This document shows positions 1 through 64,000 of a DNA stretch of 64,000 nt, one piece after another. Under the pieces are notes generated by a model, which saw nothing but the letters and a program-made list of their open reading frames with translations, was not told the origin of the DNA and did no database searches. Numbering within the stretch: the first letter of the stretch is position 1; the number at the start of each line of letters is the position of its first letter. Made by a program: the position numbers and the translations under genes. The stretch is taken from positions 11,204,993 to 11,268,992 of the forward strand of contig OY540814.1 in NCBI GenBank assembly GCA_961205875.1. Reading direction: 5' to 3'. This stretch comes from Sialis fuliginosa. Taxonomy: Eukaryota; Arthropoda; Insecta; Megaloptera; Sialidae.

Positions 1-1201
1 ACTGGAAAAGTTATCTGGGACATCCAGTATAATAAATATGTACATAGAATTATTTATATTTTATAATAATTTAAAGCATGATTACTATTACATAATCACA
101 TTTTTAACAAATTCAAAAAAAGCATCGTTACAGAACAGTAATTTTTATTCGTTCAGGCGTCATTTTAATAAAAATAATCTTCCACTCTCAATTTCAAAGC
201 GCTGTCTCATTAACCTATATTTAAAATTTTAATAAAAATGCAATCTCCGGTGAAACAAAACACCATAATAACAGATTATTTCCAGATAGTTAGGTTTGCA
301 ATTACGAACACTGTCCGAAAAAAACGTCTTATTAAAATCGACCTACTATTCTGGCATTAATATTATAGGGTTATAAGGATACTTTTTCTTTACAAAAGCA
401 CCTTAAAACTCTTAAGGAATACTGTCATCGTTAAATTCATTGGGTAGGGGTAATTGTTCAGGGTTGTACGTATTTCTCTCATCAGATTTAATGATGATTG
501 GAAACGCGCAAATCACTCAAGCCAATTTATTTATAATTTAATCTTCAATACATTACCTAATACGTATTTTGCTAAACATAATTTATAAAGGTATTTTGGT
601 AAACGGTGGGTGTCGATTTACAAATTTATTAAAAGGCGAACTAGTAATTTATTTGAAATTAATCCCAAAGTACTACCTACGCTTAAAAATATACATAATT
701 AAAACCAACATTTTTCGAAAATCTTTTGATCTTATAATGTAAAATACGAACGCGTATAATAACAAACAGCACAGAATACAAAAATTGTTGATAGTTTATG
801 CGCCATTCTTGTCAAACACACCAAAATGAGTCTATAATGTAAGCCACTCACAATTTTTGTAATAAAAAATAAACTGCTACGATTACCACATGATTTTTTA
901 TACATTACAATAAAAATTTGTGAAGTGCGAGTCGAGCATCACTTATCTAGTGTCCCGTACCATATAATTTTTCAGTTTATTCGCTTATTTTGTTACGTTG
1001 CACTTGTTAACACTAGCAATGGCATTAACATAGTTAAGAACACATTTTTACAGAAAATACAAGAATTTGAAGTTGTATCGATTCAAAACGTGCAATTCCC
1101 ATAAAACCTAGATTTAGAATTTTTACATAATTTTTATATTTCATTAAATAATATTTTCTATTATACCTATGTAGGTATAATTTTCATATATATACATATT
1201 A
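1..1201. other. AT-rich sequence, no gene recognised
   Basis: I see no convincing exon, RNA gene or paired terminal repeat here. A frame open from base 1 to a stop near base 66 (starting TGKVIWD) could be the tail of an exon cut by the window edge, but it is too short to call. Confidence 0.4.
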
Positions 1202-1813
1202 AGGGACCGGCACCAGTCTTGAAGATTTAAGAGCAAGGAGATGGGCTTCTTTTTTGTATGTAATTATCATGAACTCATGTTACTAATTAAAAATAAATCA
1301 ATTTAATTACCAAAGTCCGCAAATATAGTTTGTTTTTCAAATTATAGCATTTTGTTTTGTTTATGTTTTTTTTTTCTCCACTAATTAAAACAATAATAGA
1401 CGCTCAGTGATGGACACTCATAATTACAAAATCATAAGTACTACGGCACAAAAGTTACAAAATAAAGAATTGTAAAATTTGAAACAATGTAAAACAGATC
1501 TTGAGACTTCCGCGGTGATCTTGATATGGATCTTAGCTTCTGGGTGTAAGCCGCGTCGATTTGGTCGTGTTATCCATACAATGTAAAACAGATTCTATGA
1601 TAATATAATAATTAATAAATAGATTATACTAATAATTAGTTTAAATGTCCACCATTTTGACAGTCATTGGCCGATTGTCATCATATAAAGTTGTTTTACA
1701 ATTATGATTCAGTAATAGCAGTAATTAAATATCAACACATATTTCTAATTTGGTACATTTAATGAAACAAGAATCCAACACTGGGTTATTATCTAAGACT
1801 GGTACCAGTACCT
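1202..1813. mobile_element. TA-flanked non-autonomous DNA transposon, family A copy 1 (612 bp)
   Basis: The ends are inverted repeats of the form AGGKACYGGCACCRGTCTTG, and TA lies directly outside each end, as expected for Tc1/mariner-type insertion. The interior has no transposase frame. A second copy at 25553-26016 shares both ends and the central AT-rich sequence (a stretch beginning TTACCAAA and ending near AAACAATGTAAA), which confirms a dispersed family. Copy 1 is longer because of extra sequence in its right half. Confidence 0.75.
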
Positions 1814-2260
1814 TATATGTTCTATGTCATCACATAACTGAACATGAATATTATATTGAAACTTAAGGAAAGGTTCAATATAAACAAACTAAAAATAAAC
1901 TCCATTTAAATGTTAAACATATACATTACCAAGGATATTAAAGGAAAACCTAGAAAAGACATAATAAACCCCGACTTCCGGTTGACCGATTTATGTTGAA
2001 ATCTAATTTCAAGACAGACTAAAACATACACATAAATCAGATGTTATTTTATTTATCTATTGTTGTTCATCTATTGTTCAGAGAAAACTATACTTGATAA
2101 TATATACTAAAGCTTAATAACAAATAATATAAAAGCACTATCAAATTTTAATATGTTATTCGATTTACAAGTTTTATGTGTTATATTAATTTAAAAGTTT
2201 ACATAGAAATAATTTTTTATATATTATGTATTTAGTATCTGATATGTTATTAAATTTAAC

Positions 2261-2390
2261 ATAAGTCAGTTACCCAATTTTCATACAGAACAAAAAGAAA
2301 AGAAGAGCATACAGAAACATGGTTTATTGATTGATAATTTAGATACAAAAGTAATTTCTGGCAGCGTTAACTGACTTATGCCGAGCCCTG
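2261..2390. mobile_element. MITE fragment, family B copy 1
   Basis: It shares the segment GAGCATACAGAAACATGG and what follows with 21190-21344, and both copies end in TTAACTGACTTATG plus a CCTG terminus followed by TA. The left end carries the inverted ATAAGTCAGTTA but lacks the outer bases, so this copy looks trimmed. Confidence 0.6.
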
Positions 2391-2863
2391 TATTTAATTT
2401 AATTTATAATAATAAATATCAAATGCCCTAAATCTGACTTAATATGAATTTATACTTTTTAAAATTAATTAAATAATATCTATCTGCTCTATAATATCAT
2501 TTTGTATTTTATTTAATACATTTTCTAATATTATCTTGGCATTTTATAGAATTCCTAAGTATTCTATACAATACCTAGGCAAAATACATAATTTTCTATT
2601 AAAAAAATATTTCATACTTTGCATGCAATTGTTAGGCATTGTATAGAATTCCTAGGAAATATATAGAATGCCTGAATTATATACTTTTCCGGTAACATAT
2701 ATACTAATTAATAGCATACACAGGTGTTTTTTATATACGAGTACACAAATAAAAGCATATTCAAAATTTATGTGATGATATGATCGAAATAATTTTGAAT
2801 AAAAATATAAATATAAGCCAATTTACAAATAAATCATCATTGGTAAATACTAAACAGTTCGCA

Positions 2864-2999
2864 TTAACTGGAACAATTAATCTTGTTCCTCATGTCCTTG
2901 CGGTGACCTTTAAAGATAATTGATAATACGTCCCTGTGTACCCGGATGCCCTTGTCAAGCTCGCAATCCATCACAGCCGATTGAAGTGCCTGCTTATAT
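2864..2999 (-). CDS. Terminal coding exon of an unidentified gene (44 codons)
   Basis: On the minus strand an acceptor (TTTTCAG, 3000-3006) is followed by one base completing a split codon, then 44 sense codons and a TAA at 2864-2866. The peptide starts YKQALQSAVMDCELDKG and ends KDMRNKINCSS. It is mixed in charge and looks like an ordinary conserved protein end, quite unlike the low-complexity frames around it. Local GC is clearly higher than in the flanks. I do not recognise the protein. Upstream exons must lie at higher coordinates on the minus strand, and I found none that joins in phase. No clear AATAAA was seen just downstream. The reading frame and splice site are seen directly; that it is a live gene is inference. 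Confidence 0.65.
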
Positions 3000-3002
3000 C
3001 TG

Positions 3003-3721
3003 AAAACTTTAATGTTGAAGGAATGAAAGAACCGACCAATTCTATTTCACTCTTTTCGAGTATAAATATAAAATCTCAATGTTTTTGCTGAAAGGAATAA
3101 GTGGCAAAGAAAATTTTATGATGATATTTAACAGAAGGGTCTTAGAAAGAAGGAATGTTTTTTCGACAGAGAGAAATATTTCGTACGAATAATAATAAAA
3201 AGTATGTTATTAATATATTAAAGTGTAATTCGTATTACGTCAATTGTGCTTCCAGAAGTAAAGAAAGAACAAAGGAGAAGACGGATATGAAAAAATTTAA
3301 TCCTGGAATGTTTATTTTTGTTTAAGGATTGTATATTTAAAAAAAAGCTTAACATATTTATACTACATATACAGTTTTACTCGATCCCAGGGGGCAAATA
3401 AATTCATCTGATCCCAATCTCCCAGTCTTATATGTACATACTTTAGATTGAGTCTTAAAATTGCCCCCATTCAAAAGGGTTTCCTTTTTTTCGAGGTGTT
3501 TATTTCCACCCGGAGATTATTTTTCCTTTATGATTTTTTATCTTACTGAAAATTGTCGCAGCCCTTTGTTTTTTGTATGTCAACCCCGCATAGAGGACCT
3601 TTAAGCTTAGTCGCTCCTTCTGGATCAAACACTGCTGCTTTATTTAGGTTCAACCCAGGTATTTTCACCTACCAACAATCTGGAAAGACGCATGACGGAT
3701 TTTTTTATAAACCAAAATCTA
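3003..3721. other. Intergenic or intronic sequence with one unrecognised small ORF
   Basis: It contains a short open frame at 3553-3756 (67 codons) with somewhat raised GC but no recognisable motif. It also has an inverted pair of GGGGGCAA / TTGCCCCC blocks (about 3389 and 3463), probably a repeat relic. If the exon at 2864-2999 belongs to a long gene, this is its intron. Confidence 0.35.
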
Positions 3722-4565
3722 CAAGCTGTTCGTCAGAACCGAGTGATCATTGCTAACTTTGTTAATATTGGAACTAGAAGAACGCTTAAATCGGCAAAGT
3801 ATCAGTACCTTTTAAGGGCGAATAATTACGGTCTCAAAAAAACAATTTAATGTCGAATTACAGAGACAAAAAATATATATTTTTTTAAACGGAATAACCT
3901 GTATATTATTAAATAATTTTATAGCTAAGAATGTTCTCTTTAAATATAAAAGTGTAATAGATGCATCGTGGGAAAAAGGATAGAAAACAAATTATAACAA
4001 GTATAAAATTAATAGAAAATATCGAAAAATAGTGTCCTATGCTTTAATAAAATACAAACAATTGATCAAAAATTTTAAAACAATAATTTCAGGTATTTAT
4101 GCCTTATTTCACATATTTTTACGTTTTTGAGTATTATTGATAAAAAATTATAATTAATTATTTTATAATAATAAAATGGCAAAAATACCTGAAACTATTG
4201 TTTTAAACATTTTAATCATTTGTTTTATTTAATTAAGTTTGCATAGCATACTTTTTTTGATATTTTATATTAATTTAATACTTGTTATAAATATCTTATT
4301 TTATAATAATTTTACCACCAAACATGTACGAAACATTTATAATGAGAACATTCTTAGCTATAAAATTTAATAATAATATACATGTTATTCCATTTAAGAA
4401 AATGTTCTATTTCAATATATCTCTGAAATTCGACATTCACTTGTTTTTTTGAGACCGCCATTATTCAACTCGAAAAAAATACTGATACTTTGCCCATTTA
4501 ATCGATCTTCTAGCTTCAATAATAACAAAGTTAGCAATGATCACTCGGTTTTAGCGAACAACCTG
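3722..4565. mobile_element. Foldback element, TA target duplication (844 bp)
   Basis: Two arms of about 400 bp (3722-4120 and about 4150-4565) are inverted copies meeting near 4135. The outer ends are CAAGCTGTTCG on the left and its near complement CGAACAACCTG on the right, each flanked by TA. Matching landmarks in the arms include GAGTGATCATTGCTAAC with GTTAGCAATGATCACTC, and the paired TAGCTAAGAATGTTCTC blocks. There is no coding capacity. The structure fits a mariner-mobilised foldback MITE. Confidence 0.8.
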
Positions 4566-5504
4566 TATATTTTAATTATTATTATGAATGTTACTACATA
4601 TTTTTAAAAGTTTTTTTATTAAATTAAACACCAAGCTTTTACTATTTATGGTGTTTTATTTTAACAAAAGTAAATTAGATTTTTGTTTCATTTAGATGTT
4701 AATTCATCCTTGAAATTCGTCTGCTAACGACGGATCGTATTTTAAACTAGTGTTGATTGATAACCTCAGCTTAATGTGCTGAAAATAAATAAGTGCTGAA
4801 ACTGCTGAAATTGACAACAACAACAACTTCTGTTAACAAAAAGCTTCACAGATAAATGCATTACCAAATAGAAAACAACGTACAAAAAATTATCTCGCGT
4901 CTATTATGTATACAATGTATTTTGAATACTTCATTTATTTTAAACCTTTTACGAAAGAAAAACAAAGTACAAGTCAAGTTTTTTTGTAAAGAAAAATTAA
5001 AATGTTAATTTTGTAGATTTTCTGTTAAAAGTATTAATAATTCACGAATGAATGGGAAGTTTACATTCTCTTAAATGAATAATGCCAAATTATTATTTTA
5101 TTCGTTAGGACAATCAAATAAATGAAAAGGCAGACATTTTTACTAAAATAATTACATAAATTTTATGAAAAATTATATATCATAAATGTATAAAAGATGT
5201 TTTATACTTAACTTGTCAAAACGAATATTTTCGTTTTAAAAACAATAATAATAACACTGATCAACACTAGTCATGCCACACGAACTCTCATAGCTAATAC
5301 TGTTTTAGTCACCTACCCTCATTAATAAATTGCAGTAGTTTTGTTTCGACTGGCCTCAAATTTTTTGTGATGTGTTGATAAGCATAATCTGTACTAGGGC
5401 AATAAACGCAAGTAAACGGACGCGAATAAATAGACATAAAATTAATTATTTTTGTATTAATTCAAATTTAGTGCTTTATAAGTAATTGTTGAGATTGTGT
5501 AAAT
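4566..5504. other. AT-rich sequence upstream of the zinc-finger-like pseudogene
   Basis: No gene was seen. The last 150 bp before the 5505 ATG would be the 5' flank or leader of the decayed gene. No TATA box could be singled out from the AT background. Confidence 0.3.
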
Positions 5505-6237
5505 ATGTCAAGAAATTGTAATAACGATCCGGATTCATTTTGTTATATTTGTGGTGATTTAACTTTCAAAAAACAAAGACGAAATTTTACTACACTTGTG
5601 TTAGAGAGTTATCGCCAGTATTTTGGTTTCTCTGTGGCTCATCAAGACAAATCTTGGACCCCTCATATTTGTTGCATAACTTGTGTAAAGAATTTAACTG
5701 ATTGGAAGAAAGGCCGCCGCCATATGCCGTTTGCGGTACCCATGATTTGTACCGAACCAAGAGATCACGTTTCGGATTGTTATTTCTGTTTTATAGATAT
5801 AAAAGGTATTAATTTCAAGAAAAAACACATGGTCAGTTACCCTAATTTACAGTCAACTAAAAGACCAGTACTTCATAGTGACAATTTACCTATACCAGTT
5901 GTACCTGCGGCCGTTGAGATTCAAAATTCACAACAGCCTTCCACTTCGAGCGAGTCGCGGAGCGGTGATGATGACGATGACTGTGAGTTTAAAGAAATTC
6001 CAGTCAAGCCACATTTCATAACTCAAGAAGACTTGAACGACTTGGTTCGCGACTTGAATTTGTCAAAAAAGCAATCAGAACTCTTAGGATCTCGATTAAA
6101 ACAATGGAAAGGTTCCATCAGGACATTTCACAGATGGAAAAACGTTATAAGGGCAAATGGAACCCAAGGATGTTGGCTGATTACTGCTGGACGATAAAAA
6201 GGGACCAACCAGAAGCTAAATATGCCAGAAAATCTTA
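5505..6237 (+). pseudogene. Internally deleted copy of a multicopy zinc-finger-like arthropod gene family
   Basis: The first frame (5505-6197, 230 codons) begins MSRNCNNDPDSFCYICGDLT. It has paired Cys/His motifs: CYIC near residues 13-16, ICCITC near 55-60, and DCYFCF after a conserved PFAVPM. Next come a Ser/Asp-rich linker and the segment ending LGSRLKQW near residue 200. I recognise this as the N-terminal part of an uncharacterised protein family found in many copies in insect (and Hydra) genomes. After LKQW the sequence jumps to a different frame encoding ERFHQDISQMEKRY, then ADYCWTIKRD, with a stop after ARKS at 6235-6237. That is the family's C-terminus. The large central part is missing, and the tail is read out of frame by the open ORF. 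It could be a decayed transposon-borne gene or a decayed host duplicate. Confidence 0.75.
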
Positions 6238-6794
6238 AATTGGACATTCATAATAGGACGTTTTTGCTTTTTTGTATCAGGAATTCACTATTTTTTTAAA
6301 TATTGAAATTATATCAATAAATAAAATTCTTGGCCAATAGATTTTTTTTAATTACATATTTTCACTAACAGTCACCCAACAAAGTAAAAAATATAAGTGA
6401 AGTCCGTGTGGCGCGACAAAGTTCGAATTTTGTTGCCCAGTGTAATGTTTATTTCGTAAATTTTACAGTGCGCAGTACACGTTTTATACATTCAAACAAA
6501 AAAAATTAATGTAAATAATTTATAAAAAATATTTAAATAAAAATCATTAAGAGTTGATTCTTAAAAACAATAATTTTAATTTTTTTATTGTAAACATTTA
6601 TCAAATAATTCTTTTAGACCGGTAGAACACTTTACAAGTTACAAAACAAAATAATTCAACAGCAATTATTTTGAATTTTTTTCATTTCATCTATTATCAG
6701 AATAGATCCTTATTTAAACTCACATCAGCCAAATTCAATAAGCCTATTTTAAAAAAATCGATCGACTCTGGTAACATCATAATTCCAATTGGCA
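6238..6794. other. Flank of the zinc-finger-like relic with a CACTGGG-type terminus
   Basis: The minus-strand sequence starting near 6442 reads CACTGGGCAACAAAATTCG, the same first 13 bases as a site at 30463 on the plus strand. This looks like a transposon end pointing towards the pseudogene. No matching left end was identified with confidence. Confidence 0.4.
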
Positions 6795-7385
6795 CGACTT
6801 GGCCATAAAATGCACACTCCTTAATATTTTTAAAATGTATTAATTAATAAGGTTGTCAATTTTGTCAAGTAATTTTTTACAATATGTTTTTTTTTAATCG
6901 AGGTTATTTTCATATATTTACTCATATTTTTTGTTAAAAATCACTTATTTCACTTTATTAACACATATTTTCTTACATCGATCCATCACAAAAGAATAAA
7001 TAAATATTAAAACTGAAAAAAGTATTCTACAAATAATAAATAATAAAATCATAATACGTTAATTGCACAGTTATAATTTTTTAGAATTAAAAATATTAAA
7101 TTTTAATAATCAAAATTCACTTGATGTAAGTATGTCTCCAAATTTCTTAATGCAGACTTACCAAATTTCATCTTGATTAAAGAGGATTTTAGGCGTAACT
7201 ATATCTGTTTCACGATGAAATATTTCGAAAATATGGATTTGTGTTTAAATAAACTACACATTTCCTTATTTCTAGTTATCTGATTTGGGGTTTCTATTCT
7301 GCAAATAGATGAAGTGAATTCAAAAGGATTGCTGTTAATTTATTACGTTTTACGATTTGTAGCGTGTTGCCGTTATGTAAAAATG
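6795..7385. repeat. Dispersed repeat, family C copy 1
   Basis: It matches 63010-63719 in the same orientation over about 600 bp. The match starts at TTGGCCATAAAATGCACAC and passes through CATCACAAAAGAATAAATAA. It ends at GTAGCGTGTTGCCGT followed by GTAAAAATG. The copies are collinear with small indels and about 75-80% alike by eye. There are no inverted termini and no ORF, so the class (Helitron-like or a retroelement fragment) is open. Confidence 0.75.
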
Positions 7386-8424
7386 AGTAAAAAGTTATTT
7401 GGGAGTTATATCCTCGAGGTATTATAATAATTATAATTGTGACCCATAATTAATACATATTTCTTTGATTTGCCAATTTGTTGGTATCATTCATTTTTAA
7501 ACATGATTATTTGTTTTAAAGTAATAAATATTTAGAAAAAAATATATTAGCTTTACAACATTTCTTTCTTAGTTTTTAATATATCTATTCACTTTAATCT
7601 TGTTGACTAGTTTTAAGTTGTAAATTCAAACATCAAAGGCTTTGATGTAAAACTGGATAAAAAATAAGGAATTCACATACTTCGTAAAGTTTTCTTGTTA
7701 AATTCGATCTAAATTGAATTCTAAAGTTATACAAAGGGTGCTAAAATAAACTCACAAAATCAAAATAATGATGAAAGGTATCTGGAAGATATCAAAACGT
7801 AATTTAAATTCAATAAATAATGAGCTTTTCTCTCCTTTTATTTTCGGCTGAAAATATCTATCTCACTTTAAGGTCTGATATACCTGCCTACCTATAGAAA
7901 GGTTTTTGTTTTCAATAAAAACGTTTTTAATCAGTATTCTGTTGGAAAAATGTAAATTAAATGGATATTGATTTCATTATAACTAAAAATTATTTTAATC
8001 AAGTAACAATAAAAAATAAATTATTTTATTTATTAGATTAAAAAAAAGAATTCTATACTATAAACTTATTTATATGAAATGGCTAGAATTTCTCCGCTGC
8101 TTCGCCGGCGTTTATTTAAAAATTGGTGAATGCGTTCCCAAGTCCCTGCTCTAAAAACGTATCATAGGAGCAGTGAAAGTTAAGTTTTCATCATTATAAC
8201 TGTCATTAATTTCACAGGCCCACGAAAAAAACGAGTGGTCTGCGCCATAGATAGAACCATGATATTGCTATGTATTTTCGTCCGCTGAAACCGAATCTTA
8301 ATTCAATTTAACTCCTACACATCTGATTTTTTAAAAAAGCTTTTATTAACTTACATTACTAACATTGTAAGAAAATTCTACAACTCACTTTTCACCCACA
8401 TCTAATTGTCGTAGTAAAGTAATA
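7386..8424. other. AT-rich sequence, no gene recognised
   Basis: I see no exon-like stretch or paired termini. A patch near 8220-8290 is richer in GC and may be an old repeat fragment. Confidence 0.35.
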
Positions 8425-8914
8425 TGTTGCCTCATAACTCTGGCGGGGAGTGGCATGAGAGGGAAGAACGCGTCATCGTGAGGAACTCTTTGACATTATA
8501 AATGGCTGTCAAACTATATTTACTCTTTATTTTAGTTAAGCTGATTTATTGTAAGTTGTTTTTAAATATTTTCATTTTATATTGATAGTGTACTGAGTTT
8601 TAAATCAAAATTTTTATTATTTTATTATTATAAATTATAGTTTTAAACAAGTGTTTTTTTATGTGTAACCAAAAAATGTATTTTCTTTAAGCATTGATTT
8701 CTGACATCATTTTAAAGTTTTTATGAAAAAATATTATATGTAATAATTTGTGCTTCTGTAATAAACAATAATATTTACTTTTTTTAAATACAAATATCCA
8801 AAAATTCGAAATAATTTGAAAAAAAAACTTAATATATGAAACAACGTTTAAAGGTTCCTCAGGGTGACGTCATCACACGCAGCCGCTGATTGGTCAAAAA
8901 GTTATGAGGCAACC
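8425..8914. mobile_element. MITE-like element with GTTGCCTCATAACT ends (490 bp)
   Basis: The left end TGTTGCCTCATAACTCT and the inverted right end (AAAGTTATGAGGCAACC on the plus strand) pair over about 16 bp, with TA directly outside both ends. The interior is AT-rich with no ORF. Confidence 0.65.
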
Positions 8915-8940
8915 TATACATATACTAACCTTGGTAATAC

Positions 8941-9091
8941 AGTATATCTAATATCGTTTTAAATCCAATATGGCAGACGCCCTAAAATGAAAGAACAAAT
9001 GATGTAACACTTTCATTTGATACCCATATCAAGGGGTTGTGACGAAAAATGTTCTCCGCCATATTGGATTTAGAACGATATTAAATATACT
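8941..9091. mobile_element. Short palindromic MITE (about 150 bp)
   Basis: The inverted ends contain AATATCGTTTTAAATCCAAT followed by ATGGCAGA, paired with the complement of CCGCCATATTGGATTTAGAA followed by CGATATT. The stem is about 37 bp with few mismatches. No clear target duplication was resolved. Confidence 0.7.
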
Positions 9092-9896
9092 ATATAGTCC
9101 ATTATTGTAATTTGAATAATTATAATTTTTTAATTATTAATTTTTTTCCCTATCCTTGTGCACCAGTCTTAACCTAAAACCTTTACATACACACACACAA
9201 ATACACATGCATAAGACACAACAAACACGAAAAAGCTGTCAGAAAAGAACAACTTCCAAATGTCTTCAAATATACTGATAATAATCATCATAATTTTGTT
9301 TCTTTAATATAGGTCTGTTGGAGAGTATTCAATATAATTTTAATTATTTTAAATTGTTATACCTAAGTTCAAAAAATTCACTATTCGTTATTACTCACTT
9401 CAATAAGAACTTAGTTCTGTCGCGTGAGATTAGTATAGAATATTCCTAATAAGCTAAATTGTAGTATAGCCATATTGCATAGCAATAAAGTATTTTTTAT
9501 TTATGTATATGGAAATGTCAAAGCTTTATAATATGAATGTGGGCATTCAACGCAGTAATATGAATTTGTATGTAAATAGAATGAAATAACGAAACGAATT
9601 CAAAGTATATTAAAACCTCAGAACTGAAAAGCATATCCAACACAAAACCGCAAAACAGTGTACACAAGGAAAAAAAATTAAAAAATGAATTTATGAATTA
9701 TAAACTAATTAAATAAAAACATTGTGTTTCTTTTTATTTTCATTTTCAGTAATTCAGGACATGTATTGTGTAATGTGTAAAATTTGAAAAACATTTGTTA
9801 CAGAGATTTTGTTTGTGTTTTTAATAATTTTTTTTACATATTATGTGTATATTATGAACAATGCATATTATAATATATATAAATAATATATTATTA
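9092..9896. other. AT-rich sequence with a short CA-rich patch
   Basis: A CA-rich microsatellite-like patch lies near 9188-9210. Nothing else could be supported. Confidence 0.35.
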
Positions 9897-10323
9897 GTGA
9901 CGTTAAATATAATAAATAAAAACAACTTGTTTATCTAAACGTCAAAAATTTAATAAAGAATAAGTATTAACTAGCTTTCAAATCATTAGTTTATAAATAT
10001 AATATTGTTGAGATAACGACATCGTTCTCATATTTTGTTCTTTCTTAATAGTCTAACGATGATTCTATAAATCGAAAGCTTGCGAATACTTATTCTTTAT
10101 TAAATTTTTGACGTTTAGACAAACAACTCGATTGTCAAAACGTCAGAAATTATATATTGAGAAAATATTATTGAGATAACGACATCGTTCTCACATTTTG
10201 TTCTTTCTTAATAGCTTGACGATGATTCTGTGAATCGAAAGCTTGCGTTTATAAATTTTCTCAATATATAATTTCTGACGTTTAGACAATCAAGTTGTTT
10301 TTATTTATTATATTTATCGTCAC
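9897..10323. mobile_element. Double-hairpin element with two hammerhead-like motifs (427 bp)
   Basis: The outer inverted ends are GTGACGTTAAATATAATAAA on the left and the complement of TTTATTATATTTATCGTCAC on the right, with TA outside both. Inside are two side-by-side hairpins (about 9940-10117 and 10130-10300), each closed by its own CGTCAAAAATTT- or CGTCAGAAATTA-type stem. The upper part of each carries a 77-bp block (10008-10084 and 10171-10247). Each block holds CTAACGA or TTGACGA, then a small stem, then CGAAAGCTTGCG. The joint consensus CTGACGA-stem-GAAA resembles a hammerhead ribozyme core. The repeats are seen directly; any ribozyme activity is inference. Confidence 0.75.
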
Positions 10324-11352
10324 TACTATAGTGTTTTATAAATATATATAATATACATATAAATAATATGAATTTGTAATTCTATTTTAGAAACTAATGG
10401 ATATAAAATGTACGTCATTCTTTTAAATAGAACTAGAAAATAAAACGTTGTAACTTGAACCAAAAAAGTAAAATTTTTATAAAGAACTGTTTTCAATTAA
10501 CTAAAAAGTTAACCAAATGGAAATATTTTAAAAAATATTCTTCAGTCTCATTTTTATACATTTAGTTATTTTTTGGTAATACCTTCGACCTTCATAGTAT
10601 AATAAATAATTAACAAATAATATTATGTTTTCTTATTTATAAATAATTTGTATCTTTCATTAAATATTAATACCTATGTAAAAACGTTAGTGCGTATGTA
10701 TATGATCTAATCAGGCCTAAACCACTGTACGTATCGAATCCATAATCACACCATATGTTCGTTTGGTACTTCGATAAGTTTATATTATTTTATATTTATT
10801 ATTTATTTATGGTTTGATTTTTAAACAAATTATTTTTGGGCAAAACAACGTTTGCCGGATCAGCTAAAAAACAATTACAACTCTGCATACGTGACAAGGG
10901 GTGAAATATTACACCCGTGCGCAGCTGAGGCGAGTCCGTTAGTATGTTTATAAAATCCATATTAATATTATAAATGAGAAAGAGTGTCTATCTGTCTGTT
11001 TATTACCTTTTCACGGTTAAACCGTTGAAATTTGAAAGGGAGATAGATTGCATCCTGAGGAAGGACGTAGGCTGCTTTGTATCCCGAAGAATGTATTAAT
11101 TATACAATTACTTTATGTGACATTTATAAGCGCGACCTGTTCTATCGACTATCATAACAGAAATCTGTATTATCTTACCTTCTTCTACTTCTCCTTCTTC
11201 ATTGCTGACAGCTCTACCTAACCTAAATTCCTCGCGAACCATACACATTTTATTATACATATGACACGAACGAAGTAGCGGGTAACATCTAATAAGTAAG
11301 CCGCTTTGGCTTTTTAATGACTTACTTATTCTATACTCTAAACACTCTAATG
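10324..11352. repeat. Diverged insect repeat fragments
   Basis: The stretch 10958-11095 (ATTAATATTATAAATGAGAA, then TGTCTGTTTATTACC, then AAACCGTTGAAA) matches 20860-20990 and is a type of short repeat widespread in insects. The segment 11125-11200 shares an inverted CGCGACCTGTT / CAGGTCGCG block with 22790-22840. No gene was seen; the 88-codon minus-strand frame over 11108-11374 spans these repeats. Confidence 0.5.
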
Positions 11353-11864
11353 CAGCGGACCCCCTTTTGAACAATTATTTTTCAAGGACCCCTTCCCTGC
11401 AGGGGTTATTTTAAGAAAAATGTACAACCTTATTTTTTTTGCTCCATACATACAATTTTTACTTTTCAACTGTAATGACCTTTGTTTTTTGTATTACATT
11501 TCTTACACTTTTTGCTTTTACAACTGCAATGACTTGTTTTCCTCTACATTTCTTATATTCTTTACTTTTACAACTGCAATGACCATTTTTCCACACATTT
11601 TATTATTTAATTTATTTATTATACATTTTTTCAATTTTTTGCACTACACAAATTAGATTTATACAACTGCAGAAACAAGCTACAATTACACACTAAAATA
11701 ATCCCTGTCTCCCTGACAGAAAAACAATGAAGGTCATTAGATAGTTAATCATTGGTAAATAGAAATGTAAAAGTACTTTAATTTAAGCCAAACATGTTCC
11801 ACGGACCCCGGAAAAAGTTCCAAGGACCCCCGGGGGTCCGCGGACTCTAGTTTTAAAACCGCTG
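11353..11864. mobile_element. Non-autonomous hAT-like element (512 bp)
   Basis: It starts CAGCGGACCCCC and ends TAGTTTTAAAACCGCTG. The right end read inverted (CAGCGGTTTTAAAACTAG) is a classic hAT-type terminus. Flanking 8-mers CTCTAATG and CTCTAAAA match at 6 of 8 positions, as expected for an aged hAT duplication. Inside, 11458-11620 is an imperfect tandem array of about 60 bp units, each with TTTTACAACTGCAATGAC, in about three copies. GGACCCC and GGGGTCC blocks lie near both ends. No transposase remains. Confidence 0.7.
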
Positions 11865-13379
11865 CTCTAAAACATTTACAGGTATTTGTATGTGAGAGTA
11901 AGTAGATTCATTTTATTTAAATAATAAATTACTAATTAACTTGCAATGAATAAACAAACATTGAACATTGAGGAACAAAAGTACGGTAATTATTTACAAA
12001 CAAATGAAATTGTTCATTAACGATTCTATAAACTAGAGAGAAGGAGAGAGAACAACTTCACAGAGATGAATATATTAACATAAAATTCAATTCAGGATGA
12101 AATTACATGCAAACATCGATTCACTATACACTCTTTTATAATTTAAATACCATAGGTCATTATTTTACATTCACGTTCTCATTTCTCTCTGACGAAACGA
12201 GATTTTCTATATAAAAAACTTTGATATTAATGATAAATGATATTATTGTACTACATGTTGGTATAGTAAAAAATGTAGTGTATCTGACATACAAAATAAG
12301 TAACAAGTATACAGGGTGTATTATGAAAATATTTACGGTGAAAAATCATGTTATGCCGATTTTTCGCTGCGTTCCCAAAACTACCCTTCACTTTGAGCAA
12401 CGATTGCGAGAGTAGGCTGGGAATTAACCGAATAGTTCACATGACATTTTTTACGTAGAATTTTATGTAGAATCTTTAATTCTAGTAATATATTTTTCTT
12501 GGAACAGCGGTTCGGATGAAAAATGAGAAAAACTGAAATAAATTCCACAACGAGGGTTGTTTTTTACGTGAAAGAGGATGTTCCATCCTCGATTTAGGTG
12601 GGAACTTTTCGGGTTCTTATTCCAAACCCTACTAAAAGTTCGTGGACAAAGTATCAAAATTTTATGATTTTGTTCCTCTAAAATATCTAATTTACTTGGA
12701 CTAAAAAAGAAGCTTATTTTTGTATCTTTTACCGCTATCTCGAAAAGTATACCGATTTTAATGCGGTTTTCACTAATAGATAAATAATTATTTAGAGCCA
12801 ACTTTTACAATTGTAATGTTGTGAGCAAAGACCATCGATATAGTATGAATTATAAACCTGGTTCTATAACAGATTTACTCATTTTGAATACTAAAGAACT
12901 TATATCCTATAACTTTTGCCTACTTGAACGAACAGTGTAATAAGATTTAGTAATACTTTATAATGCAAAGTATGTAGTCGTTTAGATATAACAATTGAAA
13001 CACATAAAATTTTATTTCAAATAATCGCACACCAAAAATAAACATCTAAAAATAATAAAACATTCATGTTGTCTTGACAATTAACTCGTTACCAAAAATA
13101 TACGGGCATATTGTCATAGTTCCAAATGCAGCACTGCACATTGCCAAAATTTGATAGACATATACATAACTTTATCCGCACCAGTATTATTTGTCATCAT
13201 TATTCACTGTTATTGTTTAGAAACATAGGTATGTTTTAGGAAATACAGCTAAAATACTACTTTCATTTTTTTTTAAATGTATGTATGCCAGTATGCATTG
13301 TGCTTTCGTTCAAATCCTATACGTCCTATATTAAAAAAAATCATGAAACATTTACTGCATACATTTTATATACTATTTT
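11865..13379. other. AT-rich sequence with a possible solo mariner-like end
   Basis: TA followed by CAGGGTGTATTATGAAAA at 12312 looks like the left end of a TA-targeting MITE, but no right partner was found. The 112-codon minus frame at 12463-12801 (with KDTKISFFFSPSKLD) lies just inside that end and is probably element-internal sequence. No exon of a host gene was recognised. Confidence 0.35.
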
Positions 13380-13740
13380 TTAACCGACTTCAAAAAAAGA
13401 AGAGGTTCTCAATTCAATCAATATAAATTTTTTGTGTATGTATGTTTGGGCATAACCAATTTTTTTTTTTAAATACTTCCGAGGTGATCCCATATAAATT
13501 TTATCAAAATCTGACTATGAACTTCTTAGATACGCCACTCGAGAGTGACAAAAACGACTTAGAAAAACCTAAAAACACTGAAAGTAATCCTAATAAACAG
13601 TTTGTGAAGTCGATGTCAAACCAATAAAGAAAAAAAGGAAACCAACTTCAAAAATTGTTAAATTTAACTATTAGGTATACTTTTCAGTGTTTTTAAGGTT
13701 TTTTAAAGTCGGTTTTATATTTTTTTAAGTTTTTTTATCT
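13380..13740. repeat. AACCGACTTC-type insect repeat
   Basis: The left edge reads AACCGACTTCAAAAAAAGAA followed by GAGGTTCTCAATTC. The right part carries TTAAAGTCGGTTTTATATTT, the inverted counterpart of AACCGACTT. A related right end is at 20245-20290. This motif pair is a very common dispersed repeat in insect genomes. It has no coding capacity. Confidence 0.6.
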
Positions 13741-13762
13741 AACCCTACTATCTTAAGTCAAG

Positions 13763-13948
13763 GTCATAGATATAGAACATGGACCGCGCACCTGACTAGA
13801 AAACAGAGTCGTGTCAAAAGAAAGATAAAAGAGAAAATGCGTTGGGATATACTATATCCCAACGCTACCGCATCTCACTGTTTTGAAAAAATGTTACACC
13901 ATTATATTAATAGAAAATGCGCGGTCCATGCTCTCTATGTCTATGGCC
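13763..13948. mobile_element. Palindromic MITE, family D (about 186 bp)
   Basis: The ends CATAGATATAGAACATGGAC and the complement of GTCCATGCTCTCTATGTCTATG pair over about 28 bp, including CCGCGCA. The interior holds a perfect GCGTTGGGATATA / TATATCCCAACGC hairpin at 13839-13864. A partial family member lies at 32288-32410. Confidence 0.75.
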
Positions 13949-15000
13949 AGATGGTTTTCACGGGAATGACACTCTGTAATCTGGGAACTCATCTGACAGT
14001 TTGGGGTGTAGGCGAGATGCAAATAATTATGAATTCTTTTGAAGGAATTTGACAACGGTGCAATAATATTTGTGTATAAGAAGCGTATGAAGTTATGAAA
14101 TATGGCGTTGTAAGATTCTGAAGATGTTTTCTTCTGACTTTTTATTTGAATTTTAATGTAAGTAATTGATTATTATTGTTTTTTCTATTACATACAATGA
14201 TTTGATTTATTTAATTGTGAAACAACTTTAATAATTATTATTCTTTATTGTATTTTTATGTTTCGATAATTATTTAGCTAAAATTAATTTAAATAATTTA
14301 TTTTTCAAATTCTGAAATATTCCACATACTGTTTATTGCCTGCTATTAAATACAAAATAGGATTCTGATTAATTATCGGTAAGAGTTATTTTATCACTGC
14401 ATGAACTCGTAGAATGAAATATCATACCATTTCTAATTTATATGAAATATTTATATTTGAGTAATGTTTGTAATAACATAATATAATGTTAATAAAGATT
14501 TGAACGGATTTTGTGTTTTATTAATCGTTAAAACATAAGGATTATTATAGGTTAATAAAATATAAACAAAGAACCATATGATAGAAAGCATTACTATTCA
14601 AATATATGTAAGCTGTTCTGTGATTGGCGGATGTATTGGGCTGTATCCTGCTTTCTGATTGATGCACCCTGAACTGTCATCGAGTAGTTACAAAAAAATA
14701 ACGTTGTGTGTCGTTTCTGTATATTTATTGTTCTGTGGTGGTTATTTAAAGTTATGTATGTTTATCTGTAAAATTCTCAAATAACATTTGCCATAATCCC
14801 ATTATAAACTATTTTATTCAGCTTCGCTAAAAAACAAATCAAATCATACTCTAATTAAAATACTAAAATACAAACAACATATAAAACATTCAAGCTTTAC
14901 AAAAGCTCTCCTACACAAACAGTACACGTTAAATTAAAACATCCATCAGAGGCGGCCGTGGCCACACACACATACAGGCACATATAACACAGCCGGTGCA
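13949..15000. other. AT-rich sequence, no gene recognised
   Basis: A stretch with slightly higher GC at 14610-14690 has no clear exon signals. The rest is AT-rich with no paired ends seen. Confidence 0.3.
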
Positions 15001-15280
15001 CAGGCTGTAGAGCTGCATAAAGCTGCACCGGCCAAGTGGGCTATATGTAGTACACGGTCGTGACGTCACACCACCACTCCGGGCGGTGAGCGAGCGAACG
15101 AGCGAGTGACTTGTAGGTCAAGGTCGGTACAACTCGGTAGATCGATGCAGCGCGACGCGGGTACGTGTAGCTCTCTTGCTCTGTTGCACAGTGCGATGGT
15201 GGTGTGGGGTGTAATTCGTCCTGTCTCGCTTCGTGGACGGATTCTTTATACTGTTTGTTTGGGTTAGAACTTAGAATAAT
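15001..15280. promoter_or_regulatory. GC-rich island with CRE-like palindrome, candidate promoter or enhancer
   Basis: This is the largest GC-rich block in an otherwise AT-rich window. It contains the palindrome TGACGTCA (15060-15067, a full CRE site). It also has a TCAAGGTCG nuclear-receptor-type site (15118-15126), a GCGAGCGAACGAGCGAG repeat (15089-15105) and several GTGAC/CGCGACGCG blocks. An 80-codon minus frame crosses it but lacks protein character. It may be the promoter or a non-coding first exon of the gene ending at 2864-2999 or of an unseen neighbour. The sites are seen; the function is inferred. Confidence 0.4.
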
Positions 15281-15515
15281 CACTAGGGTAGTAATCTCCA
15301 GCCTTTCGCGACCTTTAAAACCCTTATATCTGATAATATTATCCTAGGAAATCTAATTTCGGAAAACGCTTTAGGAAGAATAATATTTTTTACGAAATTT
15401 TATCCTAATAAAGTTAAAGAGCTGTAGTTAATAAACGAGTCATAAATATATAATCCTTTGAGCTACAGAATGTTTAAAAAGTTCCTTCAGAGTAGTACAA
15501 ACAAATAAAGATTAT

Positions 15516-16301
15516 GGGGATGTCTAATTTTTTTTTTTTTCAAAATTCCAAGATACCTATCATTTAGTAAATTTTCTCAACTTCAAAATGCTTTTTAAAA
15601 AATGATTGTCACATTTTTTGATGCCGAGATATTCAAGTTTGAATGAAAAAAGTACCCTATTAAAAATAAACTTGATCCCTCAATAAAACATCTGAAAAAA
15701 ATTATGAATGTTCTTTAATAAGAAAGAAAAACTTTTTCCTTCTTAAAATTTTTTTCAAAAATTGATTGTTTTTCGAAAAAAAAATCCCAAAGAAAAATTT
15801 GTTATCAAAAGTACAGTCAAGTCCTAAACGTATACAAAAAATTCAAAATGCAATTTCTCAGCCAAATTAAAAGATTTTTACTGGAACCTTTGTTCACTTA
15901 AAAGGTAATAAGTCTAATTTTCATATTCTTTGATAGAACTTAATTTTTGGATACATTTTAAACACTAGAACTATGATTATAAAAAGGTTATTTTTATAGG
16001 ATTATATAAATTCGAACATTGTTTTGTTTTTCGTATTTGAAGGGTTAAGTTAAAATGAAACATTTTTTAAATGCTACTAGACAATAGGTGATTGTTTAAG
16101 CTTTAATATTCTTATTTTTCTGTACGACCAAAATTAGGCCCTTTATGGTCATTTAAAACTCTTTGTTACTTTTTTCATTCAAACTCGAATATCGCAACAC
16201 CAAAAAATGCTAAAACAAATTTGAAAAAAGTGTTTTAAAGCTGAGAAAATTTCCTACAAAATGGTTACCTTGAAATTTTAGAAAAAAAATTAAACATACC
16301 C
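15516..16301. mobile_element. Foldback repeat with long imperfect arms (about 786 bp)
   Basis: The left arm 15516-15680 and right arm about 16155-16301 are inverted copies. The left arm has AAATTTTCTCAACTT and AGTTTGAATGAAAAAAGTA; the right has the complements AAGCTGAGAAAATTT and TACTTTTTTCATTCAAACT. The outer ends are GGGGATGTCTAA and its near complement TTAAACATACCC. No ORF was seen and no target duplication was resolved. Confidence 0.6.
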
Positions 16302-19300
16302 GTGAGTAACTTTCAAAATTGCAAAAAAAATCATTTTTTATTAAACCGCAGTTTGGTCAAAAAATATTTATAATAACACAAACTTAAATTCGAAAAGAAG
16401 ATAAAATTTCCTTCAATTTTCATACCCTATAAGTAAAAAAAGTATTATATTTGACCTATCGGCACTAGTTTGAAAATTAGCAATTTTTTCGAAAAATTTT
16501 GGTGGTCTTTTAATTTTTTCCGTGAGTGTACATATATACTTAATAAAATGTCAACTATCTTATCCTAAAATAATTAGTTATCCCTGTAGAGAAAATCCCG
16601 AAACATTGACAATTTTTTTACCCGTCACAGTGGTTCCCCCCCTTAACTGTCTGATAACATACATTTTTACCCATATACATATAAGCGAAGCTCAAAGAAC
16701 TAAGTTATGACCAGATTCGATGATGGCCGATAGAATTAGATAGAAAAAACGTCATCAAGAAGACAATACAGAACGCGGAGCTACCCGGAATTCATCGCCA
16801 GCATTACATTAACGTTTATACATATTGTTTGTTCAGCTTAATAGTTAATCTAAGCTAACATAACAATTTATCAGAATTGACTATTTAACATGAAAAATAA
16901 ATCAAATATAACTTTAACACAAATCCCATATTGTTTTGCAAAAAATACGAGTAAAAATTTATTTGTTATTTGCCGATGCCACAATGGCATTTTCCAATAT
17001 CAATTTTAATAAATTGTTGGTAGATTCTTTCATCGAGAAAAACTGTTTACTTCTTTGCTTCCAATCTACCTGATAGAGCCACAATCACTTTGTGGTCAAG
17101 TCCACAATGATTTCTAACAATCGTTTCGTTTATGATTTATAGCTTTTACTGCTTTGTTATTAGCTAAAGTCACCTTTACGCAGGTGTGGATTCCACTTTT
17201 TATATCCCGTTCAATATTGAATCAAATAAATCAAAAAGATTTATTGATTCAATTTGCAGTTCATTTATTTTTTGATATTATACGCTTTAGAATTGTTTTG
17301 AACATACATCTCTATGAAATATCTATTTTGACAGTAGTTTTGTTCCATGTGATAATTTATCAACTATTTTCTGAAACAATATGCTATTGTATGTGATATT
17401 TCAAATAATTACGAAAAAATTCTAATATGCAATTTTTGTGCATATAGCAATAATACTTTTTACATATTCATAAAATTCATTCATTTTTCTAAGGAGATTA
17501 AAAAATTAATTTATGTAGATATATAAAAGTACTCTAATTTCTATGCAGTAATAATTTCACTTAGAGAACACAATATAATTAATTAATAACAAAACAATTT
17601 TTACTATAATGTAAAATATTAATTACAAATCCGTTATTTTATAAAAGCATAAAACTTCCTCATTAATAAACTGTACACTGTAATTAATTATGCTTTGTTA
17701 AGAGTATTTACATATTTAAAAATACATAATATGGAGCCTGCGTATCTGCGTAAAAACCGGGTCTGTTGTTTTTCTTGTTACAATATTGATTGTCTCTTCT
17801 TTTCACAATTGTTCATATTATATAGCTTGGACGATAATGATTATTTTTTTGTATAATTTCTTTAATATTGTCTTATCATTTCGGACTATTGTTACTGCCC
17901 AAACCTTGGACTAAAATAATTTGGTATTAAAAATAAAATTATGAAAAAAAAACGAAGTAGGTGATGGAAGAGAAACGAAATCGATCGCAGCGCATAAGGT
18001 GGCCAAAAAGGAACTTGTGGCGGGTTAATTTTTAACTGAAATAGAAAGGTCAACATAATTAACCACACTATAGTCATAAAGAATCGTCTAAAATATAAAT
18101 GTATGAGTATTTCCAGTAGTTTTTTTTTTTAAACAGGGCGCACGTATGTCACCGATTTGCTCTCAATTTTTTTTAAGTACATATCAAAAAACATGTTTCC
18201 CAAAAATGTCCCCCTACCCCTTTTTTCGGCCGAATTACGATTATTTTAAGTTTTGAAATCGAGCAAAATTAGACATTTTTCAAAAGTACCTTATTTTTCA
18301 AAATATCCCTTATTCTCTTCATTTTTTATTGAAATTTAATTTGAAATGTTTTTTTTCAAAATAGTGTAAATGCTCATGTTTATTCTCATCTGCAAAAACA
18401 ATATTCAACATATAATAGATTTATATTTGTTTGCCAAACATAATTACATTTTGTACACAAAACATTGGGAAATAATAAAAGGAAAAGCAACAATAACATA
18501 TGAGAAATGTAACAACATACAGATATGTATACACTATATGAACAATCTCATTTTGTTCAACATATAATCCAGGGTTAAATGCGAGGTGAGAGCACACACA
18601 CACAATACTAATACTTACACCCACGCTTCGTATCCTTTCAGGACAATGGAAGCACTATTATGTTCCTTTGTTCTTATAGCTTTTGTACGACCGCAACTTC
18701 CACTGAATCAAACAAGGCTGATTTTTTGATGAAAGGAGATTATTTTATGTTCGGGGAGAGTTGAACCTTTTTTATTATAACTTAACAATAAAATGTTAAA
18801 TATAAAAACACAATTTTATTTTTACCAAGAAATGTTCTTTTCCTTTTTATTACTAAGAGTTTTAAGCCATTGTAGATAGACTTTTTTGCAGAAATGTGTT
18901 CGTTAAGAAAATAAATTGCTGCAATTCTGGAAACTACTTAACCCTTTATTTATATTGATAAAGATTGTTGTTCTTTTTAATTTTACATGACTTTTTTTTA
19001 AAACACCACAATTAAGGCTTCACATCGAGAAATACTGTTCCAAATATGACGAGACGAGATTGTCAGTTGTAAAATCCGAGAACGAGATGAGACTAACGCT
19101 TATATATTTCCGATTTACGACTGTTATTAATCGTATCGTATGAAGTTCTACCCACCGTACATAATAAAATAAAGAATCAACTGAATTATAATAATAATTT
19201 AAAAAATACATATCTTTATAAAATATAATATAAAAATATATAGATAAAGGGGGGTGGAGCGAAACTCTTGCACTTAGGCCGCTAATATAAAAATAACAAC

Positions 19301-20310
19301 TATAACAGAAATATTTCGTACTATACCCATAAAAATAGTTTTTAAAAAGGACTAAAAGTAGTAACGGTAATATCAGTTGAAGAGTACAGAGTACGTAAAT
19401 GTCTATATATTCTATAAAAGTTATGAAATATAATCAGGGTTTTTTTCTAAAAAAATAGCTTATTAAGACTTTTACAAAATCGATTTGAGCGCATATCCCT
19501 TATATATAAACAAACAATACAATTGGTAGCATTAAAAATTATATTATTATTAATGTAATTTACAATTTACAAATTAGCTTCTAGCTCGTGTTAAAGGGTT
19601 CTTATACCACCGCGTAGATACTCGCTGAAAAAGTCATGAGTATAATAAATGATAACTAAAGAATATAAATTAACACTAAAGAAATATAAATTTATTAAAT
19701 TTTTTCACGAACCTCCATAGAACAAACTAAACTTTGATAATATTTGTCTACAAATAATTTTCGAAATAACTTTTCTCTACGTTTAAACAAGTTTGTTATT
19801 TTTAATTACAAAACTTTTGTTATATCAGATATCGTCGTAGGCATGTAATAAAAGCTGTACAAGTACAAATTATTATCAGGACCATTTATGTTCGTCTTTT
19901 ATTGACGATTAAAGTCAATTAAAGTTTTTATTTATCGTTAAAACTTTATAAAAACGTGTATCGAGTTAAATGGTTTACAGATGTCATAGTAATACTACAA
20001 ATAAATTTATAGTTGATTAGTATTGTACATAAGCATTTATTAAATGAAAATTTAAAAAATGTCGTTTCATATTTATAGTGCAAATTATCTGTAAAGTATC
20101 CAAGAAATTATACCATTACTTTTCTTGCAACATTAAAAAGGTTAGTTGGTTACTAGATGAACTGTCGGCGTAGCTCAGGTTTTACAATATTTAATATTTG
20201 CTTTGTTTTTAATATTATAATAATAATAAACCCAACTTTAAAATGTGTTAAGTTTTTTTTAAGTCGGTTTAATTTTTTTTAATTTTTTTCTATAATAAAA
20301 AGATGCATTA
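16302..20310. other. AT-rich sequence, no gene confidently recognised
   Basis: Possible weak items only. On the minus strand near 17035-17115 a frame reads CGLDHKVIVALSGRLEAKK, which may be a transposon-protein remnant. On the plus strand an acceptor-like TTTCAG at 18636-18641 precedes an ATG frame MEALLCSFVLIAFV that ends after 28 codons. A T-rich repeat lies at 18120-18350. None is strong enough to call a gene. Confidence 0.3.
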
Positions 20311-20578
20311 TCATGATGACGCTAGACGCTCGTTTTCGAGCGTCAAATCTTGTCACGTGACCGAATTCTGAAATAACGGTAATAACGCAGCATCAACCTC
20401 TGTCTGACAAAGACGGTTCATAACAATTTTATTTGATATTTACCTCTTAGAAATTAGTAATATATAAGCCCAACCCAGTTCAGCTTTTGTCACTTGACGC
20501 TAAAATTCAAAAATCTGTCATATGACCTTTGCGCGTAACTTCTTTTAACGCTAGAACGAGTGTCGAGCGTCAACATGA
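20311..20578. mobile_element. MITE with GACGCT-rich inverted ends (268 bp)
   Basis: The left end TCATGATGACGCTAGACGCT and the right end (complement of AGTGTCGAGCGTCAACATGA) pair over about 22 bp. The interior has further GACGC / GCGTC repeats, giving an inner hairpin GACGCTCGTTTTCGAGCGTC at 20324-20343. Confidence 0.65.
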
Positions 20579-20859
20579 AAAGACACCTAAAGAGAAGTAA
20601 ATTGAATAACAACCTGAACTAACGATAAACTTGAACCAGTTGAGCCTTTGAACTTATAAATGTATTTTGGTATAAACAAATATTGAATATCTTGCCCGAA
20701 TTGAAATATTGCTGTTTATAAAAATAAAAAATAAAATTTATGTATAAAAATTTTTTTTTTCAGTTATATTGTAGGTTGTTTCGTTCTCTTTTTTCCACAA
20801 AAATACAAGATATTAACTTTTTAACCAATATATTCAAATCAAGTATCATAATACTTCAT

Positions 20860-20990
20860 ACTAATATTATAAATGCTAAAATCTGTCTGTTTGTTACCTT
20901 TTTACGGCTAAACCGCTGAACTGATCTTGATATAATTTGGCAGAGAGTTAGCTTGCATTCTAAGAAAGGATGTTATTATCTATGTAGTAT
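20860..20990. repeat. Insect repeat fragment (ACTAATATTATAAATG type)
   Basis: ACTAATATTATAAATGCTAA is followed by TCTGTCTGTTTGTTACC, then GGCTAAACCGCTGAACTGAT. It matches 10958-11095. This is a widespread insect repeat end. Confidence 0.55.
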
Positions 20991-21040
20991 TTACCTAACC
21001 TTACTTCATAGATTCATGGTATTTTTTTCACTAAAGCGTC

Positions 21041-21160
21041 GATTACATTGAGCGAGTTTACAAACTAACAAGCCAGCTTTTTTACAAGCTGCTTGTAAAC
21101 TCAAGCTAACAAGCAAGCTAGCTTTTTTACAAACTGCTTGTAAACTCGCTCAATGTAATC
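21041..21160. mobile_element. Palindromic MITE (120 bp)
   Basis: The ends GATTACATTGAGCGAGTTTA and the complement of TAAACTCGCTCAATGTAATC are perfectly paired. The inside repeats AACAAGCCAGCTTTTTTACA and variants, so the whole unit folds on itself. A further fragment with the same AACAAGCCAGC core continues to about 21195. Confidence 0.75.
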
Positions 21161-21189
21161 ATGTTTACTAGCTAACAAGCCAGCTTTTT

Positions 21190-21344
21190 TACAAAAATAA
21201 GAGCATACAGAAACATGGTTTATTGATTGGTAATTTAAATATAAAAGTAATGACGGTTTAAATGTTACAGAAGTACAGAGTCAATAGACAGATTCGTTCT
21301 TTTTATTTTATTTTCTGCGTTAACTGACTTATGCTGGGTCCTGT
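21190..21344. mobile_element. MITE, family B copy 2
   Basis: It shares GAGCATACAGAAACATGG and the end TTAACTGACTTATG with 2261-2390. The right terminus CTGGGTCCTG is followed by TA. Confidence 0.6.
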
Positions 21345-21780
21345 ATATTAATGGTGCAAATATATTCAATTTATAATGGATACTGTACCAAAGTATATTT
21401 ATATGTTCAAGAAAAATCTTCAGTATATCATTTCATCTTTGTTTATGTGTACAACTAAACATGTGCATAAATATTTCTGCACGCACGATATTATGTATGT
21501 ACATTTGTGCATACTAATGTATTAAAAAATTATTATTCCTCTCACGAAGAGGGGGAAACTGTTATCTTGAGTTACGTTAAATTCGTTCAAGATAAAATTT
21601 TGTTTATTTAACACGTTGCTTACTGCCTTTATGTAGCAAAATCAGTCTGCAAAATTGACTATAATTAAATTGATAAAGTCAATGGATATATATTAAGTTT
21701 CAAATTATATAATTAATCATTTGATGACTTTAATTAAATAAAATTAGTAACTATATTTAAAATATAGCCAAAATAATATA

Positions 21781-21917
21781 GAAGGTTGGTAAAAAAATGT
21801 TTCTTCACAATTTTATTAAAATGTCTAGTTTCACGTAATAAAATTTCCAAAACTTTGTTTATTTACATAGTTAACGATTAATCGAAATTAAAATTTAGAC
21901 ATTTATTACCCAGCCTG
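21781..21917. mobile_element. Short TA-flanked MITE (137 bp)
   Basis: The left end GAAGGTTGGTAAAAAAATGT and right end (complement of ACATTTATTACCCAGCCTG) are imperfect inverted repeats with TA outside each. There is no coding capacity. Confidence 0.5.
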
Positions 21918-22179
21918 TATACATATATGCGAGTATGTTTTATTGTTAATGACTTTAATTTTTAATATTTTTACAGTAAAACATTTTAAAAGAACATGAT
22001 CAGATTAAGATTATTGGTAAAATAGCATGTTTCCCTGGGGTGATCCAGGCAGAAGATACTGAAAGATACTCTCAGAAAATATGAGTTAAAGTATCTCGGC
22101 AATATAATAATACACAATATTGGAATTTATTATATAATAGCGCATTGGACCTGGGCTAATATTCACAAAAACATAGCGA

Positions 22180-22990
22180 ATTGTTTTTTTCCGACATCAT
22201 GAAATTTACACAAAATATCCACAAATTATACCCCAATCTATCCATTAGTAAAAACCTGAATAAAATCCGTTCAGTAGTTACTGAGAAAATCGTGGAAAAT
22301 TATATTTTTAACTCCCAGAAAACACCTGGTCCCGTTTTACAATTTGTATGAACAATCATAATCAATTTCGAATATTTTACCTTTGTTGGAAGTGATATTG
22401 CTTTATATTTCAATTTTTAATCAATATATTACAAAATATTTAATTGTTAACATGTGCCAAAAATCATCCAATTGTACGACAAAATATTTGAAAGAGACGT
22501 GATCATAGTTATTTAAATTAAACTATGTTTTTCTTTATTCTGTTGTTTTTATTAAAGAGATATCTACATATATGGTTATTACATAAATGACAGTTGTATG
22601 TTGTGACATCATCTAACTACTGGTAAAAACCGCATTGACATCGGTTCAGTAATTTTCGAGTCTATAAGCCTCATACAAACAAACATTCATTTTTATATAC
22701 AGAGACTAGCTGGTATCCGCGACTTTGTTTGCGTGGAAATTAGGTTAAATAGGAGCTATCAGACATAAAACCCATGAAGAAGAAGGTTAGGTAGTACAAA
22801 TTTCTGTCATGATAGTCAATAAAACAGGTCGCGCGTATAAATGTCGCGCACCCATTTCTTATCTAATAAATTTTCCGGGATTTATTTAGGTTAATGAAAA
22901 CAACACCATGAAGTTGGGTTAGGTAAATAATACAGATAGATGATACCTATTACTTGTTTTCCGTAGGACTGGCGACATAAATTTTCGGAC
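22180..22990. repeat. Cluster of retroelement-tail-like and insect repeat fragments
   Basis: Two segments carry the common AAATCCGTTCAGTAGTTACT / CATCGGTTCAGTAATTTTCG motif (22264 and 22636). The second runs into AAACAAACATTCATTTTTAT, as in many insect non-LTR element tails. At 22706 CTAGCTGGTATCCGCGACTT followed by TGTTTGCGTGG is another widespread insect repeat start. No ORF remains. Confidence 0.5.
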
Positions 22991-23150
22991 CTGATTCATT
23001 CGTCTTCTTTTTTTTCAATGTCGCGATCATCGTAGCTCGATTATACCTGATTTCATTTATCTTTTTATCTACATATATATATCAAATGGCATCCCCAAAG
23101 TCTGAGACCCGGTATAATTGTCCCCCCTTGCCGGATCTGGTTTTCCACTA

Positions 23151-24137
23151 TAGTGAAACTTCGTTATAACGCTCTTGAGCGGATCGGATCAAAAACGCGT
23201 TATAAACGGGATAGTGCAATAGTCGGGAAATAAATAATATGTTTAAATGTAGAATTACATATATACGTAATAATATAAAAAAAGAAATTGCATTACTTTT
23301 TCTTTCAACACTTTGTTTTCGTCCCATTTTTGTAAAATAACTATTTTTCCTCTAAAATCAATGCCTTTCGTTTATAAGCAAATATCATTTTTAAGAAAAG
23401 CAAGAATCATTCGTTACCATGTCCGTCTATACGTCAACGGTACAACTGAACAGAATTAAGATAAAATATGCAAGTGTGTACTTGTACATTAAGTCCTCGA
23501 CTTACGCGATTAATTCGTTCCAAAGATTTTCATATAAGTCGAAAAATCGTGAAAGTCGAGGACTTACTGTAGCAAAAAATAGTAAAACAAATGAACACAG
23601 CAGAGAAAAATGTTTAAAATTGTAAACAAAATGCACCAACTCAGTACTAAAATAAAATATATAAATTCCCTATAGTGCCAAATAAACATTGAGCATATAG
23701 ACAAGGGGAGAGTGAGGAAAGAGTGAGGTGTTTGACAATCTCAGTTGGCACAATGGCCGTAAGGACACAAAGCGCCACGAAATAAAATAATAAAAATACA
23801 CTTTTTTCAAATCGCGTTTATATGAACTCGCGTATGTCAAAATCGTGTAAGTCGATGACTTACTGTATACAAAACCGACTCATCAATAGACATCCCGCTA
23901 TTAACAGATAAGAGAGTTTGGAATGGTTAACACGTGCAGAAAATATGATGCGAAGTTGATTTAAAGAATTTTGACAAAAGATTTTCGTTGTCAATACAAA
24001 ACGTGTTAACAAACTTTTACGCGTTATAAACGTGAATATTTGTATATTAATTTACGTGTCGGGGTCGAAACCATGACAAAAGTGCGTAAAACACGACATA
24101 GCACTATAAACGGAAGCGTAATATCGAAGTTTCACTG
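23151..24137. mobile_element. pogo/Tigger-like non-autonomous element (987 bp) with a nested insertion
   Basis: The left end TAGTGAAACTTCGTTATAAC and the right end (complement of CGAAGTTTCACTG) pair. TA flanks both. GCGTTATAAACG and related blocks repeat near both ends. The CAGTGAAACYTCGTTATAACG-type end is typical of pogo-like families. A second MITE family sits inside (23487-23865). Confidence 0.7.
23487..23865. mobile_element. Nested AAGTCCTCGACTTACG MITE
   Basis: TA then CATTAAGTCCTCGACTTACG starts at 23487. One inverted end (GAAAGTCGAGGACTTACTG then TA) closes at 23569, giving an 83-bp hairpin. A second related end closes at 23865 (GTAAGTCGATGACTTACTG then TA). It is either two overlapping insertions or one element with a duplicated end. 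Confidence 0.65.
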
Positions 24138-24721
24138 TATAGAGAATTGAAATATCTGCTTTTAACTCTGCATAAAGGAAATTATCCGTCAAGTAATAAA
24201 CTAATCCAGAACAAAAATTACAACCCCCTTTATGTAAAAATACAGTTTATACAAGCACGTATATCGTTTATATTTTCCGACTCTTGCCATTACCCACTCT
24301 CTAAATTAAAAAGCTAGATTCTATCTAGTGTATAGTGTATTAGTGTAAAGAATCCGTGAACAAAAGGAGTAAAGAAATTTGTGTATTATAGATTAATGTA
24401 AAGTGAAAGTCGTTAAAGAACCATTAAATACCTAAACTTGAATAATTTAAAACTAGGTTAATTAATACAGTGTATATTATTGTATATGCAATACACGGAT
24501 CCAGTTCCTAATTATGTTTAATAAAATTTTCATAACTGCATAAAATAAATGTCAAGTTACATGAAAATTAATCTAAAATATTATTTTAACTAAGCACCAC
24601 TCAATACTGATTTTTAATTTACACCTAACAATTTTAGTAAAAATGTTAAATCAGGTTAAGTATATTTTGAGATTGTTTACTTGTCTTTATGTATGTACTT
24701 AAAGACAAGTATAGGTACAAA

Positions 24722-25330
24722 TAATTTTTACACGCTGATTTCAAATATGTCGACTAAAATCAAATCTGAACACCGGTTCAAAAGTAACGGCGATTTTTTC
24801 CAAAATTTTGAAAGAACTGGCACATAGAACTACACACACAAAAAATGTTTAATTTTAGATTTTGTTAAATGTATGTTTATTTTATACATTTTTACACGCT
24901 GATTTCAAATATGTCGACCAAAATCAAATCTGAACACCGGTTCAAAAGTAACGGCGATTTTTTTCCAAAATTTTGAAAGAACTGGCACAGAGAACTACAC
25001 ACACAAAAAATGTTTAATTTTAGATTTTGTTAAATGTATGTTTATTTTATACATTTTTACACGCTGGTTTCAAATATGTCGACCAAAATCAAATCTGAAC
25101 ACCGGTTCAAAAGTAACGGCGATTTTTTTCCAAAATTTTGAAAGAACTGGCACAGAGAACTACACACACAAAAAATGTTTAATTTTAGATTTTGTTAAAT
25201 GTATGTTTATTTTATACATTTTTACACGCTGGTTTCAAATATGTCGACCAAAATCAAATCCGACGACTCGTTCAAAAGTTACGGCGATTTTTCTTCAATT
25301 TTTTTTAAACGCATTGAGAACTATAAAAAT
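24722..25330. repeat. 165-bp tandem array, about 3.7 copies
   Basis: The anchor ACACGCTGRTTTCAAATATG recurs at 24730, 24894, 25059 and 25224, a period of 164-165 bp. The first three units are nearly identical; the fourth diverges and decays from about 25255. Because 165 is divisible by 3, a 101-codon frame crosses the array with a repeated peptide. That is a by-product and not a gene. Confidence 0.9.
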
Positions 25331-25552
25331 TTTTTTTAAGTAAAAGTATATAATAAGTTTCGGATATTTTTAATTAATTTAGCAAGGTTAAGAACACAAT
25401 GAAATAACGAAAACAAATGTAGATTCCTGTGATAAGAATTTATTACAGATTCCAGTAATGAAACTGTATGTAAATATTAGGCAAAAGTAATTGTATTTTA
25501 ATTAATTTAAGTACAATTTGAACTTGTCCCCTGCTCTGATCGAAATACATTA

Positions 25553-26016
25553 AGGTACTGGCACCGGTCTTGTGCGCTTTAAGAGCAAAGTATATTGTTT
25601 CTTTGGAATTATTGGGCTATTTTTTGTAATTCTCATGAACTCATGTTACTAATAAAACAACTACCTCTTTATTAAATCAATTTAATTACCAAAAACCGCA
25701 AATATAGTTTTTTTTTTTTTTTAAATATAGAATTTTATTTTGTATATATGTTTTTTCTCCAGTAATGAACACCGTAAAACTAGTAACAAACACCCAGTGT
25801 TGAACACTAGCTGAAAATTACAAAATGATTAGTACTACTACACAAACGTTATAAAATAGTCATAAAATTTAAAACAATGTAAAGTATTTACATAAGAAAA
25901 TACACTTTTCTTAATAGTCTGCCGAACCACGATAATTATTTGTCCACTGTCTTTAAACAAAATGATCAATTATCATGAAATCAAGCTCTTTTTGTTCAAG
26001 ACTGGTGGCAGTACCT
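25553..26016. mobile_element. TA-flanked non-autonomous DNA transposon, family A copy 2 (464 bp)
   Basis: The ends are AGGTACTGGCACCGGTCTTG and the complement of CAAGACTGGTGGCAGTACCT, with TA outside each. The interior is homologous to 1202-1813. No ORF. Confidence 0.8.
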
Positions 26017-26637
26017 TACTATATCGTTTTCAAAGTTAGGAATGTCAATATAAAAAATATATAAACACTGCAGTAAGTAATATTTCTTATTGTACAATTA
26101 GAAAACATTCTATTTGTTCGATTCTATTATATAAAAGACAAATACTATTATATTTTATAATATTTATTATAATGTGAATTGAATTATATTTTTTATGAAA
26201 TATGTACCTACCTACAGCAAAATATTTATAAAAAGTTATAAAAGAAAGTTTAAGAACGAAAAATTGGGGTTTCCGATTATTCAAAAACCAATTTTTAAAG
26301 AAAGTTTTCTTTTGTTAAATTTGTATACACCACAATTTTATTTTCATTCCATTTTATTAAAAAGTATATTCTTAATAAAAAAATTGTTTATACGAGTTTT
26401 GAATTACAATTTTGTATTATATTTCATGAATTTTTTGTAAAGTTTTAACCGAAATTGTAAATATAAAATCTCATTAACATTAATATTCAACGATATAATA
26501 TTACCTAATCTAACCTTACCTTAATATTCAACAATATAAAGGCCTCTATACACCACCCAATTTGGCATCTTATCTGCAGGGGTAAACTTAAATTATATTG
26601 ACATAAAACAATACACCGTGACACTTGGCTAACTATA
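26017..26637. other. AT-rich sequence, no gene recognised
   Basis: Short open frames on both strands here are AT-driven (I, K, F, Y-rich) and lack splice context. Confidence 0.35.
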
Positions 26638-27525
26638 CAGAGTGGGGCGTTTAAAGTGTTACAGTTTAATTAACTCAGAACCAACGCATATATGAAAAAA
26701 ATGTTTCAACCAAAAAATGTTTGGTTGTAAGGGGGTAAGTAATCGAATAGTAATATGTATTTGTTATTTTAACGTGGCCTTCAAGGATATTTGAAGGTCA
26801 ACATCATTTTTTTAAATAGGAACCTATAGTTTTTATTTAGTAATCTTATTCTACGTTAAAAAGACACGAATCTTTCATTGAAAACTTTTTTTGAACAACC
26901 TAAGCATTCCTAGGTATCTAACAAAATAATTCGACATTTTGAACAAGAATTTTTTTACTCAGAAACCATAAACTTTAGAAAAAAAGTACAAGATACTAAA
27001 AAAATTTATTTTGGTCTAATAAAGCTTGGCGAATTATTTTAAAAATTTTAAAAACTTTTTTAAACCTTTTATATTATTTTATTTTAGCAAAAACAAAAAA
27101 AAATACGAAATGTTAAAACAATTCTAGAATAATTCTCCAAGTTTCATTTGACCAAAATAAACATTTTTTGTGTCTTGTACTTTTTTCTAAAGCTTATGGT
27201 TTCTGAGTAAAAAAATCTTGAATGTTCAAAATCTCGAATTATTTCGTTAGATATCTTGGAAAGCGTAGGTTGTTCAAAAAATAGTTTTCAATAAAAGATT
27301 CGTGTTTTTTCACGTAGAATAAGATTACTAAATAAAAACTCTAGGTTCATATTTAAAAAAATGATATTGACCTTCAAATATCCTTGAAGGCCACGTTAAA
27401 ATAGCAAATAAATATTACTATTCGATTACCCTCTTACAACCAAACATTTTTTGGTTAAAACATTTTTTTCAAATATGCGATGGTTCTGAGATAATAATCT
27501 GTAACACTTTAAATGCCCCACTCTG
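26638..27525. mobile_element. Foldback element, family E copy 1 (888 bp), TA target duplication
   Basis: TA then CAGAGTGGGGCGTTTAAAGT starts the left arm; the right arm ends ACTTTAAATGCCCCACTCTG then TA. The arms run about 420 bp each and meet near 27080. Paired landmarks include AACGTGGCCTTCAAGGATAT with ATATCCTTGAAGGCCACGTT, and CCAAAAAATGTTTGGTTG. It is non-coding. A second copy is at 47696-48416. Confidence 0.85.
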
Positions 27526-28093
27526 TATGATAAAAAGACCTGGGAGATCAACGTAAAATTTAGGTTGAACTTAAGCCTAAGGAACACTTACAATTAGCTA
27601 AGGGACAGAAATAAGTTTGAGCAGTTAGACTGGGCATAAGAAACTTAATAAATAAAAGATATATGTATAACGTAGTTGATTTTTTATAAAGTTTATAATT
27701 TCAATAAAAAACTTCTTCGTTCTCAAATGTTCATTTCATTGCCTATCTTCCGTACCCCGTATGCATAAAAGAATTTAAAAAAATCTTTGTACCAAAAACT
27801 TCAAAATCGTTTACTTTTTTAATATACATGTAGGTATATACATATATATAACATTTCCAGTAAGAAAACAGTAATAAATCATCATTAAAATACATCACCC
27901 AATAATTCACACAAACTTTTCGTACATACATACATTCAACACAAAGTTTCATACAAGAGAAAACATATCCTTCTATAGGTAATTACACGAAATGAAAATA
28001 ACGATCCATTTGCAGCATCCACATCATTTATTCGTTGTTGTTTTTTTGCGTGTACATTAAAACCAGATGATGTGATCATTAGCACGTTGTCAT
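27526..28093. other. 3' flank of the WD40 gene
   Basis: It holds the likely poly(A) signal of the WD40 gene on the minus strand (AATAAA, complement of 28027-28032), about 62 bases beyond its stop codon. Nothing else was seen. Confidence 0.5.
28027..28032 (-). terminator. Poly(A) signal AATAAA for the WD40 gene
   Basis: It is a canonical hexamer on the minus strand, 62 bases past the TAA at 28094-28096, and the first AATAAA after the stop. Confidence 0.55.
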
Positions 28094-31000
28094 TTATTTA
28101 ACTTCAGCGATTCGAAACTTTGCTTCCATACCACCGTAAACAATCTTTCTCTCTTTACTAGCTACACCTTGGATTGCTTTTGTCGTTGGAAACCAACTTA
28201 CTATTTCCTTTTCTTTTTTACTAATTACCTAAAATGTTAGTGTGATTATATAATTGTTATTATTTAACACTATAATGAAAAGATCTCGAGATTTTGATGA
28301 ACATTTTTATAAAGATCCCTACCGAGTTTAACTGAATGCTCCTTTAACCAATTATCATTTAGCTTAAATCTACATTTAAATTTTGTATTGTAAAAGAAGC
28401 ATAAATAATACATTTAATTAAAGGGATTTTTAATTTTCTGCCCTATGTTTTTACAACGCATATTATGTATATTTTTCTATAAAAGCATATAATTTAACTA
28501 AAAATGATTTGAAATAAGTATCATATGACATTTAAATCACATTAGTATTACACCAAATCTACTTTAAGCTCTATAAAAGGGTAATAATTTGGTTGATAAT
28601 ATCGGGCATTAAAAAATAAAAATACAGTAAGACCTCGATTATCCGAAGTAATGTGGGGAGGAGGTACCTCAGATAAACGAAAACTCTGATAACACGGAAG
28701 AAATAAAAAATTCGAAAATTTTAATTTAATCATTTTTTATGTACATTTATGTATTTGAAATGGTAGGCAATGTGGCAATGTTCTTTCATTGATTGTTAAA
28801 GGTCAACTGTTAATTTTTAGCTCGCAACACAAGAGCACACAAAACGTGTTGTAACAAGTTTATGCCTGTATGTACAGTAAGATCTCGATTATTCGAGGTA
28901 ATGTGTACATAAACTCGGATAACACGGAAGAAATAAATAAGTCCGTTGCCTCGGATAACACGGATACTCGGTTGATCGAAGGCCGGATAAACGAGGTCTT
29001 ACTGTATACTAGATATTTCTTTAATTCCTGTATTATAAGGATAATCTACACCTGTTTCCTTACAACCATACAAAAATAAATTTGATATAAGGACACACCA
29101 CTTCTAGTGACATCCCGGAAAAAAATTTTGATCTGAAGTGATCAATTCAGATCTTGAAACATCTGCATTTTAAGATAACAACATATTTTTAACTGGTTTT
29201 TGATCTGTGAAGACCTGCGAAGATCTACTACGATCTACAAAGATCTCTAGAGATCGTTGTAGATCGTGATAGGTATTGAAACGTTGAAAATTAATGAATT
29301 TTCAACGTTACAACGATCTTCAGATATCTTTGTAGATCTTTGCAGGTCTTCATAGACCGAAAACCAGTAAACAAATATGATTTTGTCTCAAAATGCAGAT
29401 CTATCAAGATCTGATTTGATCACTTCAGATCTAAATTTTTTTCCCGGGATCTATTTTGATGTACTACAAGAACTAATGATGGAAACATTTAATTATTGAC
29501 CTCTAAAGCATAAGTTCCACTTCCACCAGCCACTATAAGATCTTCCTCGAAATCTCCATTCAAAAATTGAGCCGAGTACAAGTATTCACCAATTATATTA
29601 TCGGGACGATTAGATATTCCAATATTTTCTATCAAATTTCCAGAACCTAAATCCCACAGTTGCAAACTATTTTCCTTTACCCACGATCCTGTCAGCATTA
29701 TATCCCCCTATAAATAAACATATTATATTAATAGTGCATTTTATTATGACAAAAAATCATTTGATTTTTAGGTGCAGATCGTATTTTAATTAAAAATCCA
29801 TTCTCGTCTACAATTTATAAATGACAGTCTTGTCTCAGTCCTGATTTTTATAACCGAAAATCTCATTCGTAATTTAAGCTAGAAACCAAGAAACACTTCA
29901 ATATTAGAAGCTTAAAGAAATTACGAAAAATTAACTTTTGTTAATTTGTGAATCGTAAATAAATCTTTATTTGAAGTATATTTCAAAATTATGTGCCTAT
30001 TCATAAAATATAAACGAAGTAAACAAAATTTTTGTCAATTAATTTATAAAATATATTTGTTTACTTTATAAATTTTCAGTCTGAAAACTATAAATCTAAA
30101 ATTAACAGAACTTGTGAAAATTATGAATAATGAATCAAAATAATTTTAATACAAATTATTTTGCAAATGTCAACAAGCAAACTCGTTTCAAAACATACAA
30201 CCGTTATAAAGATTAATTAATATTCATAATAAGATTTCAGTTTCAGTGACTTATGATGACACTTATTACATCTCAAACACATCTCTCCAAAGCTCATACA
30301 CGCACGTTTCATAAGGGCTGCATATACGAGACTAACACGATACCATTTTAATTTTAACGAGACAAGACCGTCTAAAACTTTAAAGAGACGATATCAACAT
30401 CATTTAAAGTCTTTCCAAGATTCTAGGTTTCAAAGGATTACACTGGGCAACAACGATACTTTTGTTTTGCTGCCGAGACCTGAATAGACGATACCGAAAG
30501 TTTCTAGCGAGCTAAAACCGAATCCGTTTCCAAATTGTACAGTTGACATAAGTAATTATGAATATATTATTACAAGACAGGGAATATTTTTTGAAAGTTT
30601 TCGTTCACGGTAACAAATAGTACGTAACATTAATTTTACTTATGACTATCTGATTATTTTATTGAATTATACTGGTTTGAATTTATATTTTTACAGATAA
30701 AAGTAGGTACATAATAGATGCAATTGACTATCGCTACACAAATGTTACATTATTTCCTATCTATACCTTTTCAAGTTTAAATTGAAACTAATCTAATTCA
30801 GATTTAATATTGGAAATCCCATTTATTTCAACCAATAAAATGTATTGTAAAACAAAATATATTTATAATAACTTCAATTATTATTTATCTAAATAATATT
30901 AATTACAAATATTAAGGGGTTACATCTAATTTATTAATTAATTTATGATATTTTTTTTATTGGGTTAGATTTTAAGACAATAATGTTTACACATTTAAGC

Positions 31001-34000
31001 CTTAAATGATGTATAAATATCTTAAAAATGATATTCAAAAGGAATAATAAGAAAAAAATGTTTATTTTATTTTTAAAGCTCACTTTTAAAAGCGACTAAA
31101 CAAACAAAACAACCTAAATGGTTAAAAAATGAGTGATAATAATGAGTAAAATAAGTAACCGGAAACCTCCAAACCGACATAGTTTCGAAAAAATGTCGGA
31201 ACTAAAGTCGACGTTTGCATGTAGTAAAACAGTTTTTAACCTTTAAACTCATTTTTAACGAAATTACGTTTTTAAAAACTACGGAAAACATAACTTGGCC
31301 ATTTTCCATCCAATCAACATGAAATTTTAACTGTAACTACATAGATAGATTTTACATTGAAGTACACAATAAAAAGTATTTTATTTTGCTTAGTAAAAAT
31401 CCAGGGCTGAAAGGGTTAATTAACTCTCTCGTATACAGCCCTAATGCTTCATTATCTATTAATACTATATTAATAGATTACATTAATTACAGTTCCCACT
31501 TGCATACAGATTAAGATCAAATCAATATCATAGCATAAAGTCAAACTAATTACTAAACTAGTATGTAATTTATTACAACTAACTGCAGACGACGAGCTTA
31601 AGTTTACAAATAATTACACTATCACTATTTACTCGCATGCACACAAGTTATAACAATTGCCCAGTTCAGACATTTTGTAACAATTAAACACGAGCGAGGG
31701 TGGATGTCTAGTACCTTGGGAGCTGTTAGCGTTAATTACACAACATTTTGTAATTTCGATTAATACCTACATAAAGTATACCACGATTTTTTTTATTTAT
31801 AACAATGGTAATTAAACTCAAACATAACAAATAGTCGAATATTGGAAAAATTAGAAAATAATAGCACAATCTATTTACTTTTCATCATGTCGGTTTTTGT
31901 CGAAAAGTTACCTTGCTCAGTTTTGATTAATTTTTACATTTCAAAACACCTACAATCCGAAAACACGTATTTTAAGGGTCGATCCACACTATCGTGCCGA
32001 TCTCGATCCAGTCAAATATTCAGTATAGTAATACTGTATAGGAACGTGATTGGACCGATCTATCTATCTGTCCAACAAACTAGTCAAATGAACTCAAAAA
32101 CGACCGTATAAAACATTGAAATTTTGGTAAGTACCTACATAATTTATTTATTGTAATTTTATCAAAAATAGAGATAATTTTTTTGATTTTTAAATATAAA
32201 CCAATACTGTTCGAAATTGAAAGAATATGTCCTACTTATAAATATACTAAAGGACAATACATTTTTTCTACAAACATTTTTTATCGATCATAGACATAGA
32301 GCATGAACAATGCATCTGATTCGAAAATCGAGTCTCACAAAAAAAGAGAAAGAGCGTATTCTGTGTCTTTTAATTAAACACGAGCGTAAAAAAGATAGAT
32401 CATATTATTATTGTTTGGATTATATCTCTATTCTCACTTTTGTGAACCAAATTTTACACATTATATTAATACAGAATATTTAGTCCGAGGTATCGATGTT
32501 CCTTATCCTTAAGGGGCTATTCTACTTCGTCGGGTCAATACAATTCACTATTTTTCATTTCTTTCCGAAAACTACAGCATGTGATAAGAAAAAAAATTTA
32601 TTTTCTGAAAGAGGTACGTATAGCGAATAGAAAGAATTTTTTTTATAGCGTGAGTATTTTTATATACTTGTTTATTTAACAATATGTCAGTATGTTGGAA
32701 GAAAGTTTTTCTCGCTGATGCAGGAGATTTGTAATTTGTACGTGTGCCGCTATTGCTCGTACTTCAATTATTAGTTTTCATCGAAAATTAACAACATGGC
32801 AGCAATTTTCATAAAACAGTAGCAAATGTAGGTTTTTTCACACCTATTTTGGGTTAAAAACAATACTTAAAATAATTTTTTTTAAACTGAGGTATCAACG
32901 ATAGAATATGCCTCTAAAATTTCAAATCGATTGGATAAATGGTTTTTGCGCAATCACCTGCGCCAGGTGCAAAAATATCGTTTTGAGAAAAAGTTGTCCA
33001 AGCGCCGAGCGCGCACTGTATTGGCACGCTGTACTAACAATAAGTTAAGTATGTAGAAATGGACTGTACCGACCGAAGAATATGATTTCTGTAGATAAAT
33101 TCTGTCGAACGACGCGAAGAAATAGAATAACCCCTTAAGTACATGAATCATAAAAATTTGTTTCATTCAAATTATACTCATAGGTAGATCATTATATAAT
33201 ATTATAATTTATAATAATTTAATGTAAATTATAATTAAGGTTTCAACCCAACTATCAAAGCCGTTTGCTTATTATAGACATAAAGGATAGATACCTTGAT
33301 ATCGATGGCTTCTCCGCAAATATGCGGACCGTAGATGTTACGCACAAAACCTTCAGCGACCCTCATATCCCACATCTGTGAAAAATTTAAATCTATTCAT
33401 TTCATATTTATTGGCTTTATGTTAAAATATTTTTAATATACCTAATCATAAAGATTCGGGCTTATTTTATGAATATGCATAAACATCATTTATTTATTTT
33501 AAAATAATACTCACTTTTACTATATCATCCCATCCACCTGTTAAAAATATTTCATTAGAAGTCGGAGCAAATTTTAATGCAAATACGCGTTTGCTGTGAT
33601 AATTTGCTTCTATATCAGATACAAAATTTTGTTCTCTTTCGTATGAACTTAGAACCTAAGAAAGAAATATTTTAGTACTTAAATACACTCACAAAATAAT
33701 TGCTACTATAATGGAGTCATATTATCAAAAAATTTTTAATAAGTAACTAAAGGAGCAATTTTTTTTATAAACTAGTTCTAGGCTTCATAGGGAAGTCAAT
33801 TTTTTTGGACCTTTTTGAAAAAACGGGTTTTTTTACGGTTTCTCTTGTACATTTTAAAAAATATCTACATTTCTATTGACCGGATTGCAAAACTAAAAAA
33901 TTTATTGTCTTCATTATGAATTTCCCTACAAAACTGAATAGTTAAAAATCTTATTTTGTTACATAACCTTAAAAAAAATAACAATGAGCATTTTATTATA

Positions 34001-37000
34001 TTTTTTGTATAACTTGAACAATAGCAAATGGAATATAATAAAATTTTGGGAAAAAATCTTCCTTATGATTATAAATAAGTATATGCCAAATTTCAAATCG
34101 AAATTTTAGTAAAAAAAATTTGACTCGTTGATAACCTTAATTTTTTGAATTTTTGTTTTTAGATTTTTCTTAAATTGCTATTTTTTGCTCAACATTATTA
34201 ATTTTAGTGTATACAATTTTTTTTCGTCTGCGTTTATTTTGGAAGTAAGTAACAAAAAAGAAAACAAATAATATAAAAAATATAATAAAATTTTCATTGT
34301 TGCCGTTTTTATAGGTTTTAAGGTTATGTAGGTACCTATTTATTGTGGAAAAAAATATTGCCAATTTCAGTAGATCAATTTAAATTTCATTAGAACACGC
34401 GTATTTAGCATAAAATCAGCATTCGAACGGTTTATAAAAAGTAAAATTCAGTACGCTACAAAAAATATTCATAAGTTTATCTAAGTACGGAAAAAACCAT
34501 AAAAATGACCTTTGTTACAGATCTTGAAGTAAAATCTTTTTCAGAATAATTCCCTAGTCCTTCAAATATGGGATAAAAATTATAATACAGAACTGACATT
34601 ATAATATGAAAGAATACCAATAATTCTTTCAAAATCCACTGCACCTCGAATTTTTTTTTAAAATGGAACGAAAGAGTTTTGGAACTCACCTCCTCGTGTA
34701 TTTATTCATACTTAACATTATCAGGAAATGCTACTTTAATAAGTAGAAATTCAATTCTAAAAATAAATTAATTAAATTTGCTAACATGTACAGAATTTAT
34801 GAAAACCACAATCATACCAAAATAAATTACAATAATTCTGTAACAGCAACATCTACAAATTATGACAGTAATACAAATAACTAAAACCAAAAATAATAAA
34901 ACAAAGTGCTAAAATTAATAACTTAATTAAATTTATATCTACCGAGAATGTGCTTATTACAACTCCAAAATCAAATAAAACATAGCCTTGCAAGGTTGTA
35001 CAAATTTCTAAGAGCAAAGAGTGAGGGGGAGAGAGAGAGAGAGAGAGAGAGAGAAACCCAAACGGGAAATAAGCAGAAACTTAATGGAAAGCATTGTAAA
35101 ACTGTTTGCTAAACGTTTAATGTTTTATTAAAATTAATTAAGTTACCCCGCAAATGCCTACTATTAATTAAGATTTTGTTTGATGATATGATGTAAAGAG
35201 GATTTTCAATAAACGGAGGATAAGCAATCATCAGGTTTAGACAACTTGAATTCAAATTTAATCATGTAATTAGAGAAAGAAAAGATGTACTAACGTACCT
35301 ACATCCTACATCCTTCAACAAGGATAAAATAAAATTAATTTACTAATACATCAATAAGCTGATTTAATTGAAACATTCTGACATAGTAGATGTTTACAAA
35401 AATATAAACTAATCTCAACCTAGACAATGATAATATAAGATGATATACGTATTTATTTCATCTGGATATAAACTATTCATAATATTTGCTATAGGTATAT
35501 AATGTAAAGAATTAAATAAAAACAATATTTTACATTCAGATCACTAATATTAACATTTATATTTATATGATAAAAACCCAAAGATATTAAATACATAGAC
35601 TAAGTGAGCCATAGCATTTTATGTAAGTCAGTGTTAATCATAAATAATAAGAGAAAGAAATATTGAGTATCTACGTGACGTGGACTGTTGTTTCTAGGAT
35701 ATCTTTATTCTGTGGTCCACAATCTTGTTCTTTCTCTTCCTACCGAGAGTTATCATTGGCTCACTGTCTCTATGTATACAATCTCTTTGTAAAAAACACA
35801 AAAAATTTACAGTTGACAAATAAAAAAAAAGCTTTAAAACTCCTTTAAATCACATCAGCACCTCTATATTAGTAAGTTATTATCCTACGTATCCTCTTGG
35901 TTTTAACCATGGCCTATTTCAGTGCTTCCCAAAATTATTTCGTTGTTTAATAACTCTTACACGATATTTCTCAAATTGTGGAACCCTAATAATATTTATA
36001 TCTATGACCCCCCCCCCCCCCCCCGCCCTTCAAATGGAGTATCAAGTTAACCCATTAAATATGTGATTTAAACGTTGTAAAAATAAGCAAAGCAATATAA
36101 AAAACACGTGAAACCCACTTAGGAAAACACTGTTCTATTTCAATCATGATTATTATTAAAATAAAAATCATTTTCTATGACACGCATAATTTATTAAATA
36201 CTAATTATGCATATAATTTCTGGCCAAGACAATAAAAACAATTTAACGTTTCTCAATATTATTTATTTATACCTACAGCCCGGTTATAAAGGTATTTATT
36301 ACATTACTAATTGCACATCTTTTTCCCATTTACCATCCAAACACAGACTAATTATAAATCATTGTGTATTAAATAAATATATTAGACACATAATCAAAAT
36401 TACATTTCAGTAATTTAATTGGTTACTAATTCAGTACAAAAGCGACCATGCACCTCATTTATACTGTAACTAAAAGCATAAATATGTGATGAAATAGTTT
36501 TGCATATGCCAGGAACATATTTTACTAATTTACTATTTTCTGCTTTCAATTCAAAATGGGTGACGTGCCAAATACGACAAATGAAAGGTGATATTTCGTC
36601 ATTGTTTGAAAGGATTAGGAAAATTAGATATAAGTTATTTTAGTATACTTAATTAGTTATTAGATTTACTTAATCTGTGAGTTAAATTTAAGCTATTTTG
36701 TTGAGATTTCGGTCTGTCATATGCCAAACATCATATAGGCAATCATGTAACATATATGAAAGGTGATATTCGTCATTGTTTATATTTTAGTATACTTAAT
36801 TAGTTATAAGATTTACTTAATCACTGAGATAAATTTAAATTATTTTGCTGATCTTTCTGTCTTTGTCATATGCCAAATATATTATAGGTAATCAAGTAAT
36901 TAAATATTTATCTAAATATTTTTTAACTATTAATATATTTGTCTTTTAGCTCCTCCTGAACTTTTTAGACAGCTTTTATACTTGTTTTTTTAAATAAACT

Positions 37001-40000
37001 GAAATAATTTTTTATCGTTTTCGCACAACGGCGGGCATATGTAAAATGATCGTGGGCATAGTGTTGGGGTCCCTGCCTTAAGGCTATAATGGTATTAAAA
37101 TTTAATAAGATTTTAAACATAATAGTGATGTGATTAACATGTGAGTAAGTGTTATTTAATCATAGTATTTGCTTCTATTGTAATTACAAAGTTTTTAATC
37201 TTTTAATGAATATAACATGTACAGTTAGAATTATGACCTTTATAGTACGAGTATTATTAAATTGTATAGTTATAGGATTATAAGTTTACTTTCATTTAAT
37301 ATAATATATTAGTTATTACCTGTTTTGTATTTATATCGTATATTCTAACTCCAGCATCTTTACCACTTGTAGCCATGTTGTACCCTATTGGGTTCATATC
37401 TAATGTATAAATCGAATTTGTATCTTCTGTAAATAAAAGAAAAATATAACTAAAGCAACACATGTATTAGGTTGAGACCATGTACATGCCAGTACAACTC
37501 ACCATTTTAACTCACCTTGCTTTCAACTATATACAGTGTGTCCCAGGATAGATGTAACAAGAGGTGTAATGAATTAAATAAATTTAAACTTTGTTTATAA
37601 AATACCCTGTAAAAGACCAAATCAACTAATTTTTGGTATACGTTAGTTTTATATCAAGCAGGACTCAAACCCAAAATATCATTTCGATATTCAAAAAAAA
37701 AATGTGTTCATTCTCTTGGTACATCTGTCCTGGGACACACTGTATATACTACCATATACCTTATTATTAGGGTGGATCAAAAATAGGAAATTTATGCGAA
37801 TCGAACCGTAATAATCCGCAAGAGTTGCTTTGATGACAATCAATTTAAAAAAATCGCCAGAAGCGCAGGACAATCCCCAAGTGACGGGTAATAAAGATCC
37901 GTTTTGGATAAAAATTACCTATTTCGTTCATTTTTTTGTACTTAATTAGATGATTGAAGTGAATACGACTCATTGTCAGAAGGTAGCTAATTCTAACTCT
38001 ATATCATACTATCATAATCACTATTCTTTTATTTTGTTACAAATTGGAATTTATTGTTAAAGTTGGGTAGATATTTGTGAGCATGACAATAGAGTTATCC
38101 TAACGAATTCATCCTTGTTGTTAGTCGCACATAATTTGGAAGCTACGGAAAGATCTACAGTATACCTTTGTATATAAAATGTACTTAAACAACTGCGTGG
38201 TAACGAAAATTAACGAGAGTAACCGATCGAGACACGAATACAATCGACCATCGCAAAACAAAAAACTTTATTCAATAAGTGCTCTTTGTAAATGAGAAAG
38301 GTAAACACAGAAGGCCGGTTTCATAAGTTTTTACATTACTATGTTTACACAAATAGAAACGAAGTAAGTGAGCTGAACTGGTATGTATGTACATGGTAGA
38401 GATCTGATCGTACCTTAAAAAAGTAGCCCGATCCGATCCGAAACTTTTTTTTTTCGGCCCGGTCCGATTTATACGATTTTATATTAAGGTCCGATCCGAC
38501 CCGGTCTGGTTTATACTAAGGCCCAATCCGATCCGGTCCGAACATTACAAACAAAAATTAAGCCCGGTCCGATCCGATCCGAAATTCGGACCGGGATAAA
38601 TTCGGATCGGATCGGACTGGCCCGGCCCGATCTGATCTCTAGTACATGTTATAGTTGTTGATGGGTACCTAGATGTTAGATTAAAAGCTGAAAGAAATAG
38701 AATAGTTAATGGAAACTTTATAAAATAAACTTATTTTAGTAAAACAAGTAATAAAAATCAACATGCAAATGTTATATATAAGGGTGAAGATGAGAACACA
38801 TATTTGCTCTCAAGAAAAAGTTTCTTTAGTTGAAGGGACGCAGACATCTGAAAAGCAATCTCAGTCGTAAAATGAAAATTTCAAAGTATCTACTTAAATA
38901 CCCTTTATACACAAAAAGTTAACAACATACTTATACTGAAGATTATATTGTTCATTTCACTTAGAAACCCTGTTGACGTAACCGGCATGTTTGCACACAG
39001 GCGAATTTCTATCCCGTACCTCTCCCCCTTTTCCCCAACTCGCATGAAAATTTAATTACGAGCTTACACAGTGGCAGCTACGATATTTTTAATTTCGTAA
39101 TAAAAACATCCATATAATCCGAAAATATAATTGAGCTATTCACATGTTTTAAAATAACTTTACTGAAAATTGTATAAGCTACAAAAATTCAACAAAATTT
39201 AATTGATATTCTAAGTGTACATTTTATTTCTGTTGTATGTTCTGTTCATGTTCCAGACAGAAACAAAAATTACACATTGTTGCTTGTTTCTATTTGAAAC
39301 AATAAATATCAAAACAAAATAGGAACAAGGTGGAAGATGTTCTAGTTGTTATTGCGCCAGAAGGTACATTCAGGCAACTGTTACATGAATATATAGAGAT
39401 TTATTAGGTTAGCCTGCATTGCGATTCGAAATTAAAACCTAATTAATTTTAACAAATTAATTACAAACAAATAGTCCATTAAAATTACATTAAAAATTGC
39501 CTAATCTGAATAAAAATTCCCAACCAGCTGAATTTTTGTATAACGCATATTTTCGATATTATAAACAAAATATCAAAGACACCACTGGAACGTTTGGAGT
39601 TACAAGAGGTTGAAGGTCAACAAAAACAGTTTTTTGCAAATATCTCGGAAACTGTTAACTTAATGGCAAAAATATGTTTTATCAAAATTGTAGTTTACAA
39701 ATTTTTTAATAATAAAAGTTCTTTAGTTTTTTTTTTATTGATGGAACAGTTTTGAAAATATGACCGTGTGAATTTGTAATGATAATTAGAACGAAGGTTT
39801 TCAAATTAAACAAATTCGGAGTGCGATGAAATTTGATACCCTTTATAGTACGTTTGAATAAAAAAGCTCTTATCCGTAACATTTGAATCTTAATTTAATT
39901 ATAATTAAATAACATCAAGACAAATAAAAATACGAAGGCGTGCTTTTTGTTAAAATTTACAGAAATGTTTGCTTTACAACAATACTCCAAAATTTCTTCC

Positions 40001-43000
40001 AACGTGTTTACCTTAATTGCTGAAAAGTCGTCGTGAATCCGAAATATTATTTAACAAAATTGTATAAATAGTATGCTAGGAAAATTATTTTCTTATGCTA
40101 TGCTAATTTAAAGCATCCACCACTGGACTAAAGTTGATTACGCGCAAGAAAGTTTTTTGAATGAACAGTTTGCACATCGGTGTAAATATTGATTGTGCAC
40201 ACTCTGTTCGTCTTAAATCATTTAATTAGCGGCGCTCAGATCTCCCGTAGGCTTTGCCAACGTATTTTCTTTACCTCCCATTCGTTTTTCAACCAATTCA
40301 AATCGTAAATCAAGATGTAGATTATTCATGCTAGATACATTTTCGTACTATGATTATAGAATTTGATCCTGAACAGTTGTTACTGTCCAAATAACAAAAA
40401 AATCTATGCATTTATTTACGATATAAATCAACGTTTAAATGTGTATCTTATTTTTTTATATGTATTATTTTTTAGATTTGAATATTCCATGTTGGTCACT
40501 CATAATATCAAAATATATATTTTATACCAGAAGTTTTCAACGTGTGGGTTGCAGACCGAGTTTTGATGGATCGCAAGAAAAATTTAAAAATATTACACAC
40601 CAAGAAACGCATAATGGGGAACTTTCGATATTCACATAAAAAAGTCTGCTGTGAAAATAAAATATTGATAGTGAATTCATTTCAGTTCAAAATGATGAGG
40701 AATTACTAAATTTATCTCTCTGAAGATACCTCTTTGAAAATGAATTTTGACAGAAAAAAAATACAGTTTTAAAATACCCACCCAACTCTTTCTACCGCAG
40801 CTGTAAAAGTTCTGCTCCTTTTTATAACCTCATACATGTATGAAGTTGTATTTTCTTCCACTACAAGATTAAAAATAAATTTAAAAGTAAACTACAGTTA
40901 TCAAATTTTTTGCGTTTAAAAGTGGCTAATATAGATATGAAAATTAAGGACGTAATTAATAAAAACAGAAAAACAAGCGCATTTCTCTCACAAGTCGAAT
41001 GGATCGCAAAAAGTTTCCATTTTTAAAAGTGGGTCTTGATCCATATAAGTTTGAAAACCCCTGTTCTATACATTCCTAACACAATAATTTTGCTGTTTTT
41101 AACAAGAAATTATATATTAAAATTTTTAAATTATACAGTTTTAAAAGTTTATTTTAGTTCATTGTAAAATCGTCGCAGTAGGTACATGACGAGAATTTAA
41201 ATTTTTATTATGAAATGTAGGTTTTTATAAAAATATAAAATAAGATTCATCAAATTAAAAATTCCATAACTTCCAGGTAAAAAATACGACATATAAAAGT
41301 AAATAAAAATAAAATATTAACATTTTTTACAGTAACAAAGATGTATGAATATCTTATGTAAACGTAAACTTCGTTATAATTAATTTGCTCACCTTTGAGA
41401 AATCTCGAACATTTTTCTGTATCTAGTAAACACTGGAAAATATAACCACAAGAACTCGCCACAAAAAACAAGTTATCTTCTCTGGGATGGAAACGAATGC
41501 ACATTGCAGGTAAGTTATGGTCCATGCCTCCTCTCACGGTGGCAATTAGCATACCTTTATGGGCACTTCGTATCTGAACGTTAATGAATAAATTATATTT
41601 TCAAAATAAAATAACTGGACTAGTACTATTACCAATTTATTATTAAATAATACGAATAAATAAATAAAAACCCATCTAAAATTAATGCATGAAATGTATT
41701 TTTTAATATTTATGGTTTTGTTATAAAAATGTACTTATGAAATTAAAAATAAGTCATTAAATTTACTTTCATAAATCTACTAAATTTTTAAAATCAAATA
41801 AATAAAGAAAAAAGATAAATGGAAACTATAAATCAAAAAATATTTTACATAGTCTGAATTATACGTATCATAAATAAATATTTTACCAGATTAAAGTATA
41901 TAGAGTAAATTTTGTACTATTTTGTAGAATAAAAAGATGCTACGATATTTTTTAATCTTAAAGAATTTGAGATATAGAATATTTTATTAGATAACTTTAG
42001 CTAAAACTAACTGTTTTCCGAATAAAACTAGAAATAAAATTGGAAGCAGACATACCAGTACCTACCTACATAAAAAATTAAAAATTAAGACCTAAAATAG
42101 CGTCTACCTTATAACATAACATATTTAAAAAATGAAATGATTAATATTTAAACTTCTTAAAAAACGAACAGAATACAAATGAGTGTGCAACATTCCGCTA
42201 ATGGATACATAACATAAATGGCCAGAGTGCTAGAATAACGTACTGGAAGTTGCGGTTTCGATATCCATCTCAGCAGAGCCCGTCTAATGGAACGTCTTTC
42301 GTTAATGAACTAATCATGAATAAATAACACTGTCTGGCTAAATCAAAAGATATTCTCCATATCTTTTATTTTGGTACCTTAGATGTCATACACCAAAAAT
42401 ACATATATTATCGTATTAAATTAATGTACTACATACAGTACCGCAAGTAAATTTAGAACCGACATTTAATTATCGTATTGAATCATTTATAATATTATAA
42501 TAAATAATTGTTTATAATAATAATATTATTAACCCTGCTACGGTAGCGCCAAATCTCACTGATCTAACGTTTTTTATGGTGGATGGTGATAGATGCATGT
42601 TCTTCTTACTTGTAATATTTATATAAAAATATTACTGAAAAATGATACCAGAATTGACCCACCATTTGCACTGTTGGGATAAATATTTTTTAACAAATAA
42701 TTCCATCTTTCTTTTAAGCCGAAAAAATATTAAATTTCAATAATGTTCGTGCTACTCGAGTAATCATGAACATCAAAGATTTTGTTTTTTCTTGAATGGT
42801 AATTTTGTTCTTATATTTTAATAAAATCGATAATGAAAATTTATAACTAATGGATTATAATTATATCCAATACATCTATTGGTTTTAATTTATTTCATTT
42901 TTCCCTTAGGTGTATGCAATTACCCCACTCTCCCTTACGTATACATTGTACTATGGGCTTCAGAACTCATCTACCACCGTAAAGGTCAGAATCGCTATAA

Positions 43001-46000
43001 CATATTTAAAAATATTAAGACAAACATCATCGGTTATCTTTTTCTAGGGCGGAGCTTATATAGTTACATCATTTTTATATCAAGTGTAACATACATATTT
43101 AAATGCTCATACTAAAATTCAGAATATCAAATATTTATTGCCACAAAAATTACTTATACAATTTTCAATAGATTACATAATAATTTAATCGCACAAATAT
43201 ATATGAGTATTATAAACGAAAAGTACTTCTTTATCTAACAAATGAGTTTCAAAATAGCTGTCTTTGTTTGGTACATAGAAAAATGATTTAAATATTATAA
43301 TAATCAAATGGAAGGAGCATACTAACAATAAGTTTGTGATAAGCCAAGTTGAATAAAAACTGGTCGACCACTTCTGCATGCGACTGTACATACGAGTACA
43401 TATTATTATTATGTAATATATAAATTTACTTCTTAGAAGTTAAAAGGGAGACATCAATATTTTATGAAATATTGAACAATTTGTTCGTCTTCTAATCAAG
43501 TGGTTCCGAAACTATGGACTGGCAGGTACCCAGTAATCAAACCATTGCTCTACTCATTTACGTTTATAGTTAGGTATCAAAATAAACAAATCAGGAATGA
43601 GTGGAGTTTTAGTTTTAAATGTAGTTTATAATGTTACGAAAGTTGTATGTTAAAGTACATACATACAAGAAACATTATTAAAGATCCCTAAAGACTTTCA
43701 ACAATAAAGTACGAGCCAAACTTATGTTAACAAAAACATAAAGAGATTCTACTAATATATCTAAATCCTTTCAGTTCAGATGTAACTATAGAAACTTCGC
43801 ACATCTAGTATGTAGACATGGTCTAATTAATTGAAAAAACACATAAATATATGTCATACGAGTATCTATCCTTTAATAAATGTGCACTCGCCATAGTATT
43901 TTAGCAAAATTCTATACGATTTTTGCTTCCTCGCAATATCGAAGATAAGAGAAGCTATGTGATCGTTTGAGATTGAGACAAAAAAAAAGTTCTTCAATTT
44001 CAAAATTTTAAATTGATTTATCCGTTTCACGTCAAGACAAACGCTTTTCGTTCCGTGTCTGTCTGTCTGTCCGTGTGTCCGTCCGTCCGTCCGTCCGTGT
44101 GTCCGTCCGTCCGTCCGTCCGTCTGTCCCCTGAATCCTTGTCACACGCATAACTCATGAACCACTGAACCGATATTATTGAAACTTAGTCGGATAGTTGG
44201 GTTTGGTTTGAGGACGGTCCCATTTCAAAATCATCAAAATCGTGTGTAAGGGAGAGGAGTGACACCCCAAAATATTTCTTTTTTCATATTTAATTTTTTT
44301 ACGAGAAAATTTTATAGAATATTTTTTGTAGAGCATTAAATTCCCTATAATATGGGTCTACTACGTTTGTTGTAAAATATTCCCTTACAAAGATTTATCT
44401 CAATTTATTTTAAAAATTCGTGTTTTGTTTTTCTAAATTGATATTTAATTGGATATATTAAATGTCATTTTGACGTTTTAAATGTCATTTTGGCGTTTTA
44501 AATGTCACTTTTTGACGTTTTAAATGTAATTTTGACAAATAAGTTGAATAGTTAATATGTCAGCTTGGCGCGATCGAGGAGACTCCAGTTTTTTTTTTTT
44601 AAATATAGCTTACACCATTATCTTTAAGACTATCTAATGCCCGAAGACCTTCGAGTGCGCCTTCGGCTATTATTAAGAAATTTAAATTGAAAATTTAACA
44701 AATAAATTGAATAGTTAATATGTCAGCTTGGCGCGATCGAGGAGACTCCAGTTTTTTTATTAAATATAGCTTACACCATTATCTTTAAGACTATTTAATG
44801 CCCGAAGACCTTCGAGTGCGCCTTCGGCTATTATTAAGAAATGAAATTGAAAATTTAACAAATAAGTTGAATAGTTAATATGTCAGCTTGGCGCGATCGA
44901 AGAGACTCCAGTTTTTTTTTTTAAATATAGCTTACACCATTATCTTTAAGACTATCTAATGCCCGAAGACCTTCGAGTGCGCCTTCGGCTATTATTAAGA
45001 AATTTAAATTGAAAATTTAACAAATAAATTGAATAGATAATATGTCAGCTTGGCGCGATCGAGGAGACTCCAGTTTTTTTTTTAAATATAGCTTACACCA
45101 TTATCTTTAAGACTATCTAATGCCCGAAGACCTTCGAGTGCGCCTTCGGCTATTATTAAGAAATTTAAATTGAAAATTTAACAAATAAATTGAATAGTTA
45201 ATATGTCAGCTTGGCGCGATCGAGGAGACTCCAGTTTTTTTTTAAATATAGCTTACACCATTATCTTTAAGACTATTTAATGCCCGAAGACCTTCGAGTG
45301 CGCCTTCGGCTATTATTAAGAAATTTAAATTGAAAATTTAACAAATAAGTTGAATAGTTAATATGTCAGCTTGGCGCGATCGAGGAGACTTCAGTTTTTT
45401 TTTTAAATATAGCTGACACCATTAACTTTAAGACTATCTTATGCCCGAAGACCTTCGAGTGCGCCTTCGGCTATTATTAAGAAATTTAAATTGAAAATTT
45501 AACAAATAAGTTGAATAGTTAATATGTCAGCTTGGCGCGATCGAGGAGACTCCAGTTTTTTTTTAAATATAGCTCCTATCCTAGTCCCATTTCAAAATCG
45601 TGTGTAAGGGAGAGGGGTGACATGCCAAAATATTTATTTTTTCAAGATATCTCAAGAACGACACGTTACGTGAAAATTTTATAGAATATTTTTTGTAGAG
45701 CATTAAATTTCCTATAATATGGGTCTACAACGTTTGTTGTAAAATATTCCCTTACAAAGATTTATCTCAATTTATTTTTAAAATTCGTGTTTTGTTTTTC
45801 TTAATTGATATTGCTTGAATATATAGTATTAAATATCATTTTGACATTTGCATAAATTTAGATTTAGATTGAAATTTCCAAAAAATTAAAAATTATGAAA
45901 AAATAATCAGGTGCATTTTAAGAAAAATTTCGAACTAATTTTTTTAATTAAAATTGTATAAAAATTAAATGGTTAACCAATTCCAGGCAATTTATATAAA

Positions 46001-47528
46001 CACTATCGTTTTTTTTTTAATTATTGAATAATTAACTACCTTAGGTGAATTTAGCACGAGGAAGCACTGTGCATTTACTTGGCAGATGTTTTTATACACA
46101 ATATTAAAAAAAAAAAACGTTCTATACGTTAGTGTCCGTCAATTTTAAATATTAACTGGAAACTCCCTTAATCAGTTCTTTGTAACCAAAAAATAAGGTA
46201 GCCATAAAGGCTATGCTCAATGCACTTTAAATGTACCTAACGTTTATTTTAAATAGTAATTTTCACGTTTTTCTGAAAATACTACTTTTCTCTCAATTTT
46301 TCCTGTATATTATGACTTTTTTCGAAATCCGAAAAAATTTTAAAGAAAAATATAGTTTTTTTTTAAATTAATTTGTAAATTCCGTCTCCGTTGAAAATCG
46401 ATTTTTTAGAAATTTAACAAATTTTCATGTTTAATCGATTTTCTACGGAGAGGGAATTTATAAAATAATAAAAAGAACTATAGTCTTCTTTAAATATTTC
46501 TAGCTACCAAAAAAAGTCAATATACAGGAAAAAAAATGAGAGAAATGTAGTATTTTCAGAAAATCGTGAAAATTACTACTATTTTAAATATACGTTAAAT
46601 TCAAAGTGCATTAAGCATAGCCTAAATATTAATTGTCAACGCTGAGATTGCGGCTACCTTATTTTTTGGTTACAAAAAACAGATTGATGAGGTTTCCCGT
46701 TAATATTTCAATCTGTACGGACACCCTAGTATACATACAGTGGTCAGGGAAGAATTTATAAAATGCACTTATGCCCTAATATTATTTTTGCGAAAAAATA
46801 AATTTAATTTATTATTCAAAATTGAGAAAAATTAATAAATAAATTATTTTAATTTATAAGATAAATTATCTTAATGTAATAGCTTTCATGCTTCATATAT
46901 ACTGACTGACATATTGTTTTGTGAAGTTAATGATTCGGGCCAGAAGCTGAACAATGGTCCACTCACAACGTAACCCGACGCGACATAAGCGTGATTTTGA
47001 AATCTTCGATCGTGAGTAATAGTAAAACAGCCTGAGTGCATGTTTATTTTCCGAAATATTTTAGAAAATTAGTTTTACTATTCTCAAATTTTAAAAACAG
47101 TAATGCGATGTTTTATCAAAAGGAATTTATGTTAAAAATATTATACAAAATAGAATTTGCCATATTTATTCCGACATTAAAATCTCGTTATCGTGAATGA
47201 ATAAAATAATTTAAACCGGGAGCAAAAATAACTCACACAACTCTAATCTGGGCTTGTACTAATTCATTAGTAAACTTGTAAATATAATTAACGAAACCAA
47301 CTCAATTTCTTAATTCACCTGTATAGATCCTGACCCACAAGCAGTAATAAACAAATCTTCCTTTGGAGAAAAGCAAACGCAGTATAATCCGCAAGAATCT
47401 TGCGGTAAATTAATTTCTTTAATGATTCTTCCAGTATGCGATATTGAACCGAACCGTTCATGAATGAACTGAATTTGAAAAGGATTTAACTCCTCTTCTT
47501 TCGTGGATTTCTCTACAGATTGTGTCAT
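28094..47528 (-). CDS. WD40 repeat beta-propeller protein, 7 coding exons, 353 aa
   Basis: Coding exons in transcript order are 47319-47528, 41393-41573, 37320-37426, 33515-33655, 33295-33375, 29501-29707 and 28094-28228. They join in phase to 1062 nt with no internal stop. WD-type blades are visible: CVCFSPKEDLFITACGSGSI (exons 1-2), CIRFHPREDNLFFVASSCGY (exon 2), YTLDMNPIGYNMATSGKDAG then VRIYD (exon 3), ALKFAPTSNEIFLTGGWDDI then VKMWD (exons 4-5), GDIMLTGSWVKENSLQLWD (exon 6), LIVAGGSGT (exon 6) and KIVYGGMEAKFRI (exon 7). About seven blades fit one closed propeller, so the protein is probably a binding scaffold; its partner is unknown. The closest family I can name is the uncharacterised WD proteins with a GPHICG motif before blade 5. 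All introns are GT-AG, but the exon 6 donor is a weak GTCAAT. An acceptor at 47541 suggests a non-coding upstream exon. Confidence 0.9.
28625..29004. mobile_element. pogo-like MITE pair in WD40 intron 6
   Basis: The unit 28875-29004 (130 bp) starts CAGTAAGATCTCGATTATTC and ends GGATAAACGAGGTCTTACTG, with TA on both sides. A second left end, CAGTAAGACCTCGATTATCC, starts at 28625 after TA. Both are followed by the shared GATAACACGGAAGAAATAA. The first has lost its right end, or the whole 380 bp is one element with a duplicated left end. This terminus is typical of pogo/Tigger-like families in animals. Confidence 0.8.
29111..29451. mobile_element. Palindromic AGATCT-rich MITE in WD40 intron 6 (about 341 bp)
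   Basis: The ends CATCCCGGAAAAAAATTTTG and the near complement of TAAATTTTTTTCCCGGGATC pair, and pairing continues through GATCTGAAGTGATCAA to a central hairpin AACGTTGAAAATTAATG / AATTTTCAACGTT at 29280-29309. GATC or AGATC recurs about twenty times, so the entire element can fold as one long stem. It ends only about 50 bp from exon 6, on the weak-donor side. Confidence 0.8.
30463..30560 (+). mobile_element. Solo CACTGGG-type transposon end in WD40 intron 5
   Basis: CACTGGGCAACAACGATACT matches the inverted end near 6442-6430 over its first 13 bases. A right partner was not found. Confidence 0.35.
32288..32410. mobile_element. Partial MITE, family D
   Basis: CATAGACATAGAGCATGAAC, then GCATCTGATTCGAAAA and GAGTCTCACAAAAAAAGAGA, resembles the left half of 13763-13948. 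The right end is missing. It lies in WD40 intron 5. Confidence 0.5.
32513..33134. mobile_element. TTAA-flanked non-autonomous element in WD40 intron 5 (622 bp)
   Basis: The left end GGGGCTATTCTACTTCG and right end CGAAGAAATAGAATAACCCC are inverted repeats of about 18 bp. Exact TTAA flanks both (32509-32512 and 33135-33138). TTAA duplications are made by piggyBac and Kolobok transposases; I cannot tell which mobilised this copy. No ORF of note. Confidence 0.8.
35028..35054. repeat. (GA)n microsatellite
   Basis: About 13 GA units after GAGGGGGAGA, in WD40 intron 3. Confidence 0.9.
35920..36132. mobile_element. Short hAT MITE with an internal poly-C tract (213 bp)
   Basis: It starts CAGTGCTTCCCAAAATTATT and ends TTAGGAAAACACTG. 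These are inverted hAT-type ends (CAGTGNTTYCC). Flanking 8-mers GCCTATTT and TTCTATTT agree at 6 of 8 positions. Internal GTGGAACCCTA is also typical of such elements. About 18 consecutive C (36007-36024) make this a length-unstable site. It lies in WD40 intron 3. Confidence 0.7.
36581..36905. repeat. Direct tandem duplication, unit about 150-175 bp
   Basis: ATGAAAGGTGATATTTCGTC recurs as ATGAAAGGTGATATTCGTCA at 36756. Both copies continue through TTAGTATACTTAATTAGTTA and end near TCATATGCCAAA followed by ATAGG. The second copy has lost about 20 bp. It lies in WD40 intron 3. Confidence 0.8.
37534..37742. mobile_element. TA-flanked MITE in WD40 intron 2 (209 bp)
   Basis: CAGTGTGTCCCAGGATAGAT starts after TA, and ATCTGTCCTGGGACACACTG ends before TA. 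The roughly 25-bp inverted ends with one to three mismatches fit a mariner-mobilised MITE. Confidence 0.85.
38399..38639. mobile_element. TA-flanked element filled with CCGATCCGAT repeats (241 bp)
   Basis: The ends GAGATCTGATCG and CGATCTGATCTC are inverted and flanked by TA. The left half repeats the CCGATCCGATCCGAAA / CCGGTCCGATTTATAC motif several times. The right side carries the complement GGATCGGATCGGACTGG, so the low-complexity filling is also self-complementary. It lies in WD40 intron 2. Confidence 0.7.
40528..41063 (+). mobile_element. hAT element relic with transposase C-terminal remnant (536 bp)
   Basis: It starts CAGAAGTTTTCAACGTGTGG and ends AAGTTTGAAAACCCCTG (inverted hAT ends). 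Flanking 8-mers TTTTATAC and TTCTATAC match at 7 of 8. Plus-strand sequence 40809-40985 still reads, with a frame change, as LLLFITSYMYEVVFSS, then TRLKINLKVN, then LRLKVANIDMKIKDVI. This fits the conserved C-terminal dimerisation region of hAT transposases, which usually has LLPF..TY.CE.GFS and later LR..LS.I.P.I. It is broken by at least one stop and one frameshift, so it is dead. It lies in WD40 intron 2. Confidence 0.75.
42205..42340 (+). repeat. Possible tRNA-derived SINE in WD40 intron 1
   Basis: An A-box-like TGGCCAGAGTGC at 42219 and a B-box-like GGTTTCGATATCC at 42254 are spaced as in a tRNA-type Pol III promoter. The rest does not fold as a tRNA, and the tail is AATAAATAA-rich. A SINE head is the likeliest reading; chance is possible. 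Confidence 0.4.
44055..44128. repeat. (GTCY)n microsatellite
   Basis: About 18 units of GTCC/GTCT with a few GTGT interruptions. It leads into the conserved CGCATAACTCATGAACCACT followed by GAACCGATATTATTGAAAC. A (GTCY)n run next to such a core is a mark of mini-me/Helentron-like elements in insects. Confidence 0.85.
44530..45580. repeat. 161-bp minisatellite, seven copies
   Basis: The anchor CAGCTTGGCGCGATCGAGGA recurs at 44561, 44723, 44883, 45046, 45207, 45367 and 45528 (period 160-163). Units differ mainly in the length of a T run after CTCCAG and by a few substitutions. Each full unit contains GCCCGAAG followed by CTTCGAGTGCGCCTTCGGC, which can form a CCGAAG/CTTCGG hairpin. The last unit is cut after the T run. 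Confidence 0.95.
46127..46729. mobile_element. Foldback element, TA target duplication (603 bp), WD40 intron 1
   Basis: TA then CGTTAGTGTCCGTC starts the left arm; ACGGACACCCTAG then TA ends the right. The arms pair through TTGTAACCAAAAAATAAGGT / ACCTTATTTTTTGGTTACAA and TTTTCTGAAAATACTAC / GTAGTATTTTCAGAAAA, meeting near 46410. No ORF. Confidence 0.85.
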
Positions 47529-47540
47529 TGTCGAACTTCC

Positions 47541-48953
47541 CTGTATTTGAACAAATTATAATCATTTTATCCATTCAATATTTTTAATTAAGATTACGTA
47601 CTTATAGAAAACTGTATAAATAGAATGAATTAAAATAAATAATGTTATAATACATATAAACAAATTTTCAAATACTCTTTGGGTTTGGACATATACAGAG
47701 TGGAGCATTTAAAGATTTTTATCACAAAACCATCGCACATTTGAAAAAAATATCTCAACCAAAAAATTTTTGGTTGTGAGGGGGTAATCGAATAGCAATA
47801 TTTATTTGTTATTTAAGCGTGGCCTTCAAGGATATTTAAAGGTCAACATCATTTTTTTAAATAGGAACCTATAGTTTTGATTTAATAATCTTATTCTACC
47901 TGAAAAACCTCGAATTTTTTATTAAAAACTTTTTTTTAAACAACCTAAACTTTAGAAGATATCTAACAAAATAATTTCGAGATTTTGAAAATTCATGAAT
48001 TTTCTAATCAGACATCATCAACTTTAGACAGATAGAACAAGATACAAAAAAATGTTTATTTTGGTCTAAAAAAAGTTGGAGATTTATTCTAAATTTTTTT
48101 TAACATTTCGTATTTTTTTTGCTTAAATAAAATAAATAGAAAAACTTAATAAACATTTTCCGTGTCCTGTTTATGGTTTCTGAGTAAAAAATTTCGAACT
48201 ATTTTGTTAGATATCTTGGAAAGCTTAGGTTGTTTTCAATGAAAGATTCGTGTTTTTTTACGTAAAATAAGATTATTAAATAAAAACTATAGGTCCCTAT
48301 TGACCTTCAAATATCCTTGAAGGCCACGCTGAAATAACAACTAAATATTACTATTCGATTACCCCCTCGCAACTTAACATTTTTTGTTTGAAACATTTAT
48401 TTTCAAATATACCCTGTAGATTAGAACTTATTTACATGAAGAGCTATGCTATGGATAGAATATTTATTAAACAATTTTTCAGCTGAAAATATCGACTGAG
48501 AATTAAAATTAAAATTAATTAATATAAAATATCAATATTTAATAACTTGTGTCATATTCGGATCAAAGAAAGACGTCAAAAAATCTTTTAATTCTACTTA
48601 AACAAAGAATTGTTAATAGTTTTAAAAATATAAGTTGTTTACCTAGAAATAACTCCACTCTTAATTGTTTTAAATGTCAAAACTTTATAACTCAGATTAG
48701 CGTTGATTTGTTTTTCTTTACACTTTCATCAAACTTTATCCTTTTCAGCAAATTTCTTTGTACCAATCAAGCACTCTGGTTTTTGTTAGGAAAATAAAAC
48801 ATGAATGGCGACGTATTTTTGTCTTTTATCATAATTATTTTTTCGACCCTCTATACATATTTCCGTAAACAAAGTGTCTTTATTTATATTTATTAATGCG
48901 GAACTTTATTCAAATCTCCAGTATTATTTTTATAATATTAAATTAATAATATC
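47541..48953. promoter_or_regulatory. Divergent promoter region between the WD40 gene and the 141-aa gene
   Basis: The two start codons point away from each other, 1.43 kb apart. A minus-strand acceptor at 47541 (AAATACAG before GGAAGTTCGACAATG) suggests the WD40 transcript has an upstream leader exon in here. The foldback element 47696-48416 occupies half the region, so the unique promoter sequence is likely within 48417-48953. No TATA or Inr could be singled out from the AT background. Confidence 0.45.
47696..48416. mobile_element. Foldback element, family E copy 2 (721 bp) in the divergent promoter region
   Basis: TA then CAGAGTGGAGCATTTAAAG starts it. The interior matches 26638-27525 (GTGGCCTTCAAGGATATTTA and complements, AACCAAAAAATTTTTGGTTG). 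The right arm ends ACCCTG then TA and has lost the outer 60 or so bases of the terminal repeat relative to copy 1. Confidence 0.8.
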
Positions 48954-51900
48954 ATGAATGAAGGAGATATATCAAAAAGGGAGGTATGTAACAATAATTC
49001 AAATGCGATTTCTAAACTTTATTTATGTTAAATCTAATTTTTACAGGCCTACACTAATCTACTGTCATCCACTGAATTAGACCACAATAAAGAATTAGAT
49101 TTATTAAATTTATGGTGAGTTATTTATTTTTATTATTCTAAACATAGAATGACATTTCATAACAAATAATTTAATAAATTAGTTATATAAAAGTGTGCGT
49201 TGATTTTTAAAATTTTAATAATAGATAAATTTATTCTGACGTTTGTATAGTTTTTTAAATTCATTTGTGCAGTGAAATTTTTCGATAAATTTAATATCGT
49301 GTTGAACTTTAGGTAAACTCTATTTTATTTAATCTATTTTAAACTTCAATATTTAAAGATGTATAAATTATAATCATATTTTAACGTAAAAAATGTAACT
49401 TTAAAAATCTACTGCGACGTAATATAAGAAAAATTATTACGAGATTAAAGTTTATTCTGTCTGCAATGTTCAGAAACTAATGATAAAAACAAAACGATCT
49501 ACACGTTATTTTATGACATGACAGTTATTTTAATAAATGATATTTTAAAGCTCCTATAAAAAAAATGTCAATGCTATGTTTCATCACATGCTTGGCGAAC
49601 AACTCAAATCTTTATGTAATACCTTTTTAATTGTGTCTTATTGGAAAATGAATCGAATGTTTTTTTTTCAGTGACACATATTTTTTAAAGAAAAATAAGG
49701 GTAATTCAAAATTAACCAAATCGGATGACATAAAGAAAATTAAAGAAGGTGAGTTCTTAAGATTTTTCTATTTAAAATACTAAAATTAAATTGCATTCCC
49801 GACATGTTTACTATTATTAAATTTTTTGTTTCAGAAGAAAATAATTGCTCTCATGAACATAGATCTTGGAGTGGTAGAAACGTGCAACAAAAACCTGTTA
49901 ACCCTCAGGTTAGTAAACACCTTCTGATTTCTAAAAATATAAATACACACAAATGTAGGTATGTTTTGTTAGTCCAGTCAATAAGAATTTTTGCTCGGAA
50001 TCAACTAGTATTTAAAGAAATAAGACAATTTTGAGTACCTAAACGTTAAACAATTTTTTAATGTTTTACAGTTAAATTAATAGTCATTTCACCGGCCAGT
50101 TTTAGACCAATTAGTAGAGTTGTCAACTATGAGAAGCAAAATATATTTTTGTAATTTTTGTTGGTATTTATGTTCATATACAGCCAGTTATTAACGTCAC
50201 TGTCACGACCAGACATGGATGACTGGGGGAATCGGGAAGTGCCCTGGGGCAATCAGGGTAGCAAATAGTAACGAAGCCCATTTCATCCATGGGTACGAGC
50301 CTAGAGACATTTTTGTAACAATTTTGAACAAAAAATTATTATCGAACGATTTTGGTGGTCAGTTTACTGATTTTTTTTTAATTTGTTTAAAAGCTGAAAA
50401 TTCCGATTTCAACCAAAAAATCCAACTTGCGTGTGTGTGTATGTGTGCTACTAAGCCATTCAAGGTCCTCCAGGAACATATTTTTTCTATATAATTTTCT
50501 AAGATTGATCGGTCACCCTACTTATAAAAAATATTTTAATGAGATCTTATATCCTACAATATATATGTATATAACTAGTCAGTAAGACCCAAGAATATAA
50601 AAATATAAATATTCACTGCTTAACTGTTTTGAGTAATAGCATGATGATACCCTATACTGCCCTATAGCACTTCTGACATTTCAAAGAACACGATGATGTA
50701 AGTTTCACCGAAATCGGTCCAGTATTGTTTGAGATAACTTTGATCAGACACACACAAACTTGATCACTTTTTTATATTAATATTGATTATTTAAAAATTA
50801 ACAAATTTTCAAAATAACATAATGTAGGTATAATTAATGGCACGTCGCATGTATTTAATACAGGGTTGTCAGTAAATAAATATAATTGTTTATTAACATT
50901 ATAAACAACTGTTAATGGCCAAAATTTAAAAATAATGTTGTAACAAGCTATAAATTTACAAGAAAAATTTATTTTCAAATTGATAGTACCTAATAGAAAC
51001 ATCTGATCAAATATTTACTGTTCCTTAGTTAAATTTTACACCATGTATTATGTACATTTATTATAGAAAGTACACTCAGATGATGGCCTAAAACAACCCG
51101 CAATATATCTTGTTATCCTAGGAGTATGTGGGTGCAGGTTTTTTTATTTGATCAAAAAATTCACTCGCCGCGGAGTCTGTACACGACAATGATTGGAGTC
51201 ACCTCTGTTAGAGTGTTTAGTCAGCAGAAAGCTCTGCCGCCACGGCTAAATCGATTATTCGCTCTCACAACGAGATGTGTGTATGTTTTTTATACGCGCG
51301 TACGGTGTGTATGTGTGTATTTGTATGTTGTATATGTACAATATAATGTCGGTGTATTTTTGTGGCGGCGCGTTTTTTAATAGCAATTATTTTGCCAGAA
51401 GGTTTGTGTGTGTTTGAATGTTGGTGGATGTGTGTGTATATGTGTGTGCGTATAAGGTGCATGCACAGTGGGTGGTCATTAAATTACTGAGAGTGAAGAG
51501 TATGGTTATGCTTTTTAAATCTGTTTTTTTTGTCTGTATTGGGTTAGCTTGTACAAAAAATTGAAATAAAAATTGCGGACAATTGATTGATAAAAAGCTG
51601 CTTTTGCGAAGGACTGTTGGCAAACAAATATAATTAAAATTATTACCTACATGCTTACATTTGAATGTAACTACAATTTTTTTTTTGAAATGTACGAAAA
51701 TAAATAATTCGAAAAATCTGCAGTTTGCATTCTGGCTTATACGATTATTATATGAGTCTATTGAATGAAAATTTTAATGATCATTTCATCAACTACATTA
51801 CTGATTTTTGTTTGTCGATTGCAATTATTTACTATGTATACGCTATGTGGAATTTTTTTATGAATAGTCACACGAATACGTACACTTTTATAAAGATTAT

Positions 51901-54900
51901 TAAATCTTTCATTATCATAAAATAGCTTTTGATTCGTATTATCAAGTAGAGAATGTTACTGAGAATAGAACCCTATCATGTGCATGCCCAACACGCACTT
52001 GTCTGTTTTTTCTTACTATGAGAGAATATCAATGTGACTGACCTGATTATTAAATTTTCATTTTTGGTTTAATTACACCACACTGTCAAAAATTTTTTTA
52101 GTAATTTTACAAAAATGTGTAGGAAGTTTTTACGCACCACAATTTTCGGAATTATGGAACACAGTTTTGTAAATTTACTATACAATTTATCACAACTCAA
52201 TTTTAAACTATTACAAATCATCTGTCGCAAAATTACTAATCATTTACTAGACTTATGTTTAGTAATATTACTGTACATTATTCGTAATTTTACTAAGCCA
52301 AATGTTTCTAATAATTTTAGTAATTTTACAAAAATGTGTAGGAAGTTTTTACGCACCACAATTTTCGGAATTATGGAACACAGTTTTGTAAATTTACTAT
52401 ACAATTTATCACAACTCAATTTTAAACTATTACAAATCATCTGTCGCAAAATTACTAATCATTTACTAGACTTATGTTTAGTAATATTACTGTACATTAT
52501 TCGTAATTTTACTAAGCCAAATGTTTCTAATAATTTTAGTAATTTTACAAAAATGTGTAGGAAGTTTTTACGCACCACAATTTTCGGAATTATGGAACAC
52601 AGTTTTGTAAATTTACTATACAATTTATCACAACTCAATTTTAAACTATTACAAATCATCTGTCGCAAAATTACTAATCATTTACTAGACTTATGTTTAG
52701 TAATATTACTGTACATTATTCGTAATTTTACTAAGCCAAATGTTTCTAATAATTTTAGTAATTTTACAAAAATTTATTGTAATTATACTAGACAATTTAT
52801 ACCAATTTAGTTTAGAAAAATTACAAACTATTTGTTGCAATATTACTAACCTTTATTAAAAAATTGTTTAGTAATATTACAATACAATAGTCGGAATTTT
52901 ACTAAACAAATTAGATTAAATACATTTAGTAATTTTACAACCATATATCGTAATTTTTCAACCCAACTAATACCAATTTAGTTTCGAAAAATTACAAACT
53001 ATTTGTTGCAGTATTGAATTTTTACTACCCAACTTACATCAAGTCAATTTGAAAAAAATACAAACCGCTCGTTGCAATATTACTATGCATCGGGATATAA
53101 CTTGCATAGCTTTATTTCAATATCAGACTGTAATTTTACTGAAAAAAATTGTTAAATCAATGAATGCTACAACAGCGTATTTTAGTGTTAAATATAAAAT
53201 ATTTATTAAATATTAATTTATTAATTATTTAATTAACAATTAAACATATGTCATTAATTATAACAGTGTTATCAATAATTTATATTATGAAAATAATAAC
53301 ATAATTTAATGCTAACACAAATTTTAAATTTTTTTTGAAGATTATTCTGACGTTTTGATTGCCACATAATTAATTGCCAAATCACGAGTAATGTAGGCAC
53401 GGAGTATTTTTCCAATATTCTTGGTTATATCTACTGTCTTGTTTATTTAGCATAACAATTTGTAAATCTAAAAAAAGAAAATTATTATTCATGTCTTATA
53501 AACGAATTATATAAAATAGGGCTTATATAAAAAAATAATAATTTTATTTGTGATTACTTACCAATTTTTTTTTTAAATCAACATCATTTTTAATTTTATC
53601 ATTAAATTTAATAAAACTTTCTTCATTTTGTAGTGGAAGAATCATTCACTCTCAGAGTTACTGATTTCGTCACTCAAAATGCTTGTTGAATTATGAAGTT
53701 TTTCAATGACATTTTCAAGGCTTTGTAATCTGGTTGAATAATTGGTTAATTGACTTCCTAAATTTGACAAACGTTTGCCGATGCTTACAAAACAGCTCGA
53801 TATGAATTGATGCAGATCTTCTGTAACAAAAAAAATCACGTTTCCAATACACATTAAAGAAAAAAAAAACGATGTATGTTTTTACCTATTGTCATTGGTT
53901 GATTTGCACTGGTCTCGAGTTTTTCTTCAGCTTTTTTTTTTACAATCCTTTTTGGATTTAATATATTGTTTGGATCTAATCCGTTAGTGTTGTCTTCATC
54001 ACTGGAAAATTCCGTTGAAGTTGACTTAATGTCAGTGTCATCAGATGGGTGACAACTTGGGATTGAAATCGATTTAGAATTCAATTTTTTTCTTTTTGTG
54101 TGTTGACTTTTAGGATTAGATGAATCTAACATTAAAAAAAATATATTTGTTGCATATTTATAACAAAAAATTTTACCAAAAAAAATTAAAACTACTTACG
54201 AATTTTTATACCAAGATCGTCTGTCCATTTCAATGCTGCTTGACTAAATTGTTTGTTAATGAGCTCTTTATTCTTTGCAACAAATTTGCGCTTCAGAGCC
54301 TTCTTATCAGTATCTGCTTTTTTTTGCAGATTCTTCATTTGCTGTCGAGTATACATATGGTTTTGTTTCTAACTCAACGATTTTATTTTCAGCTTCTTTA
54401 TAAGTATCTAAAAAATTGATTAATAATATGTCAAAATATTTTTTTTGCTCATAAAAAATTAATAAAATGTAAAAAAATTAATATTGTGGTAAAGAATTTA
54501 TTTTAAAATAACATATCATTACTTACGAGCACTTCCGCGAATATCCACTAGAAATGTTGGCTATGTAGATTTGGGTGGTTCTAAATTTTTCACCATTTCT
54601 TGCAGTTCTTCGCATACATTTGGATCATCAAGCAGGCCTGGCATATATTTGCAATATACCTTATCAGAATCTTCTTCAAAATGAAGCCATGTATATATAA
54701 TATAATATAATATAAGACGATATTTATGATCCATGTCTATAAAAAACAAAACAAAAAGTGGGTATGTGTACTTATGTACACGCGTTAGAAGTTATACTTA
54801 TTTGTCGTGAAATTTTAAAACACTTATCAAAATTTGATTACACATTTCAAATATTAAAATCTTAGTTTTGGAAAAAAATTATTTGAAACAAGAAAATATT

Positions 54901-57900
54901 TCTTTTGCCTTAAAATTTTAACTCCAAAAATAAAAATCATTTGTTTAGACAAATGGCTACAGCTTAAAGATGTAAGTAGGTGAAAAAGTTACCTGAATTA
55001 TAACAGATATATATTCAATAAACGTTAAAAACAATTATTGGATTAAACAACAGAATTATAAAAAATCACCTGTAGCAGCATCAATCTTTACACAACAAAT
55101 TTTTAATAACGACTGTTCAAAAATCGTATTATTGCTCATACGCAGTAGCTTAGCATCGTGAGAAAATAAAATGTAACAAAATTTACCCCTTCCGCCAGCG
55201 CGTTCACATGAAACTATGTTCTATACCAGTATTTCTCAAACTTTTTGAATTGAATCACTCATAATTGTGATTAATAGCGAAATTTAATATCAATAATAAT
55301 TAATAACAAGTTAATAACTTATCTCGAGTACATCTTTGAACAAAATATTATTTGTATATTTTTCGACATTAACTTAACTAACTAATTGAGTTTACTTAAA
55401 ATATTTTAAATTAAATTTAATGTGACGAGTGAGCGCGGCTTTGTTTTGATGTTGGTCAGTACTGAAAATACCATTTCGTATAATAGGGCGAGCGGATTAC
55501 AGCTATTTCGAGTACACTAACCAACCAATCGACGTTCTAGTGGCTAAAAATGATTTTATTAAATTCTTTATATTTTTCTGAGAAAAAACATCTATATACA
55601 TGATATTTTTTTATGCGGTCCTTCAATAGGTACACACATTTTTTTGTTTAATAAATCTAAATCTGCATTAAAAAATCTGAAAAAATTATGTAAGCTTCAT
55701 TGGATTAAAATAAACATTTTTTGTCTCATAAACTTTTTTTTTAAAGCTATAGTTTTGAAGATAAAAAATATTTTAACTTTAAAAATAGCGAAAAATTCGT
55801 ATATTTGTGAATTTTTTTCTCGGTAACTAATTGTTCAATCAGAATAAAACATAAACAAAAAGAATCAGCCAACTTTAAACTATAATTAGATTTTTTTTCA
55901 TTTTGATTATTACTGTAATTAAATGTAAAAACTTCATTAGAGCCGAACTCACTCCTTGCGCCGTAAATCGATACCATGGCTGGCTACAATTTTCGTTTAA
56001 TGATTGAAATATTTAAATACTGGGATGAAAGTTTCAATAAAAACACTTTAGAATATTTTTATTGCATATTTATTTGTTACAATTATTTTCTTTATTGTTA
56101 CACTTATCAAAACATCTACAAACTGAACAACATTTTAAATCTAAATCCAAACAAGAGCATGTTTTAGCTGTACAAGGAAATTTTCCGCAACAAGAACAGA
56201 AATATTTTTTGTAGATGTTCTGATAAGTATAATATTATAATAAAGAAAATAATCGTGACAAATAAATGTGCAATAAAAATATTCTAAAGTGTTTTTATTG
56301 ATGCATTCATCCCAGTATTTAAATATTTCAATTATTATTAAATGAATGTTGTAGCCAGCCATGGTATCGATTTACGGCGCAAAGAGTGAGTTCGGCTCTA
56401 ATGAAGTTTTTACATTTAATTACAGTAATGATCAAAATGAAAAAAAATATAGTTATAGTTCAAAGTTGGCTGATTCTTTTTGTTTTTGATTTATTTTGAT
56501 TGAACAATTAGTTTCCGAGAAAAAAAATCACAAATATACGAATTTTTCGCTATTTTTAAAGTATAAATATTTTTTATCTTCAAAACAATTGATTTTAAAA
56601 AAAAGTTTATGAGACAAAAAATGTTCATTTTAATCCAATGAAGCTTACATAATTTTTTCAGATTTTTTAATGCAGATTTAGATTTATTAAACAAAAAAAT
56701 GTGTGTACCTATTGAAGGACCGCATAAAAAAATATCATGTATATAGATGTTTTTTCTCAGAAAAATATAAAGAATTTAATAAAATCATTTTTAGCCACTA
56801 GAACGTCGATTGGTCGGTTATTGTCATTTCTAAGCGAGCTAGACTCGATAATCCGCTCGCCTATAAATAAGTTGGTTGCAAATGGCAAGAGAACTGTCAT
56901 TGTTAATTCAGCGAATAGTGGACACTGTTTTCACACCAAGTAAAAAATAATTGTTTGCTTACTAAACTCGGTTTATGTCATCAATTTTTCTGCGACCTTC
57001 CTAGGAGTCGCGACCCACACTTTGAGAATCACTGTTCTATACTTGTGTCGGCATGTCAAAAGAAACGCAACAATGATTTTTTCTATGCTGGTCGGGACTT
57101 GCAAATTCGAATAAAATTAAAGGTTGTTTTACACCGGCATATGGAGCATTTATAAAGGTTGTTTTAGGCATTTTGACCAGTTTATATATAATTCATAAAT
57201 AATAATTAGCAAAGATTTACTTACTTTCAAATATAAAAAATGTTGATATGCAGATTTGAACATACCCTATTACACTTACAATTAAATTTTATCACTATTT
57301 TTTACCACAGTGAATAATTCGGTTCTTTCACAATTTTTTTTATACACTTGATCGATTCTATGAGGTTTTTTTTATAAAACTAACATATTTCATATTCAGA
57401 AACAACATGTATATTAAAACATTTTAATAAAAAAAAAATATTTTTTTATAATCTATACTTCATACTTGCAATTCAAGTATAAATGTTTGCTACTAATTTT
57501 ACTTAGAACTGCATTCAAATTAAATTTTAAATCTGCATAAGTCACAATTTTATAAAAATGCAAAATAAATATACCAAGTTTTATACTTGAAACTACACAG
57601 CAGAATTAGAAGATTACATAAAACTATATGATTGTAAGAGACACTAGTAAAAATATAAACAAATCTAAAGTAATTAAAGTTTTACAATTTTTCAATCACT
57701 TTTTGCAATTTGGATTACGTATTTCAGTTAGTCATTTTTTTGATAACTGTAGTAAGATTAGACTACAAATAGGTATAGAAATTTTACAAAATTTTAGACT
57801 TGAAATTACAAACAAGAATTGTAAAAATACATAGCGCTCATGACTTGAAAGAAATTTTGTAAAAATGCAAACAGAATTTTCAAAAAAAAGTAATGATTTG

Positions 57901-60900
57901 TAAATTTCCTGTAATTGTAACTGCAAGTTTCGGTTAGTAATTTTACTATTAATCTTGGTAAAATCAAAATCCGAATATGTGTAGAAATTTTACAAAGTTT
58001 TAGACTTGAAAATTACAAATAAGAATTGTAAAAATACATAGCGCTCATGACTTGAATGAATTTTTGTAAAAATGCAAACAGAATTTGAAAAAATAAATAA
58101 TAATTTGTAAATTTCCAATCACTTCTTGAGATTGTAATTGCAAATTTTGGTTAGTAATTTTACAGATAAATGTGGTAAAATTAAATTCCGAATATGTGTA
58201 GAAATTTTACAAAGTTTTAGACTTAAAATTACAAACAAAACTTGTAAAAATACATAGCGCTCATGACTTGAATGAATTTTTGTAAAAATGCAAACAGAAT
58301 TTGAAAAAATAAATAATGATTTGTAAATTTCCAATCACTTCTTGAGATTGTAATTGCAAATTTTGGTTATAGTGGAGAGCCGTAAGATTTATACCTCGGA
58401 ATCCAGGGCCAGTCAATGAATTTTTATGAAACCTTTTGGAATGTGTTTTTAACACTAAATAGAAAAAAGTTAAAAAAAAAAATTTGGACGGTCTCAATTT
58501 TTTATGTATTAAAATTAATAATTGGGTCATTCCATATAAAATCATCAAGGTGCTGAAGTTGCAACATTTTTAATTTTGATGAAAGTTTAATCATTTGTTA
58601 TTATACTTATTAGATAGCAGAAACTGTAGTTAGAAAATTTTTAATGGCCATAGTTCGGGGGTGGTGACCATTTTACCCTCTTAAGATATGAAGATTTCGT
58701 CGATTTTCAACGTTTTTTCAACTCGCTATAGCACGCGTTCTAATAAAGCAATTATAACGGGCTTGATGTCATTTGAAAGCATAAAAAGTCTAGTTTCAAA
58801 TGATCTAGCACGATTTTAAGTTTAAATTATTTTTTTTGTAGATAGAGGCTTTTTAATTTTATTAATAATATTGTCATTTTTTCTATTTTTCGAAATTTAT
58901 TGCGGCTTTAAGGTTAAACTGAGAAAGCTAAAATTATGTGTAAGTTATGTTCATTTATAGTACTCAGTACCCACAAAAAATCAGCTTGATTGATGCACAT
59001 ATTTTATTAAAAAAATTTTGTTCAATATCGCAAAAATCCCGAAAACACCAAAATCAGCTTCGAAACAAAGAGCGGGAAAAAAAGAAAAATTTGGGAAAAA
59101 CTCATAGAATCTTTTTTAAAGTACTTGAAAAGAACTTCAAAATGAGCACTGTTAAAAGTTGATTGTACAAAAATTGACGGAGATATGATACAAATAAAAT
59201 TAGTATTAATATTTTTCAGCGTAAAGATTATCAACAATACCCCCACCATTACCACCAAAATCAAAATTGGACGTAATCCTTCTACAATTCCTTTCAATTG
59301 AGTACTATCAATGTGATCCAGGAGTTTTGACCGTTTTAAATGCCTGGTTTTGAAAAAAAGTTTGATTAAAATGAAGAGAGATTTTTTATAATTTCAAAAA
59401 AGATTGTTTTTTTTTTAATTACTCAAAAACTAATACAGATACGAAAAAATAACAAGAATAAAAATAGTTGGAATTTTTTATTTAGTATAAGTTTTTTTTT
59501 TTTGTTTTCTGTAACATTAAAAATAATTGAGTTATGAACGTTTGAAGTTTGTATGTTACAGTGAAAGTCCCCTTTCCCTGTCCCTTTAAACGGAATAATT
59601 TTCAAAATGAAGGGTTCAAATAAGTCAAAACTCCTGGATCACGTTGATAGTACTCAAGTGAAAGGAATTGTAGAAGGATTACGTCCAATTTTGATTTTAG
59701 TGGTAACGGTGGGGGTATTGTTGATAATTTTTACGCTGAAAAATATTAATACTAATTTTATTTGTATCATATCTCCGTCAATTTTTGTACAATCAACTTT
59801 TAACAGCGCTTATTTTGAAGCTCTTTTCAAGTACTTTAAAAAAGATTCTATGAGTTTTCCCCAAATTTTTCTTTTTTTTCCCGCTCTTTGTTTCGAAGCT
59901 GATTTTGGTGTTTTCGGGATTTTTGCGATATTGAACAAAATTTTTTTAATAAAATATGTGCATCAATCAAGCTGATTTTTTGTGGGTACTGAGTACTATA
60001 AATGAACATAACTTACACATAATTTTAGTTTTCTCAGTTTAACCTTAAAGCCGCAATAAATTTCGAAAAATAGAAAAAATGACAATATTATTAATAAAAT
60101 TAAAAAGCCTCTATCTACAAAAAAAATAATTTAAACTTAAAATCGTGCTAGATCATTTGAAACTAGACTTTTTATGCTTTCAAATGACATCAAGCCCGTT
60201 ATAATTGCTTTATTAGAACGCGTGCTATAGCGAGTTGAAAAAACGTTGAAAATCGACGAAATCTTCATATCTTAAGAGGGTAAAATAGTCACCACCCCCG
60301 AACTATGGCCATTAAAAATTTTCTAACTACAGTTTCTGCTATCTAATAAGTATAATAACAAATGATTAAACTTTCATCAAAATTAAAAATGTTGCAACTT
60401 CAGCACCTTGATGATTTTATATGGAATGACCCAATTATTAATTTTAATATATAAAAAATTGAGACCGTGCAAAAATTTTTTTTTAACTTTTTTCTATTTA
60501 GTGTCAAAAACACATTCCAAAAGGTTTCATAAAGATTCATTGACTGGTCCTGGATTCGGAGGTTTTAAGATTTCTATGCCTTACGACTCTCCACTATTAG
60601 TAATTTTACAGATAATTGTGGTAAAATTAAATTCCGAATATGTATGGAAATTTTACAAAACTTTAGATTTAATTCTACAACTTTGAATGGTAAAATTACA
60701 ACAAGTTTCTGACGAATACAAAAAATTTGTAAAATTGCAACCTGCTTAGTACTCTTGTTATTACAAATTGCAATATTACTACGAATGCGTTTGAAAATTC
60801 CAATACAATACGAGAGTTTGTAATTTTACAAAGCAACTGCTTAGTAAAAATGTAGTAAATTTACAAAAATTTTTAACAGTGCAGCATTGCAAATATCTTT

Positions 60901-63842
60901 AATATTGGCCTACCCTAGAGATAATCATAGTAAAAATTCCGTCAGCCCGAATTGATTTCTGATTGATTATAAGTTATAAGTAACCAAGTCTTACTTACAA
61001 ACGTATTTTCTGATTTTGTCAATCAATATTATTACAATACTTCATATTCAAATTTTGTGACATAACTCATACTAGAGTATCTCTAGCCTATCCTAATTTA
61101 ATTATCATACAGTGTAAACTAATTGTAGGGTCTTAGCCTTTTTTAAATGAAAGTCACATTAAAATCGGTTCAGTAGTAATTTTCCTGTCTATCGAAACAG
61201 CTAAACCAAAATTCTAAAAGCTATTAGTATATTAGTATTGAATAAATGATTAAAAGCTATAGCTAGATGATTTGTACGCTTCCACTGTAATTAAATTAAT
61301 TTGTGATGTATAATAAAACAAGCGATTACAATTACGTAAAATATATATTGTTTTGTGTTTTTTTAACTTAGTTTAAAATAAGTTAATGATAACATCAAGT
61401 AAAAAAGTAGACTTGGAATGCGATTACGTCTTTCGCTTTTGTAGTAAAGTAATTAAAAATATGCTTTCCAGTATTAAAACTTTTCTGTTATTTTGCAGAA
61501 TGTTAAATTCGAGCAATTAGAGGCAAACTCTGGTGATAACAAAAACTCAAAGAAGCGTAGCAACACTCGACAAACGGGCGGCTCGATTCCCAGGTAAACC
61601 ACACATCAGTACCGTACTTAACGTTAGTTAGGGGCTTGGGGGCCTCCCGATATACGTACTCTTATCTTCCTGTATTTGCCAAAATAATTATTAGGTTTGG
61701 TCTCGGGGGAAAATATACTTTATAATTAAAATTATATGTTATTCATATTCATTTTTTGCTTATAATTTTGCATAACAAATATCTACTTTACCAGTAGATC
61801 GAAGAAGAGATTTTTAGCAATAATTTTGGTATGAACATGTGTCCATAAAATAGTTTTTATTAAATATCTTGAGAACTCATTGTGATACAGGAATTAATTT
61901 TGGGTTTAGTATTAAAACGTGTTATCGATTTTCAGTATCAACCTTTAATTATTTAGACTAGGGATGTAAGTAGCTTCATCACGATGAATTTCTGGACACA
62001 TTTTCAGTGAGGGGGCAATGGCTACTTTTGCCCCCCCTCCAAAAAAAAATGGATCCTGTTTTTTTAGGGCGGGTTTGAAGCGACGTGCAATTATAAAAAT
62101 CTGTTTTCTGTTATTTTTTACTCTTAAAAATTCTTTAATTTTGAAACTGATGTTAAAGCTCGCAAACAAATTATAAAATGTAACCATGAGTCTAGTAAGG
62201 ACAAAGAAAAATAAAAAGTGAGTACAATGAAACTTCGTTAGTACGTTTTTTTTCCTTTTTTTAGATCCCAGCATTCTTCCATAAGATCCCATGTTAAAAT
62301 ATTTTGTTAGTACGTGTCCCCCAGTCTCTTTAAAAACGTACTAACGAGATTCCACTGTGTTTCTATTTATTTTTATTATTCTTAAAGAAATAATGCGATA
62401 TTAATCAAGCTAAAGAAAATTGTAAAAAATGTAACCACGAGTCTTGTCAGAGACAAAAAAATATGAAAAGTTAGTATGTCTGTTTTTTTTGTAATAAAAA
62501 CGATATTAAGTAAGTTAAATTTTTGAAGTTCATACTGCCCACTGCCCCCCCAGAAAAAAATGGTGCTGGCGCCACTGACTATAGGGGTGGGGAGGTTAAA
62601 ACTAATTTTATACCTCAAAATGTCGAAAGTACGACACTGCCACACAAACTTTTCTTCTCTCTCAGACACACACACACACTAACAAACACACACGTGTGTA
62701 TTGTTATAAAGTATGTATTAACAGTTTGTGATTTGTTTTAGAGATCCGTTACATTCACCGCTGAGGAGGAAAAAGTATCTAAATAAGCGATCTTCCGAAC
62801 GTATTGGTGAGTATTTATTATTATATTATTATTTTAGCTTTACGAGTTAGGTTGGGTAAAAGTATAAATCTCTGGAAAAATTAGCTTAGAAGTTCTCAAT
62901 AGTAAAAGATGTCATAGGTGATGAAAAATGCCAGTTACCTATGTGAAGTCATCATTTTTTTTCAAATTTTATTACATTGATTTATTCTGTTGATAAATAC
63001 AAATAGCATGGCTTGGTCATAAAATGCACACCCCTTAAACTTTTAAAAATATATTAATTAATAAGGTTGTCAACTTTGTCAATTTTAGTAATAATAGTGA
63101 TTATGTAAGTACATTAATTTAAAAACAATAAATAAATGACATAACCTCACCAAATAATTATATTTTTTCTTACATTGATCCGTCACAAAAGAATAAATAA
63201 ATACAAAAACCAAAAAAAGTATTCCACAAATAATAAATAATATTTACATTTATCATAATACATTAATCATATAGTTATAATATATCGTAATTAAAAGTAT
63301 TCAATGTCAACCAAAAAAAAGAACTCATTTTATGTATGTCTGATATAAGTAAATATGATCCACATTTTTTATTACTAACATACCTTTTATCTTGATTAAA
63401 GACGTAATACAGAACGCAAGATAAACATTCAATCATTATAATTTGTAAAAAAAGTCGTACCTTTGAATAAATAATTTAAAAATACAACAGATTGTTATAT
63501 ATGTCAGTTGGACAGCTACTGGTGGCACTTCTCAGAGTTCCTAAATATTTCACTAAAAATATCGTTTTCCGTTTAAGTAAACTAAAAATATTCTAACTTC
63601 TTGTTATCCGATTTGGCTTTAATAGGGTTCTATTCTGATAAAAGATTAAATTAATTCAAAAAGATTTCTGTTAATTTATTACATTTTGCGACCTGTAGCG
63701 TGTTGCCGTCACGTAAAAATGTCAATTTGACGACAAATTGAACATTGTTTATATTTTTATAAGAGAAAATGAAAACCAATCGACATTAAACTAAATAAAT
63801 ATGGAGATTGTGTTTTCTCTTTCAGAAAATGTTAACGTTTAA
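48954..63842 (+). CDS. Basic 141-aa protein of unknown function, 7 exons
   Basis: Exons are 48954-48983, 49047-49114, 49672-49748, 49835-49908, 61499-61593, 62742-62806 and 63826-63842. They total 426 nt in one frame with TAA at 63840-63842. All introns are GT-AG with strong donors (GTATGT, GTGAGT twice, GTTAGT, GTAAAC, GTGAGT). An in-frame TAA at 48939 just before the ATG supports the start. The protein begins MNEGDISKREAYTNLLSSTE, has a Lys-rich middle (YFLKKNKGNSKLTKSDDIKK) and an Arg/Lys-rich end with RQTGGSIPRRDPLHSPL then RRKKYLNKRSSER. There is no signal peptide, membrane segment or known motif. I infer a small nuclear or RNA/DNA-associated protein from charge only. Intron 4 (11.6 kb) hosts the 8.8-kb CACTG-ended element. 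The last 5-codon exon could be one of several alternative ends. Confidence 0.75.
50039..52080. other. Intron 4 sequence with repeat fragments
   Basis: The stretch 50690-50770 (CGAAATCGGTCCAGTATTGT, then GATCAGACACACACAAACTT) resembles an insect non-LTR element tail. The 91-codon frame at 50219-50494 is unrecognised and has no splice context. The GC/GT-rich part is listed separately. Confidence 0.4.
51120..51480. promoter_or_regulatory. GC- and GT-rich segment inside intron 4, possible internal promoter
   Basis: GC content jumps at 51165-51280 (CACTCGCCGCGGAGTCTGTA, GCTCTGCCGCCACGGC). A TG-rich tract with GCGCGTACGG follows at 51281-51460. The first part looks like unique promoter-type DNA rather than a microsatellite. 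It could start an alternative transcript reading into exon 5 at 61499. This is weak, composition-based evidence. Confidence 0.25.
52101..52775. repeat. 219-bp tandem repeat, three identical copies, in the left subterminal zone
   Basis: GTAATTTTACAAAAATGTGT starts units at 52101, 52320 and 52539; a partial fourth starts at 52758 and diverges. The three units look identical, so the amplification is recent. The length is a multiple of 3, so frames stay open on both strands, including a 231-codon one; these are artefacts. Confidence 0.95.
53342..54736 (-). pseudogene. Decayed five-exon gene resembling the DUF4806 family, carried in the 8.8-kb element
   Basis: The exon-like blocks in transcript order are 54537-54736, 54200-54407, 53886-54125, 53562-53820 and 53342-53467, each bounded by usable GT and AG signals (GTAAGT at three donors, GTAAAA at one). 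Block 1 reads WLHFEEDSDKVYCKYMPGLL but has an in-frame TAG at KST*. Block 2 has a one-base frameshift before MKNLQKKADTDKKALKRKF. Block 3 is Ser/Asp-rich with HTKRKKLNSKS. Block 4 reads LHQFISSCFVSIGKRLSNLG, then shifts frame to PLQNEESFIKFNDKIKNDVD. Block 5 reads ILRAYITRDLAINYVAIKTS, then TAA. The last two fit the DUF4806 pattern (P-L-x-x-E-x-x-F ... R-x-x-x-x-x-x-L-A). A start exon was not found. An AATAAA follows block 4 only. Confidence 0.55.
55227..57034. mobile_element. Foldback hAT element nested in the 8.8-kb element (1808 bp)
   Basis: The left end CAGTATTTCTCAAACTTTTT and the right end (inverted CAGTGATTCTCAAAGTGTGG) are hAT-type. The 8-bp TTCTATAC is duplicated exactly at 55219-55226 and 57035-57042. 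Inside, 55488-56120 and 56208-56870 are inverted arms over 90% alike (paired GCGAGCGGATTA, CACTAGAACGTCGATTGGT, CATGGCTGGCTACAATTTTC and others). The spacer is about 85 bp. No transposase frame is intact. Confidence 0.9.
56124..56207 (-). other. Spacer of the hAT foldback with a Cys-rich frame
   Basis: The minus strand reads FCSCCGKFPCTAKTCSCLDL, a C-x-C-C ... C ... C-x-C pattern like short metal-binding motifs seen in transposon-borne proteins. It may be a scrap of a captured gene left in the loop between the arms, but it is only about 23 codons long. Confidence 0.25.
57640..58369. repeat. Tandem array of about 210 bp in the right subterminal zone
   Basis: ACATAGCGCTCATGACTTGA recurs at about 57829, 58037 and 58252 (periods about 208 and 215). 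Units contain GGTTAGTAATTTTAC and TGTAGAAATTTTACAAAGTT. They are more diverged from each other than the left 219-bp copies. Confidence 0.85.
58370..60596. mobile_element. 2.2-kb near-perfect palindromic element with TTA target duplication
   Basis: The arms 58370-59330 and 59623-60596 are inverted copies of about 960-970 bp with very few differences, around a spacer of about 290 bp. The ends are TAGTGGAGAGCCGTAAG and CTTACGACTCTCCACTA, flanked by TTA (58367-58369 and 60597-60599). The neighbouring tandem unit at 58147-58165 (TTTGGTTAGTAATTTTACAG) shows the uninterrupted site with one TTA, proving insertion. A 3-bp TWA duplication is typical of PIF/Harbinger. Mirror-image open frames in the arms reflect the palindrome. 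Confidence 0.85.
60882..61498. other. Intron 4 remainder before exon 5
   Basis: A retroelement-tail-like AAAATCGGTTCAGTAGTAAT lies at 61163. Nothing else was supported. Confidence 0.35.
61970..62600. repeat. Two copies of a GCCCCCC-containing repeat split by a pogo-like MITE
   Basis: Blocks 62155-62220 and 62405-62475 share AAATGTAACCAYGAGTCTWG and the A-rich sequence after it. The flanks carry TTGCCCCCCCTCC (62029) and CTGCCCCCCCAG (62541). A TA-preceded CAATGAAACTTCGTTAGTAC starts at 62225, and GTACTAACGAGATTCCACTG ends at 62357. That is a 133-bp pogo-like MITE between the two blocks. All of it is in intron 5 of the 141-aa gene. Confidence 0.6.
62225..62357. mobile_element. pogo-like MITE (133 bp)
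   Basis: The inverted ends CARTGRAAYYTCGTTAGTACG pair over about 25 bp. TA lies left of the element and TG right of it, so the right flank has mutated or the duplication is imperfect. Confidence 0.7.
62665..62697. repeat. CA-rich microsatellite
   Basis: ACACACACACAC with interruptions, just upstream of exon 6 of the 141-aa gene (62742). Confidence 0.8.
63010..63719. repeat. Dispersed repeat, family C copy 2
   Basis: It is the same-orientation copy of 6795-7385, slightly longer because of insertions near 63340-63580. It fills most of the last intron of the 141-aa gene. Confidence 0.75.
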
Positions 63843-63910
63843 AAGTGCTGCTAAAGAAACATAATATATAATGCTAATTTAATCAATGTACATAGCTTGC
63901 TTGGGGTGTG

Positions 63911-63916
63911 CAATAA
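63911..63916 (+). terminator. Poly(A) signal AATAAA for the 141-aa gene
   Basis: GCAATAAACG lies about 70 bases after the TAA at 63840-63842 and is the first canonical hexamer downstream, so the gene probably ends inside this window. Confidence 0.6.
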
Positions 63917-64000
63917 ACGGAATACTTCGTTTTAAATTATAAATATATAATTTCATTATTGATTTAGTGAATTGACTAGAGATTTATATCTGATTTTTTC

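What the first reader, a model, noticed from the sequence alone, without database searches (positions are those of the whole stretch)
52081..60881. Three-level nest of DNA transposons carrying a decayed multi-exon gene inside an intron
Seen directly: an 8.8-kb element with CACTGT ends contains a hAT foldback with a perfect 8-bp duplication, a 2.2-kb palindrome with a TTA duplication, and five exon-like blocks. The outer element has EnSpm-like architecture (CAC start, dense subterminal motifs) but no transposase I can find. A gene resembling DUF4806 as cargo in such an element would be an unusual case of gene capture by a non-autonomous CMC-type transposon.
Basis: partly seen in the sequence, partly recalled or inferred. 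Interest (0 to 1): 0.8.

Follow-up and report, generated by a model that had tools for sequence, protein, structure and literature searches.

The report
Nested transposon that jumps as one
A stack of three jumping DNA elements, one inside another and carrying a broken gene, belongs to a family of very similar copies across this genome, and the full three-part stack is found at a second place, so the whole stack probably moved together.

Summary
The outer element (52081-60881) has CACTGT/ACAGTG ends; the hAT foldback (55227-57034, 8-bp duplication) and palindrome (58370-60596, TTA duplication) are real. The unnamed 392-Mb host genome has 161 matches to the left 30-mer and 164 to the right (controls 0). 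Twenty copies, taken from the best-scoring ones, were read in full: 6.1-6.5 kb, mean pairwise identity 99.7%; 18 of 20 have an exact 2-bp duplication (17 TA, 1 TG). Empty sites confirm it for two insertions. Two surprises: 21 of 21 copies read (window included) hold the hAT, so the mobile unit is a 6.3-kb composite; and a copy on contig C1 carries the palindrome at the same base between unrelated flanks, so the three-level nest apparently moved as a unit. The exon blocks form a DUF4806-like gene (best 22.1 bits, under Pfam's cut-off of 25) with two stops shared by 21 of 21. GTAANNTTAC occurs 22 times in the subterminal 2.3 kb, 0 times elsewhere in the window. Best reading: a non-autonomous CMC (CACTA/EnSpm-like) family moved by an unidentified enzyme. 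Whether DUF4806 was captured or was the ancestor's own end-binding protein is open. 'Inside an intron' is not shown.

The parts
52081..60881 (.). Outer CACTGT element (8,801 bp with both insertions), flanked by CA/CA
   Evidence: Ends and flanks; 161 matches to the left 30-mer and 164 to the right one, up to 2 mismatches, controls 0; empty sites of two other copies
52079..52080 (.). Target-site duplication CA (left); the right copy is 60882-60883
   Evidence: a 2-bp duplication is typical of the family
52081..52097 (+). Left terminal inverted repeat, 16 of 17 positions shared with the right end
60865..60881 (-). Right terminal inverted repeat
52096..52773 (+). Left subterminal array, 219-bp unit x3.1, rich in GTAANNTTAC; many other copies have one unit fewer
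57727..58369 (+). Right subterminal array, 216-bp unit, interrupted by the palindrome and resuming at 60597
53342..55139 (-). Decayed DUF4806-like gene, possible exons 55139-55070, 54736-54527, 54407-54200, 54125-53886, 53820-53562, 53467-53342; five GT-AG introns; the first exon is the least certain
   Evidence: Pfam PF16064 on joined exons 5+6: 20.5 bits, E=6.2e-4 with window pieces; 22.1 bits, E=1.9e-4 with the exon-5 reading of other copies; cut-off 25; in-frame stops in exons 2 and 6 in 21 of 21 copies
55227..57034 (.). hAT-type foldback (1,808 bp), duplication TTCTATAC; in 21 of 21 copies read; 87 bp separate it from the possible start codon of the gene
58370..60596 (.). 2.2-kb palindromic element with 3-bp TTA duplication and TAGTGGAGAG ends; a repeat family in the genome; at the same site in the C1 copy

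Best explanation
It is one copy of a recently amplified, non-autonomous DNA-transposon family of CMC (CACTA/EnSpm-Mirage-Chapaev) type. Shown: discrete ends CACTGT...ACAGTG, a 2-bp (mostly TA) target duplication, arrays of a palindromic GTAANNTTAC motif beside both ends, about 160 copies, near-identity of the copies read, and no intact gene recognised in them. Shown: a hAT foldback sits at the same base in every copy read, so it entered before that part of the family spread. Shown: the palindrome is at the same base in two copies with unrelated flanks; the simplest account is that the three-level nest moved as a unit at least once. Inferred: a CMC-type transposase supplied in trans cuts at the CACTGT ends after the GTAANNTTAC sites are bound, and pastes the whole unit into TA-like dinucleotides, taking internal insertions along. 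Inferred: the dead DUF4806-like gene once made a protein of the autonomous ancestor, possibly the end-binding protein, and its loss did not stop movement because the function came from elsewhere.
For: Copies and ends. Pairing: 72 of 74 left ends examined have a listed right end; 70 of the 72 lie 5,888-6,574 bp away. Duplications: 18 of 20 exact. Empty sites for two insertions, L019 and L024. Mean pairwise identity 99.73%, minimum 99.39%, gaps left out, over 21 copies. hAT in 21 of 21, and its right edge in 12 of 12 right halves, ten of them from copies not read in full. Palindrome at the same base in the C1 copy, flanks unlike the window's (23 and 25 of 100 positions), own TA duplication. Shared stops in 21 of 21. 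Motif: 364 in 49,020 bp of subterminal sequence of 20 copies against 2 in 73,485 bp of flanks. No transposase family in 10 frames of the element. Transposase_21 genes exist in the genome: two PF02992 matches, eight matches to the C10 protein, itself included; the C10 gene lies between AACTGTTTTTAAA/CACTGTTTTTAAT repeats.
Against: No autonomous partner with the same ends was found: the 17-base TIR followed by a base other than the family's gave 5 matches against 2 in the controls. The flanks read at three transposase genes lack the family's ends; at C11 only 2.0 and 1.5 kb were read, and a lone GTAANNTTAC and a CACTGTAAAATC occur there. So the CMC assignment rests on ends, duplication and repeats only. 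Two of 20 copies have a one-base offset in the duplication. The 20 copies were the plus-strand ones among the 40 best-scored matches, so identity is biased upwards and a near-perfect left end was selected for; gene conversion could also raise identity. That the shared stops are stops depends on my gene model; no intact relative was seen.
Confidence: 0.78

Rival explanations
1. Gene capture: a host DUF4806-like gene was picked up by a non-autonomous CMC element and amplified as dead cargo.
For: The gene keeps introns and no transposase was recognised beside it; it is broken in 21 of 21 copies read.
Against: No host DUF4806 gene was found in this genome, but the family search is blind to this split domain (0 candidates although the genome contains the copies, and nothing in the 14 control genomes), so this counts for little. 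The gene is in every copy read.
Confidence: 0.35
2. Accessory-gene origin: the DUF4806-like protein is the element's own second protein, a TnpA-like binder of the GTAANNTTAC arrays.
For: [quoted passage not shown] It is multiplied in Hydra in a table that also lists transposase domains (PMC7642931, passages). For animal CACTA elements a TnpA-like role has been proposed for a fast-evolving schistosome protein without detectable relatives elsewhere (PMC1636069, passages). Motif arrays.
Against: Binding untested. The DUF4806 match is below Pfam's cut-off in every construction tried. No exon of the gene was found in the C10, C14 or part of the C11 transposase regions (best E 0.76), though these are other families.
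Confidence: 0.4
3. The palindrome in the C1 copy results from gene conversion between copies or a second insertion at the same base, not from transposition of the three-level nest.
For: Copies are near-identical, so conversion is possible; the 285-bp tail beyond the palindrome is the same (0 or 1 differences) in 20 of 20 copies and so does not link the two. The interior of the C1 copy was not read.
Against: Same base, same TTA, 100% identity over the 531 bp compared; a second independent hit at that base is improbable.
Confidence: 0.12
4. The copies are segmental duplications or assembly artefacts.
For: Very high identity among copies.
Against: Twenty of 20 copies show different 12-base flanks and 18 of 20 own duplications; empty sites exist for two; the left ends listed lie on 13 contigs.
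Confidence: 0.01

Closest known systems
CACTA/EnSpm elements of the CMC(T) clade, including ESTA (EnSpm-like with TA duplications) of fungi
   Same: CA..TG ends, 2-5 bp duplication, TA in ESTA (PMC12730594, passages); subterminal repeats and the CACTA core are recalled features of plant members
   Different: No transposase recognised inside; a DUF4806-like gene instead; carries a hAT in every copy read
SmTRC1 and other animal TRC elements
   Same: Animal CACTA superfamily, 2-bp duplication, spliced genes (PMC1636069, passages)
   Different: TRC ends begin CCC, not CACTGT; no Transposase_21 here
hAT non-autonomous foldback elements
   Same: 8-bp duplication; CAGTG-type ends (the end consensus is recalled)
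   Different: Travels inside another transposon in 21 of 21 copies read
Harbinger-type (PHIS) non-autonomous elements
   Same: 3-bp duplication (canonical Harbinger makes 3-bp duplications, PMC12730594, passages; the TTA/TAA preference is recalled)
   Different: No transposase recognised; the palindrome is assigned by its duplication only, its TAGTGGAGAG ends were not matched to a named family

Membership tests
CMC (CACTA/EnSpm-Mirage-Chapaev) | 5'-CA..TG-3' termini | tested here: met
   CACTGT/ACAGTG in 20 of 20 copies read and in the window; the left end was a selection criterion, the right end was not
CMC (CACTA/EnSpm-Mirage-Chapaev) | 2-5 bp target-site duplication | tested here: met
   2 bp in 18 of 20 copies, empty sites of two insertions, CA/CA in the window
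CMC (CACTA/EnSpm-Mirage-Chapaev) | Repeated subterminal motifs | tested here: met
   GTAANNTTAC density
CMC (CACTA/EnSpm-Mirage-Chapaev) | DDE transposase with C(2)C and H(3-4)H, encoded or supplied in trans | tested here: inconclusive
   None recognised in the element; Transposase_21 genes elsewhere are not shown to act on this family, and flanks read at three of them lack its ends
DUF4806 (PF16064) | Match over Pfam's curated cut-off | tested here: inconclusive
   20.5, 19.8 and 16.2 bits for three constructions and 22.1 bits, E=1.9e-4, against 25; 0 of 8 reversed or shuffled controls matched any family at E up to 1; but a frame over the 219-bp repeats reached E=8.3e-4 for an unrelated family
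hAT | 8-bp duplication and CAGTG-type TIR | tested here: met
hAT | hAT transposase | tested here: inconclusive
   No transposase family in the six short frames scanned that lie in the foldback or overlap its edge; a non-autonomous element need not encode one, so the filing is by structure only
Harbinger/PHIS (palindrome) | 3-bp TTA/TAA duplication | tested here: met
   supported by restoration of the element's own repeat unit
Harbinger/PHIS (palindrome) | Harbinger transposase | tested here: inconclusive
   No transposase family in the three frames scanned that lie in the palindrome or overlap its edge; membership is not claimed

The most novel reading that the evidence does not exclude
DUF4806, a BEN-type DNA-binding domain, is the TnpA counterpart of an animal CACTA-like transposon lineage. 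It would bind the palindromic GTAANNTTAC arrays; this family kept the arrays, lost the gene, and still spread to about 160 copies, carrying up to two other transposons with it.
Probability: 0.3. Interest if true: 0.75.

Novelty: new variant of a known kind. Interest (0 to 1): 0.5.

Why it matters
The family shows that a DNA transposon can carry other transposons as passengers, apparently up to a three-level nest, without losing mobility. It also places a DNA-binding-type domain of unknown function inside an element with a dense, specific motif array, which makes a direct binding test possible for a TnpA-like protein of animal CACTA elements.

Tried and rejected
Literature: DUF4806 with transposon (3 papers), DUF4806 alone (4 papers); passages of three were read, the fourth seen as a listing; none states a link to a transposon. 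Other listings; passages of PMC4298943 were seen and not used. The library lacks most subscription journals.

Rejected: the palindrome as private to the window copy. I held this after reading 21 copies and dropped it when one search showed it in the C1 copy. Rejected as direct partners: the C10, C14 and C11 transposases, because the flanks read lack the family's ends. C13 and the four decayed relatives were not read.

The two unpaired are the window copy (beyond that reach) and L022, whose right end was read. In one search the L016/L032 row is the same copy and is not an empty site; the L013 row has a gap at the junction and the L024/L019 row has one near it; neither is relied on.

weakens the DUF4806 match a little (an unrelated family at E=8.3e-4 for a repeat frame); strengthens it (22.1 bits, 0 of 8 controls). 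The wording 'long-missing' and 'dated' was withdrawn.
Full report
What is there. The 8.8-kb stretch starts CACTGTC at 52081 and ends ACAGTG at 60881, with CA on both sides. Inside are a hAT foldback at 55227-57034 with TTCTATAC on both sides, and a palindrome at 58370-60596 with TTA on both sides. The palindrome sits in one of the element's own repeat units: joining its flanks restores the unit seen at 58151. The window has 28.1% G+C.

The family. The host genome is held unnamed: 392,097,322 bases in 20 contigs. The left 30-mer occurs 161 times and the right 30-mer 164 times with up to 2 mismatches; the reversed controls give 0. I read 20 copies in full: the plus-strand ones among the 40 best-scored matches, so they are a selected, near-identical sample. 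All 20 run from CACTGT to ACAGTG and measure 6,082-6,514 bp. Eighteen of 20 have exact 2-bp duplications, 17 TA and 1 TG; two are offset by one base. For two insertions that fell into repeats, L019 and L024, related empty copies show a single TA at the junction. Mean pairwise identity of the 21 copies, window included, is 99.73%, minimum 99.39%, gaps left out. This suggests a recent spread; no mutation rate was used to date it, and gene conversion was not excluded.

The real mobile unit. All 21 copies hold the hAT at the same site with the same duplication. Twelve right halves, ten of them from copies not read in full, also show its right edge, one with a changed base. A query joining the hAT flanks found no copy without it among the 40 of 330 candidates scored. 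The ancestor of these copies thus already carried the hAT. Of 74 left ends examined, 72 have a listed partner; 70 of the 72 are 5,888-6,574 bp away. No short deletion derivative was seen among them.

The whole nest apparently moved. One of the two long copies, C1:609432-618004 (8,573 bp), contains the palindrome. Its two junctions and its TTA are the same as in the window; its flanks are unrelated (23 and 25 of 100 positions) and it has its own TA duplication. The 285-bp tail is identical too, but it is nearly so in all 20 copies. That this copy also holds the hAT follows from coordinates and from its half-match; I did not read its interior. The simplest account is that the three-level nest transposed after the last insertion; conversion between copies is the main alternative. 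The other long copy, C3:23714688-23722496 (7,809 bp), was fetched only in part (L031).

The gene. On the minus strand, 55139-53342, six possible exons are joined by five GT-AG introns. Exons 5 and 6 joined at their splice sites match DUF4806 with 20.5 bits, E=6.2e-4; two longer constructions give 19.8 and 16.2 bits. With exon 5 as it reads in other copies, without the window's 7-bp deletion, the match is 22.1 bits, E=1.9e-4, and 0 of 8 controls (one reversed, seven shuffled) match any family at E up to 1. All stay below the cut-off of 25. For scale, a frame over the 219-bp repeats reached E=8.3e-4 for an unrelated family. I take the identification as likely, not proven. One in-frame stop in the second exon and one in the last are shared by 21 of 21 copies; frame breaks at A-runs vary between copies, and the 7-bp deletion is seen in the window copy alone among the 21. 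On this model the gene was broken before these copies spread; no intact relative was available to confirm the frames. The hAT ends 87 bp upstream of the possible start codon, where it may have damaged the promoter (inference).

Ends and motifs. GTAANNTTAC, a palindromic pattern, occurs 22 times in the 2,255 subterminal bases and 0 times in the other 61,745 bases of the window. In the 20 copies it occurs 364 times in 49,020 subterminal bases against 2 in 73,485 flanking bases. The intervals were set by me, and tandem units repeat the same sites, so the counts are not independent. Repeated binding sites beside both ends are typical of plant CACTA elements (recalled).

The enzyme. None was recognised in the element: no long frame and no transposase family in 10 of its frames. 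The genome has two matches to Transposase_21, both over the cut-off, and eight matches to the C10 protein, itself included. The C10 gene (748 codons, open) shows a C-x2-C and an H-x3-H pattern by eye, and lies between imperfect AACTGTTTTTAAA/CACTGTTTTTAAT repeats without a clear duplication. The flanks read at C10, C14 and C11 lack the family's ends; at C11 one GTAANNTTAC and one CACTGTAAAATC were seen. No second family with the same 17-base TIR stands out: 5 matches against 2 in the controls. The partner is unidentified.

Comparison. CMCT elements share CA..TG ends in most cases and make 2-5 bp duplications; ESTA uses TA (PMC12730594, passages). Maize Spm needs TNPA and TNPD; the authors of SmTRC1 propose that the schistosome protein SmTRC-PrA plays TNPA's DNA-binding role, and found no relatives of it in other animals (PMC1636069, passages). 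[quoted passage not shown] 2023, which I did not see). I therefore keep two readings of the gene open, accessory protein or captured gene, and favour the first slightly.

The intron claim. A WD40-like gene lies on the minus strand at about 41253-47540; two pieces match coatomer alpha and other WD40 chains weakly (best E=3e-5). The nest lies upstream of what may be its first coding exon. In the frames listed on the far side I recognised no exon by eye, and no search was run there, so intron or intergenic location stays open. That the host is an insect is my impression, not a result.

Noticed in passing
window 27117-27238: 71-73% similar to both arms of the hAT foldback: a diverged relative elsewhere in the window.
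   Followed up: no
L043 3398-7002 (C10): Open 748-codon Transposase_21 gene between imperfect AACTGTTTTTAAA/CACTGTTTTTAAT repeats; no clear target duplication.
   Followed up: partly
C11:624318-626525, C14:1730109-1731770, C13:17827641-17828702: Relatives of the C10 transposase in open frames of 933, 826 and 716 codons.
   Followed up: partly
L011 and L026, element ends: Target duplication offset by one base (TA/ATA and TAT/TA), as if one base was added at an end.
   Followed up: no
C3:23714688-23722496: 7,809-bp copy with about 1.45 kb extra in its right part, perhaps another nested insertion.
   Followed up: no
window 58370-60596: The palindrome is itself a repeat family: 429 first-look candidates, 40 scored, the listed matches at 92% identity or more.
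   Followed up: partly
window 1578-1770 and 25643-25786: Members of two dispersed repeats that serve as empty sites for the L019 and L024 insertions.
   Followed up: yes
window 5493-6194: Open 234-codon frame rich in Cys near its start, without a significant Pfam match.
   Followed up: no
window 24724-25292 and 44519-45574: Tandem arrays with 165-bp and 161/321-bp units, 96-97% alike.
   Followed up: no
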